From contig JAJRTN010000032.1 in the NCBI GenBank assembly GCA_024278275.1, positions 1 through 64,000 of the forward strand: 64,000 nt of DNA, in the 5' to 3' direction. The notes under the pieces were generated by a model, which ran no database searches, was not told the DNA's origin, and saw only the letters and a program-made list of their open reading frames with translations. Below are positions 1-64,000 of the stretch, one piece after another (positions within the stretch are counted from its first letter, which is position 1; each line of letters opens with the position of its first letter). The DNA comes from Candidatus Hydrogenedentota bacterium (GTDB taxonomy: Bacteria > Hydrogenedentota > Hydrogenedentia > Hydrogenedentales > JAJRTN01). A program made the translations under genes and the position numbers.

Positions 1-2
1 CA

Positions 3-37
3 TTAAGTATAGCATATGTTATATACGCTATACTTAA
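3..37. repeat. 11-bp perfect inverted repeat
   Basis: TTAAGTATAGC at 3-13 is exactly repeated in inverse at 27-37, with a 13-base AT-rich spacer. It could be an operator, a recombination core or the end of a mobile element; nothing nearby decides which. The AT content stands out sharply from the GC-rich surroundings. Confidence 0.7.
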
Positions 38-68
38 AAGTCAAGAAGAAAGCCCGGCAAAGCCGGGC
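37..68 (-). terminator. Terminator-like hairpin, minus strand
   Basis: GCCCGGC (52-58) pairs with GCCGGGC (62-68) around a 3-base loop. Read on the minus strand the stem is followed by TTTCTTCTTGACTTTT, a T-rich tail. This fits an intrinsic terminator for a minus-strand transcript, although no gene is recognised upstream of it at 70-450. Confidence 0.5.
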
Positions 69-451
69 AGATGAAAGGGGTGGCAGTCTCTTGCGGCAGA
101 GGGTTAGCCTAAACTACACTTTGCAAACACCCTCTAAGATATTCGCCTGCGCACTGTCAGCCGACCCGAGCGGCGGCTCGCCATCCTGCTCCAAGAACGC
201 GGTCTGCCCCTGCCCAACAAACCAAAGTCGATCTGAAATGTAGTGGAGAAAATCGACCAAAATCCCCGAGTTTCCTAGAAAAAACGACGATCTCATGGCG
301 TAACTGCGGAAAATGGGCTAATAACTCACCCTTCGAAAGCCCTCGCAACGCCTCCAGCGCCACCGCCCTGGAATCTGGTACAACCTCCCATGCAATCGGA
401 AGATCACCGTCGCCGTAAGTGGTGCTGTCATTGGGGTTACAACTCGATTCC

Positions 452-504
452 GTCTGGCTACGGATTCCAGGAGGTTGCGGGTTCGATTCCTGCCGGGTAC
501 GCCA
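452..504 (+). tRNA. tRNA-Arg 3' half (partial, no 5' half)
   Basis: From the anticodon arm to CCA this reads as tRNA-Arg. TCTGG (453-457) pairs with CCAGG (467-471) around a loop starting CTACGGA with anticodon ACG. The variable loop is AGGTT, the T arm GCGGG-TTCGATT-CCTGC lies at 477-493, the acceptor strand CGGGTAC at 494-500, then G and CCA at 502-504. The anticodon loop carries two extra T residues. No matching 5' acceptor strand (GTACCCG) or D arm exists upstream in the window, so this is not a complete tRNA. A 3' tRNA half is what integrative elements leave at their distal attachment site, which is the inference I favour. Confidence 0.6.
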
Positions 505-551
505 TTCTTTTCGGTTCCCCCTTGTGCTTTCATGGGGATTTGGCTGGAGCG

Positions 552-1409
552 TCAGCCGGCCTGTTTGAGCGTGATGTCTTCTTCCCGGGCCACTTTCATT
601 ACATGGTTGCGCGCCGCGGTGTATTGCTCTCGTGATTCCAGGTGCTCCAGCATGAGAGGGATCTCGCCGGGCAGGGCGTCCAGACCGCGCAAGTATGCGG
701 CATAGTCCATGTTGCCCTGGCCGGGAGGCACTTCGTCGAAGTGCAGTGCAAGTTCGCCACGCAAAATGAGGTCCTTGGCGTGACAACTGACCACCCATGG
801 CCCCAGTACGTCGAAGCATTCCTTGTATACCGTCGCCGTATTGAAGTACATGCGTGGCGACACGATGATGTTCACCGGGTCCAGGTGTACGGCGAAAGCG
901 GGGCGATCCACCGCTTCAATCAGCTCACGATAAACCCGCACATTGTCGGGCAGCACCCATTGCATCATCTCCAGGCAGAACCTGGCGCGTTTGGGTTTCA
1001 CGCCGTCGATGACTTTGCGGACCGTTTCGACGCAAAGGTCGAATCCTTCCCGTGCCAGGTTGCGCGGATCAGGGCCGTAGTCCGTGCCCGGTGCCAGGGA
1101 TCCGATGAAATCGACACAGCACCGTGCCCCCACCTCGTCGGCCAGTGCCAGGCGCTCGCAGACGTACTGCTGATTGGTCGCGCGCCGGTCTTCCTCGGCG
1201 GCGATCAGGTTGCACCATGCTCCCACCTCGGCAATCATCACGTCTTCCGCCGCAAAGCCCTCACGTACCTCACGTACGCGCTCCGTGTCCTCCACTTTCA
1301 GCGGGTCGGGACAATAGGCGGCGGTGAAGCCGTAGTCTTTGTGGGCCCGTGCCATCTCACGCGGGTCCCGCGTATCCAGTCCAACCAGGGGTCCGCCAAG
1401 CCGTATCAT
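552..1409 (-). CDS. Sugar phosphate isomerase/epimerase family protein
   Basis: A 285-residue protein that looks like the xylose-isomerase-like TIM barrel family (AP endonuclease 2 superfamily): it opens with MIRLGGPLVG and has the family-style stretches AVHLDPVNIIVSP and SCHAKDL, the latter matching the C-terminal His/Asp metal-ligand strand. Members isomerise or epimerise sugars or cyclitols; the substrate here cannot be read. The start at 1409 is preceded by GGAAAGGAG at good spacing, whereas a longer upstream extension is low-complexity and unlikely. The gene lies 38 bases downstream of the CstA gene on the same strand, so the two may be co-transcribed. A cytosolic enzyme is expected, as no signal peptide is seen. 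Confidence 0.8.
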   Translation of the reverse strand: MIRLGGPLVGLDTRDPREMARAHKDYGFTAAYCPDPLKVEDTERVREVREGFAAEDVMIAEVGAWCNLIAAEEDRRATNQQYVCERLALADEVGARCCVDFIGSLAPGTDYGPDPRNLAREGFDLCVETVRKVIDGVKPKRARFCLEMMQWVLPDNVRVYRELIEAVDRPAFAVHLDPVNIIVSPRMYFNTATVYKECFDVLGPWVVSCHAKDLILRGELALHFDEVPPGQGNMDYAAYLRGLDALPGEIPLMLEHLESREQYTAARNHVMKVAREEDITLKQAG

Positions 1410-1447
1410 GGGACTGCTCCTTTCCGTTGTTCGAATCCCTTTCGAAT

Positions 1448-3256
1448 TCAGCAGGCACGGCCGCCTTCGTTGGTGGCGGTGGGCTTGAGGGGGGGCAGGG
1501 GGGCGGGGAGGACACCGCGTGCCTTGCGCCACAGGACGATCCCTTCAATGATCATCCAGGCCTGAAGCAACTCCACCAGGACGCCCAGGACCACGAGCAG
1601 GTAATTGCCCTGGGCGTAAAAGTCCCGGGTCTGGTGGATCATGGCCCATGCGGGGAGTACGACCATCATGGCCAGGGGGAGCAGGAGGAACCACACGGGG
1701 CGTTGGTGGCGGATGAGGAAGAAAGCGATAACGAGAAAGGCCAGACCGGCCAGTAATTGGTTGATGGCGCCGAAGAGGGGCCACAGGATAAGCCCCCCCG
1801 AACCGGGGCCGCCAGGGCCGGGGATAAGCGCCATGGTTCCCCCCGTTACCACGGCCACGGTGGTGGCGACGTACTTGTTGGTCAGGGGAGGAATGCGCAG
1901 GGCGCCCCCCAACTCCTGCAAAACGTAGCGTTGGAGCCGGGTGGCGGTGTCGAGGGTGGTGGCGGCGAAGCAGGCGACCATCACGGCGATAATGCCCACG
2001 GCCATCTTCAAGGGTATTCCCGTCCCGGCGATCATGTTTCCGCCGCCCTGCACGAAGGCTCCCACCTTTTGGGCGAGCTTCATGTCTCCCCAATTGCCCC
2101 CGTAGGTGTGTTGCCAGGCCGCCACCCCCGTCAGGGTTTCACCTTCCACGGGCAGCCCCATGCCCAGGCCCGCGCAACAGGCCAGGATTACCAGGACGGC
2201 CAGGGCGCCTTCCAGCAGCATGGACCCATAGCCCACGTATTGGGCGTCCGTCTCGCAGCGGATCTGTTTGGAGGTGGTGCCGGAGGAAACCAGGCAGTGG
2301 AACCCGGACACGGCGCCACAGGCGATGGTGATGAAGAGGAAGGGCATGATGGGCGGGGCGCCGGGTACGGAACCCACGAAGGCGGGGGCCACCATGGGCG
2401 GGTGCGCGATGGCCAGGCCCATGACGAGCAGGGCGAGGGCGACAAAGAGCTGGTGTGAATTGATGTAGTCCCGTGGCTGAAGGAGCATCCAAACGGGCAG
2501 AATGCTGGCGATAAAGCAGTAGGCCAGCAGGAGCAGGGTCCAGAGGACAACCACCGACCTCAGCCCCTCGAAGAAACCGCCGTCGGCCCCGGCGAGCACG
2601 GGGAGGCCCGCCAGGCTTCCCAGGTCGATGGGCCACCAATAGACCCCGGCATAAACGGCCAGGTAGAGCCCTCCCAGGGCAAGCAGGGAGGGAATCAGCA
2701 GGTTGCCGCCGCGCTTGTAGATCCAGAACCCGACGGCCACGGCGATGGGCATGGCCGCCCAGACCGAGAGGACGCTCTCCGGATAATGGGCGAAGATCAC
2801 CGCGATGATAAGACCGAAAATGGCGATAACCACCATGAGCGCAAAGAAAAGAATGAGCAGGAAAAGGATGCGCGCCCGTGGCCCGATCATGCGCCCCGCC
2901 GCGTCGCCGATGGTCTGTCCCCGGGAACGAAGCGACACAACCAGCGCGCCGAAGTCGTGGACCGCCCCCACGAAGACGGATCCGATCATGACCCAGATCA
3001 GCGCGGGTGCCCATCCCCAGAAGACGGCGATGGCCGGTCCCACGATGGGACCGGTTCCCGCGATGGAGGTGAAATGGTGGCCGAAGACGACGGCCTTCCG
3101 CGTGGGCACGTAGTCCACGCCATCGTTGACCTCGACCGAAGGCACCACGGCCTTCGGGTCCAGTTGGAAGACCTTCCTCGCCAGAAAGCGCCCGTAGGTG
3201 TTATACGCGAGTATGAACCCGAAAAAAGAAAGAACCGCTACGAGAAGGGTACCCAT
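1448..3256 (-). CDS. cstA: Carbon starvation protein A (CstA family transporter)
   Basis: About 602 residues with well over ten hydrophobic segments. The N-terminal third has the CstA hallmarks: a YGRFLARKVF segment, then DYVPTRKAVVFGHHFTSIAG and the GPIVGPAIAVFWGW membrane motif. The family imports peptides or pyruvate during carbon limitation and sits in the inner membrane. Two adjacent ATG codons lie at 3259 and 3256; GGAGG precedes them by one and four bases, so the second is slightly favoured. A start at 3289 has no ribosome site. The divergent gene at 3474 leaves about 215 bases for back-to-back promoters. The sugar isomerase at 552 follows directly. Confidence 0.9.
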   Translation of the reverse strand: MGTLLVAVLSFFGFILAYNTYGRFLARKVFQLDPKAVVPSVEVNDGVDYVPTRKAVVFGHHFTSIAGTGPIVGPAIAVFWGWAPALIWVMIGSVFVGAVHDFGALVVSLRSRGQTIGDAAGRMIGPRARILFLLILFFALMVVIAIFGLIIAVIFAHYPESVLSVWAAMPIAVAVGFWIYKRGGNLLIPSLLALGGLYLAVYAGVYWWPIDLGSLAGLPVLAGADGGFFEGLRSVVVLWTLLLLAYCFIASILPVWMLLQPRDYINSHQLFVALALLVMGLAIAHPPMVAPAFVGSVPGAPPIMPFLFITIACGAVSGFHCLVSSGTTSKQIRCETDAQYVGYGSMLLEGALAVLVILACCAGLGMGLPVEGETLTGVAAWQHTYGGNWGDMKLAQKVGAFVQGGGNMIAGTGIPLKMAVGIIAVMVACFAATTLDTATRLQRYVLQELGGALRIPPLTNKYVATTVAVVTGGTMALIPGPGGPGSGGLILWPLFGAINQLLAGLAFLVIAFFLIRHQRPVWFLLLPLAMMVVLPAWAMIHQTRDFYAQGNYLLVVLGVLVELLQAWMIIEGIVLWRKARGVLPAPLPPLKPTATNEGGRAC

Positions 3257-3473
3257 CATGCCTCCGTGCGTCACACCGTGCAATTCCATCGGCTGCTTTA
3301 GTCCGGACGCTTTAATCTATTCCCCGGCCTCCATGATGTCAAATCGGCCACGAGCGTGTCGGCAACCCTGGAAGGCTCCCATGGCCCATTGAGAGGCGCG
3401 CCGGCCCTCGACAAAATACCTTGTGAGGCCGTATGCTTGGGTAAAGAGCCGGGAAAACGGCGAGGACCGAGCG

Positions 3474-4508
3474 ATGAAGAACCATGACGAAAATACCAAG
3501 AGCCCTTTCACCCATCGTCTGGGTTTGTTCGCCCTGGGGGTGTTGCTGGCCATGTTGCTGGTATGGCTGGGCGATTTTGTCCTGGATGATATCGGTGACA
3601 TTCCCTCGAAGAACCCGGTGGTGACCACCACGCCCGCGGACCTCCAGCAGTTGCTTGACCGCCGTGGGCAGATTGCCGAGGAGCTTCGCGCCAGGGAGGA
3701 CGAGCGGCGCTATATCGAGGGAAGTACCAGGGAGGCGCAAAACACCCTCAATCAGTTGCTGAAACTACAGGCATCACGTCGCGCCGCCGCTTCGCCCGGG
3801 GAGCAGGCCATGTTTCAGGAGAGCCAGCGTCTCTTCCTCGCGAACCAGAAGCAGATCCAGGGGCTCTTGCAGGAAACGATGGAGCTTCGGCGCCGACAGC
3901 GTGAACTGGACACCAAGATCCAAGAAAAGCAAAGGGAACTTAGTGCCGCGCGCGCCCCCATCCTGCGTGCCCACCGGCGTTTGCTGGCCCTCTACAAACT
4001 CTTGTTCATCGCGCCCTTCTTGGTGGTGGGGTGCCTTCTTTTCGCCAAAGCGCGGGGTACCCACCATGCCGCCTTGGTGTATGCCTTCGACGCCGCCGTG
4101 CTTTACCTGCTCTTCAGCATCATCTACGAGCACATGCCCCCCGCGTACTACAAGTATGTCTTCACCGCCATGGGTATCGTGGTGGTGGTCGCGGCCATGC
4201 TGTTCATGATCCGCCAGGTCACGCGCCCCGATGCCCGGTGGCTCCGACAGCGGCGTGGTGATGCCTATCATGCCGCCCAATGTCCCGTCTGTCGCTATCC
4301 CATCGTGGGCGACGACATGCGCAGCGTGGTGCCGCCGAAGCACCTGCTCAAAGGACGGGGCCCCCTCGTCAAACCCGGCGCCACCACCTTTGCGTACTGT
4401 TGCCCGGGTTGCGGCACGCAACTCTTCGAGCCTTGCGCCGCCTGTGGCAAACTGCGCCATGCCCTCCTTCCCCATTGCCTGCATTGCGGCGCGGCAAAAG
4501 AGGCGTAG
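3474..4508 (+). CDS. Membrane protein with coiled coil and C-terminal zinc ribbons
   Basis: Family not recognised. The 344-residue product has an N-terminal membrane segment (about 19-34), then a long charged helical stretch (about 55-160) rich in Q, E and R that should form a coiled coil, then three clustered membrane segments (about 180-255). The tail has CxxC pairs (CPVC near 270, CPGC, CAAC and CLHC), the pattern of double zinc ribbons. GAGGA seven bases before the ATG at 3474 fixes the start. A role in membrane-associated regulation or protein interaction is only a guess. It is convergent with the sirtuin gene downstream. Confidence 0.75.
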   Translation: MKNHDENTKSPFTHRLGLFALGVLLAMLLVWLGDFVLDDIGDIPSKNPVVTTTPADLQQLLDRRGQIAEELRAREDERRYIEGSTREAQNTLNQLLKLQASRRAAASPGEQAMFQESQRLFLANQKQIQGLLQETMELRRRQRELDTKIQEKQRELSAARAPILRAHRRLLALYKLLFIAPFLVVGCLLFAKARGTHHAALVYAFDAAVLYLLFSIIYEHMPPAYYKYVFTAMGIVVVVAAMLFMIRQVTRPDARWLRQRRGDAYHAAQCPVCRYPIVGDDMRSVVPPKHLLKGRGPLVKPGATTFAYCCPGCGTQLFEPCAACGKLRHALLPHCLHCGAAKEA

Positions 4509-4561
4509 GTGGCACGGAGGCCGGGAACAGTCGCCCTCCCGACAAGGTTCAAGCCCTGTCC

Positions 4562-5299
4562 CTACCCGCGCACGGTGTCAAGCAAGTAAGGCAGCGTCTT
4601 CCCGGCGGGACCTTGCAGGAAGGCGTCGGTGATGTAGGGGGTGAAATCGGTGGGCTCCAGGTTGCATTCGATGATGTAGGCACCGTGGCGCTTGGCAAGG
4701 GCGGGGATCTCGGCGGCGGGGTACACGGTGGCCGAGGTGCCCACCACGATGACCACGTCGGCTTCCCGGGCGAGGTTTTGGGATTCCATCTGGGCGTAGA
4801 CGGGGATAACCTCGCCGAAGAGCACCACGTCCGGTTTCATCAGGCCGCCGCAGTCGCAGAGCGGTGCGTGGGTGTACTCTCGCCCCGTGTCCAATGGCAT
4901 GCGTCGTTTGCAGGAAAGACAGACCAGGCGGCTGGCATTACCGTGGTATTCGACGACATGATGGTTGCCCGCGGCCTGGTGCAGACCGTCGATGTTCTGT
5001 GTAATGACCCCCCGGAGACACCCCAGGCCTTCCAGTTCCGCCAGGGCGTGGTGGCCCGGATTGGGCGTGCATTCCCGAAACATTTTTCCCAGGTCCCGCC
5101 AAAGCGCCCATACCCGGTCCGGGTCGCTCACGTAAGCCTCGATGGTGGCGTATTCCTCGGGCGGGAAGCGCTCCCAGAGCCCGCCGGGACTTCGGAAATC
5201 GGGAATACCGCTCTCCACCGAGGCGCCCGCCCCAGTTACAGCGATAACCGAAGCGGCGTTGCGTATGGCTTCGGCGGCTTTCGCGTAGCGTTCGACCAT
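4562..5299 (-). CDS. Sir2-family NAD-dependent protein deacylase
   Basis: A 245-residue sirtuin that removes acyl groups from lysine using NAD. The NAD pocket is clear: [15 protein letters not shown] (22-36) and TQNIDGLHQ (100-108). The catalytic His is in EYHG (His119). Zinc ligands are Cys127, Cys130, Cys148 and Cys150, with an unusually close final CDC pair. The [12 protein letters not shown] strand near 190 is also typical. GGAGGG four bases before the ATG at 5299 supports this start over an upstream one at 5380. The neighbour at 5548 is divergent, so the gene is probably transcribed alone. Cytosolic. Confidence 0.93.
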
Positions 5300-5499
5300 G
5301 GGACCCTCCGGGGATTGTTCGCATTCGGAAAAGTATAGGGACAAACACATCCGCGCCCGTGCCTCACGGGGCTCCGCCATTCCCTATCTGTTCATATCGT
5401 AACATGAAAGAAAGGGAACTGACATGTCTACACTCGTGCCTCGCTGCCTTGCGTCAGTCCCCTTTCGCACGGCGTGTCGGTGGAACGCTTCTGCCACGC

Positions 5500-5516
5500 T
5501 ACGCTACAATAGCGTA
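5500..5516. promoter_or_regulatory. Perfect 7-bp inverted repeat upstream of the PHP gene
   Basis: TACGCTA and TAGCGTA flank a CAA spacer about 30 bases before the start of the PHP-domain gene. Position and symmetry suit a repressor operator or a small 5' leader hairpin. Confidence 0.4.
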
Positions 5517-5547
5517 CCCGTAACACCATCAACCAAGGAACACTGAT

Positions 5548-6888
5548 ATGTCCGAGACTCGTGAAACCCTGGAACAGCAACTGAACGACTTTGACGCCGC
5601 GAAGCGTGGGGCGGCGCTGGACGCGCTGCTGGCCATGGCGGAGGCGGGCGACATCGTGCTGCCTGACCAGAACCGCGATTTTAATATGCACTGCCACACC
5701 TTCTTTTCCTTTAATGGTTATGGCTATTCCCCCACGTACATTGCCTGGAAGGCCCGTTGCGAGGGGCTCTACGCCATGGGATTGGTCGATTTTGACGTGC
5801 TCGACGGGGTGGACGAATTCCTGGCGGCCTGCCGGAAGACGGGGATCAAATCCTGCGCGGGCCTGGAAACGCGGGTCTATATCGCCGAATTCAGCACGCG
5901 GGAGATCAATTCTCCGGGCGAGCCGGGCATTTCCTATCACATGGGAACGGGCTTTCCCTCCGGCACCGAGCAGGGCAGCGCACTCGTCGGCCGGCTTCGC
6001 GGTATTGCGCAAAACCGGACACGGAACATGGTGGAGCGCGTGAATGCCTTCCTCGAGCCCGTGAAGGTGGATTTCGACACGGACCTGGCGGCCTACGTGC
6101 CCCAAAACAACGCCACGGAGCGCCATGTCTGCATGGCTTACGTGGCGAAGGGGGAGGCGGTCTTCCCCGATGTGGAGCAACGGGCCGCCTTCTGGGCGGG
6201 GAAGCTGGGGCAGACGCCCGAGGCGATCAAGGAGATCATGGCGGATGGCCCGGCCTTCCAGGGGCTCATCCGGTCAAAAACCATGAAGCGGGGCGGCGTG
6301 GGCTACGTGAAGCCCGAGGGAACGGATTTCCCACGGCTCCAGGAGGTCAACGATTTCAGCAGGGCCGCCGGGGCCATTCCCACCATGACGTGGCTCGACG
6401 GCACCTCCGACGGCGAACAGGCCATCGAGGAATTGATGGACCTTATGGTCGCTTCCGGCGTGGCCGCGGCGAATATCATCCCCGACCGCAACTGGAACAT
6501 TAAAGACCCCGAAACCCGGGAACGGAAGGTGAAGGCCTTCCATGCCTTTGCGGCCCTTTGCAGGGCGCGGGACCTGCCCGTCATCGTGGGCACCGAGATG
6601 AACGCCTTCGGCCAGAAGTTCGTCGATACCTTCAGCGCGCCCGAGATGGCGCCGCTCCATGAGCAGTTCCTGGAGGGCACGCACATCTTCCACGCCCACA
6701 CCCTGCTTCAGGGGCACGCGGGCATGGGCTACCTCAGCGACTGGGCCGGAAAGCATTTAGCGAATCCCAAGGCAAAAAACGCTTTTTTCGCGAAGGCGGG
6801 TGAATGGCTCCCTGCCGATGGCGGTGCCGGTCTGGCCGCCATTACCCCGGACGACACGCCCGACGGTGTGTTGGCCAGGCTGGGATAG
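5548..6888 (+). CDS. PHP-domain metal-dependent hydrolase
   Basis: A 446-residue protein with the polymerase-and-histidinol-phosphatase fold signature. The HCHTFFSF motif near residue 49 gives the His-x-His metal pair, GLVDFDVLDG follows, and the ETRVYI and NIIPDRNWN strands supply later ligands. Members hydrolyse phosphoesters; the large size and the middle insert (about 110-220) are unlike short PHP phosphatases, and the substrate is unknown. AAGGA precedes the ATG by eight bases. It is monocistronic: a very strong hairpin terminator follows at 6909. No signal peptide, so cytosolic. Confidence 0.8.
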   Translation: MSETRETLEQQLNDFDAAKRGAALDALLAMAEAGDIVLPDQNRDFNMHCHTFFSFNGYGYSPTYIAWKARCEGLYAMGLVDFDVLDGVDEFLAACRKTGIKSCAGLETRVYIAEFSTREINSPGEPGISYHMGTGFPSGTEQGSALVGRLRGIAQNRTRNMVERVNAFLEPVKVDFDTDLAAYVPQNNATERHVCMAYVAKGEAVFPDVEQRAAFWAGKLGQTPEAIKEIMADGPAFQGLIRSKTMKRGGVGYVKPEGTDFPRLQEVNDFSRAAGAIPTMTWLDGTSDGEQAIEELMDLMVASGVAAANIIPDRNWNIKDPETRERKVKAFHAFAALCRARDLPVIVGTEMNAFGQKFVDTFSAPEMAPLHEQFLEGTHIFHAHTLLQGHAGMGYLSDWAGKHLANPKAKNAFFAKAGEWLPADGGAGLAAITPDDTPDGVLARLG

Positions 6889-7345
6889 CTTTGCGGTAAA
6901 CGCAGGATGGACCGGCCCGGCGCCCCGACGAGGAACGCCGGGCCGGTCCTTTGCCCTTTTCGGATTCGTACAATTTCTTCCCCGGTTCACGTCAAGACGA
7001 TGCGGCGAAACCTTGGTACCATGGTTTACATGGACATCTTACCAACTTCGTCGTGGATAGGTGTGGATTGAGCCAGGTCAAGGGCTTGGCGAATCGAGGC
7101 GCTGGACACGCGGCGAACCTGGCGGCCAGGCGAAAGGATACTGGGATGATGACCTGCCTCGTTGATCATGCTGCCCATAATTTTCGATGATGCGGTAGAA
7201 TGGGATAAGTTGGGAAGGCACAAATGATAAAAGCTGTAGTTTGTCTTCTCATGTGGCACAGCCGCAGCCGAATGTCGCTTGCGCATTGCATGATTGTGGG
7301 CCAAGGCCTGTCTCTTATGTTGTTTGCACGAACCGAGGAATGCCC
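6889..7345. other. Intergenic stretch before the glycosidase gene
   Basis: It holds the PHP gene terminator (6909-6960) and, near 7296-7310, a degenerate copy of the GTGGGCC-AA-GGCCCAC palindrome found in other intergenic regions. No supported gene is seen. Confidence 0.5.
6909..6960 (+). terminator. Strong hairpin terminator after the PHP gene
   Basis: GGACCGGCCCGGCG (6909-6922) pairs perfectly with CGCCGGGCCGGTCC (6936-6949), a 14-bp stem with a 13-base loop. It is followed by TTTGCCCTTTT, a broken T tract. It lies 20 bases after the PHP gene stop codon. Confidence 0.75.
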
Positions 7346-9925
7346 ATGAAATACCCGATGGCGCTCGTGGTCCTGGCGCTCGCCGTGCCCCTCTGCCGCG
7401 CCCAGGCAACCCCCTGGTGGGACGACTTTCCGCGTATCGTCGAGACGGGCGATCTCGCCACGGCGCAGAGTCACCACGCGAACATCGGCATGAACGCCGC
7501 CCACAATGACCCGGGCTGGGGCCTGTGGAGCCAGAAGATCGGCATGAACACGGCCAAGAGCGACGCCTTTCACAACGCGGGCCTGAAAAACATCTCCTAT
7601 TATGAAACTTTCGGCCAATCCTACTGCTACCTGGTGGAACTCGGTCCGGTGAACGCCGAGGGCTTGACCTCGCGGCTGGCCCATCACTGGAATTGGCAGA
7701 TCTATGGCGGCGGTCCCTATGACTGGGCGGGGGTGCATTCGTGGTGGGACGACCTGGCCTATGCGCGGCCCCTCACGCGGACCCACGCGCGTTATGGCGG
7801 CCCCGCGCTGACTTATCCCGACGGTACTATCGCCACGGGCTACATGGGCGCCGGCGGCCCCGACCCGCGCAACAGCCGCGTCTTCGATGCGTGCGCGTCG
7901 AAGGATCTCTGGGGCAACATTTCGCTGGAATACAATTACAACAGCACCATAAACGCGCTCGATAACAACGGCGACCCGGTGGGTCCCCTGGACGGCACGC
8001 TGGCGGTGAACGGCCAGTACGCCAGCCTGGTCACGTTTCACAAGGACAGCGCCTGCGCCGCCTGGAACGATTATACCTACGCCTCGACCCTCCAGGCGGC
8101 GGACAACGGCATGGACGGCATGTGGACGGACAACTTCGGGCCGTGGGACAGTTTCGGCAACCCGCCCCTGAAGCACGCCTTCGGCGACTGGTCCGTGGCG
8201 CGTTTCCGCGATTACCTGGCGGTGCACTTCACTTCCACGGAATTGACCGCCATGGGCGTTTCGGATCCGGCCACGTTTGATGTACGGGAAGGTCTGAAAC
8301 AAACCCTGCAAGGCTGGGGCGGTAATCCCAACGACGTGAACGACCCCAAGTGGAAGGACGCGCGGTGGCTGGATGATCCGTTGTGGCTGGCCTACATCAT
8401 CTTCAAACGCCAGGCGGGCACGGAAGCCCTGGAAGCCTATTACGATGCCGCCAAGACGGCGGCCGCCGACGCGGGAAACAACGCCTTCTTCATCGCGGGC
8501 AACGATATCCCCGGTTTCAATCTCGGCTGGGCGCGGGGCAGGCTCGACATGGTGAGTACGGAGGTCTCCACCGGCTGGTCGCTGGACGGCGGTCCGCGGG
8601 GTTTTATGACGCCCCCCATGGGCCGGCTTACGCCGCGCTACAAGCTGGCGCGGGAGCATGCCCTGAGCCGTTTCGTGAACGTGTGGCTCTACACCGACGG
8701 GGACCCGGCCCTGGCCCAGCCTGGTTTGTCCACCACCATGTACTACGAAATGCTGGCCGCCCACACCCTGCCCATGTTCCACCCGGCCAACCCGCGCGTG
8801 GCGGGGACGACGGCAGGCAACACGGCTTTCTTCAGCTTCGTGGAATCCGCCACGCCTTCCTTCGGCGACCGCATACCCGTGGAGGACGTGGGGATTTTCT
8901 ACTCTTCTTCGTCCATTCTTCAGCGGATGGTGCCCGGCGGGTTCTACAGCCACGGCACGCAGCCCCACCAGTTCGCCGTTTATGGTTGGGGCACGGCGCT
9001 GGGGGAAATGCACCATCAGTACCGCTACATCCCCCAGTGGAAGCTGGATGCGAAGATCCTGGAAGGACTGCGGCTGCTCATCATCCCCAACGCGCAGGTC
9101 ATGGACCCGGCCCTGGTCACGTCGGTCATCACGCCGTGGGTGAACGGCGGCGGAAAGCTCATCGTCACCGGCGACAGTGGGGTTCGCCTGGAGGAAGGGG
9201 GAAACTTCGCGGTGAATCCCTCGGGCACGCCTCTGGCCGCCCTTATCGCGCCGGATGGACCGGTCAACGTGTGGTACCTGGCGGACAATTGGGGGATGGA
9301 CTTCTACAACGCCACCACCACGCGCCCCACCCTGCTGGCCGCCATGCGCGCCGACCTCGACACCTTCCTCGCGGGTGAGTTGCCCCGCCTGGTGGAGGAT
9401 GGCGGCACGGTGCCCGATTCGGTGGGGCTCACCTACTACATCGACCAGGCGGCGGTACGCTGCTTCATCGACGCGAACAACTTCAATTTTGATTCGGGCA
9501 CCGACTCGCCCATCCCGACCGCGAGTATAACCTTCGACATGGATCTGCCCGCGTGGCTGCCTGCGCCCACCGCCGCGAAGCTCGCCCCCGACGCGGGGCC
9601 GTCCGTCTCCATCCAGGTGTTGCCCGGCGGCCGGGGCCGCGTGACCGTCGGCGCTTTCGCCAACTACGTGAGTGTCGTGTTAATGAACGACACGCCCACC
9701 CCCACGCCCACCGAGACCGAGGTGTGGGTGGACTTCGATTACACGGGCCCCGAGGTGGGCGGCCCACTCCAGCCCCTGACCCAACTGGCCGAAGGCGCCC
9801 GCTGGACGGCGGACAACGGCACCGTCAAGGTGAAGGCGGGAAGCACCACGGAGACCCCGCGCCTCGCCCGTGCCATGCGGGTCGAAGCCAACGGCGGTAC
9901 CGTGCGTATCGGCGTGGCCCCCTAG
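7346..9925 (+). CDS. Secreted glycoside-hydrolase-like protein
   Basis: 859 residues beginning with a clear signal peptide (MKYPMALVVLALAVPLCRA), so exported. The N-terminal 500 residues look like a TIM-barrel glycosidase region with aromatic-rich motifs such as GMWTDNFGPWDSFG. The following domain (about 500-680), with LRLLIIPNAQ and a GGGKLIVTGDSG loop, resembles the class I amidotransferase-like trimerisation domain of GH42-type enzymes. A TPTPTPTE linker near 787 leads to a 65-residue C-terminal module of unknown role. GAGGA precedes the ATG at good distance. The substrate and catalytic acids cannot be named from sequence alone. It is likely transcribed alone, with a terminator at 10111. 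Confidence 0.72.
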   Translation: MKYPMALVVLALAVPLCRAQATPWWDDFPRIVETGDLATAQSHHANIGMNAAHNDPGWGLWSQKIGMNTAKSDAFHNAGLKNISYYETFGQSYCYLVELGPVNAEGLTSRLAHHWNWQIYGGGPYDWAGVHSWWDDLAYARPLTRTHARYGGPALTYPDGTIATGYMGAGGPDPRNSRVFDACASKDLWGNISLEYNYNSTINALDNNGDPVGPLDGTLAVNGQYASLVTFHKDSACAAWNDYTYASTLQAADNGMDGMWTDNFGPWDSFGNPPLKHAFGDWSVARFRDYLAVHFTSTELTAMGVSDPATFDVREGLKQTLQGWGGNPNDVNDPKWKDARWLDDPLWLAYIIFKRQAGTEALEAYYDAAKTAAADAGNNAFFIAGNDIPGFNLGWARGRLDMVSTEVSTGWSLDGGPRGFMTPPMGRLTPRYKLAREHALSRFVNVWLYTDGDPALAQPGLSTTMYYEMLAAHTLPMFHPANPRVAGTTAGNTAFFSFVESATPSFGDRIPVEDVGIFYSSSSILQRMVPGGFYSHGTQPHQFAVYGWGTALGEMHHQYRYIPQWKLDAKILEGLRLLIIPNAQVMDPALVTSVITPWVNGGGKLIVTGDSGVRLEEGGNFAVNPSGTPLAALIAPDGPVNVWYLADNWGMDFYNATTTRPTLLAAMRADLDTFLAGELPRLVEDGGTVPDSVGLTYYIDQAAVRCFIDANNFNFDSGTDSPIPTASITFDMDLPAWLPAPTAAKLAPDAGPSVSIQVLPGGRGRVTVGAFANYVSVVLMNDTPTPTPTETEVWVDFDYTGPEVGGPLQPLTQLAEGARWTADNGTVKVKAGSTTETPRLARAMRVEANGGTVRIGVAP

Positions 9926-9943
9926 CCCGCCCGGGCACGCTTT

Positions 9944-9981
9944 CCCGTGAAGTTCCGTACAAAGTGTCACGGGATATGCGT
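9944..9981 (-). repeat. Dispersed intergenic repeat, module F
   Basis: Read on the minus strand this contains TTTGTACGGAACTTCACGG preceded by a CGCAT...CGTGA segment. The same arrangement occurs at 17421-17454. It sits just after the glycosidase gene. Confidence 0.6.
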
Positions 9982-10110
9982 TTTTCCTCCCGCCTTTCAC
10001 CATTCCCGTGAACGGGGGAATGGCTTGGCGCGCGGCGTGTGTTGACCTTGGGGTGTGGGTGATGCGCAAGGGGCATGGCCGATTCGGTATCCTTTCATCA
10101 CGCCTCAACG

Positions 10111-10136
10111 GGCCGCCGAGGGTGGCCGGTTTTTTT
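10111..10136 (+). terminator. Rho-independent terminator before the Mrp gene
   Basis: GGCCGCC (10111-10117) pairs with GGTGGCC (10121-10127), including one G-T pair, around a GAG loop. A run of seven T follows. It lies 36 bases before the Mrp start, so it may end the glycosidase transcript or attenuate the Mrp gene. Confidence 0.7.
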
Positions 10137-10171
10137 ATTCCTTCGCGGCGGTTACCCAAGGGAGTATCCCA

Positions 10172-11476
10172 ATGATTACGGAAGAACAGATTCTCGATTC
10201 CATGCGGCATATTATCGACCCCGACCTGGGGCGGGATATCGTGTCGCTGGGCTTCATCAAGGAGCTTAAGATTGATGACGGCGCGGTGAGTTTCAAGGTT
10301 GAATTGACGACCCCGGCCTGCCCGGTGAAGGAACAATTCCGTACGGCCTGTGAAGCCGCCGTGTCCGTTTTGCCCGGTGTGAAATCGGTGGAGGTGACCA
10401 TGAGCGCCATGGAGCCCAAAGCCCGGAGTGGCCCCGGCGTCAACACGCTGGACGGGGTGGCGAATATCATCGCCGTTTCCTCCTGCAAGGGCGGTGTGGG
10501 CAAGTCCACGGTGGCGGCCCACCTGGCCCGGGCCATTCAGCGTGAAGGGCATGCGGTGGCCCTGCTGGATGTGGACATTTTCGGGCCGTCCCTGCCGACG
10601 CTTTTTCATGTGCATTCGCCGGAAGTCATGATGGTGGATCAGAAAATTCAGCCGGTGGTGGTGGATGGTCTCAAGACGATGTCCCTGGGTTACGTGATGG
10701 GCGACCGGCCGGCGGTGATGCGCGGCCCCATGGTGTCCAACTACACGATGCAGATTCTTCAGCAGACCGATTGGGGAAAACTGGACTATCTCATTATTGA
10801 TCTGCCGCCGGGCACGGGCGATATCCAGCTTACCCTGGTTCAGCAGGCCCCCATTGACGGGGCCATCATCGTTACCACGCCCCAGGCCTTGTCCTTGGTT
10901 GATGTTTCCCGGGGCATTGTCATGTTCGAGTCCGTGAACGTGCCGGTGTTGGGCATCGTGGAGAACATGGCCTACTTTGTGTGTGACCAGTGCGACAAGA
11001 AACACTTTATTTTTGGGAGTGGAACGGCCACGTTGAAAGAACGTTTCGGCCTGAACACCCTCGCGGAACTTCCCATCATCGCGGGAGTCAGCGATACGTC
11101 GTCCCGCGAGTCGGGGGCCGACCTGCCTGTTTTCGCCGAACTTGCGGAAAACCTCCACCGTGAAGTGGGCCGCCGCCAGGTTGAAGGGGCAGGCACGCCC
11201 GAGGCGGTGGTCGAGGACGGCGCGGTGCGCGTGCGCTGGCCCGACGGCACGGAGAGCCGCATCCCCAACAAGAAGCTTCGTGTCTCTTGTCAATGCGCCG
11301 TGTGTGTGCATGAATATACGGGTGAACCGCTCCTCGATCCCGATACGGTTCCCGACGACATTGCCGTGGAGGAAATGCAGGTTCTCGGGAATTATGCCGT
11401 GGGCATCCGTTGGAGTGACGGGCACGGTTCGGGTATTTTCTCCTGGGACCATCTCAGGAAAGTTGCGGGTGTGTAG
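10172..11476 (+). CDS. Mrp/HCF101-type Fe-S cluster carrier ATPase
   Basis: 434 residues in three domains. DUF59/MIP18 spans about 1-80. The ParA-like P-loop ATPase has the deviant Walker A SCKGGVGKST at 104-113 and a DVDIFGPSLPT switch. A DUF971 domain (about 350-434) opens with VRVRWPDGTESR. Mrp proteins carry Fe-S clusters to target enzymes; the CxxC in VCDQC near 270 is the cluster-binding pair of the family. The three-domain order is that of plant plastid HCF101 rather than E. coli Mrp. AAGGGAG precedes the ATG. Given the Fe-S-rich respiratory operon elsewhere in the window, a maturation role is plausible. Cytosolic. Confidence 0.9.
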   Translation: MITEEQILDSMRHIIDPDLGRDIVSLGFIKELKIDDGAVSFKVELTTPACPVKEQFRTACEAAVSVLPGVKSVEVTMSAMEPKARSGPGVNTLDGVANIIAVSSCKGGVGKSTVAAHLARAIQREGHAVALLDVDIFGPSLPTLFHVHSPEVMMVDQKIQPVVVDGLKTMSLGYVMGDRPAVMRGPMVSNYTMQILQQTDWGKLDYLIIDLPPGTGDIQLTLVQQAPIDGAIIVTTPQALSLVDVSRGIVMFESVNVPVLGIVENMAYFVCDQCDKKHFIFGSGTATLKERFGLNTLAELPIIAGVSDTSSRESGADLPVFAELAENLHREVGRRQVEGAGTPEAVVEDGAVRVRWPDGTESRIPNKKLRVSCQCAVCVHEYTGEPLLDPDTVPDDIAVEEMQVLGNYAVGIRWSDGHGSGIFSWDHLRKVAGV

Positions 11477-11539
11477 TCCCTTTACCCCTGAAGTGCCGCA
11501 CCCATGATCAGGAATACGTGTCTGCCTCTCCCTACCCGC

Positions 11540-11629
11540 CACGCCCTGCGTGGGAACGGGAGAATCTGCGTTCATCTGCGCAATCTGCGGAGACATTATC
11601 ATGGCTCCCCGCCTTCGCGGGAATGACGG
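11540..11629 (+). repeat. Dispersed intergenic repeat, module D
   Basis: About 90 bases containing a CACGCCCTGCGT...AACGGGAG segment, a GAATCTGCG...CAATCTGCGG segment and CGCCTTCGCGGG. A close inverted copy lies at 60687-60777. It occupies the gap between two convergent genes; no gene is seen in 11477-11766. Confidence 0.75.
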
Positions 11630-11766
11630 GGGGGGCGTACCATTCGTGCTTCCCGGCTACGCCGAGTCAGGGTTTGGGGCCGGGTCTCGCGGCCATGGAG
11701 AATGGCTTCGTGGATACCGTGACGCGCAAACAGCTTCGCCCCGTTCAAGCGGGAGGGTCTTCTCCG

Positions 11767-12669
11767 TCAGCCGAGGGTGATGCGATCCCGGCCGGCCGCC
11801 TTGCTTTCGTACATGAGGCGGTCGGCCCGGTCCACGCATTGCTCGACCGTTTCCTCGGGGTCGGCGAGAACCCCTCCCATGGAAACGGTTACCTGGATGG
11901 TTTTGCCTTCGTGCTGATAGGTGGCGTCCCGAACAAGCACCTGGCACCGTTCCGCGACGCGTTTCAGCACGTCGTCGGTGATGTTGGGCAGCAGAACAAT
12001 GAACTCCTCGCCCCCCCAGCGTCCCACGAAATCGAAGGATCGCAGGCCCGAGCGGAGGGCGGAAGCGACCATGATCAGGATCTCGTCTCCCACGCCATGT
12101 CCGTAGGTGTCGTTGACCTGCTTGAAATGGTCGATGTCGATGAAAAGAACGCCGAAACCCCAGCCGTAGCGGCGCAATTCCTGGAACGCGTTATCCAAAG
12201 CCATTTGCGTGTAACGACGGTTCCCCATGCCGGTCAGGGGGCACAGGAGGGCCAGTTGCTCCAACTCCTCGATGCGGCTCAGGGCCTGTAAACGGGAGGT
12301 GTTGTCACTGAACACCTCCAGCGCGCCGATGACCTCGTCCCGTGAGTTGAGGATGGGACTGACCCGGCTGAAGACGGGCACGCGATGGCCCTCCGCATGC
12401 TGGATGAAGACCTCCTCCTCAAAAGTGGAGCCGTCCCCGAGGCATCGCATGACGGGGCTTTGCGCTTCGAAGACGGGATTGCCTTCGCGGTCGCCATGCC
12501 CCAGCAGATCGGTTTCGCATTCCCTGCCGATCATGTCCTCGCGCAGGAACCCGGTGATGCGTTCGGCGCCCTTGTTCCAGTAGGTGATGATATTTTCCTG
12601 GTCTACGAAACAGACCCCATCCTGGAGATGGTCCAACAATAACTCGTGGGATACGCTTGTCGGTTCCAT
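11767..12669 (-). CDS. PAS-domain diguanylate cyclase
   Basis: A 300-residue soluble cyclase that should make cyclic di-GMP from GTP. An N-terminal PAS domain (about 8-125, with ENIITYWNKGAERITGF) senses an unknown signal. The GGDEF domain (about 140-300) has an intact GGEEF active site at 219-223. An RSFD product-inhibition site at 210-213 lies exactly five residues before it, so feedback control should operate. GGAGGAG before the ATG at 12669 favours this start over a longer frame. The PAS shows no obvious haem or flavin ligand pattern. It is convergent with the Mrp gene and transcribed toward it. Confidence 0.9.
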   Translation of the reverse strand: MEPTSVSHELLLDHLQDGVCFVDQENIITYWNKGAERITGFLREDMIGRECETDLLGHGDREGNPVFEAQSPVMRCLGDGSTFEEEVFIQHAEGHRVPVFSRVSPILNSRDEVIGALEVFSDNTSRLQALSRIEELEQLALLCPLTGMGNRRYTQMALDNAFQELRRYGWGFGVLFIDIDHFKQVNDTYGHGVGDEILIMVASALRSGLRSFDFVGRWGGEEFIVLLPNITDDVLKRVAERCQVLVRDATYQHEGKTIQVTVSMGGVLADPEETVEQCVDRADRLMYESKAAGRDRITLG

Positions 12670-12810
12670 GCAACTCCTCCACGTGCCATTTTCCCAGCCA
12701 CGGCCTTTGGCGAAACAGCCCCATAATCCTGCCTGTTGCGGTCCGCGAATTGCAATATGCCCCTGCGAAAAGGATTTGAACGAAATCACCCCGCGGGGTC
12801 GAACGCGGTT

Positions 12811-12844
12811 CTGCGGAGGGCACGCAAAACGATCCTCATGGCGG
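12811..12844 (-). repeat. Dispersed intergenic repeat, module E
   Basis: Minus-strand copy with the core TTTTGCGTGCC followed by CTCCG. Related copies are at 14133-14170, 21303-21338 and 29880-29917. Confidence 0.55.
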
Positions 12845-12914
12845 TAAAGGCCTCAATAAGAGGGGATGACACACAACGTCCCACCCGCGATCACGCCGCG
12901 GAAATGGTGAATTG

Positions 12915-14039
12915 CTATCCGGCAATCGGATCACCGAAACGGCTGGTGTAGCCGCTGGGATTGGGTAGTTTATCCTCGTAGATCTCGACGCCGTGTTCCG
13001 CGCGGAGCTTTTCCATCTCGGCGTTGTAGAGCAGTGGTGGAAGAAGACGGGGCCGCGCTTCCTCCAGCGTTAAGGTCCGCTGGTTCTCATGCTCGGTCAC
13101 ACGGAGCACCATGTAGCTCTCCGGTACCGTTCGCATCACGGGCTTGCCCTGGGCGTCCACGCTTTGCTGCTGGAATTCGGGAAGGTACACGGGGCCGAGA
13201 ATATCGCCCGGTTGCGCTCCCGCGGCGGTGAACCAGAAGTTTCGGAACCGGGCCAGCTTGGGGTTGTTTTCGATCATCGAATCCGCCACGAAGGAGGGAT
13301 TTCGTTTACGGTACTCCTCGAACAGGGTGTCGAAATCTTCCCCCGCGTCCAGGCGGTCGCGCACGCGGCTGGCTTCCTCGCGCCCGGCGTCCGTGGAGGC
13401 GGGAAAGCGCAGGGCGAGAAAGCTCATCCATTCAAACTTGATCAAGCTGTCCTTGGAGAGTTCGTACTCGCGGCGCAGGTCCTTTTCATCAGCCTTCAGG
13501 GTTCCCTCCCGGTACTCCTTTGCCGCGAGGTAGGCCACCGCCTGATCCCCCCGCATTTCGGCCAGCACGTCGTCCGTCTTGAGTTCGATAATCTCTTTCG
13601 CCCGGCGTACATGGTCCGGCGTGAGATTGTATACGGTCATCAATTCGGTTGGCGCCCCGTCTTCAGGCATTTGCAGAGCCCAAATGGTCCGGTACATCTG
13701 TTCATCCTCGCCACTGGTGGCGAAGAACTGTTCCCGTGCCACCTCGCGGGGGATCTTGATCACGCCCTCCTTCTCCATCTGCTCGCCCAGTTTTCGCTTG
13801 ATGGCGTTGTCAATATACTGTTCCAGGACCCGCTTCAGGTCATCCCGGCGGCGGATGCGCGGTCGTTTGGCATCATCCATGTTCCGCAAGTGCTGCATGA
13901 GGTCGCCCCGCCTGATCTGGATGTCATCGTACCGTGCCACCACGATACGGTCTTTATCGGCGATCATCCCGCAGCCGGGGAAGAAAGCCGCCATAAGTAC
14001 CGCGGCCAAGCCCGCGGAAAAGACAAATCTCAAATGCAT
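12915..14039 (-). CDS. PpiC/SurA-like lipoprotein (putative peptidyl-prolyl isomerase)
   Basis: 374 residues starting with a lipoprotein signal: a hydrophobic stretch followed by the lipobox FPGC near residue 23, so it should be tethered in the periplasm. The N-terminal half is helical and charged, like the chaperone part of SurA/PrsA proteins. Residues about 190-345 have the spacing of a parvulin-type domain (LRFPASTDAG, then PGDILGPV and ESYMVLRVTEH). A role in outer-membrane protein folding is inferred. Catalytic competence is uncertain, because the domain is divergent. The ribosome site (AGAGGTAGG) is weak. Upstream lies a module E repeat. Confidence 0.7.
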   Translation of the reverse strand: MHLRFVFSAGLAAVLMAAFFPGCGMIADKDRIVVARYDDIQIRRGDLMQHLRNMDDAKRPRIRRRDDLKRVLEQYIDNAIKRKLGEQMEKEGVIKIPREVAREQFFATSGEDEQMYRTIWALQMPEDGAPTELMTVYNLTPDHVRRAKEIIELKTDDVLAEMRGDQAVAYLAAKEYREGTLKADEKDLRREYELSKDSLIKFEWMSFLALRFPASTDAGREEASRVRDRLDAGEDFDTLFEEYRKRNPSFVADSMIENNPKLARFRNFWFTAAGAQPGDILGPVYLPEFQQQSVDAQGKPVMRTVPESYMVLRVTEHENQRTLTLEEARPRLLPPLLYNAEMEKLRAEHGVEIYEDKLPNPSGYTSRFGDPIAG

Positions 14040-14331
14040 GAACCTACCTCTACCTGCCGTGCGTGAGACCGTCCAACCCAAAACGGTTCCCAAGCGTCCA
14101 GTTAAAAGACCAATGATGCTGTCAGCGACCTCCGCGAAATGGAGGATTGTTTTGCGTGCCATCCGTGAGACCACCTTCGGTTCCATTATTGCCCATATTG
14201 CGGCAAATGGAACCGACACAGCAGGACCATTCAGCGGTCTTGCTGAAAGTCATCTTTGCGCAAATGGTATCGCCATGGTACCATGCCTTCTTGGTGCAGA
14301 CAAAGCGACGGATCGCGGCGGGAAAGCGGGT
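14040..14331. other. Repeat-bearing intergenic stretch
   Basis: Bases 14133-14170 are a module E repeat (GCGAAATGGAGGATTG, then TTTTGCGTGCCATCCG). The remainder shows only short palindromic fragments and no convincing gene. Confidence 0.5.
14133..14170 (+). repeat. Dispersed intergenic repeat, module E
   Basis: GCGAAATGGAGGATTG followed by TTTTGCGTGCCATCCGTGAGA. It is the best-conserved copy; related copies lie at 12811 (inverted), 21303 and 29880. Confidence 0.6.
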
Positions 14332-14463
14332 ATGTTGCTCTACGGTGTTTTTATGGGATTGAGCGTAACGGCGCTCTTCTTCTGGCTTCTCGCCACCTTT
14401 CGTGATACCCCCGTTCGGCACGATGCAGGCAAACGACCCCCTGGTTCCGGCAACCGCGACTGA
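14332..14463 (+). CDS. Possible 43-residue single-pass membrane protein
   Basis: A short frame with one strong hydrophobic helix (VFMGLSVTALFFWLLATF) near the N terminus and a basic, Gly/Pro-rich tail. That topology suits a small inner-membrane protein. A weak purine stretch (GGAAAGCGGG) lies just before the ATG. No family is recognised and the gene stands alone between a repeat and a convergent gene. It could be a chance frame; the hydrophobic run is the only argument for it. Confidence 0.35.
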   Translation: MLLYGVFMGLSVTALFFWLLATFRDTPVRHDAGKRPPGSGNRD

Positions 14464-14508
14464 CCCCTGTCGCCCCGCACGGAGACCTTCCCCCTTTTCC
14501 GGGCACCT

Positions 14509-14856
14509 TTACTGTCCCCCGAACCCCAGTGACCGCAGGAAAGCGTCAATATCCACGGGTGGCGCATCCGTGGCTTCTTCGGGATGAAAGCGAAGGGGCG
14601 CCTTGAGGAACGCGCGCTGACAGCGCGGACACAGATCGAGCGATATTTTTTTGTAAACCTGTTCCTCCAGCGCTTTGGCATCCTGGTCACGCATTTTTTC
14701 GATGAGGCCGAGAATCTCTTGCCGGTGGCTCCGTACCAAGTCGGTGAGCCCTACCTCGACCTCGTCATAAGCGGCGCGGACCTCGACCGTGACCGTGTAT
14801 CGCAGATCGTGACGCGCCATCCGGTCACCACAGCCGTCGCAAACATAGTACTGCAT
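14509..14856 (-). CDS. Small protein with two CxxC pairs
   Basis: 115 residues, family not recognised. CDGCGD near residue 7 and CPRC near residue 77 can form a split zinc site holding the two ends together. Between them lies a charged, probably helical segment (SHRQEILGLIEKMRDQDAKA). The C-terminal tail ends with FLRSLGFGGQ. The ATG at 14856 has GGGAG eight bases upstream; a TTG two codons earlier is too close to it. No export signal, so cytosolic. Neighbouring genes give no functional hint. Confidence 0.65.
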   Translation of the reverse strand: MQYYVCDGCGDRMARHDLRYTVTVEVRAAYDEVEVGLTDLVRSHRQEILGLIEKMRDQDAKALEEQVYKKISLDLCPRCQRAFLKAPLRFHPEEATDAPPVDIDAFLRSLGFGGQ

Positions 14857-15204
14857 CACCAAGACTCCCTTTTTTCCAGGCTTCAGCGTTCACAGCACGA
14901 TTGCAGGTAATCGTTCACGACTTTCATAATGACCGTTATTGTGAGGGAGCCCAAGCGACTGTGTTAGTCCGTGTACACCAAAGACTTTTTTTACACCCGG
15001 TTGCCGTGTCACTTCATGTTCGCAATAGACTGCTTTCGCTGTCACGCAACGGCTCGTTCCTCGCAAAGACGGATTTGAAGGCCGTGAACGGTTACCTGCG
15101 ATTGTAGCATGCCGCGTCAGGCATGGGCCCCGGATTCAATGGGCGTTGCCTGCGGCCCATCCCGTCACCATGGGTGGATGACAAGGCGGGAGGTGCCGAA
15201 CGAT
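14857..15204. other. Intergenic stretch between two minus-strand genes
   Basis: About 350 bases with no supported gene. The imperfect inverted repeat around ATAATGACCGTTATT (14927-14941) could be a regulatory site for the zinc-finger-like gene downstream. I see nothing else. Confidence 0.4.
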
Positions 15205-16476
15205 TCAGCGCAGATCCGAATAATCGGCGCAGGGGAGGGTAAGGAGGAACCGCGCGCCGCGGCCGGGATGGGGCTCCAGGCAAACATCGCCTCCGTGCTG
15301 GCGCATGACAAGGCGCACCACGGCAAGGCCAAGGCCCGTGCCCTCTTTGCCCTTGGTGCTGTAGAGGGTCTTGAATATGCGGTCCCGGTCTTTTTCAGGG
15401 ACGCCCGGGCCGCTGTCCTGCACCGCCAGGTACACCTGTTGATCGTCGTTCCACGTCCGCAGTTTCAGGAACCGCGGCTCTTCCTGTCCGTGCATCGCCT
15501 GGCAGGCGTTGTAAATGACATTCAGTACCGCCTGACGAACCAGAACCATGTCCCCCTTGGAGCAGGCCAGGGTGGGGCTTTGGTCGAACTGGAGCTGTAT
15601 GTCATGCCTTCGCAGCAAGGGCCGGGCCACGTCCAGGCAGACCCGCGCCACGTCGTTCAGGCTAAAGGGGGCCTCGCTCGCTCCCGATTGACGCAGAAAG
15701 TTCATGCTCGTGCGCACCAGGTCATTGCAATGGTGCAGTTGCGACTGCATGGTCAGGAGCCGTTTTTCAATCTCCGGATGGTCCACACTGCCCAAAAGGA
15801 TCTCAAGGTGGGCGCCAATCACCGACAAGGGGGTGCCCAGGTCATGCATGGTTCCCGACATGAGTCGGCCCACCGTGGCAAAGCGGTTCGCCTCCACCGC
15901 CAAATACTCCAGGGCCTGCCGTTCTTCTTCAAAGCGGCGTTTCTCCACGCACGCACGTACTTTCGCCACCATCGCGGCACTGTCGAAAGGCTTCTCCATG
16001 TAGGCGAAAGCCCCCAGCTCCACGGCCTTTACCGCCGTATCCAATTGACCATAGCCCGTGAGCAGGATTACCCCGACCCCCGGGAAGCGCTCACGAACGG
16101 CCTCAAGCAAGTCTAAACCACTGTGCGCTGGCATTCGAATATCGGAGATGATGACATCAATGGGCGCTTCGGACAGCAGGCGCAACGCGGCGGGAACGTT
16201 TTCGGCCATGTGGACCTCGAACTCTTCCTTCAGCAGCATGCGCAGGGATTGACGCGGACCATTTTCATCGTCAACCACCAGGATGTGCGCTCGTTCATCT
16301 TCCTCCGGGGGCACGGGTGGTCGGGCGGTTTTGCGGGGGTCATGAGAGGGGACGGGGATTGATCCGGTGGACAACTTCAAGGCGGCAGGCATATCGGCGG
16401 CAAACTCCTCTCCCATCCGGGATTCCGCCCCCCGAAACGGTATGTTTCCCCTTCCGTCATCCTGATGGGCAAGCAT
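15205..16476 (-). CDS. Receiver-histidine kinase hybrid
   Basis: One polypeptide joins an N-terminal receiver domain to a C-terminal histidine kinase. The receiver has HILVVDDE, the phospho-acceptor in ISDIRMP and the EKPFD lysine. The kinase has the H-box MHDLGTPLSVIG, the N-box NVIYNACQAM, and the DSGPGVPE and GTGLGLAVV glycine boxes; all catalytic motifs are intact. There are no membrane segments, so it is cytosolic and probably gets its signal through the receiver or a partner. The start is uncertain: GTG at 16566, ATG at 16476 (AAGGG eleven bases upstream), 16416 or 16392 are all in frame. The residues before the receiver look unstructured. No dedicated output regulator is adjacent. Confidence 0.88.
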   Translation of the reverse strand: MLAHQDDGRGNIPFRGAESRMGEEFAADMPAALKLSTGSIPVPSHDPRKTARPPVPPEEDERAHILVVDDENGPRQSLRMLLKEEFEVHMAENVPAALRLLSEAPIDVIISDIRMPAHSGLDLLEAVRERFPGVGVILLTGYGQLDTAVKAVELGAFAYMEKPFDSAAMVAKVRACVEKRRFEEERQALEYLAVEANRFATVGRLMSGTMHDLGTPLSVIGAHLEILLGSVDHPEIEKRLLTMQSQLHHCNDLVRTSMNFLRQSGASEAPFSLNDVARVCLDVARPLLRRHDIQLQFDQSPTLACSKGDMVLVRQAVLNVIYNACQAMHGQEEPRFLKLRTWNDDQQVYLAVQDSGPGVPEKDRDRIFKTLYSTKGKEGTGLGLAVVRLVMRQHGGDVCLEPHPGRGARFLLTLPCADYSDLR

Positions 16477-16617
16477 CGTGCCAAGAACCCTTTTCGTGGT
16501 ATGTTCCGTGTTTTCAATGCTTTGCTGTATCACCCCCCGAAACCCGCCCTGTCCATTTTTGAACACCCGATAGTACGGAATGCGAAATTGAACAAGTTTG
16601 TACAGAGTTTACCGGCA

Positions 16618-16646
16618 TGATTACCGAATTGTTCTGGATAATGCAA
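16618..16646 (-). promoter_or_regulatory. Candidate sigma-70 promoter for the kinase gene
   Basis: On the minus strand TTGCAT (16641-16646) and TAATCA (16618-16623) are separated by 17 bases within an AT-rich block, 50-140 bases before the possible kinase start codons. Confidence 0.35.
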
Positions 16647-16949
16647 GCGTGTACCAATCTTTAATTGTTTTGTAAGCGGATTATACCATATAAGTGTGCG
16701 TGCGTGCATTCTTTTTTCCGGATGACAAACAAAAATGTCCGACCCCTACTTTGGGTAAATGAAGAAATGAAGGCCGCCGCTTTTCGCAATGAGGTCTACC
16801 AGGAGTCCTGTGAACGGTTACCCGAAAAGTATGCATGGGCCCGCTTAGAACAGAAGGAATTACCTTCCCGCGGGAGTTTCGGCCTGAAACCCGGGTTGCA
16901 TTTCGCCCGCGCAGAAGATGCCCTTTCGGAAATGGCACAAGGCTTGCCT

Positions 16950-17188
16950 TTTTCGTTGGGTTATGGTAGCGTTCGGTATCGGCCAGGGAGCAGATGGACA
17001 TGAGCAACGGACAGCATAAAACATGGGGTATTACGTGGGGCGCGGTATGCCTTACCGCGGCCACGTGCCACCGTGTCCTTCCGTTGATGCGGGTGTCCAT
17101 CCCCGGGGCTGATCCATGAAGTAGTTGACGCCGAGTTCAAAGCGCGTTTTCGCCGCAGGGCCCCGAAAAGGACCTCCGGCGTTTTTTT
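16950..17188 (+). ncRNA. Candidate structured RNA ending at an intrinsic terminator
   Basis: A stem-loop (GTGG and CCAC outer arms, CGCGGTA with TACCGCG inner arms, 17035-17064) is followed about 90 bases later by a hairpin and T tract. No protein frame explains the terminator. I do not recognise an RNA family, and the 5' end is a guess. Confidence 0.3.
17151..17188 (+). terminator. Rho-independent terminator
   Basis: CGCCG and CGGCG arms with an inner AGG/CCT pairing (17151-17181) are followed by seven T (17182-17188). It is on the plus strand with no protein gene upstream, so it may end an RNA gene. Confidence 0.65.
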
Positions 17189-17352
17189 ATTCACCTGTCG
17201 TGCCGGAAACGAAAGGAATAAATCGATGATTACAGGCCACCGAAGCGCAGTTAAGCCATCTCCCGACAGTATCGGGGAGATGGATCATGATGACCCCCTG
17301 CGGGCGAGGCCGTGGAGGCGGCAGAAGACATGCAAGCGTTTCTTTCTACCCC

Positions 17353-17454
17353 TAACCCGGCTTGGCCGGAAGCGGGAATCGTCTCCACGGAGAACCGTGG
17401 TTCGAAGAGAGGGCAAACACGCATTCGTGAACATTTGTACGGAACTTCACGGCT
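17353..17454 (+). repeat. Composite repeat (modules B and F)
   Basis: Module B (17353-17409) runs from CCTAACCCGGC through AATCGTCTCC to GAGAACCGTGGTTCGAA. Module F (17421-17454) ends in TTTGTACGGAACTTCACGG. Module B recurs at 26860-26919 (inverted) and 30179-30230; module F recurs at 9944-9981. Confidence 0.7.
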
Positions 17455-17477
17455 AAAGGACTATGGAGGAACAGATA

Positions 17478-17900
17478 ATGGCCCGGTTCAATCCGGATTT
17501 CTGGGAAATCCCAATCGATGTTGCCGCCCTTGACCGCATTCCGGCGACACAAGGGCTTTATTACGAAAGTGAGGTGGATCGGGCGCGTCGCCACGCCCTC
17601 GCCGCCTTCTTTCGTGACGTCGGTCCCAAGGTGCGAGGGTTAATCGAAACGCACCTTACACGGCGTCAGCGGGAAGTGGTGCAATTATACTATTTTTACG
17701 GAAAAACGCAGGAAGACATTGCCGTTATCCTCGATCTCACCCAATCCACGGTGAGTCGTCACCTCCACGGTACGGTTCGGAACGGCAGGAGAGTGGGCGG
17801 AGCGATCCCGAAACTGCGCAAAGTGATTGATCGGACAACAGACCCGTTAATCACGCAGGCCCTGCACACACTGCAACGTCACTTCGCGCAAGCAGCCTGA
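17478..17900 (+). CDS. Stand-alone sigma-70 region 4-like HTH protein
   Basis: 140 residues. The C-terminal half (about 60-120) reads as a sigma region 4 helix-turn-helix: LTRRQREVVQLYYFYGKTQE, then DIAVILDLTQSTVSRHL. There is no region 2, so it cannot be a complete sigma factor. It may be a DNA-binding regulator, half of a split sigma factor, or a phage-type late activator. The ATG at 17478 has GGAGGA seven bases upstream; an in-frame ATG at 17463 overlaps that ribosome site and is less likely. It stands alone, with the OmpA gene and its own promoter downstream. Confidence 0.75.
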   Translation: MARFNPDFWEIPIDVAALDRIPATQGLYYESEVDRARRHALAAFFRDVGPKVRGLIETHLTRRQREVVQLYYFYGKTQEDIAVILDLTQSTVSRHLHGTVRNGRRVGGAIPKLRKVIDRTTDPLITQALHTLQRHFAQAA

Positions 17901-18056
17901 AGAATGGATGGCCCCGATGCCGCGGGAATCCACGGCCTCCGGAACACGGTCTAACCCATTGTGATACCTTGCTTGGCACCATGTCTTGTGGTAAGATGAC
18001 TGAGGTATTGAATGACAGGCAAGGACTGCGGATATTGGAATCCGCGGGGTAATTTC

Positions 18057-18086
18057 TTGACTCTCCCGGTGTCGTGTGGTTAGACT
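18057..18086 (+). promoter_or_regulatory. Sigma-70-like promoter for the OmpA gene
   Basis: TTGACT (18057-18062) and TAGACT (18081-18086) are spaced 18 bases apart and lie about 85 bases before the OmpA start. Together with the strong terminator at 18866 this defines a monocistronic unit. Confidence 0.55.
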
Positions 18087-18176
18087 GTGTATGGGAGCAC
18101 TAGGGAGAGTGGAAGGGTTTATGCCAAGGGTGACGCCCATCCGAGGTAACTGTTTAAGCGCAGAAGGAGAATGAAA

Positions 18177-18827
18177 ATGAGAAAGCTGATCGCGTTGGCC
18201 GTCGTGTTTGCCATGCTTGGGGTTTGCGGATCCGCGCAGGCAGCCAAGGTGTGGGACGACATGTCTTGGTGGGGCAACACGGGCGCGACGCCCGATCCGG
18301 TTGCCGACTCGAAGGGGCGTTCCGGGTACTGGTGGTGGCCCAAGGAACCGGCCTCCAACGCCGGTGACACGGAGCTCTGGGGAAACCGGGGCATTGTCTA
18401 CCATCTCTGGGAAAAGCCGGCCGAGGAGCCCGCTCCCCCCGCAGCGCCGCCGGCGAAGCCCGTGGCGGCGAAGCGCACGGTCATCCAGATGAACAACGTT
18501 TTGTTCGACTTCGACAGTGCCGTCCTGAAACCCGAGGGTAAGAAGGAAGTAAATCGTCTTGTTGCCGAGATGAAGAAGTATCCCAAAGACACGGTGACGG
18601 TTGTAGGGCATACCTGTAACGTGGGCACGGAGGCCTATAACATGGCCCTGGGGCAGCGCCGTTCCGATTCCGTGAAGGCCTACATGGTCGCCAACGGCAT
18701 CGCCGCTTCGCGTATCACCGCCATCAGCAAGGGCGAGTCCGAGCCTGCTGTTCCCAACATGGGCAAGAACAGCGAAAATAACAAGAAGAATCGCCGCGCT
18801 GAATTCACCATCGTCATGGGCAAATAA
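18177..18827 (+). CDS. OmpA-family outer membrane/peptidoglycan-associated protein
   Basis: 216 residues with a signal peptide ending in GSAQA. A Trp-rich linker (about 25-75) and a Pro/Ala segment lead to a C-terminal OmpA domain (about 100-215). The FDFDSAVLKPEGKKEV start, the RRSDSVKAYMV helix and the NRRAEF end are typical. In most OmpA domains the loop after strand 2 reads GHTD, where Asp grips diaminopimelate; here it is GHTC. No eight-stranded barrel precedes the domain, so it resembles small Pal/OmpA-like periplasmic proteins. ATG codons lie at 18171 and 18177; AAGGAG spacing favours the second. A promoter and terminator bracket it as a single gene. Confidence 0.88.
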   Translation: MRKLIALAVVFAMLGVCGSAQAAKVWDDMSWWGNTGATPDPVADSKGRSGYWWWPKEPASNAGDTELWGNRGIVYHLWEKPAEEPAPPAAPPAKPVAAKRTVIQMNNVLFDFDSAVLKPEGKKEVNRLVAEMKKYPKDTVTVVGHTCNVGTEAYNMALGQRRSDSVKAYMVANGIAASRITAISKGESEPAVPNMGKNSENNKKNRRAEFTIVMGK

Positions 18828-18865
18828 GCCTCTGGGCATTTGACAGCGGCTTTTGTTGATTTGCT

Positions 18866-18899
18866 GCCCCGGCGCGACCCGCGCCGGGGCACGTTTTTA
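18866..18899 (+). terminator. Strong terminator after the OmpA gene
   Basis: GCCCCGGCGCG (18866-18876) pairs perfectly with CGCGCCGGGGC (18880-18890) around ACC, followed by ACGTTTTTA. Confidence 0.9.
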
Positions 18900-18952
18900 T
18901 GAAGATGGGCTCCATGGGACGAACGGAACGATGGCATTCGCCGGGGCTTGCC

Positions 18953-19849
18953 ATGAACGGTGAAACGCTGCTTACTCCGCTGCTGGACCGTTTTCTTGAG
19001 ACGGTCGTCTTCGAGGTCGGGCTGGCCGAACACACCCTGTCCGCCTATGCCGCCGATCTGCGGCGGTACCTGGAGCACCTTGAGGCCCTTGGAATCGAAG
19101 ACGCCGGGGAGGTCGTGCGCGAGGATATCGTGGATCACCTTGGGGCGCTGTACGCGGCTGGCATGTCACCCCGATCATGTGCCCGTCACCTGAGCGCCAT
19201 CCGTCATTTTCACCGTCACCTCGCCGAAGAGGGCGTCACCCGGCAGAATCCCGCCGCGGATCTCGAATCGGTCCGCCTTCCCCGCTCCTTGCCCCACTTC
19301 CTCAGTGCGGAGGAGGTGGACCGCCTTCTCGACGCCCCCGATACGAGCACGGAGGAGGGCGTCCGCGATGCCGCCATTCTGGCCTTGTTCTACGCTTGCG
19401 GTCTGCGTATTTCCGAGTTGTGTGCCCTTCCCCTGCGCCACCTGTCCATCGAGGAAGGCGCGGTCCGCGTTCGCGGCAAAGGCGGCAAGGATCGCCTGGT
19501 GCCGCTGGGCCGCCGGGCCATCACGCGCTTACGCACCTGGCTGGCCCTGCGCGATTAGGGCGCCGTCTGCGACGACACGCTTTTTCTCACCCCGCGGGGC
19601 CGCCGCATGAGCCGCACACGGGTTTGGCAGGTGGTGAAGCGCTACGCCCGGGCCGCCAACATTCAACAGAATGTGACGCCCCACATGTTGCGCCATTCCT
19701 TCGCCACCCATCTCCTTGATCACGGGGCCGACCTCCGTGCTGTCCAGGAAATGCTGGGCCACGCCGATATCAGCACCACCCAGATTTATACGCACGTCAG
19801 TATCGAGCGCCAGACCGAGGCCCACAGGAAGTTCCATCCCCGCGCATAA
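18953..19849 (+). pseudogene. Xer-family tyrosine recombinase interrupted by in-frame TAG
   Basis: The frame encodes about 298 residues, the usual XerC/XerD length, but a TAG at 19556-19558 replaces codon 202. Before it are the core-binding domain and the catalytic Arg (ACGLRISEL, Arg152) and Lys (GKGGKDR). After it, still in the same frame, are the [12 protein letters not shown] His/Arg motif, LGHADIS and the catalytic Tyr region in TTQIYTHV. Everything else is intact, so the stop is recent, a sequencing error, or read through. ATG codons at 19607 or nearby cannot rescue the N-terminal half. The product would resolve chromosome dimers at dif, or serve an integrative element. The gene starts about 55 bases after the OmpA terminator. 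Confidence 0.85.
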
Positions 19850-19874
19850 GCAACAGCCAAAATGGCGCGCCCCC

Positions 19875-20924
19875 TTACGCCCTGCTGAAGGCGGAAAGCA
19901 GGCGCCAGGCGCATTGTTCCCATGTATGGTCGGCGATGGCCTGCCGCCCCTGATGGGTGCGGGCGCGTCGCTCGGCGTCCTTCTCTTCCAGGGTGCGGTG
20001 GATGGCGTGGAGCAGCGAAGAGGGGCTGTCCGGGTTGTAATAAAAAGGCGTGGCGTGGGCGAATTCGGGGATGGCGCCGGATTTTGGCGCTACCACGGGA
20101 GCGCGTGAGCGAAGGGCTTCCATCACGGGCAGGGCGCAACCGTCGTTCTTACATGGGTAGACAAAAACGGCGGCATGTTGATAGAGACCGGCGAGTTGGG
20201 GGTCGGGCAGGCGTTCGATTCGGATGGCGCGCTCGCCCCAGCATGGCGGTTCGCCCTGGCATCCCGGTCCCACCACGGCGACATTGCAACCCGCATCCTT
20301 CATCAATTGCTCCATGGCCGGGATCACGACAGGTAAACTGTCTTTGGCCAAGGCGTCGATATAGAGTACCAGGCAGGGTTCCTCCACGAGTGAAGGAGCG
20401 GCTTTCTCGAAAATTAAGTCCACGCCCGGCGGCGCCACCATCACCCGGTCGAGAGGCGTTTCCAGGAGATCCAGGCACCGGTGGCGCAGGTACTCGGAGG
20501 ACACGATAAGGCCCCGCACCGATGCGCAGGCTTTCCGTATATGCTTGAGCACGGATGCCTGTCCGCGCACCCTTCGCTCTCCACGTTCCAGGCCGGCCAG
20601 GTCAAGGGCATAGAGGAACTGGGGTACACTTCGATGGGCGACGGGCGCGGTCAAAGGGCTTAAAAGGTAATCGACGGGGTGTTTCTTGAGGGCGTGGTCC
20701 AATGCGGCCCCGCGCCGCATGGGGAGGAGTCGGGGATGGACTTCATCCAGGGGGAACCGGGTGCAACCTTCGTAGAGGTGATGGTTTTGAGCGTGCGTGT
20801 AGACGACGAACCGGGTGTCGTCCTGGAGAACCCGGCAGGCCCGCAGCACCCGCACCATGTACCGTTCCCAATGCCCCGCGTAGCCGTGGGGCGGCCCCGC
20901 CGGCGTGTTGACTCCGATCCGCAT
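19875..20924 (-). CDS. GT4-type glycosyltransferase
   Basis: 349 residues with the GT-B fold layout: an N-terminal acceptor domain, then a nucleotide-sugar domain with VVGPGCQGE and RIERLPDPQLAGLYQHA. NDGCALPVMEAL follows, with the Glu-containing loop typical of family 4 transferases. There is no membrane segment, so it is cytosolic or peripheral. Donor and acceptor cannot be read. The gene follows the small APS-kinase-like gene by 12 bases on the same strand and may share a transcript with it. No other polysaccharide cluster genes are adjacent. Confidence 0.85.
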   Translation of the reverse strand: MRIGVNTPAGPPHGYAGHWERYMVRVLRACRVLQDDTRFVVYTHAQNHHLYEGCTRFPLDEVHPRLLPMRRGAALDHALKKHPVDYLLSPLTAPVAHRSVPQFLYALDLAGLERGERRVRGQASVLKHIRKACASVRGLIVSSEYLRHRCLDLLETPLDRVMVAPPGVDLIFEKAAPSLVEEPCLVLYIDALAKDSLPVVIPAMEQLMKDAGCNVAVVGPGCQGEPPCWGERAIRIERLPDPQLAGLYQHAAVFVYPCKNDGCALPVMEALRSRAPVVAPKSGAIPEFAHATPFYYNPDSPSSLLHAIHRTLEEKDAERRARTHQGRQAIADHTWEQCAWRLLSAFSRA

Positions 20925-20936
20925 ATCCCCCGGCCG

Positions 20937-21248
20937 CTATTCGATATAGCCCAAACGACGCAAGCGGTCGGTTATCTCCGCCTCTTCCTCGGCGGAAACA
21001 CCCGTGCTGTCCAGCTTAATCCAGCCCCGTTCCTCCAGTACGTCCAGGATTTTCTCGGCGGCGAACTCCGGGGGATCGTTGGCGTCGATCTCGTAGTTGA
21101 GCTCCTCTTGTGAAACAGCATCAATGAGCCGCAGGCCGCCATGGTCGGGTTCGACCTTGTGGCCCAACTCATTAAGACGCAAGGCCAGGGCGGCAACGGT
21201 CTTCTCGACCCCGGCCCCGGTGAGGCGAATGGTGTGTCCCAAAGACAT
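20937..21248 (-). CDS. Small degenerate APS-kinase-like protein
   Basis: 103 residues. The N terminus TIRLTGAGVEKTVAALALRL has the shape of a P-loop strand-loop-helix, but the loop reads GAGVEKT instead of GxxGxGKS/T. The later segment PPEFAAEKILDVLEERGWI resembles the C-terminal end of APS kinases. The catalytic middle is absent, so it cannot be an active kinase; a binding or regulatory role, or decay of a duplicate of the neighbouring cysC, are possible. GGAAAGGAAGG precedes the ATG. A repeat-bearing gap separates it from cysC. The family assignment is by resemblance only. Confidence 0.6.
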   Translation of the reverse strand: MSLGHTIRLTGAGVEKTVAALALRLNELGHKVEPDHGGLRLIDAVSQEELNYEIDANDPPEFAAEKILDVLEERGWIKLDSTGVSAEEEAEITDRLRRLGYIE

Positions 21249-21302
21249 GGTACCTTCCTTTCCAGAAAAGCCGCGGAGGACGGCATGGGTTTCAGGGGCA
21301 TG

Positions 21303-21338
21303 TGCGAAATTGAGGATCTTTTCTCGTGCCATCCGCAG
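21303..21338 (+). repeat. Dispersed intergenic repeat, module E
   Basis: TGCGAAATTGAGGATC followed by TTTTCTCGTGCCATCCGC, a diverged copy located upstream of the small APS-kinase-like gene. Confidence 0.55.
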
Positions 21339-21526
21339 GGCCGTGTTCGGCCCCGGTTTCTTGTATGTTGCGGCTATGAGAGCCGGAACATACAGGAGCA
21401 TGTGGCGGTCCCGCTGGGGATTGTCTTTTCGCGAATGGCACCTCTACGGCCTGCATTCGAACAAGGCCCATACGATAAAAGAACAGGCACCTCCGTGGCA
21501 AATCGACGGGGAGCACCTGCGGAAAT

Positions 21527-21554
21527 CCCCTCCCCCGCCGGAGTGGGGGAGGGG
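21527..21554. repeat. Ten-bp GC hairpin after cysC
   Basis: CCCCTCCCCC (21527-21536) pairs perfectly with GGGGGAGGGG (21545-21554) around an eight-base loop. It lies 27 bases after the cysC stop on the transcribed side. It lacks a clear T tract. Confidence 0.65.
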
Positions 21555-21580
21555 ACATTTTCTCGCTGGAAAAGACGGGA

Positions 21581-22189
21581 TCAGGAAAGGATACCGCGTT
21601 CCTTGAGCGCGTCAATAACGGTCTGAACACACGCTTCAAGGGGCGCCTTACCCGTGTCAACGACAATCTCGGCGTTAAGCGGTTCTTCATATGGCGCGGA
21701 AATGCCGGTAAATTCGGGGATCTCACCGGCGCGGGCCTTCTTGTACAGCCCCTTGGGGTCGCGTTCCTCGCAAACCGCCAGATCGGCCTTCACATAGACC
21801 TCGATGAAGCTCTCGGGCAGCAAGGCGCGGGCCTGGTCGCGGTCGGCGCGGTAAGGCGAGATAAAGGCCGTCGAGGTGATAATACCGGCATCGGCAAAGA
21901 GCTTGGCCACTTCGCCAATGCGGCGGATGTTCTCGGTCCGGTCTTCGGGAGAAAAGCCCAGGTTTTTATTCAGACCATGGCGGATGTTGTCACCATCAAG
22001 AACATAGGTGCGACAACCCATCTCGAAGAGGGCCGTGGAAACCGCTTGGGCCAGGGTGGACTTGCCGTAACCGGAAAGGCCCGTGTACCACAGAACGCAT
22101 GACTTATGCCCATTCTGCTTTTCCCGGTCTTCGCGATTCACTTCGTGATCATGCCAGGTGATATTGGTGCTTTTGGACTCGTCGGACAT
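21581..22189 (-). CDS. cysC: Adenylylsulfate (APS) kinase
   Basis: 202 residues. It phosphorylates APS to PAPS with ATP, the second activation step of sulfate. The P-loop GLSGYGKST is at 37-45, with Tyr where most have Ser. [16 protein letters not shown] binds [15 protein letters not shown] follows, and [12 protein letters not shown] is the lid. GAGGAG before the ATG at 22189 fixes the start. ATP sulfurylase genes are not in the window. Expected to be cytosolic. A truncated-looking relative lies downstream on the same strand. Confidence 0.95.
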
Positions 22190-23162
22190 GTTTCGCTCCT
22201 CAAAAATGGGCTTGGGTGGAAAAAGTGTGCAAAGAAAGGCGAGTATAGCACTTGAATGACGGGCCACGCCACCTGGAGTTTCCCATTGCATGTCCCCAGC
22301 GCATTCTTGGGGGCCGGGCACGGCCCCATGGATGGCGCGAAACGTAAAAAGAGAGGCGAGTGCAGGCAGCGGGGGTAACTGCGTAATCTGCACTCGCCGG
22401 TGGCGGGAACCAGTCATTGCTGACTGATATCCGCGGTCTGGCCAGGGGGAATGACCTCTGCCGCGGACATTAATGTAAACCTGCCGTTGCTTCCATTTAT
22501 TCCTGCCAAGGCCATTTTTTCAAATCTTTTACGTCAAACTGTTATACCAGGCCCCCGTGGGAGTGCCTCAACCATTCATATATTCCGATTTTATTATTAT
22601 TCATAGCCTATGGCGCAAAAAGAAGGGACTTCCGGTCAGTGTCCGTTACGAAAAGGTGATTTCCAGTGAGACCTCCGCTCGATCCCGGGCACTACCGTGT
22701 TTCTCACAAACGATTCGCCACCGCCACGTTTGGTACCTTTTTATCGCCCGGTCGGGTACGGGAAATGCCTTGGGTAAACCCCCTGAAAGGGGCATCCCGA
22801 CAGGCCCATGACGTATTCACGTCATGGGGCGGGGAGGGTGAAACACGCTCTATTCGAAAGAGCCACTTTATTGAGCCGCAACCTATCGGACCATGTGGGA
22901 GACTCACTGAAAATCGGTTTTCGCAAATGGCATCGGTTAGCATCCCGTGACGCAAACAGGTATATTCTTAGACGATGTATGGGGCGTTTTGTTCCGCGTG
23001 TCAAAGGTCGCGAAGCGCCGGTGCGAGCATTTCCAGGTAACCGCAAGAACAAAGGCGGCAGGTTGCCGGCAAAGGGCTATCCGTGCATGGGCCAGGCGGC
23101 GGGCCAACCCGCCCCGGGTTGACCCGCGAGTCGATGTGTATGGGAAGACGAGGATGTGTGGC
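22190..23162. other. Long intergenic region
   Basis: Nearly 1 kb without a supported gene between divergent cysC and the HEAT-repeat gene. It holds an AT-rich block (22490-22620), a perfect 10-bp hairpin with a 4-base loop (CCCATGACGT and ACGTCATGGG, 22805-22828) and a CATCCCGTGACG...CAAACAGG segment near 22940 that is echoed around 26935. Small open frames here have no ribosome sites. Confidence 0.5.
22805..22828. repeat. Ten-bp perfect hairpin in the cysC/HEAT gap
   Basis: CCCATGACGT and ACGTCATGGG flank an ATTC loop. The symmetry suits an operator or a small RNA hairpin; no flanking T tract is seen. Confidence 0.55.
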
Positions 23163-24371
23163 ATGTTGTGCAGGACCATGGATCGATGGCGCGTGGTTTG
23201 CGTGGGACTGTTGATCCTCCTCGGCGCGACTTGGGCGGGCCGGGGCGACGAATCGCCCGGGGAAACCGTGGACACGGCGGTTCCCGGCGCGGCAAGGGAC
23301 GATGCCGAATCCACAAAGGCGACGTGTGAACCCGAGCCGGTTTCAGCGGTCACGGAAGCGGCGTCGTGGATACAGGATGACCTGCGGCGGAGTTTGAACA
23401 GGGCCGCGCTGCTTTGCGAGCGGTTCGTGCCGGCCTGGCCCTCGCCACGTTTCGAGCGCATCGATGCGAAGCCGCTCCTGGAGGGGGGGAGGGGCGTCCT
23501 GCATGGTATGCAGCGCGCGCGGGATCCCGCCATTCGCATGCGGGCCATGGAGGCGCTGGGCGAGACGGGCGGTCCCGACGACTTGGATGTTTGTCTTGCC
23601 TCCCTGGCCGACCCCGTGGCCGCGGTTCGGCGAACCGCGGCCGAAGCCGTGGCCAGGCTCTGTCAGCGCCCGGGAAATTCGCACCTGGCGGAGCAGCTCC
23701 TGATGCGCGTTTTCCACGTTTTTTCGCAGTGGGATATTCAACGGCGAAGCGCTTTTGATGCCGCGCTGCCCCAATGGGCGTCCGTATTGTGTGCGTCCGC
23801 CCGGCACGCCCTTGAATCAGACGAAACGAAGGCCGGGGACCGGGCCGTTGCCGCCTATTGCCTGGGCCGGATGGGATGTCTTGAAGCGTCCGCGGTCTTG
23901 GCGACCTTCGCCCGAAACGAGGATAAGAAACTGGCCCGCGAAGCGGCCAGGGCCCTCTACCGCTTGAGGGCCCCCGAATCCACGCGGACTTGGGTGGACC
24001 TGGTTCGCGAGACGGATCCCATGGTTCAGCGCATTGCCGTGCAGGCCCTGGCGGCGCAAGGTGATTCCGTTGCCCTGTCGGCCCTCACGTCGATAGCCAT
24101 GGGGGAAGGAGAACTCCCGGGTACCGTGCAGATTCTGGCCACCAACGCACTGGCTGCCTGGCCCCGGGAAGCCGCCGTGCCCGCGCTGCTGCGGGCCCTG
24201 TACCGCAATCCCACGGTCCGCCGCTATGCCGGCGCGCGACTGCGGGCCATTACCGGCCTGAACATGGGCGACATGCCCGAAGAGTGGCGGGCCTGGTACG
24301 AAACCGGTAAACTGCCCGCGGGTGTTTCGCCGCCCCGGCGGGGTGGCCAAGTGCGCATCGAGGCCATGTAA
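23163..24371 (+). CDS. HEAT-repeat protein with N-terminal membrane anchor
   Basis: 402 residues. A hydrophobic stretch (VVCVGLLILLGATWAG) at the N terminus is a signal peptide or anchor, so the body should be periplasmic. Residues about 95-380 consist of helical pairs of HEAT type, for example AIRMRAMEALGETGGPDDL and AVRRTAAEAVARL. Such solenoids act as protein scaffolds; no partner can be named. The ATG at 23163 has GAGGA eight bases upstream; other in-frame ATGs at 23154 and 23178 have poorer spacing. It precedes dprA by 64 bases on the same strand, but a shared function is not obvious. Confidence 0.75.
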   Translation: MLCRTMDRWRVVCVGLLILLGATWAGRGDESPGETVDTAVPGAARDDAESTKATCEPEPVSAVTEAASWIQDDLRRSLNRAALLCERFVPAWPSPRFERIDAKPLLEGGRGVLHGMQRARDPAIRMRAMEALGETGGPDDLDVCLASLADPVAAVRRTAAEAVARLCQRPGNSHLAEQLLMRVFHVFSQWDIQRRSAFDAALPQWASVLCASARHALESDETKAGDRAVAAYCLGRMGCLEASAVLATFARNEDKKLAREAARALYRLRAPESTRTWVDLVRETDPMVQRIAVQALAAQGDSVALSALTSIAMGEGELPGTVQILATNALAAWPREAAVPALLRALYRNPTVRRYAGARLRAITGLNMGDMPEEWRAWYETGKLPAGVSPPRRGGQVRIEAM

Positions 24372-24435
24372 CCATGTTCTTTTCTCCGAAACATCGGCGT
24401 TCGCAATACGTCATCGGCTACGGGGAGTTCCCACC

Positions 24436-25581
24436 ATGACACTCAATGAAAATCAGCGCGATTGGCTCGTATTAACCCTGATACCCGGCGTGGGAACCAC
24501 CCTTTTCATCCGCCTGCTGGCACGCTTTGGAACACCGACCAGCGTGCTTCACGCGTCGGAGGGGGAATTGCGCGAGGTGGTCGGCCCCAAGCTGGCCAAT
24601 CGCATCCGCCATTATGGCGATGTGGCGGACGTTGACGGACAAATCCGCGCCATGGAGCAATATGACGCCCACCCGATCATCATGGACGATCCCGCCTATC
24701 CCCCCCGGTTGGCGGAGGTCTACGACCCGCCCCTGGTGCTTTTCGTGCGGGGCGAACTGCACGAGGCCGACCAGTACAGCATCGCCATCGTGGGCACGCG
24801 AAAGGCCGGCGCCTATGGCCTGCGCATGGCCGAACGGCTCGCGGGGGACCTGGCGGCGCGGGGCATCACGGTGGTCAGCGGTATGGCGACCGGCGTGGAC
24901 GCCGCGGCCCATCGGGGCGCCCTGGACGCGGGGGGACGCTCGCTGGCCGTACTCGGGTGCGGCGTGGACATCGTGTATCCCTCCGAAAACGCGGACCTCA
25001 TGCACCGGCTGATTCAACATGGCGCGGTGCTTTCCGCCTTCCCCATGGGGGTGAAGCCTTCCAAGGGTCATTTTCCCTTCCGAAACCGCATCATCAGCGG
25101 CCTGTGCCTCGGGACGCTTGTCATCGAAGCGCCACCGGGGAGCGGCGCCCTCATCACGGCCCGCGCCGCGGCGGAACAGGGCCGCGAGGTCTTCGCCCTG
25201 CCGGGCCAGGTGGGCAATCGAAACAGCCGGGGGCCCCACGCGCTCATCCGGGAAGGGGCCAAACTGGTCGAAACGGTGGACGACATCCTGGTGGAGCTGG
25301 AACTCCCCGCCGACGCGCGGCAAGCGCCGCCGCCGAAAACGGAACAAACCGCGAGCGCCCCGGAAGTCGCCCGGCAACCGGTCCCGCCCGCGCCACCGAA
25401 ACTTAACGTAAGCGAGGTGGAGAAAGACGTATTGTCCATGTTGAGTCCCGAGGGTTCTTTCGTGGATGAAATCGCCCTGGCCTGCCGGATTTCCGTGTCG
25501 GAAGCCCTGAGTTCGCTCACCATGCTGGAGTTGAAAGGCCTGGTGAAGCAGTTCAGCGGCAAACGGTTCGCGCCCCGATGA
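24436..25581 (+). CDS. dprA: DNA processing protein DprA
   Basis: 381 residues. DprA binds incoming single-stranded DNA and loads RecA during transformation. The N terminus has a helix-hairpin-helix region (LIPGVGTTLFIRLLARFGTP). The Rossmann core carries SIAIVGTRKAGAYGLRMA, VVSGMATGVDAAAHRGAL, and FPFRNRIISGL followed by SGALITARAAAEQGR. A Pro-rich linker (about 295-320) leads to a C-terminal winged helix (about 330-381) found in many members. The ATG has GGGGAG upstream. Its stop overlaps the lpxK start by four bases, so they are translationally coupled. ComEC at 37388 fits the same pathway. Confidence 0.95.
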   Translation: MTLNENQRDWLVLTLIPGVGTTLFIRLLARFGTPTSVLHASEGELREVVGPKLANRIRHYGDVADVDGQIRAMEQYDAHPIIMDDPAYPPRLAEVYDPPLVLFVRGELHEADQYSIAIVGTRKAGAYGLRMAERLAGDLAARGITVVSGMATGVDAAAHRGALDAGGRSLAVLGCGVDIVYPSENADLMHRLIQHGAVLSAFPMGVKPSKGHFPFRNRIISGLCLGTLVIEAPPGSGALITARAAAEQGREVFALPGQVGNRNSRGPHALIREGAKLVETVDDILVELELPADARQAPPPKTEQTASAPEVARQPVPPAPPKLNVSEVEKDVLSMLSPEGSFVDEIALACRISVSEALSSLTMLELKGLVKQFSGKRFAPR

Positions 25582-26582
25582 CCCCCCTGTTTCACCGGAT
25601 TGCCGAGAAGGTCCGGCGCGGCGAACCCATTCCCACCCCGCTGGCGGCCCTGCTCGCCGCCCTCACCCCCATCACGCGCCACGGCATCCGGCGCCGTCTG
25701 CGTCGTTCCCGCGTGAAGGTGGACGCCCATGTCATCAGCTTCGGCAACCTCACCGCCGGCGGCACCGGTAAAACCCCCGCCGTCATCGAACGCGCCCAAC
25801 GGGAAGTGGCCGCCGGACACCGCGTCGCCGTTATCACCCGGGGCTACGGAAGCGCCCGGACCCGTGAACCCCATGCCGTGACCTCCGCCGATGAGCCGTG
25901 TGCCGTTTGCCGACAGGTAGGGGACGAACCCGCCCTGATTCTGCGCCGCGTGCCGGAGGTGGTCGTCGTGAAATCCGCCGACCGCGTGGCCGGGGCTCGC
26001 GCGGCGATCCGTGACCACGGCTGTGACACGCTCATCCTGGACGACGCCTTTCAGGCCGTGCGGCTGGCACGGGACGAGAACATCCTGGTGGTGGACGCGA
26101 CCAATCCCTTCGGGAACGGCCATCTCGTACCCCGGGGGATCCTGCGGGAGCCTGTCGAGGGCGCCGCGCGGGCAACCCATATCATCCTGACCCGGTGTGA
26201 CCAGGTAGACAAAACAGACAGCGTGGACCAGCTTGTCCTTCGGCTGCGGGCGCTGTGTCCCGGTGCGCCAATCCGCAAGACCCGCCACGCCCCGCAACGG
26301 CTCTGGCGCGTCGCCACCGGGGAAGAACTGCCCCTGTCCATGCTGCAACACGCCCCCGTCACCGCCGCCAGTGCCATCGGCAACCCGGAGGCTTTCCATC
26401 GAACCCTGGCGTGGCTTGGTGCGAAAGTGGTGGAAACCCGTGCCGCCCGAGACCACGCCAATCTTTCCCCGGAGCAGCTTGGTGGCGGCCACATTTGCGT
26501 CGTAACCGAAAAAGACGCCGTGAGAATGACCTGCGTCCCCGGGAATGTTCTGGCTTTGGGCATCGGGCTGGAAGAGCTGTAG
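25578..26582 (+). CDS. lpxK: Tetraacyldisaccharide 4'-kinase LpxK
   Basis: 334 residues. LpxK phosphorylates the lipid A precursor at the inner membrane. The N terminus is short and basic-hydrophobic, then the P-loop GNLTAGGTGKTP lies at about 56-67. VITRGYG and DTLILDDAFQAVRLARDENI (the usual DDGFQHxxL region) follow, with Ala replacing Gly and the downstream HxxL lost. FVP-type GHLVPRGILREP and the CVVTEKDAVRM end are typical. The ATG sits in a 4-base overlap with dprA. Its presence implies an outer membrane with lipid A. No other lpx gene is in the window. Confidence 0.9.
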   Translation: MTPLFHRIAEKVRRGEPIPTPLAALLAALTPITRHGIRRRLRRSRVKVDAHVISFGNLTAGGTGKTPAVIERAQREVAAGHRVAVITRGYGSARTREPHAVTSADEPCAVCRQVGDEPALILRRVPEVVVVKSADRVAGARAAIRDHGCDTLILDDAFQAVRLARDENILVVDATNPFGNGHLVPRGILREPVEGAARATHIILTRCDQVDKTDSVDQLVLRLRALCPGAPIRKTRHAPQRLWRVATGEELPLSMLQHAPVTAASAIGNPEAFHRTLAWLGAKVVETRAARDHANLSPEQLGGGHICVVTEKDAVRMTCVPGNVLALGIGLEEL

Positions 26583-27165
26583 CAGTCCGAAGGAAGCAGA
26601 TTATGGTGGTCCCCATGTGCCACGGGAAGAAGCGGGAAAAATGATTTATGGAGGTGGTTGATCCTCCGGGCGTCCCGTCTGTCATTCCGAACGTATCCAC
26701 GTCCCGGCCCACAGCCGAGGGCGGCATTGCCACATAAGAAAAGACTGAAACCTTGACGACGAAACAGCCTCCCTTGGAAGGGGCCGTGGTGGGCCAAGGC
26801 CCACCCTTATAACCTCTCTTCCTCGCGTTCCGGGAAAACATGGAAGCCTCTTCTACTTTTTTCGGAACCACGGTTTTCCGTGGAGACGATGCTTGGCTCC
26901 GGTTTGGCCGGGTTAGGAACACAAATAGTTTGTGAAGCATCCCGTGACATCCTTCACAAACACCCCGGGCTCCCACCGCTTCCGAGATGAGAGCCCGCTT
27001 CGCAAACGCCTCTGTTTGATTTCCGCTGTCATGGCTTCTATCATCATGATTCATGACTATCTATTGGACTCGTTGCCGGGGTGGGCCAATGTTTTTCACT
27101 CGTCACAGAGGGACGTTCCTGATGAATATGACGACTTTGCGCGCTAATAACTGTTCAGCACCCCT
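26583..27165. other. Repeat-filled intergenic region
   Basis: About 580 bases dominated by the composite repeat at 26743-26919, followed by a GCATCCCGTGACA...TTCACAAACAC segment near 26938. No supported gene is seen. Confidence 0.55.
26743..26919. repeat. Composite repeat (module A, palindrome, inverted module B)
   Basis: Module A (26743-26778) contains CTGAAACCTTGACGACGAAA. The palindrome GTGGGCC-AA-GGCCCAC lies at 26789-26804. An inverted module B occupies 26860-26919. Module A recurs inverted at 36997-37030; the palindrome recurs at 30232-30247 and 37035-37050. Confidence 0.75.
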
Positions 27166-27729
27166 ATGAAAACAACGTACCCCCATCCCAAGAGCATCCG
27201 GCGTAAACTCCTGACCCGCCTCTACGAACGCTACCAGCAGGATCCGCTGAAAATGCTCGAACCGGAGGATTTCGCCGACATCGCCGTGCGAACCCCTTTG
27301 GCGGCCAATATGCACTACCTCGCCGACCGCGGGCTGGTGGAAATGATGATGGGCTATCATCCCCCCATGTTCTCGGCGGTGCGCATCACGGCGGACGGCA
27401 TCGACCTGGTGGAGAACCGCTTCGAATTCAATCTCCGCTTCCCCCCCGTACCCGGAGAAGACGCGGAGGCCCTGGCCGAGGTGCCGTACCTGCTAGAACG
27501 CCTTGTGGAGGAAGTGGACCTGTCGCCCGCCGACGGCGAAGCACGGCGGTGCATGTTGCGGGATGTGCAGTACCTGCGCGACGAGGTGGCCCGGCCCGAG
27601 GCGCGCTGGCGGTGGCATGTCATCGGGGCCCTGTTGGACTGGCTGGCCGAGCCGTTGGAAAACAGTGATGAAGCGCTTCCCAGTCTGCGGATGTTACGGA
27701 AGCACTTGGAGCAGGTGCTCAGGGAGTGA
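27166..27729 (+). CDS. Hypothetical protein, winged-helix-like N terminus
   Basis: 187 residues, family not recognised. Residues 10-85 read like a small winged helix (RRKLLTRLYERYQQDPLKML, a turn, then ADRGLVEMMMG and AVRITADGIDLVENR), the shape of domains that sense or bind nucleic acid. The C-terminal 80 residues are acidic and helical. No membrane segment or export signal. No clear ribosome site precedes the ATG. Its last 11 bases overlap the convergent rhmD gene tail to tail. Confidence 0.65.
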   Translation: MKTTYPHPKSIRRKLLTRLYERYQQDPLKMLEPEDFADIAVRTPLAANMHYLADRGLVEMMMGYHPPMFSAVRITADGIDLVENRFEFNLRFPPVPGEDAEALAEVPYLLERLVEEVDLSPADGEARRCMLRDVQYLRDEVARPEARWRWHVIGALLDWLAEPLENSDEALPSLRMLRKHLEQVLRE

Positions 27730-28897
27730 AGGGCCGCGTCCATTCGGGCGCGGGGTTCAACTCGACGCCAAACCCGGGGGAGTCCGAAAGCGTGACATGA
27801 CCGTCCCGGGGCACGGGCTCGTCCACGAACAGGGGGGTGAACATGGGGACCACCTTGTCGGCCTGGGGGGCCATCATGAGGAATTCGGAAAAGGGCGTCA
27901 CATCGCTGGCGATGGCGAAATGGTAGCTGTAGACCGATGAGCCGTGGGGAATGACAAGCCGTTTTTTTGCGGAGGCCATGGCCTTGATCTTCAGGAGTTC
28001 CGTGAGGCCGCCACACCAGTTGACATCGGGCTGGATGATGTCCACGCCCGTGTCGAGGAGCGCTTCAAAGCCCCAGCGCGTGTACTCATGCTCTCCCGTG
28101 GTGATCAGGATGGGGTGGCTGCGCTGTTCCACCAGTTGCCGGTAGCCCTTGAGGTCGTCCGGCGGAAGACACTCTTCGATCCAGCGGAAGCCAAGCGGTT
28201 CCAGGGCCTTGATAAGTTGAAGCGCGTACGGCGTGGTCAAGGCCATCCAGCAGTCGAAGGCGAGAAAGAAGCCGGCGCCGCAGGCTTCCCGCATTCGCGC
28301 CGCGAGGGCGATGTTTTTTTCGAGCCCCTCATCGCCATGGGCGGGGCCGTAGGGCAGGGGCAACTTGCCGCCGATGAAGCCCATGCCTTCCGCGAGGTCG
28401 GGCCGGGGCCCCGTGGCGTACATGGGCTGGCGGTCTCGAATCTTGCCCCCGATCATGGCCCACACCGGTTCCCGGCGCAACCGGCCCAGGAGATCCCAAA
28501 TCGCACAATCCACCCCGGAGATGGCGTTGATGGTCAGGCCTTTGCGCCCGTAAAACATGGAGGCACGATACATTTGATCAAACATGACCTCCACGTTGTT
28601 GACCAGTTGCCCCACGATGAAGCGCCGGAAGTGCTTCTCGATGAGATAGGCCGCGGGAACGCCCCCCGTGGTGACCGAGAACCCCACGGTTCCGTCCTCG
28701 GCCTCCACCTCGACCATCACCGTGCCCAGCACGTCGATGCCGAAGGAGAGGCGCGACGCCTGATACTCGGGATAGATGCTCATGGGCGTGGCGATCACCG
28801 TGCCCGTAATCCAATGCTCCTCGGTTTGGGCGTGATAATCGGCGCCCTGCGCCGCATCACCCATCACGAAAGCGCGTACATCGACGATTCGTTTCAT
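27719..28897 (-). CDS. rhmD: L-rhamnonate dehydratase (enolase superfamily)
   Basis: 392 residues that resemble E. coli RhmD along the whole length. It dehydrates L-rhamnonate to 2-keto-3-deoxy-L-rhamnonate. Family strings include SRLSFGIDVLGTVMVEVEAE, YATGPRPDLAEGMGFIGGK, the metal strand DCWMAL, then IEECLPPDD and GEHEYT. The PHGSSVYSYHF loop carries the catalytic His seen in rhamnonate and galactarate-type members. AAGGAG precedes the ATG at 28897. Rhamnose is a common residue of the polysaccharides that the secreted glycosidases nearby could release, but no rhamnose permease or aldolase is adjacent. Cytosolic. Confidence 0.92.
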   Translation of the reverse strand: MKRIVDVRAFVMGDAAQGADYHAQTEEHWITGTVIATPMSIYPEYQASRLSFGIDVLGTVMVEVEAEDGTVGFSVTTGGVPAAYLIEKHFRRFIVGQLVNNVEVMFDQMYRASMFYGRKGLTINAISGVDCAIWDLLGRLRREPVWAMIGGKIRDRQPMYATGPRPDLAEGMGFIGGKLPLPYGPAHGDEGLEKNIALAARMREACGAGFFLAFDCWMALTTPYALQLIKALEPLGFRWIEECLPPDDLKGYRQLVEQRSHPILITTGEHEYTRWGFEALLDTGVDIIQPDVNWCGGLTELLKIKAMASAKKRLVIPHGSSVYSYHFAIASDVTPFSEFLMMAPQADKVVPMFTPLFVDEPVPRDGHVTLSDSPGFGVELNPAPEWTRPFTP

Positions 28898-28963
28898 GGC
28901 AAAAGTCTCCTTGAGCGTGGACCTGTTTCATCATCGACACCCATGGAACGGACACCCCAAAAC

Positions 28964-29821
28964 CTACCCCGCCAGCAGGCCGGCGAACTCCACGACGCGG
29001 TCCCGCTGGGAAAGCAGGGACGAGGTGGCGGGAGCGACGCCTTCGCGGCTCAGGCCGAGACGGAGCACGGCCTCGCCGGGGAAGAGGGGCGGTTGACCGT
29101 TGCTGTATTCCCCCAGTCCGGCTTCGTAGGCGGTATAATTGGCCAACATGGTCAGCGGCGGCAGGGGGGAGTCCGTCGTGGTGTCCAAAGGACCGTGGTG
29201 CCGGGCAATCGCCGCCGCGACATCGGGCGGCAGGTTCCAGTGATCCGCCAGTATGGCGCCCGCCGCGGCATGGTCGAGGCCGAAGGTCTCCTGTTCGACT
29301 TCCCGTACAAAACGGTTTTCCTCGCGGGCCATCTGCATCACTTCGGCATAGGCCGTGGGATAGAGCACGTCGAGCACCACCTTGCCAATATCATGGAGCA
29401 GGGCCGCTTCGAACACACCGCTCACCTTGACGCGTGCCAGGGCGGCGCAACGCTCGGCGGCCAGCGCGGCGCCCAGGGCGTGGGCCCAGAGTTGGCGCCG
29501 GTCGAACTCCGACAGGGGATCGCCCAGGGTGCGGAAGGCGGTGGCCGTGAGGGCAAGGTTGCGCACCTCGAGAAATCCCAGCATGACAATGGCCTCGGCG
29601 ATGTTGTCCACCTGCCGGTAGAGGCCGTAATAGGCCGAGTTCACCAGGCGCAGCAGGGTGGCGGTCAGGCTCTGGTCGGCGGCGATATGCTTGCCCAGGT
29701 CGAGCGCCGAGGCCTCGGGATCGGCGGCGGTGCTGAGGATTCGGCCAATGACCGCCGGCAACGTAGGAAGCTGGCGGATGTTCGCGATGGCTTCGTGAAC
29801 ATCTTGCGTGTTCAATGGCAA
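28964..29821 (-). CDS. HDOD-domain signalling protein
   Basis: 285 residues. The HDOD fold covers about 5-230: RQLPTLPAVIGRIL at the start, IAADQSLTATLLRLVNSAYY, IAEAIVMLGFLEVRNLAL and AALLHDIGKVVLD. HDOD is a non-catalytic relative of HD phosphohydrolases used in regulatory networks, often next to cyclic di-GMP or chemosensory genes. The retained HDIGK and DHAAAGAILADHW strings keep some HD-type residues. GGAGGG before the ATG at 29821. Possibly linked in function to the GGDEF protein at 11767, although they are far apart. Confidence 0.88.
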   Translation of the reverse strand: MPLNTQDVHEAIANIRQLPTLPAVIGRILSTAADPEASALDLGKHIAADQSLTATLLRLVNSAYYGLYRQVDNIAEAIVMLGFLEVRNLALTATAFRTLGDPLSEFDRRQLWAHALGAALAAERCAALARVKVSGVFEAALLHDIGKVVLDVLYPTAYAEVMQMAREENRFVREVEQETFGLDHAAAGAILADHWNLPPDVAAAIARHHGPLDTTTDSPLPPLTMLANYTAYEAGLGEYSNGQPPLFPGEAVLRLGLSREGVAPATSSLLSQRDRVVEFAGLLAG

Positions 29822-29879
29822 TCCCTCCGCGCTGTTCTACCATCCCGTTGCCATTGTAGCATGAGCCATTGCGAGGTTT

Positions 29880-29917
29880 ACGAAATCGGGGATTATTTTG
29901 CGTGCCATCCGTGGATC
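29880..29917 (+). repeat. Dispersed intergenic repeat, module E
   Basis: ACGAAATCGGGGATTA followed by TTTTGCGTGCCATCCGTGGA, just upstream of the HDOD gene. Confidence 0.6.
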
Positions 29918-30178
29918 ACGTATTCGGTCCCTCTTTTAAGGCACGTTGTGGTTTGAAGAACCACAACACACCGGCCCCTGTGTCGGTCTCGCTAAATGCC
30001 ATTTCTTCACAAATCACACGCCGGCTCACGGCTCACGGGCCGGAAACCCGCGCCCGGACCACGCAACGATGATACGACCGGCATAGTGCGGGAAGCAAAC
30101 AGGGCTTCAGGATGTCACCCGCAGACACTCCTTTACACCAGGTGGCCACGTTACTGCACTTTCGCCAAAGCGTCCTTT

Positions 30179-30248
30179 CCCTAGCCCGGCATAGCCGGAA
30201 TCGTCTCCGTGGAGAACCGTGGTTCCGAAGGATGGGCCAAGGCCCACC
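30179..30248 (+). repeat. Module B plus GTGGGCC palindrome
   Basis: CCTAGCCCGGC...GCCGG...AATCGTCTCC...GAACCGTGGTTCCGAA, followed at once by TGGGCCAAGGCCCA. It is the cleanest full copy of module B in the window. Confidence 0.7.
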
Positions 30249-30250
30249 AT

Positions 30251-30634
30251 GCCAGCAGGACCGCCCCGGGGTAGGAAGCTCCCGCTTGCCCGTTCGGCAA
30301 GCGGGCGGCGCGGATGGAATGAGCAGAAGAACCACGGAGACAAAGATCCCGTTCCACATACGGTCATGCGGGAGCATGACCCTACCAGCAGGATCGCCCC
30401 ATGGTAGGGGCAAGCTCCTGCTTGCCCGTTCGGTAAGCGTGCTGTGCGGATGGAATGAGCAGAAGAACCCCGGAGATAAAGATCCCGTTCCATTTACGGT
30501 CATGCGGGAGCATGACCCTACCAGCAGGATCGCCCCTGGGTAGGGGCAAGCTCCTGCTTGCCCGTTCGGCAAGCGGGCGGTGTGGATGGTATAAACAGAA
30601 GAACCCCGGAGACAAAGGTCCCGTTCCACATACA
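30251..30634 (+). repeat. Tandem repeat, about 2.8 copies of a 135-bp unit
   Basis: Units begin with CCAGCAGGA at 30251, 30385 and 30521 (134, 136 and a partial 114 bases). Each contains the hairpin GCTTGCCCGTTCGGCAAGC or a one-base variant, then GAGCAGAAGAACC, GATCCCGTTCCA and (in the first two) GGTCATGCGGGAGCATGACC, itself an inverted repeat. Copies differ at scattered positions. Confidence 0.9.
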
Positions 30635-30749
30635 ATCCCTTCCGAAGCGGAGTCGAAGCAAGGGATGTTCGTGTAGCTCCCGGGATGGATGGAGGCCGAA
30701 GCATGGGACATCAACTTTCGGGGTTAGCAGCGGGAAGGATGCTTTTCTC

Positions 30750-33700
30750 TTACCGGGGAAGGGTCACGACGGCTGTTTTCAGAAGAACCTGTTCAGGCAC
30801 GCCGGTCAATCGAAGGGGAAATTCATATCCTTCGGGAAGCGGGGTCAGCCGCGTGCCGTCATCGCTCGTCTCGATACGAACACCACCAGCCGTCACGATC
30901 CCGCCGAAATCCACGGGCCGCGCACCGGGGTTTGTTCGGTCAAGCACGGGATCCGCATACGCCTCCGGAGGGTTCCATTCCGCTCCCGTTACCCGGTTCT
31001 CTTTTCCCGTGAACAGGAGAGTGCCGAAACGCACCCGCTGGCGGTCATCCAATGCTCCCGCCAAATAGGGGAAACGTCCCAATACGGGATCAAAGAAGCC
31101 CAGACGAAGATTGTAACGTTGCCCGGGCCGGGCGGTGTCGGGGAGGGGAATAAGCGCCAGGGACCGTACCGAAGTTTTCCATTCGGACGTGGGCGTTTCG
31201 GGCCGATGATCCCCCTGCATCATGATGTCACCGTTCTCGTCCACGAGATGGACGAAAATAGTCAGGTCTTCCCCGATGGGATGGCGCACGTTCCATTGCA
31301 GTTCGAGGGCCAGCGTGTCGGGCTTCTCCATGAAAACGCGGGTAATGTCACCGTCAACCCGGTCGCCCGAGAGCGAGGGCATGCGTCCATTCACGTATTG
31401 CACGCCGGGGGCCTTCGACCACTCCACGACAAGACCGTCGATACGCTCGATGGCCGCCTCCACCAGGTCCTCCCCGGTTTTCACTCGGGCATAAAAGCCA
31501 TATTGCGGGAGGAGATGACCCTCGACGAACCAGTCCGTTTCGCCGCGATTCACATGGACCTCGCCTCCGTTCGACCATTGCACGTGTTGCCGGTGGATGT
31601 CACCGCCGATAAAGGTCACTTTTTCCATATCGCGCCCGGCCAAGGCCCGCATGACACCGTGGAGCAGCCAGTACTTCCGCACCACATCGCGCCCGAACGC
31701 CCGGGAAACCATGGCCGGATGCCCCGTGAGCACTTCGGTCGCCATGTAGTCATCGCTGTAAACACCGTGCAACTTGGGATTCAGACCGGCGGCGTAACGG
31801 CTTGGGTATCCCGCGCCGTGAAGGGCAAAGCGCGCATGATGAACAAAATCGAGCCACGGGATGCGCTCCGCGTCCTCACTGCTTACGCGCCACGTAAACA
31901 GCTTCTGCACGGGATCCACGCGAAGGTGGTTGGTCTGGGCGCCATCCAGCCAGCCGACGAGTTGGTCATGACCACTTTCCGAGATCTGGGGCGCGCCGTC
32001 CAGGTACTCGCGTATGCGGGCGAAATACGCGCCCCAGGCGTCGCGGGTTTGAACATGATTGACAAACCGCCCGTCCCGCGTCCAGTATTCATGGGGCCGT
32101 GCGGAAGCCCACACGTCAATGAAATAAGCCGAGGGCTTCAGTCCGTCCCGGATAAGGCGAAGGTTTTCATCGATCCGGGGCGGCAGCGCATCGACCCGCC
32201 AGCGGTAGGACTGGGCGTCGCGGCCCTTATTCAGCCAGGCCCGCATGGGTGTCCGGTCACCATGAAAGGCGACCTTGTCGTAGCTGAAGCAGGACGCATC
32301 GGGATAGAGATCGATGTAGTTGTCATGCGGCGCGAAGAGCACGCCCTTCTCGCGGCACAGGTCGGACAGGGCACGCAGTTCCGCTTCGGATCCCAGGGCG
32401 GGGTTCGGCGGCCACACGTCCGGCAGGCGATAGTCGTATCCCCAGCGCTGCCACACATGCCAGACCACGGTGCTGTCGGTAAGCCCATACTGAAAGGCCC
32501 GCTTGAGATTCCGGCGATTTGTCTCGTAGCGCCCGCCCCAAAGGTCAAAGACAAAACGGCCCGCCAGGTGCGCAACGCCCGCGGAAGCGGTCCGGCCGCA
32601 CAAGGCCCGCCAAACCCTGGCGGCTTCCCACGCGGTGGGGCCGGGTATGATCGTCATGGTCTGTTCACTGGCCGCGTGCATGGTGGCGCGCCGCGTCTCC
32701 GGGGAAAACTCGTACCACGTGGGCGGCACGTCCACGGCCTGTACCACGGCAAGATCCGCGTCGAAGGCCTGCCCCACGTAGGAGGTCGCCAGTTGGTGAC
32801 CGTCGAAACCGAGCGAAAACGCCCGGGGTTTAACGAGGACGTTGCCCACGCCCGCGTAGACGGATTGCACGGGGAGATTCCAGGGACCCAGCGACACATC
32901 TTCAATGCGCACCGCCCGCCACGGCGCGTCCGGCGGGGTTTCCGGCAGCGTGCAGGTAACTTGCAGGGCATCCTTGCGGAGAACGTAGGCCACGCGCAAC
33001 CGGAGGGATCCCGCCCAGTGGCGGAAAGTATAGTCGAAAGACCAACCCTTCTCCGTCTTTCTTTTCACCGTGTCCGTAAGCGGGAACACACTGCCGGGTG
33101 CGTCGAGCCGGTCGCCGTCCACGGTAATCTCGATGCCCCCGGTCCACAGCAGACGGCCCGCTCGGGCAAAGCCGATGCGATGCCCGGGGCGGCCGGGATG
33201 TCCCGGCCACAGTAAAACACGGTAAACCTTTTCGGCAACCCGGATTTTCCCCAGGGCCTTTCCCGTGGCGAGGTCAACCGGCGGCGGAGCGGGGGACGTC
33301 CCGGGGCCCATGAACAAGGTGGGTTCGGCCCAGCAGGCCCGGTCGCACGTGGTGTCGCGGTCGGGACCGGGATCCACCTCGAAACGGAGCCGTATGAGAC
33401 GGCCGGCGTAGGCACTCAGGTCCACTTCGGCGGATTGCCAGGTCTTGGCATCGGTGTTTGTCTCGAAGAGGAGGACGGGCGTTTCATCAGGACTTTCGGC
33501 CACCAACACGCGAAAAGTCACCCCGTCACTGGGCGGCTCGCCCGGAAAGCTCGGCGTCATGGCATAGCCGAAGCGCAAGCGCACGTCCGCCTCGGGCATT
33601 TGCAGCGGATAGTCGGTATACGTGCTGCCCGCCAAACCCCGCCACCAGGGCGGGTGCATGCGCATGGCGCGGCGTTCGGAATCGAGTTTCACCGATTCGT

Positions 33701-34280
33701 CGAAGCGCACGTCCGCCCGGGTACGCGGCTCCGTGCCCGCCCACCCCACGGGCATCACGATGGGCTTCGATTCGCCGTAAACCTGCACGGCCGTGCGGCG
33801 GACGGGGCTTCGCCACAGATCCAGGCGGCCCTCGGCGGGCAGGACCAGGGGCGTCCACGGGAGACTCCGGTCGGCCAACGGCGGGTCGGGCCGCTCCACC
33901 GACGTGATGAAAACGGCGCGGCCTTCCACGGTATCTCCTTCACTCCCGGCCCGCAGACAAGCCCACACCGGATAGAGCGCATTGAAAGTCTCGTCGGGCA
34001 ATCGCAGGTCGAAGGCCACCGTCTCCCCCGACCCGCCGGCCACGCTGAAGGAACTTTCCCGAGGGGGCCGGACCGTCCACCCATCGATCAGGTCCAGCGA
34101 TACCGTGCCCTCCCAAGTCTTCTTCGACGGGTTGGTCACGACGACATTAACATGGACCGTGTTTCCACCGATGGTGGCCGGCCCCATGATTTGAAAGCGC
34201 AATGGGTCGGCTTCCCCCACGGGGGCATTGAAGCCCACAAAACTGTTCAATACAAACAACGCCACGGCGCATACTGTCAT
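30750..34280 (-). CDS. Large secreted GH101/DUF5696-like protein
   Basis: 1176 residues with an N-terminal signal (VCAVALFVLNSFVGFNA). Residues about 30-130 look like an immunoglobulin-type or NPCBM-associated domain, then a beta-rich region to about 560. A large barrel-like section (about 590-930) carries YGLTDSTVVWHVWQRWGYDY, HDNYIDLYPDAS and YFIDVWASARPHEYW. ISESGHDQLVGWLDG follows, with acidic residues placed as in GH101-type endo-glycosidases. A C-terminal beta domain (about 1000-1176) closes it. It probably degrades complex glycans outside the inner membrane; substrate and catalytic pair are inferred only. GAGGG precedes the ATG at good spacing. It is flanked by gaps, so probably a single-gene unit. 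Confidence 0.72.
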   Translation of the reverse strand: MTVCAVALFVLNSFVGFNAPVGEADPLRFQIMGPATIGGNTVHVNVVVTNPSKKTWEGTVSLDLIDGWTVRPPRESSFSVAGGSGETVAFDLRLPDETFNALYPVWACLRAGSEGDTVEGRAVFITSVERPDPPLADRSLPWTPLVLPAEGRLDLWRSPVRRTAVQVYGESKPIVMPVGWAGTEPRTRADVRFDESVKLDSERRAMRMHPPWWRGLAGSTYTDYPLQMPEADVRLRFGYAMTPSFPGEPPSDGVTFRVLVAESPDETPVLLFETNTDAKTWQSAEVDLSAYAGRLIRLRFEVDPGPDRDTTCDRACWAEPTLFMGPGTSPAPPPVDLATGKALGKIRVAEKVYRVLLWPGHPGRPGHRIGFARAGRLLWTGGIEITVDGDRLDAPGSVFPLTDTVKRKTEKGWSFDYTFRHWAGSLRLRVAYVLRKDALQVTCTLPETPPDAPWRAVRIEDVSLGPWNLPVQSVYAGVGNVLVKPRAFSLGFDGHQLATSYVGQAFDADLAVVQAVDVPPTWYEFSPETRRATMHAASEQTMTIIPGPTAWEAARVWRALCGRTASAGVAHLAGRFVFDLWGGRYETNRRNLKRAFQYGLTDSTVVWHVWQRWGYDYRLPDVWPPNPALGSEAELRALSDLCREKGVLFAPHDNYIDLYPDASCFSYDKVAFHGDRTPMRAWLNKGRDAQSYRWRVDALPPRIDENLRLIRDGLKPSAYFIDVWASARPHEYWTRDGRFVNHVQTRDAWGAYFARIREYLDGAPQISESGHDQLVGWLDGAQTNHLRVDPVQKLFTWRVSSEDAERIPWLDFVHHARFALHGAGYPSRYAAGLNPKLHGVYSDDYMATEVLTGHPAMVSRAFGRDVVRKYWLLHGVMRALAGRDMEKVTFIGGDIHRQHVQWSNGGEVHVNRGETDWFVEGHLLPQYGFYARVKTGEDLVEAAIERIDGLVVEWSKAPGVQYVNGRMPSLSGDRVDGDITRVFMEKPDTLALELQWNVRHPIGEDLTIFVHLVDENGDIMMQGDHRPETPTSEWKTSVRSLALIPLPDTARPGQRYNLRLGFFDPVLGRFPYLAGALDDRQRVRFGTLLFTGKENRVTGAEWNPPEAYADPVLDRTNPGARPVDFGGIVTAGGVRIETSDDGTRLTPLPEGYEFPLRLTGVPEQVLLKTAVVTLPR

Positions 34281-34741
34281 GGAATCACCCTCGAATTGGT
34301 ACGTGGATCAGAAACCATTCTGCCAAGCAAAAAGGCCCATGGCAAATTGCCCCCCTCCCCCGACGCGAAGGGTTGGCTGGAATGCACTTGATGAGGTTCT
34401 CTTTTGCCGGGTGCATGCCGCGCAAGGCGAATTCCCCCGCACCCGGTGGGGAACGCCTTGATTCCATTCACTCCTCGGGGGCTGAACGATTCCAGGATGA
34501 CAAAAGCAGGGGCATGTTCAGGAGGAGAAGTTGCCATCCACGCCGCGTGAACCGCCCGATTCCATGGGCTCTTCAGGCCGTCGTGAATGTTTACCCACCC
34601 GGTATGGAGCGCTCAAACCGGTTGAACCCGTTTTTTTATTCCGGAAGACTTGTAAAACCTTTGTAACAGGAGTAAGATTAAAGCAATCTCACTTTTCCTT
34701 GGTTAACCCATCCCACCCACTCAACGCACGGGATCCATACG
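34281..34741. other. Intergenic stretch before the PTS gene
   Basis: Promoters of two divergent genes must lie here. A run of seven T with ATTCCGG at about 34630-34643 resembles the tails of the terminators at 10111 and 17151, but no good stem precedes it. No supported gene is seen. Confidence 0.45.
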
Positions 34742-35557
34742 ATGAAGCTTGTTAATGTGTTACGGGAAGAATGCCTTGATGCTCACGCCACGCCGGCCAA
34801 CAAGGATGAGGCACTCGCCGCCATCGTGGACCTCGCCAAGAAAAGCCCCCTGCTGGAGAAGGTGGACGCGGCAGAAATCCTCGATGGATTACGCGAGCGC
34901 GAGAAGCTGGGTTCCACCGGTTTCGGCAATGGTATCGCCATTCCCCATTGCCACCTTTCTTCGGTGGATGAGTTCGTGGTGGGGATGATGGTTGTCCATG
35001 AAGGGGTTGATTTTGACGCGCTTGACCAACAGCCCGTTCACCTGATCGCCTTTATCATCGCGCCGGAAAGCGGCGCCAATGAGCACATCAAACTTCTTTC
35101 CGCCATTTCACAGGCCTTGCGTGTTCCGGGGGCCATCAAGGAAATCTGCGCCCAGGAATCCAGCGAGGCCTTACGGGAATGTTTCCTCCGCCAGACCCAC
35201 GCCGATTTGGACGCGAAAGACCGAACATCAAAACATCTCTTTCATGTGATAGTGCAGGACGAAGATTTATTCCGCAAGGTGCTTGCCGAGTTGGCCGAGA
35301 CCGAGTTCAGTTCGGTGGTCATCGTGGAAGCACAAAACACCTGCTCCTACCTGGCCAAGATACCGCTTTTCGCGGGATTCTGGAGCGATGACGACGCGGG
35401 ATTCTGCCGCCTGATCCTGGCGGTGGTCGAGAAACGTTTGACCAACGAAGCGCTTCGGCGCATCGAAGGGATCACGGGGAACCTGGATGAGTGTGAGGGG
35501 GTCTTGGTGAGTGTTCAGGAAACGTTCTATACGGCGGGTAGACTGGGCACTTCCTAG
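34742..35557 (+). CDS. PTS EIIA type-2 domain protein
   Basis: 271 residues. The first 150 form an EIIA domain of the fructose/nitrogen class: REREKLGSTGFGNGIAIPHC, with the phospho-acceptor His69 in IPH, and IAPESGANEHIKLLSAIS. The remaining 120 residues (LFHVIVQDEDLFRKVLAELA and after) look like a small alpha-beta regulatory domain. No sugar permease is present; the next gene, 85 bases on, is a cation antiporter. Such pairs suggest that phosphorylation state regulates ion transport rather than sugar uptake. No clear ribosome site precedes the ATG. Cytosolic, acting at the membrane. Confidence 0.85.
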   Translation: MKLVNVLREECLDAHATPANKDEALAAIVDLAKKSPLLEKVDAAEILDGLREREKLGSTGFGNGIAIPHCHLSSVDEFVVGMMVVHEGVDFDALDQQPVHLIAFIIAPESGANEHIKLLSAISQALRVPGAIKEICAQESSEALRECFLRQTHADLDAKDRTSKHLFHVIVQDEDLFRKVLAELAETEFSSVVIVEAQNTCSYLAKIPLFAGFWSDDDAGFCRLILAVVEKRLTNEALRRIEGITGNLDECEGVLVSVQETFYTAGRLGTS

Positions 35558-35642
35558 TCATGTGATCTTACCGTTTCCCTTTACGCTCCCTCAACCGGCC
35601 CTCTCAATAATGTCACGGGCCAATGGAAAGTGACAAAACCCG

Positions 35643-36914
35643 ATGATACCGGACCTGCAACAGTTGCATCTATCCGCCCTCACACTGCTCGGATTTTTGA
35701 CCCTCGTCGGTTTTCACGTGGGCTTCGTGGCCCGTTGGGTAAAACTCCCCTCCCTTATCGGTTACATGGTGCTGGGCGTCCTTCTCGGACCGTCCGTGTT
35801 GCATCTCGTCAATGAAGAGACCATGGAGAAACTCTCCTTTATCACGGACATCGCCCTGGGGTTCGTGGCTTTCAGCATCGGTTCCGAATTGAGCCTTAAA
35901 TCCCTGAAACGCCTGGGCTCGGGGATCATCTCCATCATCTTCGCCGAATCACTCATGGCCTTTTTCCTTGTGTTTATTTTCATCCTGGTCATTTTCAGGG
36001 ATCTGCCCCTGGCCCTGATCTTCGGTGCCATGGCTCCCGCCAGCGCGCCCGCGGGCACGGTCGCCATCATCCATGAATACAAGGCGAAAGGAAGTCTGAC
36101 CAAGGCACTTTACGCGGTGGTGGGATTTGACGACGGCCTGGCCATCATTATTTTCGGCTTGGCCCACGCCATCGCATTGACCATCATCGGGGGTTCCCAT
36201 GGCGGTTCCGAGATTATTGTCAAACTCCTGGAATCCCTCGGGGAAATCGGATTGAGCTTTGTCGTGGGCGGCATCGCCGGGTTTGTCTTCTGCCAGTTGG
36301 TCCGGAAACTCCAACAACCGCGCGACATCCTCATCATCCTTTTCGGCACCATCCTGCTCGTCACCGGACTATCCATCAAGATGCATCTATCCCTCATTCT
36401 CACCAACATGGTGGTGGGCTTTGTGCTTGTGAATACGCGCCGAGAAGCTTTTGTCCACCGGATAACCACCCCCCTGGGCGACGTCATGCCCCTCCTCTTC
36501 GTACTCTTTTTCTGTATGGCGGGCGCCCACCTGAACATCGCCATGCTGCCCAAGCTGGGCTTGGTCGGCGTGGTCTACATCATCGGCAGGACGACGGGGC
36601 TCATGCTTGGGGCGCGGCTCGGCGCCACCATCGGCCATGTGGAAGACAAAATCAAGAAATACGTGGGAATGGGGATTCTCAGCCAGGCCGGCGTGGCCAT
36701 CGGACTGTCTCTTATCGTGAAGCAGGAGTTTGACAAAATCGCCGCAAGCATGAACCTCGAACTCGCCGGTTCCGGAGACCATATCGCCATGATCGGCGCA
36801 AACGTACTCACCACGGTCACCGCCACCTGTATTTTCTTCGAGATCATCGGCCCCATCCTTACTAAGATTGCCCTGACCAAGGCCGGCGAGATACCCACAG
36901 AAAAGTCGGCCTGA
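35643..36914 (+). CDS. CPA2-type cation/proton antiporter
   Basis: 423 residues with about twelve membrane helices. PSLIGYMVLGVLLGPSVL in helix 2 and the helix 5 motif VVGFDDGLAIIIFGLAHA, with a paired Asp, mark the monovalent cation:proton antiporter-2 fold. The GAMAPASAPAGTVAI unwound helix is also typical. No cytosolic TrkA-N nucleotide domain follows, unlike Kef and KtrA-linked members. It exchanges Na+ or K+ for protons across the inner membrane; the ion cannot be read. The preceding EIIA gene probably shares its transcript and may supply regulation. Confidence 0.88.
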   Translation: MIPDLQQLHLSALTLLGFLTLVGFHVGFVARWVKLPSLIGYMVLGVLLGPSVLHLVNEETMEKLSFITDIALGFVAFSIGSELSLKSLKRLGSGIISIIFAESLMAFFLVFIFILVIFRDLPLALIFGAMAPASAPAGTVAIIHEYKAKGSLTKALYAVVGFDDGLAIIIFGLAHAIALTIIGGSHGGSEIIVKLLESLGEIGLSFVVGGIAGFVFCQLVRKLQQPRDILIILFGTILLVTGLSIKMHLSLILTNMVVGFVLVNTRREAFVHRITTPLGDVMPLLFVLFFCMAGAHLNIAMLPKLGLVGVVYIIGRTTGLMLGARLGATIGHVEDKIKKYVGMGILSQAGVAIGLSLIVKQEFDKIAASMNLELAGSGDHIAMIGANVLTTVTATCIFFEIIGPILTKIALTKAGEIPTEKSA

Positions 36915-36996
36915 CGAAAACCTTTTGCCGGCCCCCGATACCGCCGCCTGCACGGGTGGAGAATGCGCCGTGCAGGCCCGCCATGCGCCCATTCTT

Positions 36997-37095
36997 CCAG
37001 GGGAGACTGTTTCGTCGTCAAGGTTTCAGGCTTGGTGGGCCAAGGCCCACCCGTCACTATAGAAGCTGGCTTCCAGCCGCTTTGAAGAGGCTGGA
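36997..37095. repeat. Composite repeat (inverted module A, palindrome, module C)
   Basis: Inverted module A lies at 36997-37030, the palindrome GTGGGCCAAGGCCCAC at 37035-37050 and inverted module C (TAGAAG...GGCTTCCAGCCGCTTTGA) at 37060-37085. A second GGCTGGAAGCC follows at about 37089-37099. Module C recurs at 60656-60681. Confidence 0.7.
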
Positions 37096-37193
37096 AGCCT
37101 CTGCCATGAGAAGTTATTGGATAAGCGGCGCCCTGGGGTATACTGGTTTTATTGAACCGCGTGGTGTAACAGCCGAAAGGAGGGCGCAATCCC

Positions 37194-37337
37194 GTGATTC
37201 TTGATGTTCTCGTGGAACTTTGGAATACCTTGTACAACATGATTGTGACGATCCCGCTCAATAATGGGTTGAGTATTTTCTACGTTATTGCCAACCTTCT
37301 TCTCCAGATCTTCGGAACGGGCGGAACCGTGGGCTGA
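37194..37337 (+). CDS. 47-residue small membrane protein
   Basis: GTG start preceded by the strong ribosome site AAAGGAGGGCG thirteen to fourteen bases upstream of it. The product begins MILDVLVELWNTLYNM and continues with a hydrophobic stretch (LSIFYVIANLLLQIFGTGG), ending GGTVG. It has one or two membrane-seeking helices and a short polar turn (PLNNG). No family is recognised. It lies 50 bases before comEC on the same strand and could be co-transcribed with it. It is short enough to be missed by most gene callers; the ribosome site and hydrophobicity are the case for it. Confidence 0.6.
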   Translation: MILDVLVELWNTLYNMIVTIPLNNGLSIFYVIANLLLQIFGTGGTVG

Positions 37338-37387
37338 CGGGGCCATGGGGGCTCGATGACGCGGAACGACCGATCTGTTGAGCGGAT

Positions 37388-39766
37388 ATGCCCATGAACA
37401 GACCGCTGGCCTGGGCGGCGGTGGCATACGCCTTGGGCTGTGCCGCCGGTAACGCCGGATGGTACGGGGGATACGGGTTTCCGCTGGTCCTGTTGTGTCT
37501 TGGTGGTGGCGCGCTGGCCGGGGCGCGCCGACTGCCTTATGGCGAGGTCCTAGTCGTGGCGTTGCTCTTCGCCGGTGCCGGGGGGCTGCTGTGGCAGATA
37601 CGGCAGGGGGGACCGCACGGTGACCCCCTCAGCTCCTATGCCCGAGTCCACCCCAACGTGCACCTCACCCTCTTCGGCCGGGTACGTACGGCGCCGGTGT
37701 TGCTTCCCGGTGATGATTACGCGACCTTCACCGTCGATGTCCAGCGGGCGTGGTGCGGCGATAAGGCCGTTGTCCTCAGCGGCCGGACCCGTGTCGCGTG
37801 GAGCGAACCCGTGCCCGGCCTGCGGTCCGGCGATTGGGTGACTTTTTCGGGCACGCTTCAGGGTCGGCTCGGTCCCGTGAACCACGGCATTCACGACGCC
37901 GAGGATTACCTTCGCAGCCAGGGGATATTTACCCGTGTGCGGGTGCGGGGAAACAAGATACGATGCACCGGCACGCAATGGTGGCGCCCGGGATACTGGG
38001 CCTCTTGCCTGCGCCAGTGGGAGGCCACCGCGCTCTACCGCGCCGTACCTCCGACGCTCATGCCGTTTCTGCGCGCGGTATGGCTGGGTGACCGGGGTGC
38101 GGTTGACCCCGACCTCCGGCGTGCTCTGCGCGACTCCGGCACGGCCCACATTCTGACCGTTTCCGGGGTCCACGTGGGCATCGTGGCCCTGTGCCTCGGC
38201 TTCGTTCTTTCCATTCGAGTTCGGTCCAGGAAGCGCCGCGCCCTGCTCATCATGGCCGGTGTCATCACCTTTGCCTTGGCTTCGGGGGCGCGTCCGTCGA
38301 GTCTGCGTGCCGCCCTCATGGTTTGTACCTACCTCACGGCGGACCTCTTCGGCCGTGAACGGGACGCGCCCACCGCCCTCGCCCTGGCGGCCCTGGTCCT
38401 GCTCACGGGCCGTCCCGGTCTCATCGGGCATTCGGGTTTCATCCTCTCCTTCTCCTGCGTGGCTTCCATTCTTGTCTTCGCCCAACCCCTGCGGGACCGG
38501 TTCACCCTGCTGCCACGATGGTCGCGGGGTGTGGTGGCGGCTTCGCTGGGCGTGTCGGTGCTTGCCTGGCCCCTGTCGGCGGCCTTCTTCCATGTTCTAC
38601 CGCTGCTTGGCCCCGTGGCCAATCTGCTCGTCGTGCCCCTGGTGACCGTCGTGCTGTGGCTTTGCCTGATGACCGTTTTGTGCTCCACCATGCTCCCGGT
38701 AGCCGCACCTCTTTTCGGCCACGCGCTCCAACCCTTCGCGGTCCTCGTCGAGATGGTTTCCCGGGGCGTTGCCGCCGTGCCCTTCGGTCACTTCAACGTC
38801 TCGCCGCCTTCCATGGTGGCCAGAGTGTGTTGGGGCTTGGCCGCCATGGCGTTGTACAAGGCGCTCCACGTCAAGGCACGCGCGCGCCGGTGGCTCTCGG
38901 CCTCGGCCCTCGCGCTGGTTCTGGCCCTGGTCACGTGGGGGATAACGCCCCGGCCCGGCGCGGTGTTCTTTCTTGACGTGGGGCAAAGCGACGCGGCCTT
39001 TGTCCGCACGCCGGGGGGCACGACCCTCCTGATCGACGCGGGGGATTCGACCCAATACATCGACATGGGGGAGCGGGTGGTGGCGCCTTTCCTGCGTGCC
39101 CAGGGGGTACGCCGCATCGATTACGCCGTGCTCAGTCATCCCGACCGGGACCATATTGGGGGCTTCTTTTTCCTGCTGAAGACCTTTCCCATCGGCACGT
39201 TCATCCTTTCGCCTCAACGCTTCGGCACGCGCCTTGAAGATGAGCTGTTGGCAGCGTGCAAGGCCCGGGGCGTGCCTGTGCGCCGTGTCGCCCCGGGCGA
39301 CCGGCTTAACCTGGCGGGCGCCACGGCCGAAGTCCTCCACCCGCCACCCGGGTGGGGCGAAGAACTGCCGGTAAACCAGCGTTCGGTCGTGTTGCGCGTT
39401 GAATGGCCCGGCGTGTCGGTGTTGTTTACGGGCGACCTGGAAAGAACGGGGGAAACGGTCCTGGCGCGGTACCCTTGCCACGCGGATATTCTCAAGGTGC
39501 CCCACCACGGGTCGCACACCTCCAGCAGCGCGGTACTCCTCGATGCGGTCCGGCCGCGATTTGCCGTTTGCTCCACCACGCGGATGCCCCAGTACATCAT
39601 GGACCGTTACCGAAAACGCGATATCAACTTGCTGCGCACGGACTATATTGGTGGCGTCCGGGTCACGGTGGAAGGGGGCGAACCCGTTTTTCTCGGTGCG
39701 CGCCAAGCCCGGGGCTACTCCCTGGCGCCGGTGGTCGTGGACGGTGCCGGGGTCTCCGGCCGTTGA
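37388..39766 (+). CDS. comEC: ComEC/Rec2 DNA uptake channel
   Basis: 792 residues in three parts: two N-terminal membrane helices and a DUF4131/OB-like domain (about 1-190), the Competence membrane domain (about 220-500, starting with LRDSGTAHILTVSGVHVGIV), and a metallo-beta-lactamase-like domain (about 525-780). The latter has FFLDVGQSDAAFV, LSHPDRDHIGG, LFTGDLE and KVPHHGSHTSSS. ComEC carries single-stranded DNA across the inner membrane, and the C-terminal domain is thought to degrade one strand. A second ATG two codons in is equally possible. Its last 52 bases overlap the convergent gene at 39715. Confidence 0.95.
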   Translation: MPMNRPLAWAAVAYALGCAAGNAGWYGGYGFPLVLLCLGGGALAGARRLPYGEVLVVALLFAGAGGLLWQIRQGGPHGDPLSSYARVHPNVHLTLFGRVRTAPVLLPGDDYATFTVDVQRAWCGDKAVVLSGRTRVAWSEPVPGLRSGDWVTFSGTLQGRLGPVNHGIHDAEDYLRSQGIFTRVRVRGNKIRCTGTQWWRPGYWASCLRQWEATALYRAVPPTLMPFLRAVWLGDRGAVDPDLRRALRDSGTAHILTVSGVHVGIVALCLGFVLSIRVRSRKRRALLIMAGVITFALASGARPSSLRAALMVCTYLTADLFGRERDAPTALALAALVLLTGRPGLIGHSGFILSFSCVASILVFAQPLRDRFTLLPRWSRGVVAASLGVSVLAWPLSAAFFHVLPLLGPVANLLVVPLVTVVLWLCLMTVLCSTMLPVAAPLFGHALQPFAVLVEMVSRGVAAVPFGHFNVSPPSMVARVCWGLAAMALYKALHVKARARRWLSASALALVLALVTWGITPRPGAVFFLDVGQSDAAFVRTPGGTTLLIDAGDSTQYIDMGERVVAPFLRAQGVRRIDYAVLSHPDRDHIGGFFFLLKTFPIGTFILSPQRFGTRLEDELLAACKARGVPVRRVAPGDRLNLAGATAEVLHPPPGWGEELPVNQRSVVLRVEWPGVSVLFTGDLERTGETVLARYPCHADILKVPHHGSHTSSSAVLLDAVRPRFAVCSTTRMPQYIMDRYRKRDINLLRTDYIGGVRVTVEGGEPVFLGARQARGYSLAPVVVDGAGVSGR

Positions 39767-40929
39767 GGTCTCGCCGGATGCGCGGGACGGCGCGGCATGG
39801 TGGGCATGGAAGGCAAGGCGGGACGCAGCCGGGAAGGGCGGCGCGGCCGGTGAATGATCGGCTTTTCGGGCGTCTTGAATTCATTCGTTTGCGCCGCTGC
39901 CGGACGGGCTGTGAGGCGGGGCGGAGCCGCCTTGGGCGGCCAGGCCGGCGCTTCGCCGAAGGTGGCCTTCCACCGCAATTCCGCGGCCTTTCCCATGACG
40001 GGTTCCTTGCGCAGTGCCGCCAGGTAGTCCGCGTAGGACTCCGCCAGGGTTGGCGTGCGCCGGACCTTTCGATGCCAGTAGCGAATCCACGCGCGGGCCT
40101 GCACGTCTTCCGCCATGCGCAGGTTTCGCGCGTGCCACAGCCAGAAACGGTGGGGGTGATCATGGAACTGCGTGCTCATGGCCGTGAACGCGCTGCCGCC
40201 CTGGTCGAGGGCGGCCACGGCTTCCCACCAGGGAAAGGCGCGGGTGTGCGCGTTGGGCGTGCTCATCAGGACGTCAAAGGCCTCCCGCAGACCTTCCACC
40301 AGCGTTGGATGCTTGCTCAGATAATCCGCCAACCCCCGGATTTTTTCGGGCAGAAGCGCTTCCCGATGGGGATTGTTCAGCAGTTCACCGGCCACATCGG
40401 GATGGGCACGAAGGAAATCGTAGGCCGCGGAAAAGCGCCGGCCACGCGGGGATCGGACAAACTCGGCGCGAAAAAGGGCCTCCACCGCGGTCCGAAGCGT
40501 TTCGTCCCGTGCCATTTCATCATAGAATTGGTCCAACAGCGTTTGGGCTTGCAGATCCCCGAGCAGGACTTCGTCCAGTGCCTCAACGGCCGCGCCGAAA
40601 TCCCGCAACCCCGTGATTTCCCACCAGGTTTCTTCCGCCTTCGCCATGGGAGGATGGGCCTCCAGGTAACGCAGGTAACCCCGGTGTTGTTGCACCAGGG
40701 CGGGGTCATGCTCCAGGGCTGCTTCGATGGCGCGTGCTGTTTCCCGCGGAGCATGGCCCTGCTTCGGACCGGGCGCTTTCCCGGGAGGGAGAAACACCGA
40801 CGGGTCGGGCCGAACCTTCAAGGGCCGTTCCGCGCGGGGGGGTGGCGGCGGCAGGGGCCTTAGGCGCGGCCGGAGATCCGCCGGATTGTCCATGCTCAAC
40901 AGGAGTGCCACGGTCAAGGCGAGGATCAT
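39715..40929 (-). CDS. Hypothetical exported or anchored protein
   Basis: 404 residues, family not recognised. A short hydrophobic N terminus (MILALTVALLLSM) is a likely signal or anchor. Two Pro/Arg-rich tracts (about 20-50 and 345-400) bracket a helical core with Trp motifs (AEETWWEITGL, FPWWEAVAAL, RFWLWHARNL). Its start overlaps the stop of the dehydrogenase gene by four bases (ATGA), so the two are translationally coupled, which supports coding. It overlaps comEC by 52 bases at the 3' end. No function is proposed. Confidence 0.7.
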   Translation of the reverse strand: MILALTVALLLSMDNPADLRPRLRPLPPPPPRAERPLKVRPDPSVFLPPGKAPGPKQGHAPRETARAIEAALEHDPALVQQHRGYLRYLEAHPPMAKAEETWWEITGLRDFGAAVEALDEVLLGDLQAQTLLDQFYDEMARDETLRTAVEALFRAEFVRSPRGRRFSAAYDFLRAHPDVAGELLNNPHREALLPEKIRGLADYLSKHPTLVEGLREAFDVLMSTPNAHTRAFPWWEAVAALDQGGSAFTAMSTQFHDHPHRFWLWHARNLRMAEDVQARAWIRYWHRKVRRTPTLAESYADYLAALRKEPVMGKAAELRWKATFGEAPAWPPKAAPPRLTARPAAAQTNEFKTPEKPIIHRPRRPSRLRPALPSMPTMPRRPAHPARPQRPETPAPSTTTGARE

Positions 40930-42272
40930 GTCAGTCCCAATTCCGCCGCTAAATCGAGGACGGTGAAGCGGTTGCGCAAGTACCGCGCCCCCGTGAGCGC
41001 GGCGTCATGGACGGCCAGGGGCACGTCGAGCTCCCCGGGCTTCGTCGGGCCGCCTGCTTCCTCGATGCAACGGGCCACGATCTCGGCGGGGATGAGATCG
41101 GTCGGCAAGGCCCCGCGAAGTTCGGGCAGATAATGGCGAAAAGACTCCAGTTCCGTACGAAGTCCGGCCTCGTCCAGCGCCTTTTCGGACCACTGTTGCC
41201 AGACCTCCCGGCCCACCGTGTCGCCCCAGTCCGAGAAGATTCGGTCGTGAATCACCTCGGACCTCGGATGGGCCGCCGCAAGGCCCCCGGGGTCGATCTC
41301 CGTCGTCCGAAGGGCCAGGATTCGCTCCCATAGCCGCAAGGTGTACACCGTGGCGACACCCACCTGGGCGCCGTGCAGATCGTGGCCCGTACCTTCGAGG
41401 GCGTCCTTCATGTCCATGTAATGGGAGATGAGATGCTCCCCGCCCGAGGCCGGGGCCGAGGAATCGGCCACCACCATGCCCATGCCACTCAGGAGCAACG
41501 CTTCGAGCACCAGGCGCACGGCGTCGGTATCGCTTCGGCCGATGGCCGGCGTGTTGGCGATAATTCCTTCCTGCAATCCCAGGGCAAACTCCCGCGCGCG
41601 GGGGCAATAGTAGACTTCCCGGAGAATGTGCCCCGCCCGCCAATCCGCCGAAGAGGCGGCCTTCGACAGGAAGTCCGCCACACCCGCCGCCGTCATCCGT
41701 TGCGGCGCCGAGGCGACCAGCTCCGGGTCCGCGAAGATGCCCGTGGCGGGCCGGCAGGGCACGGTGCGTTTGAGCCCGTGTACCTTGAGTGCGGCAATGG
41801 CCGACGTGTATCCATTCATGGAGGCCGCCGTGGGGTAGAGCAACACGGGCTTGCCCTGCTGCGATGCGGCATACTTTGCCAAATCACACAGGGTGCCCGA
41901 TCCCACGGCAACGTAGAAATCGAGCTCTTCCCCGGCCCGTCCCACCGTCTCGGCCAATTCGTCGGTGGCCGTGAGGGAATCGGCGGGAAAGATCTTTTCC
42001 ACAATCCGTGTGCCATGAGTCCCGAGCAGGGAAAAGAGCCCTTCACCCGCCGCCGCCCGCGTATTCCCGTCGGACACCACCAGGCAGGCCCGTCCGCAAC
42101 GGCCATGGGCGAAGGTCGCCAGTTGCCGGTCCGCGTTCTCTCCGACATAGCACGCTTCGATGGGCAATTCGTGCCGTTGTCCACAGGTACAATCGAAAGA
42201 GGCACCCAAGGTTTCCCAGCCCAGTTTCTCCAATGTTGGCTCCTTTTCCCGTGACGTGAGGGTGTGCGTCAT
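40926..42272 (-). CDS. Glycerol-1-phosphate dehydrogenase-like protein (AraM/EgsA family)
   Basis: 448 residues of the iron/zinc alcohol dehydrogenase fold. The NAD site is AVGSGTLCDLAKYAA, followed by YPTAASMNGYTSAIAAL. The metal ligands lie in AAGVADFLSKAASSADW and SAPASGGEHLISHYMDM. These are the signatures of sn-glycerol-1-phosphate dehydrogenases, which reduce DHAP to the archaeal-type glycerol phosphate enantiomer; bacterial AraM proteins do the same. The C-terminal 100 residues extend beyond minimal members. No geranylgeranylglyceryl phosphate synthase is in the window. No good ribosome site is seen. Coupled by overlap to the gene at 39715. Confidence 0.88.
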   Translation of the reverse strand: MTHTLTSREKEPTLEKLGWETLGASFDCTCGQRHELPIEACYVGENADRQLATFAHGRCGRACLVVSDGNTRAAAGEGLFSLLGTHGTRIVEKIFPADSLTATDELAETVGRAGEELDFYVAVGSGTLCDLAKYAASQQGKPVLLYPTAASMNGYTSAIAALKVHGLKRTVPCRPATGIFADPELVASAPQRMTAAGVADFLSKAASSADWRAGHILREVYYCPRAREFALGLQEGIIANTPAIGRSDTDAVRLVLEALLLSGMGMVVADSSAPASGGEHLISHYMDMKDALEGTGHDLHGAQVGVATVYTLRLWERILALRTTEIDPGGLAAAHPRSEVIHDRIFSDWGDTVGREVWQQWSEKALDEAGLRTELESFRHYLPELRGALPTDLIPAEIVARCIEEAGGPTKPGELDVPLAVHDAALTGARYLRNRFTVLDLAAELGLT

Positions 42273-42293
42273 ACGGCACCGTTTGCCAGGCCA

Positions 42294-42779
42294 TTACCGG
42301 ATGGCGGAATCCGGGTCGATTTTTTTTAATTTCCGCCACAGGGTGTTGCGCCCGATGCCGAGTGCCCGCGCTGCCCGCGCCTGGTTATTCTTGCAGCGTC
42401 GAAGGGTTTCCCGGATATGGCGCGCCTCGACGGCCTTCAACGATTGGGGGCCGCACTCGGATGCCTTTTCGTCCGCGCCATGCGCCTCGTGCCACTCCAG
42501 TGCGCGCCGAACCATGAGCGGCGCTTCGCCCGGCTGCAAGGGCAGGTAGATATAGCCATAGACGCCCGACCGCATGGCCCGGACGCTCTCGGGAATTCGT
42601 GCCGCCGTGGCCAACACCAGCGTGGCGCGATGCTTCGCCAGGCCCACCGCCTGTTCAGGATCATCGGTGATGGCCAGGTTGGCGTCCACCTCGACGATAC
42701 AGTGTCCTTCCGCTTCCAGCATGACCTTGATCGTCATGCGCGTGACCATGTCTTCAATGTAGAGCGTAATGTTCGCCAT
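42294..42779 (-). CDS. Degenerate receiver with Fis-type HTH
   Basis: 161 residues. The first 100 have a receiver-like layout (TLYIEDMVTRMTIKVMLEAE...GYIYLPLQP), but the phospho-acceptor Asp in the third strand and the conserved Lys before Pro are missing, so it should not be phosphorylated. Residues about 115-155 are a Fis-type helix-turn-helix: HIRETLRRCKNNQARAARAL, then GIGRNTLWRKLKKI, as in NtrC-family C termini. There is no AAA+ domain. It probably binds DNA constitutively or with a non-phosphate signal. The gene precedes the glycerol-1-phosphate dehydrogenase gene by 21 bases and may be in its operon. Confidence 0.78.
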   Translation of the reverse strand: MANITLYIEDMVTRMTIKVMLEAEGHCIVEVDANLAITDDPEQAVGLAKHRATLVLATAARIPESVRAMRSGVYGYIYLPLQPGEAPLMVRRALEWHEAHGADEKASECGPQSLKAVEARHIRETLRRCKNNQARAARALGIGRNTLWRKLKKIDPDSAIR

Positions 42780-43043
42780 GTCATGAGGCTACATCAAAAC
42801 CCTGCCCTTTTCCAATTCCATCGGCCATTCCCCGGAGAAATCCCCCCGGTGCAACAAATATGGGAATGTTTTTCCGAGCCACCGGTTGCGCGGAGCGCAC
42901 GGATGGAAAAAACGGTGTGTCCAGACGGTCGCGCCATGGGGTGGCGCGTCCTTTTTCGTGGATTCCCGCGTTCGCGGGAATGACGGTGGGAAGTTGAAAA
43001 CTTACTTTCCTGTCAACTTGAACCATACTCCACCGGGAAGGGA

Positions 43044-44339
43044 CTATCTGTTCAGCCATTGACGGAGTCGCTCGATGCGCGCTTTCTTTTCGGGGCGCGT
43101 GTATAGATTTGACATCTCGTGGGGGTCTGCTTCCAGGTCGTGGTAGGCGCAAAGCCCTTCGTCCTCGGAAAGGACCAGTTTTTCCGACACCGTGCGCACG
43201 ACACGCTGACCGGGCGGGACGTCGGCCGTGGCGGCCCGGCGGAGTGCCACACCGGGGGAACGCAATTTGGGGGTCAGGCTTTTTCCGGTAAACGTGGGGG
43301 GCAACGTCAATCCCGTCACATCGAGGATCGTTGCGGGAATATCGTCCAGCCGGGCGAGTGCCGGGTTCGCCGTCCCCCGTCGCGGACCGCCGAGGCCGCT
43401 GATCACCAGGGGCACGCGCAAGAGGGAATCGTAGGGCCGTCCGGGTGCGCCGAACACAAGGCCGTGCTGCCCCATGTAGTTTCCATGGGTTCCACAGAAG
43501 ACAACCAGGTTGTTGGTGATGCCCCGTGCCGTGAGGGTGGCCAGGATGCGGCCCACCTGGTGATCAAGATGGGTTATGTTGGCGTAATAGTACGCCAGTA
43601 TGCGACGGAATCGGGCTTCGGTCATGGCGCGCGGATCAAAGTGCCCGTCAAAGCCCGTGTCCTCATCCCGCACCGGTAGCTGAAAATCCGGAGGCAGGCG
43701 AAGGGCGGTCGGTTTGTATCGATCCGCCCAGGGTGGGGTGGGGTCAAAAGGATGATCGGGCTTGGTGAAACTCACCCAAAGAAAGAAGGGGCTTTACACG
43801 CGTTGCAGGTACCGCACGGCCCGGCTTCCAATCCACGTGGTGACATGGTGCCGTTCGCCCAGGTTCGACCGCATGGCACCGAAAGAACGCCAGTAGGCTT
43901 CCGGCGCTTCATCGCGGCGGACCCGGTCCCAGACCTCGATGCGGTCCACCAGGCCCCGTTTGCCGAGCCACCGGTGGTAGTCGTCGGCATCGCGTAGAAG
44001 GGGGGTCTGCTCCACCCGGTGGACGGTTTCGAAGCCCAGGGCCGCCGGGCTGGTCTCTGCCCCCAGGATACCGATGAGGGCCGTATCATACCGCGCCTGC
44101 CGGAGTTGGTTGGGCAGGGCGGCGAAATGATGGAGCGGGGAGGCGTCGGGATGGCCGTAAAGCAGGTTCAGGCGGGCACGAACCGGATCGGCCGCCGGTG
44201 TAATGGCCTGCTCGAAGCGGATTCCATGGGCGGCCAGGGCGTCGATATTGGGCGTGCGCACATCGGGATTGGCCGCGAAGCCCAGGCAGTCATGGCGCAG
44301 GCCCGGCGCGGTGATCAGGATTATGTTGGGCCGCGGCAT
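43044..44339 (-). pseudogene. Sulfatase-family gene, inactivated
   Basis: The whole length (about 430 codons) reads as a sulfatase: PNIILITAPGLRHDCLGF...VRTPNIDALAAHG at the N terminus, then PFFLWVSFTKPDHPFDP, YYANITHLDHQVG, FCGTHGNYMGQHG and a C-terminal DPHEMSNLY. A TAA at 43794-43796 stops the frame just before PFFLWVSF; the reading frame is the same on both sides. The active site is also gone: the Cys that becomes formylglycine in CxPxR is Ala (AADPVR), and the first metal Asp pair is AP. Inactivity by two independent routes makes decay likely. The Gfo/Idh/MocA gene lies upstream on the same strand. Confidence 0.85.
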
Positions 44340-44421
44340 GGCGATCTTGTACCCTCAAGTGTGCGCGCCGCCCATGCCCGAAGACATGAGCGGCACGGGG
44401 AACCGTTGTCTTGCGTTGGAA

Positions 44422-45405
44422 TCAGGGCACGCGGACGGGCTGGCCCGATGCAGCCGACTTCCACGCCGCTTCCGTGACCTCGATGACGCGAAGGCCGCAT
44501 TCCGGCGGTGCCTGGGGCACGTCCTTGCCGAGAATACAGTCAATAAAGTTGGTGTCGGGGGTCTTGCTGTACTTGGGCAGACGCACCTTGACCGGCTTGC
44601 CCTTGGCGTCCTGCTGGATGAGTCCAAGGCCCTGGCGCAGATAGAACGCGCCCTTGCTGCCCACGATGGTGTGGTCCTCGTACCACCCGGGCGCGTTGCC
44701 GATAATGGACAGGCTGCCCGTCGCGCCGTTGGCGAAACGCATGGTGAGGGACGAGTTGATATCCACCTCGCGGTCGAAGTTCTCGCAACGGGCGTAGACC
44801 TCCTTTACCTTCATCCCCGTGACCCACATGATGATGTCGAGCACGTGGCTGCCGGAATCGTTGAGCTGGCCGCCGCAGGAAATGGCCTGCTCCTGCCGCC
44901 AGGTTCCCGTCTGGCTGATCATCCACTCCTGGGAGAGCAGGGCCTGGATGTACTGGATTTCGCCGAGCTTGCCCTTCATGATCTGGTCGCGCATGTAGCG
45001 GAACTGCGGGTCGCAATGGCGCTGGTAGCTTACGGCGAAAACCACGCCCTTGGCCTTGGCTTTACGGATGAGCGCCTTGGCGTGCCGGATGCTGCATACC
45101 ATTGGCTTTTCCGTCAATACGTGAAGGCCCCGGTTCATGCAGGTGCTGATTTGCTCGTAGTGGTAGACGTGGGGCGAAAGAATATGCACCGCGTCAAGTT
45201 CTTCATTCTTGATCAATGCTTTGTAGTCGTCGTAAACGGGCAGGGCATCGGTGCCGGGACAGTGCTGGTAGAAGCGTTGAAGCATGTCTGGCGACGGGTC
45301 ACACAGCGCCACGAGTTCGGCCCGCTTGTGTTCCTTGAGCCGGTGAAAATGGAACGGCGCGATGCCTCCTGTCGCAATGAATCCAACGCGCACTTTTTTG
45401 GCCAT
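44422..45405 (-). CDS. Gfo/Idh/MocA-family oxidoreductase
   Basis: 327 residues. The N-terminal Rossmann domain has RVGFIATGGIAPFHF, LCDPSPDML and LTEKPMVCSIRHA, with the EKP lysine typical of the family. The C-terminal beta sheet holds QLNDSGSHVLDIIMWVTG, with the catalytic His. Members oxidise or reduce sugars and inositols with NAD(P); the substrate is unknown. GAGGAAGGAAA precedes the ATG. The sulfatase relic lies 82 bases downstream, so both may descend from a glycan-use operon. It lies 142 bases downstream of the nitrate operon on the same strand. Confidence 0.9.
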   Translation of the reverse strand: MAKKVRVGFIATGGIAPFHFHRLKEHKRAELVALCDPSPDMLQRFYQHCPGTDALPVYDDYKALIKNEELDAVHILSPHVYHYEQISTCMNRGLHVLTEKPMVCSIRHAKALIRKAKAKGVVFAVSYQRHCDPQFRYMRDQIMKGKLGEIQYIQALLSQEWMISQTGTWRQEQAISCGGQLNDSGSHVLDIIMWVTGMKVKEVYARCENFDREVDINSSLTMRFANGATGSLSIIGNAPGWYEDHTIVGSKGAFYLRQGLGLIQQDAKGKPVKVRLPKYSKTPDTNFIDCILGKDVPQAPPECGLRVIEVTEAAWKSAASGQPVRVP

Positions 45406-45547
45406 GGTGTTTTCCTTCCTCTCGATGTTTTTCGTTCCCCGGTTTGCGAACGCGCACTAATCGTACAGACGCCCCCCCATGGATGCAAACAGCGGTACGC
45501 CGACGGGTATTTGCGGGATTGGGGATCTTTCCGCGTCCTTGCGGCGG

Positions 45548-47482
45548 CTACATGGCGGAGGTCCGCATTTCCATGGGTTGTTTGAGTAGCCACAGGCTTA
45601 CCAGGCTGAAGAGCACCATGGCGATCAACATGGGCACCTGGCTTCGGAAAGCCCGTTTGGGGTCCTGGAACAGGGCGCTGGCGATACGTCGGGCTATCCA
45701 CAGGCTGTAGACGTGGCCGATCATGACGAAGAGCACCTGGATCAGCCAGAGAGTCGGCAGGTCCACCAGGGGCGCGAAAGTTTTCTCCGCCGTGCCGAAA
45801 AGATCCCATTCCCAACCGAAGGGATCGGACAGGAGGGCGAGAACCTTCTGACCTTCCATGAGAAGATGTTCGCTGTTGTGCGCCAGGTGATAGAAGAGGG
45901 CGATGGGGAGCATGGCGTAGGCGTAGCGGATGAAGTAGGCCCGGTAGCCGGTCTCATGCTCTTGGGCCATCCAGCGCGAAAGGGCCACGAGGACGGCATA
46001 GATGAGGCCGGGCATCACCATCAGCCCGGCCATGCCGAGGGTGAAGGCCAGGGTCTCGCCGAGACCGGTGAAAGACTGGATGGCGTCGAGTATTTCGCGC
46101 CAGGCGCCGGTCATGGTGAGACCGTGAAAACCGGCGAGGGAAAGCATGAGCAGGGCCAGGTAGGCCTCGTCGGAACGGGGCCGGTACCGGGCGGCCAGGT
46201 CGGAGGCCCAAGGGCGGAGGCGAAGCGCCACGTTATCCCGGTCGCAGGTCTTCAGGCACTCCATGCAGGAGATGCAGTAGGTGTTTTGTTCCATGCCGGG
46301 CAGGTATTGGAAGGTGGGGCAGGGGTCGCCCTTTTCACTGCCCTTGAAGCAGGCCTTCGAACGGCAGGCACGGCAGGTGTCATGATCCACCGCCCGCACT
46401 TCGACGGGAGAGAACAAGGCATAAAGCCCGCTGATCCGTCCGACGAGACATCCATATCGGCAGAAGGATTCACGGTCGAAAAGGAAGGCGCTGACGAAGG
46501 CCAGGCCCACCATGCCCAGCCCGAGCCAGGCCGTGGCCCGCGGGTTCATGGTGACGCCGAAACCCAACTCCACCCAGGTGAGGGCTACGAAAAGCAGGGT
46601 GGCGGGCCAGATATTGCGCATGAGCCTGGGCCATTTCAGGCCCAGGCCCAGGCCCTCTTTCTTTGGTCCCCAGAAACGCAGTCCCTCCGACCAGTTGGCG
46701 ATGCTTTCCCAGGGGCAGACGTAGCACCATGCCTTGCCGAAGTACAGGATCAGCCAGACCAGGCCGCCCCACCAAACGGTCCAGGTGAGGATGGGAGCGA
46801 TGTTTTTCGAGGGAATCTGGTTGCCGAAGAGACCCGCGGCAATGATCAGCACGAACGCCGCCAGCACCACGGCGCGTGCGAAGAAGCGGGTGAGGGGATG
46901 GATGATCGCATGGTGAAGGGGCGCGAAGGCCAGCAGGTTCAACCGGGGCGGCGCGCCGCTCGCCTTGCCGCGCCGGTCCTCCCGGGCCGCCAGCCACTCG
47001 AAGACGCCGAAAGAAACAATCAGTATGAAGGCGACGCTGGTGTAATAGAGCCAATTCGGGATGCCCCACATGGTGTGCATGAAAAAACCGGCGGGGTCGT
47101 CGCGGAAGACCTGCCGGTGCTCCGCCGAGCAAAAAGCATGGGTCTTTCCCTGCCACGTGGCCTCGAAGCGTTCGCCTTCCGGGATGGGGGTGTATTTACC
47201 TTGGCTCCGGCACACCAGGCAGACTTCGGTCAAAAAACGCTTGGGTGTTTTCAGAAAGAGATCACGGCAGTAGGGGGAACAGAAGAAGTATGGGACGCCA
47301 TCCAGCATCGTGGCGGTCTCGTCGCCCACCTCCATGTGGCACACGGGGTCGATGCGCGGTCCCGGGGAGGCCATGCGGCCCCCGGCCAGTTCCAGACCCC
47401 CGCGGCTTTTACCGATAACGATCACCAGCACCACGAGCATGGCGCACAGGAAAGGGAAAGCCAGCGCGGTGAAACGCCTCAC
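45548..47482 (-). CDS. YHS-domain NosR/NapH-like membrane ferredoxin
   Basis: 644 residues. After an N-terminal helix come two YHS/TRASH-type modules: DPVCHMEV...FFCSPYCRDLFLKTPKRF (about 45-85) and a second ending HAFCSAEHRQVFRDDPAGFF (about 95-130). Then about six helices carry the NosR-like CYVCPWESIAN and CRYGCLVGRISG motifs and a 4Fe-4S domain (CRACRSKACF, CISCMECLKTCD). More helices end the protein. NosR-like proteins pass electrons from quinol or flavin to periplasmic reductases; YHS modules bind metals such as copper. GTG start at 47482 with AGGAGG seven bases upstream, overlapping the preceding gene by four bases. Last gene of the nitrate operon. Confidence 0.8.
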   Translation of the reverse strand: MRRFTALAFPFLCAMLVVLVIVIGKSRGGLELAGGRMASPGPRIDPVCHMEVGDETATMLDGVPYFFCSPYCRDLFLKTPKRFLTEVCLVCRSQGKYTPIPEGERFEATWQGKTHAFCSAEHRQVFRDDPAGFFMHTMWGIPNWLYYTSVAFILIVSFGVFEWLAAREDRRGKASGAPPRLNLLAFAPLHHAIIHPLTRFFARAVVLAAFVLIIAAGLFGNQIPSKNIAPILTWTVWWGGLVWLILYFGKAWCYVCPWESIANWSEGLRFWGPKKEGLGLGLKWPRLMRNIWPATLLFVALTWVELGFGVTMNPRATAWLGLGMVGLAFVSAFLFDRESFCRYGCLVGRISGLYALFSPVEVRAVDHDTCRACRSKACFKGSEKGDPCPTFQYLPGMEQNTYCISCMECLKTCDRDNVALRLRPWASDLAARYRPRSDEAYLALLMLSLAGFHGLTMTGAWREILDAIQSFTGLGETLAFTLGMAGLMVMPGLIYAVLVALSRWMAQEHETGYRAYFIRYAYAMLPIALFYHLAHNSEHLLMEGQKVLALLSDPFGWEWDLFGTAEKTFAPLVDLPTLWLIQVLFVMIGHVYSLWIARRIASALFQDPKRAFRSQVPMLIAMVLFSLVSLWLLKQPMEMRTSAM

Positions 47483-48069
47483 GACCGCGCCTCCTGTCCA
47501 GCCCCGGGAGTCTTCGCCATGCGCCGGCGTTTCTTGATGCGGATGGCCCGCACCACGATCAGGAAAACGACGGTTGCCGCCGCCACGCTCCCCAAGACCG
47601 TCCACGGCGACCCCGGATGGCCCACCACCATGGGAAGGTCGATAATCCAGGGAGCGTCCTCGGCCTCGAAGGCGATTCGAACCAGGTAGTTCGCCTCCTC
47701 CTTGAACTGGGGATAAAACTTGTAGATGGATTCTTCCAGTTGCGCTTTCATGGGACCGTAGACCACGGTGTCGCGGCCGATCATCGGATCCTTCAACACG
47801 GTCATGGTGACCGTATCATCGAAAGATTCGCCCGTGTCCAGGCGCCGAATGTAGACATGAAGCGAACACGACCCGCCGGGTTCGGGTCTGCCGGGGTAGC
47901 TCGTCATCTTGATTTCGTGCGGTCCCATATCGACGCGATAGGTCAGCACGGGGGTCTGGGGATAGTCCTTGTCGTAGGCGTAGTGGGGGATGCCCAGGAT
48001 GTGATGGCCCCAAGCGGTGCCAACACATGCGGCAAAGCACAGGGCCAGAAACGCCGCACGCCATTTCAT
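47479..48069 (-). CDS. FixH/YtkA-like periplasmic membrane protein
   Basis: 196 residues. Signal peptide (FLALCFAACVGTAWG), then a beta-rich periplasmic domain (about 20-155) with HHILGIPHYAYDKDYPQTP, paired histidines and YRVDMGPHEIKM. A C-terminal membrane helix (VLGSVAAATVVFLIVV) is followed by a basic cytosolic tail. The layout resembles FixH/YtkA-like proteins linked to cytochrome oxidase and copper metabolism; the match is by architecture only. GGAGGA precedes the ATG. The gene overlaps both neighbours by four bases, so its translation is coupled to napH and the NosR-like gene. Confidence 0.65.
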   Translation of the reverse strand: MKWRAAFLALCFAACVGTAWGHHILGIPHYAYDKDYPQTPVLTYRVDMGPHEIKMTSYPGRPEPGGSCSLHVYIRRLDTGESFDDTVTMTVLKDPMIGRDTVVYGPMKAQLEESIYKFYPQFKEEANYLVRIAFEAEDAPWIIDLPMVVGHPGSPWTVLGSVAAATVVFLIVVRAIRIKKRRRMAKTPGAGQEARS

Positions 48070-49118
48070 GAGGCACTCCTCCCGGTGGACGTTTCCCCGG
48101 CGACGGTCTCCCGCTGTTTCGCCCGTCCCAGCCGGTACGCCAGGGCATCGTCGTTGCAGTGCGAAATGCAGAGGCCGCAATTGTCGCAATCCATGCCCAT
48201 CCGGTTGATCATCGGGTTGAGACCAACCGGGCAGACCACGACGCACGCGGCGCAACGGGTACACTTTTCTTTCTTCAGTACGACACGGGCGGGCCGGGCA
48301 ACGCCAATCAACCCGTAGAGCGCACCGCCGGGGCAGATATAGCGGCACCACCAGCGGCGTGACAGGGTCACCTCGAAAAGTGCTATCGCGAGAATCAGCA
48401 GGCTCATCCAGGTGAGACCGGACATCCAGGCGTTGAAGTGGCCATCCTCGGCGCCGTCGAATATCCCGAAGACCAGGTCATGGGCCTCCCGGCTGATGAT
48501 GGCCGGCGGGTAGATGTAGCCAAATACCGGCGTTGCGAAGATGCACGCCAGAACAAGTCCCGTAAAGAGGAGGGCGTACTTCGTCGTGCGAGAGAACTTG
48601 ATATCGAGGGGAGGAAGCTCCAGGAGCTTGAGCACTCCCCGCAAACGGTCCGTGATTTCAAGGAAAAGGTTCATGGGGCACACCCAGGAACAGAACACGC
48701 GCCCCAACACGAGGGTCAGCAACACGGGCACGATGAGACTTATGACGAGCACCCGGGCAACTTTCTTGCCGGCCACCACGCTCTCCGCGCCTGCCAGCGG
48801 ATCGGTCATGGAGAGGCCGGCAAGCTGAACCGACCACGGACCTCCGCGCAGACTTTGGGTGTAGGAAAGTACCGCCTTTCGGTCACGAACCTTTTCCCCC
48901 GCACGTTCCTTTTCCCCCTTCGGCAGCGACCGGAAGGTTGCGTCCATGGCCTTCAGCGCGCGGCCCTGGACGGTGCCATCCCACTTCCTGATATTCTGGT
49001 CGAGTTCACGCGCCGCGAGGTAATTCCCATAGCGCGACACGGCGGGGATGGCCAGGAGCAGGGCCAGCGCGGTCATCTGCACAAGACGCCGGGCAATCTG
49101 GAGCTTTATTACGCGCAT
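48066..49118 (-). CDS. napH: NapH-like quinol-oxidising ferredoxin
   Basis: 350 residues with four main helices. The membrane motifs CSWVCPMNLFLEITDRLRG and CRYICPGGALYGLIG are the NapH/NosR/RdxA pairs. Two 4Fe-4S motifs follow at the C terminus (CTRCAACVVVCP and CDNCGLCISHC). NapH with NapG feeds electrons from menaquinol to NapA in organisms lacking NapC. The 80-residue periplasmic loop after the first helix (about 35-115) is longer than usual. It overlaps the second NapG-type gene by ten bases and the FixH-like gene by four. No NapC is seen in the cluster, in line with this role. Confidence 0.85.
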   Translation of the reverse strand: MRVIKLQIARRLVQMTALALLLAIPAVSRYGNYLAARELDQNIRKWDGTVQGRALKAMDATFRSLPKGEKERAGEKVRDRKAVLSYTQSLRGGPWSVQLAGLSMTDPLAGAESVVAGKKVARVLVISLIVPVLLTLVLGRVFCSWVCPMNLFLEITDRLRGVLKLLELPPLDIKFSRTTKYALLFTGLVLACIFATPVFGYIYPPAIISREAHDLVFGIFDGAEDGHFNAWMSGLTWMSLLILAIALFEVTLSRRWWCRYICPGGALYGLIGVARPARVVLKKEKCTRCAACVVVCPVGLNPMINRMGMDCDNCGLCISHCNDDALAYRLGRAKQRETVAGETSTGRSAS

Positions 49119-49792
49119 GGTCTAACCCGCAATCCTCCTGATGCGCCGGACCACCGGCGTGTACTGGTCACCTGGATGGCGCGAAGACCCTCCCGCTCGT
49201 CCACGATGCAAAACTCCTCGCAAAGCCCGCAGCCGGTACAGTGATCGGCATGGATCTCCGGCGCATTGCGAATCCCCTGGGTAATCGCCTTGCCCCGAAG
49301 GGGACAGGCCGTGAAACATGCGCCGCAAACGCCCGTTCCCGCATGGGAGACGCAGAGCCGTTTGTCCACGACCGCAAGTCCCATGCGGGCGTCTTCCTTC
49401 TTTTCAAGGGGTTCAATGGCTCCCGTGGGACAAGCGTCCCCACAGGCCAGACACAGGTTGCAGGCGCGGACAAGGGGAAATATACCGGGCGTGCCCTGGG
49501 AAGAGCCCGCTTCGGGACCGAAGAGCCGGATGGCCCCGGTTTCGCAGGCGTCGGCGCATCGCGTACAGCGGATGCAACGGGCAAGAAAACCGGGTTCATC
49601 AAGCGAGCCCGGCGGACGCAAAAGCCCCAATCCCCTTCTCATGCCGGCGGGCGCTTCATTGCCGCGACGCAGGGAACCGAAGCCGGCCAGCGCCGCGCCG
49701 CCAACGACCACGCTGAAAGCCACCGACACGGAGCGCGACATGAATCCGCTCCGGTCTTCTTCCATTTCGTCACGCAAAGGCGTACTTCCCAT
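49109..49792 (-). CDS. NapG-type four-cluster ferredoxin, second copy
   Basis: 227 residues. A hydrophobic N terminus (VSVAFSVVVGGAALAGFG) suits export or anchoring, though a clear twin-arginine motif is lacking. Four 4Fe-4S sites follow: CIRCTRCADAC, CNLCLACGDACP, the CVSHAGTGVCGACFTACP split site and CTGCGLCEEFC. This is the NapG/MauM pattern. A start at 49741 (GGAG eight bases upstream) is a good alternative to the ATG at 49792. It sits next to napH and should form the electron relay with it. Cysteine spacing differs from the first NapG-type protein, so the two are not recent duplicates. Confidence 0.82.
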   Translation of the reverse strand: MGSTPLRDEMEEDRSGFMSRSVSVAFSVVVGGAALAGFGSLRRGNEAPAGMRRGLGLLRPPGSLDEPGFLARCIRCTRCADACETGAIRLFGPEAGSSQGTPGIFPLVRACNLCLACGDACPTGAIEPLEKKEDARMGLAVVDKRLCVSHAGTGVCGACFTACPLRGKAITQGIRNAPEIHADHCTGCGLCEEFCIVDEREGLRAIQVTSTRRWSGASGGLRVRPCA

Positions 49793-49798
49793 CCAACG

Positions 49799-50041
49799 CT
49801 ACAGCGCGGTCTCGTGCATGTAGGCACTGCGGAGCCGTTTCAGAAGACGTCCCTTAACCGGTGAGGTGTCGCCCGAACAACGGTTGTCGAGGACACTACG
49901 GATCGCGTCCTCCGTGAGACGTCTGGCCCGGACACGATTCCCGGTGAACTTCATGGCCACGCCAAAAAGCATTCCGGCGTATTTCGAAACCTCATGCTCC
50001 ATCGCCACCACCGGCTCATGGGGATGCCCTGTTGCATTCAT
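49799..50041 (-). CDS. 80-residue sigma region 2-like protein in the nitrate operon
   Basis: Residues 20-76 read like the start of an ECF sigma factor: YAGMLFGVAMKFTGNRVRAR, then RLTEDAIRSVLDNR and KGRLLKRLRSAYMHE. The usual acidic DAEDLVQ patch is replaced by RARRLTED, and the promoter-melting part is missing. There is no region 4. It may be a relic, a small regulator or a chaperone-like accessory in the place of NapD. The ATG has GAGGA about ten bases upstream, and the gene sits six bases from the next one, so it is clearly expressed with the operon. The assignment is by resemblance and needs a profile search. Confidence 0.6.
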   Translation of the reverse strand: MNATGHPHEPVVAMEHEVSKYAGMLFGVAMKFTGNRVRARRLTEDAIRSVLDNRCSGDTSPVKGRLLKRLRSAYMHETAL

Positions 50042-50054
50042 GCCGGTCGTTTCC

Positions 50055-50750
50055 TCATTCCTTTTGGCCCCGTTCCGGGACTACCGTTTCCGCCCTGGTC
50101 GCCTGGTGCCTCGGGCGTATGTGAATCGCCTGGGGATAACGGACACAGGCCCGTTCGCAGAGGCCGCAGCCGACACATGCGGAAGCATCGACCATTGGTT
50201 TTTCCCACAGACCCGCCTTGAGCGCCAAACCTTCGAATGGGCACGCCCGAACGCAGACCCCGCACGACGCGCCGTTGTAGGAATAGCAGAGGTTCAAATC
50301 CACCTCGGCTGTTCCCATCTTCACATGGGCCCGGATGCTGTCGTTGTCTTTTCGCGTTGCCTGCAACGCTCCCGAAGGACACGACGCGGTGCAAAGCAAA
50401 TGTTCTCCGGGAATGCCGTTGCACAACATGCAGGCCTGCTTTCGGGGGAAGATGACCGGGGTGCCCAACTGTCCTCGTCCCGGGCGCATGGCCAGGTCCT
50501 TGCCCGACGCTTCGGTGAAAGCCACGATGCACCGGTTGGGGCAGGCGTCGGCGCAACGCCCACAACGGATGCACGTTGCGAGGAAGTCTCCTTCCAGCAG
50601 TGCGCCCGGTGGGCGGATGCAGGGCTCCGCCGCGACGGTACCCATGCCACCCAGCGTCATGCCTCCCGCCGATACGCCCACCACGGAAAGCAATCCGGCG
50701 GCGCATTGGCGAAGGAACTTGCGTCGGCTCTTTGTGGTCGTCTTCGTCAA
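50055..50750 (-). CDS. napG: NapG-type four-cluster ferredoxin with Tat signal
   Basis: 231 residues. The twin-arginine signal (SRRKFLRQCAAG) sends the folded protein to the periplasm. Four 4Fe-4S sites follow: CIRCGRCADACP, the long-loop CMLCNGIPGEHLLCTASCP, CYSYNGASCGVCVRACP and CVGCGLCERACV. NapG passes electrons from NapH toward NapA. It lies three bases after napA, and the start region overlaps no other gene. Cluster order and Tat signal match NapG well. The operon has two such proteins, which is unusual. Confidence 0.88.
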   Translation of the reverse strand: MTKTTTKSRRKFLRQCAAGLLSVVGVSAGGMTLGGMGTVAAEPCIRPPGALLEGDFLATCIRCGRCADACPNRCIVAFTEASGKDLAMRPGRGQLGTPVIFPRKQACMLCNGIPGEHLLCTASCPSGALQATRKDNDSIRAHVKMGTAEVDLNLCYSYNGASCGVCVRACPFEGLALKAGLWEKPMVDASACVGCGLCERACVRYPQAIHIRPRHQATRAETVVPERGQKE

Positions 50751-50753
50751 GGT

Positions 50754-53480
50754 TTATGTTATCCGTTCGATCCGCGCCGCGCTCTTCTTGTAATCCGCCT
50801 GGCCTGAAACCGGGTCCCAGGCGCGGTGGCTTACGGCGTTTACCAGCCACTTGTTCGTTTTCGGGTCCGCGCTGTCGGCAACCGACAGGTTCCATGGGCT
50901 GAAAAGGTAGCCCTCGGGCACCTCGTTGCGCGCCGGGCGTACCGTGGAATGGGTTCCGACGGAGAGCCGCGCTTCATAACTTGAACGTCGGGTCACCACG
51001 CGCACTTTTTCGCCATCTTCCAGTCCGAGCCGTTCGGCATCCTTTTCGTGGATTTCCACGTATTGCTCGGGAACCAGCTTGCGCGTGGTCGCGCCACGAA
51101 TGGTCTTGGCCGTGTGGAAGTGTTCGTAGACGATGCCCAGCCCGAGCCAGAAGGGGTAAACGTCTTCCCTCTTGGCGTCTTCCAGGGTTTTCGAGTGGTC
51201 ATCATAGAAGTCGAGATCAGGCAATTCGGGCGTCAGGGCCAAGTCACGGGCCCTGATGATGATGTTCTGGTTCTGATAGAGCCATGGTCCTTCACCGACC
51301 TTCGCGCCGAACTGGCGCAAGTCCTTCGTGACGGCCTTGATGTTCTTGCCGTTGACACCGTAATCCTGTTCGCACAGCTTGAAATGGGCCTTGCCGTCGG
51401 CATGGCGGAAATTGGCGTAGGGCTGATTCTTCCATTTCTCCTGGTGCATGTAGCGCCGCTTCGTTCCGCCTTTTTTGGCGATCTCATAGGTGGGGGCCGG
51501 CCACTGGACGCCCCGAAGCTGGCGAAGCTGGTCGTAAAGACCGATACCGTCACGGTCGCGCACCTCCAACATCCCCGTCATGTCGGCGTCGGATCCCTTG
51601 GAGGCTTTCACAATGTCCTCGAAAACTTCTTCGGGATCATAGAACTTCTGTCCATAGGCGTTGGTGATCTTTTTCTTGTAGGGAATGATCTTGTCCATAT
51701 CCAAACCGAGCTTGCGCCCGATGGAGATGCACTTGTCGATGGCCAGGTCCATGTCGGGAACAGCCTCGGTGAGCACCTCGTCCCGTTCGTTGCGGCCCAC
51801 ACCGACCCCGTCGCAGACATAAACACGGCGCTCGGACTGGATGTAGGTGCCCCCCGTCCACTCGCCCCAGGTGATGGCCGGGAAAATAACGTCGCCGTAC
51901 AGCAGGTTGGGGGCGTGACGGTAGATTTCCTGGACAACGCAGAACATCTTCGTCAGGGCGGGGCGAACCAGGGTGTGGACATCGGGAAGGTGTACGTGAG
52001 TGGTGTACATCCAGAACATGGCCTTGAGATCATCGTTGCACGCCCGCTCCATCATGCCTATGGCCATGGGGTTGCTCTGCGTGAGGGTCTGTTCGAGACG
52101 CCCGGGGTCAAGACGCCAGCACTTGGAAATCCACTCCCGCCAGCTGTCGTTTTTCAGGGGCTGGTTGAACGGAAGGCGCCCGGTCAGTCCGCCCATGAGG
52201 CGTTCGCTCATGGCATTGGGCTGGCCGGTTTGCGAGTGGGTGCCGCAGCCGACACGGCCCACGTTGCCCGTGAGCAGGTGGAGGTTGATGATGGAGATCG
52301 TGTTGTGCTGGCCGTGGAGCATCTGGTTGTAACCGATTCCCCAGTAGGTGAGCACGCCGCCCTTGCCGGTCTTGCGCCCCTTGATCGAGGCCGCGGCCCA
52401 ATGGGCTGCCACCTGCTCGATTTCCTCCACCGTAACCCGGTGGCGGTCCAGCAACTGGTTGCGTTCGATGACCTGTTGGGGAGAATAGCGCGCCTTGACA
52501 CCCTCCACGTATTCCCGCCAGCCCTTGGTGTTCTTCTCCAGCCATTCTTCGGGCATGACCGCTTCGGGGTACTTGGTGAGGATGACATGGGCAATGGCGT
52601 TGAGGTAGGAAATATCCCCGTTGAGGGTGGGGAAGTGGTAGGAGTTGCGTGGGTTGATGCTGGCCAGGCCCTGCACGGTGCCGGTGGTTCGCGGATCGGA
52701 AACCAGTGTGGGGATATCCTTCAACTTTTTGTGATCCGCCACGCGCCAGAAAAGAACCGGGTGCGACTCGCGGGCGTTGTGGCCCCAGAAGGTGATCATG
52801 TCCGCGTCCACGATGTCTTCGTAGCTCGTGGGAGGCGCGTCCGAACCATAGGAGGCGAAGTAGCCTGTCACGGCCGAGGTCATGCACATGCGCGCGTTGG
52901 CCTCGATGGAATTGGACTGGAGAATCCCTTTCAGCAGCAGATTCTCGATCCACTGGGTCTCCATGGTGAGCTGGCCCGATCCGCTCAGCCCCACCGCGTT
53001 GCCGCCAAACTTCTTGGCCACATTCGCAATCTTCTCGGCCACCAACTCCTCGGCTTCATCGTAGGGCATTTCGTCGAACACATCATCGTCGAAGCGTCCT
53101 TTCGTCGCGGACACGTGGCCCGTGATCGGGTCCGACATGTCCTTGCGGACGAGTACGCGCTTCATGCGGTCTTTGTAGATCGGCTCGTCGGCGTTGAGCC
53201 CCTTGATGCACTGCACGCCGAGATTGGTGGGATGCAGTTTGTCGGGGATCATGCCCACGATGCGGTCGCCCTCGCACTTTATCAGCGTGCCGCAGCCCAC
53301 CCCGCAATAGGGGCACGCCGACTGGAGCGTGCGCCGGGCGCCGGGCGCGCCCGCGGGCAAGGTGTCGGCATGGGCGAACTCACCCGGGAACATGGGAAAC
53401 GCCGAAGCCGCGGTCGTGACGCCGCCCGTCCAACGCAAGAAGTCCCGCCGGTTCATCACGGGCTTGGTCAGTTTTTTCAT
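50754..53480 (-). CDS. napA: Periplasmic nitrate reductase, catalytic subunit
   Basis: 908 residues. A twin-arginine signal (NRRDFLRWTGG) exports it with its cofactors. The 4Fe-4S ligands are Cys56, Cys59, Cys63 and Cys91 (CPYCGVGCGTLIKCEGD). The molybdenum ligand is Cys199 in NARMCMTSAV. MGD-binding strings include TFWGHNARESHPV, GQPNAMSERLMGG and, near the C terminus, KLVPEQYVEIHEKDA with the final SVADSADPKTNKW region. NapA reduces nitrate to nitrite in the periplasm. The length suits the NapA family. The ATG overlaps the decaheme gene stop by four bases. Without NapB or NapC, electrons must come from NapG/NapH or the adjacent decaheme protein. Other DMSO-reductase-family substrates cannot be excluded. 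Confidence 0.9.
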   Translation of the reverse strand: MKKLTKPVMNRRDFLRWTGGVTTAASAFPMFPGEFAHADTLPAGAPGARRTLQSACPYCGVGCGTLIKCEGDRIVGMIPDKLHPTNLGVQCIKGLNADEPIYKDRMKRVLVRKDMSDPITGHVSATKGRFDDDVFDEMPYDEAEELVAEKIANVAKKFGGNAVGLSGSGQLTMETQWIENLLLKGILQSNSIEANARMCMTSAVTGYFASYGSDAPPTSYEDIVDADMITFWGHNARESHPVLFWRVADHKKLKDIPTLVSDPRTTGTVQGLASINPRNSYHFPTLNGDISYLNAIAHVILTKYPEAVMPEEWLEKNTKGWREYVEGVKARYSPQQVIERNQLLDRHRVTVEEIEQVAAHWAAASIKGRKTGKGGVLTYWGIGYNQMLHGQHNTISIINLHLLTGNVGRVGCGTHSQTGQPNAMSERLMGGLTGRLPFNQPLKNDSWREWISKCWRLDPGRLEQTLTQSNPMAIGMMERACNDDLKAMFWMYTTHVHLPDVHTLVRPALTKMFCVVQEIYRHAPNLLYGDVIFPAITWGEWTGGTYIQSERRVYVCDGVGVGRNERDEVLTEAVPDMDLAIDKCISIGRKLGLDMDKIIPYKKKITNAYGQKFYDPEEVFEDIVKASKGSDADMTGMLEVRDRDGIGLYDQLRQLRGVQWPAPTYEIAKKGGTKRRYMHQEKWKNQPYANFRHADGKAHFKLCEQDYGVNGKNIKAVTKDLRQFGAKVGEGPWLYQNQNIIIRARDLALTPELPDLDFYDDHSKTLEDAKREDVYPFWLGLGIVYEHFHTAKTIRGATTRKLVPEQYVEIHEKDAERLGLEDGEKVRVVTRRSSYEARLSVGTHSTVRPARNEVPEGYLFSPWNLSVADSADPKTNKWLVNAVSHRAWDPVSGQADYKKSAARIERIT

Positions 53481-56170
53481 GGCTGCAATTCTCCCTTTGG
53501 CGCGTGGTTTTCCTGCCACGCTCTGATGAAAGATACGATGTCACTCATGGCACCCACATCCAGGGATGCGATGCCCCCGGCCCCTTGGCCGAAGGGGCGC
53601 ATGGGCGTATTGCTTCTTCCCCGCGCGATCGTGGCCAGCAGGAAACCGTCCGAGGCCGCGTTCAGGAAGTTCTGGTTATTGAGCGCGGGCGCGAAATAGT
53701 TCACGCCGTCTTCAACACCCTTTCCGTTCGGACCGTGACACCCGGCGCAGAATTGCGCAAAGTTCCGTCCGCCCGAAATAATGGCTCGGTCGCTCATTTC
53801 GGCCACCGGCCGTGAATCGCGCCATGTGGAGGGCACGTCCCAGAGGCGCAGGTAGCCGATGACATCCTGCACCTGCTCCGGCGCGATCTGGCCGATGCCG
53901 TCCTGCCCGTGAATCATGGATCGCATGGGGGTTCCCGTGCGGCCCAGTACGATGGTGGCCGCGAGGAAACCGTCCGATACGCTTGCAAGGAAGGTCGGAT
54001 TGTTGAGCTGTGGCCCCGAGGCCCCTTCGCCGTTGACGCCGTGGCACCCCGCGCAACTTCCCCGGAAAACCCCTCCGCCCACCTTCGGGTCGCCCACGCC
54101 GCTTCGCAGGATCGGATGCTCGTCCCGTGATCCCAGGTAGCGGAGATAGGCTATCACGTCGGCGATCTGCCCCGGTTTCAGGCGGGTGGGGCCTTGTTCG
54201 CGGTTCAGAAAACCTTTCATCGCCGTGCCCGAGCGGCCGTGGGCAATCCATCGATAGAGCGTGTCATCGGAAACGGCGCTCAGGAAAGCGGGATTGGCCA
54301 ACTGCGGCCCCACGCCGCCCCGGCCTTCTTCCCCGTGGCAGCCCACGCAGGAAACCTTGTAGTGGACCTCGCCCAGCGCGTAGTCGCCCGTACCCGGGAA
54401 AGCCGCGAAGGCCGCCGTGCCGAGGGTCTGCCAGCTTCGCAGGTAACGGATGATTGACGCAATCTGTTGCGCCGAAAACTGTTTCCATGCGGGCATCGCC
54501 GTTGTTGGCCGTCCTTCCGTGATGGACCGGAAAAGAAACTCGTCATCCACCACCGAGAGCAGATCGGGGCTTCGGAGGCTGAGGCCAATGCCGCCTTCGC
54601 CATTCCTTCCATGACAGCTGGCGCAGTTGCCCTGGTAAAGCACGCGGCCCACCCGTGCCTGTTCACGATAGGGAAGCGACCATGCGGCCTGGCGAACCTG
54701 CTCATAGGTGGGCGCCGTCTTCTGCCAACTGCGTATGTGGGCCAGGATGTCGCTCACCGCCTGCGCTGGCAGGTGTTTCCAGGAGGCCATGGCGGTGCCG
54801 GGGCGGCCCTGGATGATGGTCCGGGCCAGGAATTCGTCGGAGGCGATGGCAAGGAAGGTGGGGGAGTTCAGGGTGTTGCCGATACCGCCTTCACCCTTCG
54901 TACCATGGCAGTTCGCGCAAAGTCCCCGGTAGTAAGCCTTGCCCACGACCGCGTTGCCGGCACGGGCGCCGACCCGGGCGGGATTGGCGCCCTTCTTTTC
55001 CCACCCGCGAATGTATTCGACGATCCTGTCGATCTCCCCATTGCCGAGGTTCCCCGCCTCCGGTCCCCAACCCGGCATGTTCGTGCCCTTCCGTCCGCTG
55101 CGGATTATCGACCGGTAGTAATCGTCACTGGCCACTGCCAGCGAATCCCGGTTATTAAGCGCGGGCGTGCGGATACCGGGGACTTCACTCGCTTCCCCGT
55201 TGGCGCCGTGACAGGAGGAACAGAGCATACCGTAAAGCGCTTCCCCCGACGGGGGGGCGGGAGGGGCGCGGTTGGGATCGACGGGGGGGCGGTAGGCGGC
55301 CGGCACCGCGCTGCGGCGCAGCGACAGCACGTAGGCGGTGAGGGCGTCGGCCTGTGATTCATCCAGCCCCATGTCCGGCATGACCGTGGTGGGACTGATT
55401 TCCCTGGGCGACAGGAAATGCTTGCGAAGCCAATAGGTTACTTCCCGGGGTTCGTCTTTTCCAAAATGGGTGAAATCGAAACCGTGCTTGGTCTTGTCGC
55501 CCACATAGGTGATGTCGGGGCCGAGCAAACCGCCCCGTCCGTTCAGCTTGTGACAGCCCAGGCAGCCTTTTTCCTCAACCAGTTGCTTGCCCTGAATCAG
55601 GAGCAACGCGCCTTTGCCGGGTGTTTCCCCGCCGGACCTGGCAAGCAGGGCCTCCGCTCCGTAAAGCGACTCATCATCATGGCAACGGCCACAGGCCGCG
55701 AAAAGATACTCCCGGCCCAGCATGGGGTAGGGCCAGTGCTCCACATGCCCGTGGGCCTCTTCCTTATCCGTGGCGCGGCCTTGGCCCTGGTGGCACACGG
55801 TGCAGCCGAAACGCTCGGGCGGATGGTCGTTGAGCAGGTTTCCCGGATGGGTTCGGAAGGGAATCTCCTGGTCCGTCATACGCGGGTCGTCCAGCCCCAC
55901 GTGACACGTAATACACCGGTCCACCGTGTTCAGCTCAGGCACCACGTTGTGGTCGATACCCACCTCGAACTGGGCGGCCACGGTCCGACCGAAATCATCG
56001 GTGGCCTTGGCCTCAAGAATCTTGGCGTATTGCAATCGCAGGGAACGCCACTCCACGAAGACATTTTCCTTGAGCGCCGAGGCGATTAGAAGCACCAAGG
56101 TCGCCAGGCTGACGATCAGCAGGGCCCACTTAATGCGTTTGTCCAAGCGCTCTATTTTATTCTCAGGCAT
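53477..56170 (-). CDS. Membrane-anchored decaheme cytochrome c with six tandem class I domains
   Basis: 897 residues with one N-terminal membrane helix (about 13-34). Ten CxxCH motifs are present. Four lie in the first 210 residues (CITCH, CTVCH, CGRCH and CLGCH, at about 86, 123, 160 and 203). The other six are at about 317 (CSSCH), 418 (CANCH) and 516 (CASCH), then CVGCH and two CAGCH. Each of the six opens a cytochrome c domain of roughly 100 residues with the repeat pattern CHGxxGEGG...L..P.FL....DEFL...I..GRPGTAM, which supplies a methionine ligand. It most likely links the Rieske/b complex to NapA, working in the periplasm as a wire. ATG at 56170 is preferred to a GTG three codons upstream. 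It overlaps napA by four bases. Confidence 0.88.
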   Translation of the reverse strand: MPENKIERLDKRIKWALLIVSLATLVLLIASALKENVFVEWRSLRLQYAKILEAKATDDFGRTVAAQFEVGIDHNVVPELNTVDRCITCHVGLDDPRMTDQEIPFRTHPGNLLNDHPPERFGCTVCHQGQGRATDKEEAHGHVEHWPYPMLGREYLFAACGRCHDDESLYGAEALLARSGGETPGKGALLLIQGKQLVEEKGCLGCHKLNGRGGLLGPDITYVGDKTKHGFDFTHFGKDEPREVTYWLRKHFLSPREISPTTVMPDMGLDESQADALTAYVLSLRRSAVPAAYRPPVDPNRAPPAPPSGEALYGMLCSSCHGANGEASEVPGIRTPALNNRDSLAVASDDYYRSIIRSGRKGTNMPGWGPEAGNLGNGEIDRIVEYIRGWEKKGANPARVGARAGNAVVGKAYYRGLCANCHGTKGEGGIGNTLNSPTFLAIASDEFLARTIIQGRPGTAMASWKHLPAQAVSDILAHIRSWQKTAPTYEQVRQAAWSLPYREQARVGRVLYQGNCASCHGRNGEGGIGLSLRSPDLLSVVDDEFLFRSITEGRPTTAMPAWKQFSAQQIASIIRYLRSWQTLGTAAFAAFPGTGDYALGEVHYKVSCVGCHGEEGRGGVGPQLANPAFLSAVSDDTLYRWIAHGRSGTAMKGFLNREQGPTRLKPGQIADVIAYLRYLGSRDEHPILRSGVGDPKVGGGVFRGSCAGCHGVNGEGASGPQLNNPTFLASVSDGFLAATIVLGRTGTPMRSMIHGQDGIGQIAPEQVQDVIGYLRLWDVPSTWRDSRPVAEMSDRAIISGGRNFAQFCAGCHGPNGKGVEDGVNYFAPALNNQNFLNAASDGFLLATIARGRSNTPMRPFGQGAGGIASLDVGAMSDIVSFIRAWQENHAPKGELQP

Positions 56171-56185
56171 GCTCCGCACTCCGTA

Positions 56186-57733
56186 TCAGTGGACGGGCCA
56201 GTCCGCTTTACTCCAGAAGAAAGCCCAGTTCGGACCCCGCAGATAAGTGCCCACGTAAGTGAGAATCACGAAGCCCACGAGAAAGCAGGTGAAAAGGGCA
56301 ATGGCACCCAGGCGTGTCGACCGCGTCTTTTGGATGATGAAGACCGACCACAGCGCGTAGGCGGCGGTAAGTAGACTGCCCGGGTTAAAAACGATGATGA
56401 TGAGCTGCGAAATGTCGGGAAACCAGTTTCGCAACCAGCCGAATTTCACCGGAACCGCCACCGAAGTGACCGCCGCGATGGTGGCGAATATCACCGACGA
56501 CGTAAGCACGCGGCGTCCCCGCCGGCCGCTGAACCACACGCCCGCGGGCTCCTTCTCCCGGTCCAGGTACGGGATAAGCCCCAAACCAATGACGACGATG
56601 GATGGCACGATAATCCCGCCGACCAGGGCCGAGTAGGCCACCATCTCCTGGAGCCCGAGGAAGTACCAGGGCGCCTTGGCCGGGTTCTCCGGCACGGCGG
56701 GGTTGGCCAACTCCGCCAGGGGCGCGTCCACCAGCAGTCCCAGGGCCACGCACAGGAGCATGGTGGCCATGAAGACCAGCAACTCCGCGCGCAGGAGATA
56801 GGGCCAGGAGGGCACGGTCTCGTCGATATCCTTTCCCGTGTGGGCGCTTTTTCCCTGCACCACCGCCATGAGGCCGTAGGTCTTGGCGCCGGCCTCCTCC
56901 GGCGCGATGGCCCTGGCCTCCATCGTACCCACGCCCTTGCCGGCCGGGGTGGGGTTGCCCTCGGGCCGGGCCATGCCGCCATCCTTGCGAATGCGCCACA
57001 TGTGAACACCGAGGATGGGAAGAAAAACGGCCGGCAACAGCATCACGTGGAACAGGTAGAAGCGAACCAGCGCCTCCTGCCCCACGGTCGATGCGCCCAG
57101 AAGCAGTTCCTTCTGGATATTGCCGATGTACAGGGATTGGGGAAGCCCCAGCGCATGGGCCAGTTCATTGGGTGAGGCGGCGATGTTCGCGCCGATGGTG
57201 ATGGCCCAGAAAGCCAACTGGTCCCAGGGCAGCAGGTACCCGGTGAAGGAGAACATGAGGGTAAGCACGAAGAGAACCATGCCCGCGACCCAGTTGAACG
57301 CACGGGGCCCCTTGTAGGCCGCCGTGTAGAAGACCCGCGCCATGTGCAGGATGATGAAGGCCACCATCAGGTGGGCCGCCCATCGGTGGATGTTGCGGAT
57401 GAAGCGGCCCGTGGGCACGATGTACTGAATATCCTTGATCGAATCGTAGGCGAGATCAACCGATGGCTTGTAATACACCATGAGGAGGATGCCGGTGACC
57501 ACCAGGATGATAAATTGCGAGATAAGCGAAACGCCCAGGCCCCACGTGGTCGTGAGGCGCAGCGAATGGGGATGGGTTCGCGTCGCGTGGATGTGCAGGA
57601 AGAAATTACCGAACACCGCCTGCGACCGCGTTCGGTCCGACGTGGGCGCCCCGTGCCGGATGAGTGATCCGCGAAAGTTCCTGGGCAGTTCCTTCAGGTT
57701 CTGAAAGAACATGCCGAGTCCACTGGATGCCAT
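56186..57733 (-). CDS. Cytochrome b of a Rieske/b complex (fused b6 plus subunit IV type)
   Basis: 515 residues. The N-terminal half has the cytochrome b helices with paired haem His ligands: RFIRNIHRWAAHLMVAFIIL and FYLFHVMLLPAVFLPILGVH. GYLLPWDQLAFWA forms the quinol site. The second half has NPAKAPWYFLGLQEM, the PEWY-like loop of subunit IV, here written as PWYF. Extra helices at the C terminus end in WAFFWSKADWPVH. It oxidises quinol at the membrane and bifurcates electrons to the Rieske centre and back to quinone. AAAGGAG precedes the ATG. The Rieske gene lies 14 bases upstream and the cytochrome c gene 15 bases downstream. Confidence 0.92.
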   Translation of the reverse strand: MASSGLGMFFQNLKELPRNFRGSLIRHGAPTSDRTRSQAVFGNFFLHIHATRTHPHSLRLTTTWGLGVSLISQFIILVVTGILLMVYYKPSVDLAYDSIKDIQYIVPTGRFIRNIHRWAAHLMVAFIILHMARVFYTAAYKGPRAFNWVAGMVLFVLTLMFSFTGYLLPWDQLAFWAITIGANIAASPNELAHALGLPQSLYIGNIQKELLLGASTVGQEALVRFYLFHVMLLPAVFLPILGVHMWRIRKDGGMARPEGNPTPAGKGVGTMEARAIAPEEAGAKTYGLMAVVQGKSAHTGKDIDETVPSWPYLLRAELLVFMATMLLCVALGLLVDAPLAELANPAVPENPAKAPWYFLGLQEMVAYSALVGGIIVPSIVVIGLGLIPYLDREKEPAGVWFSGRRGRRVLTSSVIFATIAAVTSVAVPVKFGWLRNWFPDISQLIIIVFNPGSLLTAAYALWSVFIIQKTRSTRLGAIALFTCFLVGFVILTYVGTYLRGPNWAFFWSKADWPVH

Positions 57734-57747
57734 GGGATGTACTCCTT

Positions 57748-58215
57748 TTAAGCGACGAAAAACTCGCCCTGTGGGACTTCCTTGCCTTTATCCACCACCA
57801 GGCTTCCGTCCGCGGCCTGCGACAGGGCCAGCCAGGGCAGCGAACGCGGCGCCGGCCCCCCGATGACGTTGCCGTCCTGGTCAAAACGCGATCCATGGCA
57901 GGGACACAGGAATCCCTCGCTCGATTCGCCCACGATGCAGCCCAGGTGCGTGCAGACCAGCGACATGGCGGCAATTCCATCTTCCGTGGCCACCAAACGC
58001 ACATTGTGTTCATGATCTGTCTTCACCACGCCCGGCGTGAACTCATCCAGCTTACCCGCCCGAAAACGGGCGGAGGCTTCGGGCAGTACGCGCGGTTTGG
58101 GCAACCGCGCCATGCCCAGCACCGATCCGATGATGGCCACGCCCGCGGCCCACCAACCCGCCAAGCCCAGAAAATCACGGCGTGGGAGGGGGTCCGGTTC
58201 TAATCTGCCTGGCAT
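57748..58215 (-). CDS. Rieske iron-sulfur protein
   Basis: 155 residues. A Tat-type N terminus (PRRDFLGLAGWWAAG) combines with one membrane helix, so the protein is anchored and faces the periplasm. The 2Fe-2S ligands are in CTHLGCIV and CPCHGSRFD, both complete, including the disulfide-type cysteines. The GPAPRSLPWL loop is the usual Pro-rich segment. It takes one electron from quinol in the b complex and hands it to the cytochrome c. GAGGAG lies before the ATG at 58215. It overlaps the oxidoreductase gene by 16 bases. Confidence 0.95.
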   Translation of the reverse strand: MPGRLEPDPLPRRDFLGLAGWWAAGVAIIGSVLGMARLPKPRVLPEASARFRAGKLDEFTPGVVKTDHEHNVRLVATEDGIAAMSLVCTHLGCIVGESSEGFLCPCHGSRFDQDGNVIGGPAPRSLPWLALSQAADGSLVVDKGKEVPQGEFFVA

Positions 58216-60098
58216 ATCAGTTTCTCCTCGAAATGGAATTCTTCCATGGTGATGGCCCCCGTGGGGCACCGGTCGGCGCACAAGGCGCAACGTATGCACT
58301 TGGTCTCATCCTTGATAATGGCCGAGGCCCCCTCTTCCGGCGGAGAGTCCAACGGCTCATCCAGCACGGTTCGTAAGTCCGGGGCGCTCTCAATCGACTC
58401 CAACGGCACGATCTTGAGGCACAATTCAGGGCACACATCGACGCAGCCGCCGCACAAAACACAGCGCAAGCCGTCGAAGATGGTGTTCACGCCGCAATTC
58501 AGGCAACGTGACGCCTCGCGCCGCGCCTCCTCGCAGGTGAAGCCCCGCTCCACCACGCAGCCCGCGGCCCGCAGCCGCTCTTCCACGCTGACGGTCGCCG
58601 GGTGGGCCCGTTCTATCTTTTCATACCCCGCTTCGCGGTCGTACCGGGCCACGGGAAAATGCAGTTCCACGTCCTGCGGGGCGATGTGACGCCCGGTGAA
58701 GTGCGCGTATATTGCACGCGCCACGGCCTTCCCCGAAGCCACGCCATGAATCAGCAGTTTCGGACCATAGGCCAAATCCCCCGCAACGAATACATCCGGC
58801 GCGCTCGTAACCCCTGTTTCCGGATCGCACTTCACCGCGCCATTGGGAAGCATCTCCAGACCGTCCTTCTCGGGCTCCAGGAAAGAAAGGTCGAAACTCT
58901 GCCCTATGGATATCAACACGTTGTCGCAGGGAATGGTCGTCAAATCGTTTTCATCGAATAACGGACTGAACCGGTGGTTCTCGTCAAAGACGCGCAGGCA
59001 GCGCTGGAAGACCGCCCCCCGAACCGCGCCCCGGTCATCAACGAGAATCTCCTTGGGACCCAGACTGTTCCGGCGAATCACCCCTTCCTCGTCGCCTTCC
59101 ATGATCTCCACGTCATCGGCGGGCATTTCCTCCAGGGATTCAAGCGAACACAGGTTCACTTCCTTCACCCCTGGCTCGCGCATGGCCGTGCGCGCCGCGT
59201 CAAGGGTGATCTGGCGCATCACCGTCCGGCCCACGTCGTAGGCCACGTTTCCGCCGCCGATGACCACCACCCGGCTGCCCAGGGAAGGGGGATTGCCCAG
59301 GGAAACATCGCGCAGGAACTCCACGCCCCCCAGCACGCCCTCCGCATCCGCCCCCGGAATGGGAATGCTCCGGGAACGCTTCGCGCCCACGGCGATGATC
59401 ACGGCGTCATGCTTGCGGCGAAGTTCCGAAAAACTGATATCCTTGCCAATACAACAGTTGGTGCGGGCCTCGACACCAAGAGAGGTGATCACCTCAACCT
59501 CCGCCTGGATGAGGTCGCGGGGGAGGCGATAGTCGGGAACACCCACGGCCAGCATGCCCGCGAGGACCGGCTCCATCTCGTAAATGGTGACCGCCACGCC
59601 GAGCAGCGCCAGGTCATGGGCCGCCGCGAGTCCCGCGGGACCGCTGCCGATGATGCCGACGCTCCTGGACGCCACCTTGGGAATGGCGTTGCTCATGAGC
59701 GACTGCAGCAACGAAAGTAATTCGTTTTTCCCGCTGCACTGGCGCGGGGCATGGCGCCGGGCCGCCTCCTTCAGAAAATCAACCAGCGTTTTGCCGCCGT
59801 CGGCCCGGGCCTCCGGTCCAAACTGCTCACACACATACCGCTTCAACGCTCGAATGGAGACGGCCTTGTCATAGTCCGCGCGACGGCAATCCGTCTCGCA
59901 GGGGGCGCCACAGACCCGCCCGCAGATGGAGGCCAGGGGGTTGGGACCCCGCGCAATCAGGTAGGCCAGCTCGTCATCGCCCTCGGCGATGGCGCGAATA
60001 TAGCCCCGTGAATCGGTGTTCACCGGACAAGCGGCCTGGCACTTGATCTGTGCCTTCCAATAATCACGGTCCGCCAGTTTTATGTTAAAGCTGTCCAT
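58200..60098 (-). CDS. GltD-like NAD(P)H/FAD/4Fe-4S oxidoreductase
   Basis: 632 residues. Residues about 15-80 carry the Fer4_20-type cysteines (CQAACPVNTDSRGYI, CGRVCGAPCETDCRR). The FAD site is GIIGSGPAGLAAAHDLALLG. The NAD(P) site is VVVIGGGNVAYDVGRTV. The C-terminal 100 residues add 4Fe-4S motifs (CLNCGVNTIF..., CVLCGGCVDVCPELC and CIRCALCADRCPTGA). The layout matches the small subunit of glutamate synthase and related NAD(P)H modules, but no GltB partner is near. Its place between the Rieske gene and the regulator suggests it feeds NAD(P)H electrons into the complex, or takes them from it. Start at 60098 after AAGG; it overlaps the Rrf2 gene by 14 bases. No signal, so cytosolic. Confidence 0.88.
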   Translation of the reverse strand: MDSFNIKLADRDYWKAQIKCQAACPVNTDSRGYIRAIAEGDDELAYLIARGPNPLASICGRVCGAPCETDCRRADYDKAVSIRALKRYVCEQFGPEARADGGKTLVDFLKEAARRHAPRQCSGKNELLSLLQSLMSNAIPKVASRSVGIIGSGPAGLAAAHDLALLGVAVTIYEMEPVLAGMLAVGVPDYRLPRDLIQAEVEVITSLGVEARTNCCIGKDISFSELRRKHDAVIIAVGAKRSRSIPIPGADAEGVLGGVEFLRDVSLGNPPSLGSRVVVIGGGNVAYDVGRTVMRQITLDAARTAMREPGVKEVNLCSLESLEEMPADDVEIMEGDEEGVIRRNSLGPKEILVDDRGAVRGAVFQRCLRVFDENHRFSPLFDENDLTTIPCDNVLISIGQSFDLSFLEPEKDGLEMLPNGAVKCDPETGVTSAPDVFVAGDLAYGPKLLIHGVASGKAVARAIYAHFTGRHIAPQDVELHFPVARYDREAGYEKIERAHPATVSVEERLRAAGCVVERGFTCEEARREASRCLNCGVNTIFDGLRCVLCGGCVDVCPELCLKIVPLESIESAPDLRTVLDEPLDSPPEEGASAIIKDETKCIRCALCADRCPTGAITMEEFHFEEKLICQAD

Positions 60099-60555
60099 TG
60101 CCCTTGCCTGCTTGCGTCTTTTTCCGCCGTCCCTGCAGTTGCTGTCTTTCCGTTGCCAGCAACTGCCCCAACGTAGTGGCCTCCAGTTGCCCCACGAGCC
60201 TGGTCTTGGTTTTCGACCATTCCCCATGGAGCGGACAAGGGCAATCGCCACCGCACTCGGGCAACCCCATAATGCAATGGTTGTAACTGTCCTCGCCATC
60301 GATGGCCTTCACCAGGGTCAATAGCGAAAGGCTGTACGGATCGTGGGCGAAACGATAACCGCCGCCCGGTCCGGAAACCGCCTTTAATATCCCCTGCTGC
60401 GCCAAGGTCTGAAAAACCTTTCGCGTGAAAGCCTCGGGTACATCAGCCTTTTCACAGACATCCCTGGCCTGAAAAAGCTCATTCACCGCGCCGTTCGCCA
60501 TGTGCATCAGCGCACGAAGCGCATATTCGCACCCTTTCGAATACAACTTGAACAC
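60085..60555 (-). CDS. Rrf2-family regulator, IscR/NsrR-like
   Basis: 156 residues. The winged helix covers about 5-70 (GCEYALRALMHMA, ARDVCEKADVPEAFTRKVFQ, KAVSGPGGGYRFA). Cys94, Cys101, Cys105 and Cys107 in the CIMGLPECGGDCPC loop sit where IscR and NsrR bind a 2Fe-2S or 4Fe-4S cluster, which lets them sense Fe-S status, oxygen or nitric oxide. GTG start with GGGAGAG upstream. It is the first gene of the nitrate operon and probably controls it through the inverted repeat at 60579-60612. Which signal it senses cannot be read. Confidence 0.92.
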   Translation of the reverse strand: MFKLYSKGCEYALRALMHMANGAVNELFQARDVCEKADVPEAFTRKVFQTLAQQGILKAVSGPGGGYRFAHDPYSLSLLTLVKAIDGEDSYNHCIMGLPECGGDCPCPLHGEWSKTKTRLVGQLEATTLGQLLATERQQLQGRRKKTQAGKGNGQL

Positions 60556-60578
60556 GAACGTTCTCTCCCACGCGCGGT

Positions 60579-60612
60579 TATTATGGAATTGTGGATATTA
60601 TTCTCCATAATA
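60579..60612. promoter_or_regulatory. Candidate Rrf2 operator
   Basis: TATTATGGA (60579-60587) and TCCATAATA (60604-60612) form a perfect 9-bp inverted repeat with a 16-base spacer. It overlaps the -10 element of the operon promoter, as expected for a repressor site. Confidence 0.6.
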
Positions 60613-60628
60613 GGACACCCCTTGTCAA
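60600..60628 (-). promoter_or_regulatory. Sigma-70 promoter of the nitrate operon
   Basis: On the minus strand a consensus TTGACA (60623-60628) is followed after 17 bases by GAGAAT (60600-60605). The start of transcription would fall about 35-40 bases before the Rrf2 start codon. Confidence 0.55.
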
Positions 60629-60655
60629 GAACTTTTTTTGTGTTGACCGTGGAAG

Positions 60656-60777
60656 GTCAAAGCGGCTGGAAGCCCCTTCTACGTTACCGTCCTCCCCGCG
60701 AAGGCGAGGCTCCAAAATTAATGTATCCGCAGATTGCGCAGATGAACGCAGATTCTCCCGTTCCAACGCAGGGCGTG
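60656..60777. repeat. Composite repeat (module C and inverted module D)
   Basis: GTCAAAGCGGCTGGAAGCC (module C, 60656-60681) is followed by an inverted module D copy (60687-60777) matching 11540-11629. It fills most of the gap before the galactokinase-like gene; no gene is seen in 60613-60858. Confidence 0.75.
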
Positions 60778-60858
60778 AAAAAGGGCGAAGCTCCGTGCGG
60801 CCCGCTTCGGGCAGGGGACAAGCGGGGTATAGTTCTCTTTGGCACCGGACGATTTTGT

Positions 60859-62535
60859 CTATTCCAGCGAGAGGGCGCAGGCCCCCGCGGTGGCGTGGTT
60901 CTCCACCATGGCAGCGTGGGCCTTGTCGTGGGGCAGGGCCGTTCCGGCCCGTCGGGCATAGTCGGGCGATGCCAGCCAATCCCGCATGCCTTCCGCCACC
61001 CGCCCGGCATCTTGGGTCCGGCACAGGGCGATCACGCATCCGGCCAGTCCCGCGCCGGTGAGCGATGCCCCCAGCGCACCGGCGGCCAGGGCGGCGTCCA
61101 CCAGTCCATCCAGAACGGGCGTGCTGGCGCCGTAGTCCCCCGGGCAGAGGGCGACCGGGATTGCCTGTTCCGCCAGGGCGCGCAGCGTGTCCCCGGTGAT
61201 CGTCCTGTCGAAGGCCGCGCCGCTGCCGTCCATCACGCGGTCGCCATCGTGACCGATGGTCATAAGCTGTCCCGCCAGCCCGGGGTCTCCCTGCTGAATG
61301 GCCAGGGGCCAGAGTCTCGCCCGTTCGGATTCGGCCAGGCCATAGAGCAACGGTCCGCGCAATGCGATGCCGGTCTCCGACGCCTCGGGCGGCGTGTCGC
61401 CAAAGTATTGGCGAAGGGCGGCGTCCAGCGCGGGCAGGGTGTAGCGGCCTCGCATTTCCGACAGGGAAAGCGCTTTGGGCACGCGGGACACAACGTGGTA
61501 GAGCCGGGCGTCACCGCCAAAGAATTCGGGGGTCATGCAGGACAAGTGGTTGGCCTGCTTCACCATGTGCGCGGGCAAACCGAGGGAAGCCGTTTCTTGG
61601 CGCAGGATGTCGAGGGCCATGGAGTAGGCGAAACGATTGCGCGTATATGCCAGCTTGGCTTTGCCGCTGAGACGCCGGGTGGTTTGGCTGTCGGCCACCA
61701 GCACCGTGATGCCGTCGGGCAGGGAAGCGTATTTTGCCTCCCTCGTGGAGAACCCGGGCCCATGGAGCGCCACGTGGACATACCGGCCCCTTCGTCCCAA
61801 TATGATGGCGGCCTGATCGCTGACACCACAGCGGGAGCCGGTGAACCATTCGGCGTCGCGCGCGGCGAGCATGAGGTCGTCCGCGGGCAGGAAGGTTCCG
61901 TGAGAACCCAAAGCGGCCAGTATCGTGGCCACGCACAAGGCTGCGGAGGAACTCAAGGCGGCCCCGGCGGGCAGGTCGCTGCCCACGGCAGCGTTTAACC
62001 CCTTTCCGGCGAGGGCAGGTACGGTGAGGGCGGCCCGAAGCAGCGCGCCTTCGATATAGACGCCCCATCCTCCCGCCCACGCGCTCCGGCGCTGTTCAGA
62101 CGCCGGGCTGGTAATCAGGGTCTCCCAGTCCTGCACGAAGGCCGGATGCTCCCGCCACGGTAAGAGGTTCAGGGTGATATCGCGGTGTTCGGGCGCGATG
62201 TTCACGAAACGGGATTGCCCGTTCCCGGACGTGGAGGCCACTACCACCACTTCGCGGTGGTGGGTCATGAGGTTAAGGTAGCCGCCATGGGTATCGACAT
62301 GCATGCCGCGCAGGTTGATGCGGCCGGGTGCACGGAACACACGCACTTCCCGCTCCCCGAATGCCTCGCCAAACCGTTCGAGTGTGCGGCGCAGCAGGCG
62401 TGCCCGGGATGCCCACTGGTCCCGGTTCCCCCCATAAATCTCCGGGAAAGGGCAGGCATCCTCTTCCCGGATTCGTGACAGCCAGTGCGACACGCTTGCC
62501 GGCGGGGTGGCGCGGGGCCGTTGGAACACCTCCAT
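60859..62535 (-). CDS. Galactokinase-like GHMP sugar kinase
   Basis: 558 residues, longer than the usual 380-400 of galactokinase. The sugar-binding signature is RAPGRINLRGMHVDTHGGYL, the ATP loop is VGSDLPAGAALSSSAALCVA, and GASLTGAGLAGCVIAL is the third GHMP motif. CGVSDQAA holds the likely catalytic Asp. It should phosphorylate a sugar at C1, with galactose as the default guess. The extra length lies in the N terminus (about 1-65) and in the region about 340-460. It lies five bases downstream of the VWA gene on the same strand, so the two are probably co-transcribed. Cytosolic. Confidence 0.82.
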   Translation of the reverse strand: MEVFQRPRATPPASVSHWLSRIREEDACPFPEIYGGNRDQWASRARLLRRTLERFGEAFGEREVRVFRAPGRINLRGMHVDTHGGYLNLMTHHREVVVVASTSGNGQSRFVNIAPEHRDITLNLLPWREHPAFVQDWETLITSPASEQRRSAWAGGWGVYIEGALLRAALTVPALAGKGLNAAVGSDLPAGAALSSSAALCVATILAALGSHGTFLPADDLMLAARDAEWFTGSRCGVSDQAAIILGRRGRYVHVALHGPGFSTREAKYASLPDGITVLVADSQTTRRLSGKAKLAYTRNRFAYSMALDILRQETASLGLPAHMVKQANHLSCMTPEFFGGDARLYHVVSRVPKALSLSEMRGRYTLPALDAALRQYFGDTPPEASETGIALRGPLLYGLAESERARLWPLAIQQGDPGLAGQLMTIGHDGDRVMDGSGAAFDRTITGDTLRALAEQAIPVALCPGDYGASTPVLDGLVDAALAAGALGASLTGAGLAGCVIALCRTQDAGRVAEGMRDWLASPDYARRAGTALPHDKAHAAMVENHATAGACALSLE

Positions 62536-62540
62536 GCCCG

Positions 62541-64000
62541 CTATTCCGTGTAGGTGGTGCGGATGTTGTACTTCCGCGACAGTGCCTGCAACTCTTTCAG
62601 CAGGGCCGGTGTCTCGCCCAGCCGGGATATCTCGCCGATAAGGTAATAGGACTTCTGAAAGGCCCAGCTTCGCGCGATGTTGATGTCGCCCGTCTTCGCG
62701 TCTTTCAGGCTCTCACGAAAGACCAGTTCCTTTTTTTCATGGCCCGCACGGCCGGTGATTCGCACGAAGAAGTCCTTGGCTTGCGCCGGGTCGAAGCGTC
62801 CGTAAAGCGTGACCGGCCGATCCTTGTAGAAATCCGGGATCTCGCGGGGAAAAAGCTGGCTTTCGTCCACCCGGCCAAAGTCGGCGGAGAGATCGACCAA
62901 GAGCGGGTTTTTCAACTTGGCGAAGAAGGTGGGCAGCCGATTGTCGATATCATCAATACTGCTGACGATGCCCGTCTCGCCCTTGTTTCGATAGGCGAGG
63001 AGATCGAGCAGGTAACGGTTGACCGTCCGTCCGCCGCCAAAGGCGAAAATGCTGTTGCGCAGGTTGTTGTCCACCGTAAGGCCGTTGATGATCATCCGTC
63101 CGTCCCGCAGGCCCGTGGTGGGGCGACCGTCGGACACCACCAGTATGACGCCCGGAACGCCCTCGCGGGGCGCCGTTTGCACTACGGGAAGAATGGCCTT
63201 GTAAACATCGGTTTCGCCCTCCGACCGAAGCCCCGAAAGGTAACGTTTGCCCGCCTCGCGGTTCTCCGGTGTGGCGGGCAGCGGGTTGGGCGCGAACATG
63301 GTGGGCGTATCGCGGAAAACGACCACGTTAAAACGGTCCTCGGGCCGAAGCATGTCAATTGCCCCGCGAATGCCTTTCACGGTGGTGTTGAGTTTGTGCT
63401 GCGTGATGCTGCGTGATGCGTCGATGATGAAGGTTACATCCTTGGGAAGCACCTCGAGATCCTGCGCGTCCTTGGGAAGGATGCGAAGCCGAAAGTAACC
63501 GAGCTGTTCGCCGGGGGGCACGTAGGCATCCAGGCGCATCTCGACCAGGTCATCCATGAAGTCGAAGGTGCTTTCCGCCTTGGCCTTTTCCACGGCGCGC
63601 AACACGGGGGCGCGATCAACCACGTTTTCCACGGGCAACGGCGGTAATTCGGCTTCCGCTTCGGCCGGGTGAAGCACGTTTTCCTCGAAAGGCGGTTTTT
63701 CCGCCTCGGCCTCCGCTTTGTCCCCCTTGTTATTCCCGCTTTCGCCGCTTTGTTCCGCCGTGGCGGAGGGTGGAAAAACGCCGGGGGAAGGCTCATAGCG
63801 CAACGGAACGCTTTCCGGCGCCGGTAACGCGCCGCGCAACACGGGCATGGCCCCCTCGGGAACAATGCGGTCGCTGCTGGGGCGCACCAACCGGCGCGTC
63901 ACGTCGATGTCCCGCCGGGCGTCTTTCTCCGCAATCTCAAGAATACGCGCATCCACACGCGCCAGCACCGCCTCGCTTGGCGCCAGATCATAGCGCCGCT
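62541..64000 (-). CDS. VWA-domain protein (5' end outside the window)
   Basis: The frame stays open to the window edge, so the N terminus is missing; at least 486 residues are visible. A Pro/Glu-rich region precedes the first VWA strand. The MIDAS motif is in FIIDASRSITQHKL (DxSxS), with the Thr in GETDVYKAI and the final Asp loop in VSDGRPTTG complete, so it should bind a divalent metal. The N-terminal part, LGYFRLRILPKD, resembles the strand before VWA in TadG/inter-alpha-trypsin-type proteins. Secretion cannot be judged. It precedes the galactokinase-like gene by five bases. Confidence 0.8.
   Translation of the reverse strand, partial: RRYDLAPSEAVLARVDARILEIAEKDARRDIDVTRRLVRPSSDRIVPEGAMPVLRGALPAPESVPLRYEPSPGVFPPSATAEQSGESGNNKGDKAEAEAEKPPFEENVLHPAEAEAELPPLPVENVVDRAPVLRAVEKAKAESTFDFMDDLVEMRLDAYVPPGEQLGYFRLRILPKDAQDLEVLPKDVTFIIDASRSITQHKLNTTVKGIRGAIDMLRPEDRFNVVVFRDTPTMFAPNPLPATPENREAGKRYLSGLRSEGETDVYKAILPVVQTAPREGVPGVILVVSDGRPTTGLRDGRMIINGLTVDNNLRNSIFAFGGGRTVNRYLLDLLAYRNKGETGIVSSIDDIDNRLPTFFAKLKNPLLVDLSADFGRVDESQLFPREIPDFYKDRPVTLYGRFDPAQAKDFFVRITGRAGHEKKELVFRESLKDAKTGDINIARSWAFQKSYYLIGEISRLGETPALLKELQALSRKYNIRTTYTE

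Follow-up and report, generated by a model that had tools for sequence, protein, structure and literature searches.

A decahaem c-type cytochrome encoded between a Rieske/cytochrome b complex and a nitrate-reductase-like molybdoenzyme in a Hydrogenedentota genome

The gene cluster and its decahaem cytochrome

In this study, a gene cluster was identified on the minus strand of the window, the whole stretch of 64,000 nucleotides from a Candidatus Hydrogenedentota bacterium that was analysed here. Read down that strand, the cluster begins with an Rrf2-family regulator (60085-60555), the listed frame of which overlaps the annotated start of a GltD-like FAD/NAD(P) oxidoreductase with extra 4Fe-4S domains (58200-60299, N-terminal start uncertain), followed by a Rieske 2Fe-2S protein (57748-58299), a cytochrome b (56186-57733), a decahaem c-type cytochrome (53477-56170) and a Tat-type molybdopterin oxidoreductase (50754-53480). 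The stop codon of the decahaem gene (53479-53477) overlaps the ATG of the molybdoenzyme gene (53480-53478) as ATGA. Further downstream are two NapG-like ferredoxins (50055-50750 and 49109-49792) and a NapH-like membrane 4Fe-4S protein (48066-49118), all three assigned by family search, then a 196-aa exported or membrane protein (47479-48069), which begins MKWRAAF and contains HHILGIPHYAY, and finally a large FixG/NapH-like membrane protein with NapH/FixG-type Cys motifs (45548-47605), for which NCBIfam gave no match at 1e-8. A similar counterpart of the 196-aa protein likewise lies 3' of NapH in the related locus L018, and a homologue of the large membrane protein stands at the end of the cluster in 17 of the 18 ten-haem loci whose sequence continues for 8 kb or more in that direction, being absent from L032.

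The open frame of the decahaem protein runs from 53477 to 56179 if started at GTG, or to 56170 if started at ATG, and encodes about 900 aa. The ATG is the likelier start since ACGGAG lies eight bases upstream of it; residue numbers given here are nevertheless counted from the GTG. As the earlier note on this DNA had read from the letters, there are exactly ten CxxCH motifs, and all of the exactly twenty Cys residues lie within them. Shuffled versions of the sequence held 0.012 such motifs on average and 2 at most, and the ten motifs are a genuine feature. Pfam recognised five to six Cytochrom_C/CBB3 stretches, and Pfam together with NCBIfam described repeated class-I cytochrome c domains behind a multihaem N-terminal stretch. 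The same note had divided the haems into four N-terminal ones and six in repeated domains. The total holds, but the division is better drawn as a membrane anchor with three clustered haems, followed by seven class-I His/Met haem domains, because haem 4 (CLGCH, residue 206) falls within an NCBIfam SoxX-like match spanning residues 206-286 and is accompanied by an invariant Met267, which places it in a class-I-type domain of its own, outside the N-terminal cluster.

Alignment of 20 ten-haem homologues, the others being 36-62% identical to the window protein, showed that all ten haem sites are invariant, so that axial ligands are lost in none of the domains. His111, His119 and His143 are likewise invariant and are the natural candidate distal ligands of haems 1-3, while Met267 is assigned to the haem 4 domain and the invariant Met368, 464, 562, 654, 752 and 860 to haems 5-10, each pairing being based on position in the sequence. 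With an invariant Met at seven haem sites and no porin gene noticed in the cluster, the protein does not belong to the MtrA/MtrC/OmcA type, which has bis-His haems throughout and, in the case of MtrA, a porin as partner.

The last six class-I domains had been described as near-identical; pairwise identity among them is only 30-47%, and domain 4 shares 23-28% with them. In a tree of the domains, those that occupy the same position in different phyla cluster with one another, with 11 label changes where shuffles gave 71. Since this grouping extends over several phyla, the series is old and has not been homogenised, which bears out the suspected age of the repeats and rules out a recent tandem duplication. 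AlphaFold2 gave a pLDDT of 75.6 and a pTM of 0.70 for the whole protein, modelled without haems and with low confidence in the three-haem part, and a pLDDT of 85.1 and a pTM of 0.84 for the six-domain part. By our own estimate a pTM of about 0.24 would be expected for six domains without known relative position, so that these six domains are predicted to sit in fixed positions relative to one another. Foldseek matched the model to single-domain cytochrome c folds or, loosely, to two-domain proteins only. One of these loose matches is the dihaem QcrC of actinobacterial bcc-aa3 (6adq_C, 7e1v_C), with a TM-score by target length of only about 0.4. QcrC is the c subunit of a bc complex whose tandem class-I domains bridge to a terminal enzyme; in the bcc-aa3 supercomplexes it has two domains and an oxidase partner, whereas the window protein has seven domains and a three-haem part.

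The quinol-oxidising core and the molybdoenzyme

From the genes around it, we take the decahaem protein to be the c-type subunit of a Rieske/cytochrome b complex which, like those of anammox bacteria, includes an NAD(P) oxidoreductase, here GltD-like, although gene adjacency alone is not proof of a physical complex. The Rieske protein carries both 2Fe-2S motifs (CTHLGC and CPCHGSRF; PF00355), and among solved structures its best and third matches, 9rk4 and 9rk3, are Kuste4569 and Kustd1480 of Kuenenia. The cytochrome b is a single chain of 515 aa matching an ExtP-like and an ExtQ-like part, with its four haem-ligand His residues (H116, H130, H229 and H244) present in 73 of 73 homologues, and the GltD-like frame contains Pyr_redox_2 and Fer4 domains. 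Kuste4569-4574 and Kustd1480-1485 of Kuenenia stuttgartiensis share with the window this kind of Rieske protein, a putative NAD(P) oxidoreductase and a membrane-anchored multihaem c subunit, and one of the two also has a linked enzyme proposed to reduce nitrite (PMC12954380), in the place of which the window has a linked molybdoenzyme. The differences are several: the Kuenenia c subunits are hexa- or octahaem, in contrast to ten haems and seven class-I domains here; the b6-like and subunit-IV parts are separate genes there and fused here; haem cN is bound there via a Cys of cytochrome b6, whereas the b6 part in the window has no conserved Cys; and the partner there is an HAO-like protein rather than a molybdoenzyme. 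Published AlphaFold3 models of the Kuenenia complexes ligate a central haem b by a His close to the N-terminus of cytochrome b, His43/His62 (PMC12954380). An extra His47 near the N-terminus of the window cytochrome b, present in 72 of 73 homologues, may be the counterpart of that predicted ligand. The genome of the window encodes another Rieske/b/GltD complex, whose c subunit has five haems (L025, contig C96, 18000-37000; frame 8068-9351 of L025, minus strand); none of the exemplars matched a terminal enzyme beside it.

The molybdoenzyme has a Tat signal, an N-terminal 4Fe-4S motif (CPYCGVGC..C) and a Mo-ligand Cys within ARMCM; both motifs are conserved in an alignment of 17 members, in which the Mo-ligand Cys is invariant. 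The active site, with CM after Arg, is of the NapA/NasA type. Related molybdoenzymes include formate dehydrogenases, but a formate dehydrogenase was rejected as an identity since the pattern differs from Cys/Sec-His, no His following the Mo ligand. Direct membership of NapA was rejected as well, the protein falling far below the family cut-offs (PRK13532, 266 bits against 904; TIGR01706, 246 against 931). Its closest solved matches are nitrate reductases. In the tree it forms a separate clade (100/100), whose branch next to NapA and NasA measures 1.4 changes per column; NapA and NasA themselves join at only 85/86. With Nap it shares the molybdopterin enzyme, the 4Fe-4S motif, the Tat signal, the Cys ligand of Mo and the NapG/NapH homologues; on the other hand it is a sister clade, family searches recognised neither NapB nor NapC in the cluster, and electrons are proposed to arrive through the decahaem subunit of the Rieske/b complex. 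Nitrate or a similar oxyanion is its most likely substrate and our leading guess, an uncertain one since identity to the best plasmid-borne Nap/Nas matches is only about 26-29% and the NapA score is 266 bits against 904. The molybdoenzyme is present in only 5 of 68 Hydrogenedentota genomes, and counts of NrfA, haem-copper oxidases and molybdoenzymes in these five gave no clear pointer to the substrate.

Relatives and the histories of core and output

A genome scan found 80 related loci, labelled as Hydrogenedentota, Verrucomicrobia, Latescibacterota, Planctomycetota, Acidobacteria, Bacteroidota, Nitrospirae and others. Relatives with fewer haem domains, a search for which the earlier note had recommended, are thus available: complete frames hold 4 to 10 haems, apart from one of 19. 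The molybdoenzyme adjoins the decahaem gene in 22 of 22 distinct ten-haem loci, which are not independent events because they share ancestry, and in none of the complete loci with other haem counts. Neighbours outside the ten-haem set were assigned by their resemblance to a small number of exemplars, and several contigs stop before the neighbouring gene can be recognised. So assigned, the neighbours of forms with 5 to 9 haems are mostly other enzymes: five-haem forms adjoin NosZ (five loci, one confirmed by family search) or a type II DMSO-reductase-family enzyme, six-haem forms adjoin type II DMSO-reductase-family or NarG-like enzymes, seven-haem forms have mostly NarG-like neighbours, and most eight-haem forms adjoin an octahaem protein.

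Several of these loci deserve mention in their own right. Five-haem versions lie directly upstream of a gene for Sec-type (clade II) nitrous-oxide reductase in L106 (11224-13221), L098, L099, L103 and L027. The version with 19 CxxCH motifs is a protein of 952 aa in a Phycisphaeraceae genome (L094, 9947-12802), near an 862-aa protein of Tat-type appearance. Bacteroidota have seven- or eight-haem versions (L052, 5351-7714; L054, L056, L084 and L091), in whose vicinity an octahaem protein of about 750-790 aa is encoded separately.

Core and output have separate histories. The ten-haem group was fixed before cytochrome b was tested, the idea for the test having come from a wider tree. At least five label changes on starred branches are required for the ten-haem systems in the tree of cytochrome b, where a constraint that unites them lowers the log-likelihood by 233 units (AU p 8.7e-5); the corresponding loss for GltD is 98 units (AU p 1.4e-7). 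By contrast, domain 4 of the ten-haem systems is monophyletic (99/97), as is the molybdoenzyme (100/100). The N-terminal four-haem part looked monophyletic when taken as a single block, but the split tests differ for its two pieces, the three-haem part not being one clade in the best tree, at a borderline AU p of 0.049. Cytochrome b of the window shares 74-77% identity with its counterparts in the six-haem systems L022, L023 and L064, whereas domain 4 shares only 36-39% with these three and 46-64% with other ten-haem systems. Mirror-tree correlations show the same division: r is 0.86 between cytochrome b and GltD, 0.68-0.92 among the decahaem protein, molybdoenzyme, NapG and NapH (0.84-0.86 for the decahaem-molybdoenzyme pair), and 0.52-0.73 between the two sets.

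These comparisons with relatives in many phyla suggest that the outer haem domains and the molybdoenzyme have been inherited together as an exchangeable unit, and the output half appears to have been exchanged between quinol-oxidising cores. We propose, as an evenly balanced possibility, that the class-I domains from domain 4 on and the terminal reductase have been inherited and swapped as one piece behind a resident quinol-oxidising core. The junction would then lie somewhere between cytochrome b and domain 4, perhaps in the linker that joins domain 4 to the three-haem part. Its exact position is tentative, since the split at this linker was made after the identity comparison. Alternatively, the conflict between the trees of cytochrome b and of domain 4 and the molybdoenzyme could reflect gene conversion between paralogous complexes in one genome, with no transfer of a cassette. 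Some genomes do have more than one such complex, as the second one of the window genome on contig C96 illustrates, but the conflict extends over several phyla, and under gene conversion core and output would still evolve separately; we think this explanation rather doubtful.

A proposed route from quinol to the molybdoenzyme

We consider it likely that the decahaem protein wires quinol oxidation at the Rieske/b complex to the adjoining nitrate-type, or similar, reductase. Quinol would be oxidised at the Rieske/b core. The first electron would leave by way of the Rieske protein for the three-haem part at the membrane anchor, run along class-I domains 4 to 10 and, by a putative contact of domain 10, reach the Tat-type molybdoenzyme, whose most likely acceptor is nitrate or a similar oxyanion. 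The other electron would enter the low-potential b haems and go on either to quinone, in a Q-cycle, or to NAD(P)+ via the FeS-flavoprotein. This NAD(P) branch, and with it the putative function of the flavoprotein, is the least certain step and follows a proposal for anammox bacteria, in which Rieske/b complexes with an NAD(P) oxidoreductase are thought to make NAD(P)H (PMC12954380). The NapG/NapH-like proteins may form a parallel quinol route. Counting against this reading, a single reductase has no evident need of seven class-I haem domains. In C. jejuni, genetics has shown that Nap depends on the Qcr complex (PMC6195509), and a link between Rieske/b and nitrate reductase has been discussed in haloarchaea (PMC4683180), thus bc-type complexes have been shown or indicated to be able to feed nitrate reductases. 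The nap cluster of Caldithrix abyssi likewise contains Rieske/cytochrome b genes, NapGH and a multihaem carrier, but that carrier is a separate tetrahaem NapM with no tandem class-I chain reported (PMC5317091), in contrast to the decahaem chain in the window.

Among the alternatives, the same wiring with an acceptor other than nitrate, e.g. selenate, iodate or an organic N- or S-oxide, is a real though lesser possibility: the molybdoenzyme stands as a clade of its own on its long branch beside NapA/NasA, and no substrate-level family model matched above cut-off, while the nearest solved matches are nitrate reductases and relatives of the complex adjoin NosZ and NarG-like enzymes. It is unlikely that electrons run the other way, from a substrate oxidised by the molybdoenzyme into the cytochrome chain and NAD(P)+ reduction. 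The NAD(P) oxidoreductase in the complex and the formate dehydrogenases among the relatives of the molybdoenzyme would suit such a flow, but the active site follows the Nap/Nas pattern and does not have the His of formate dehydrogenases, NapG/NapH-like proteins are in the cluster, and sister complexes adjoin NosZ, a reductase. Very unlikely is a wire or electron store that takes electrons outwards from the inner membrane, to the outer membrane or to extracellular acceptors, and to which the molybdoenzyme would be incidental: seven consecutive domains could bridge a considerable distance, and six of them are predicted as a fixed array, but the molybdoenzyme gene is strictly adjacent and overlapping, the distances of the two proteins are correlated, and neither an outer-membrane porin or other such partner nor an extracellular cytochrome was noticed in the window cluster. 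We thus rejected a long extracellular wire. The serial duplication and long chain of haem domains that the earlier note had seen are supported, but not its partners well away from the membrane, given the adjacent molybdoenzyme in every ten-haem locus.

We found no description of the pairing of a ten-haem protein with this molybdoenzyme, or of such a cartridge-like exchange, in the open-access papers that we searched. If wiring from quinol to the molybdoenzyme has indeed been assembled by exchange of whole output halves, the reductase being plugged in would dictate how many haem domains a complex has. This would amount to a rule, open to testing, on the way in which bc-type complexes connect to various anaerobic reductases, and it bears on why such complexes hold so many c haems, a question left open by the anammox work (PMC12954380). 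The findings also point to an uncharacterised clade of nitrate-reductase-like enzymes across several phyla.
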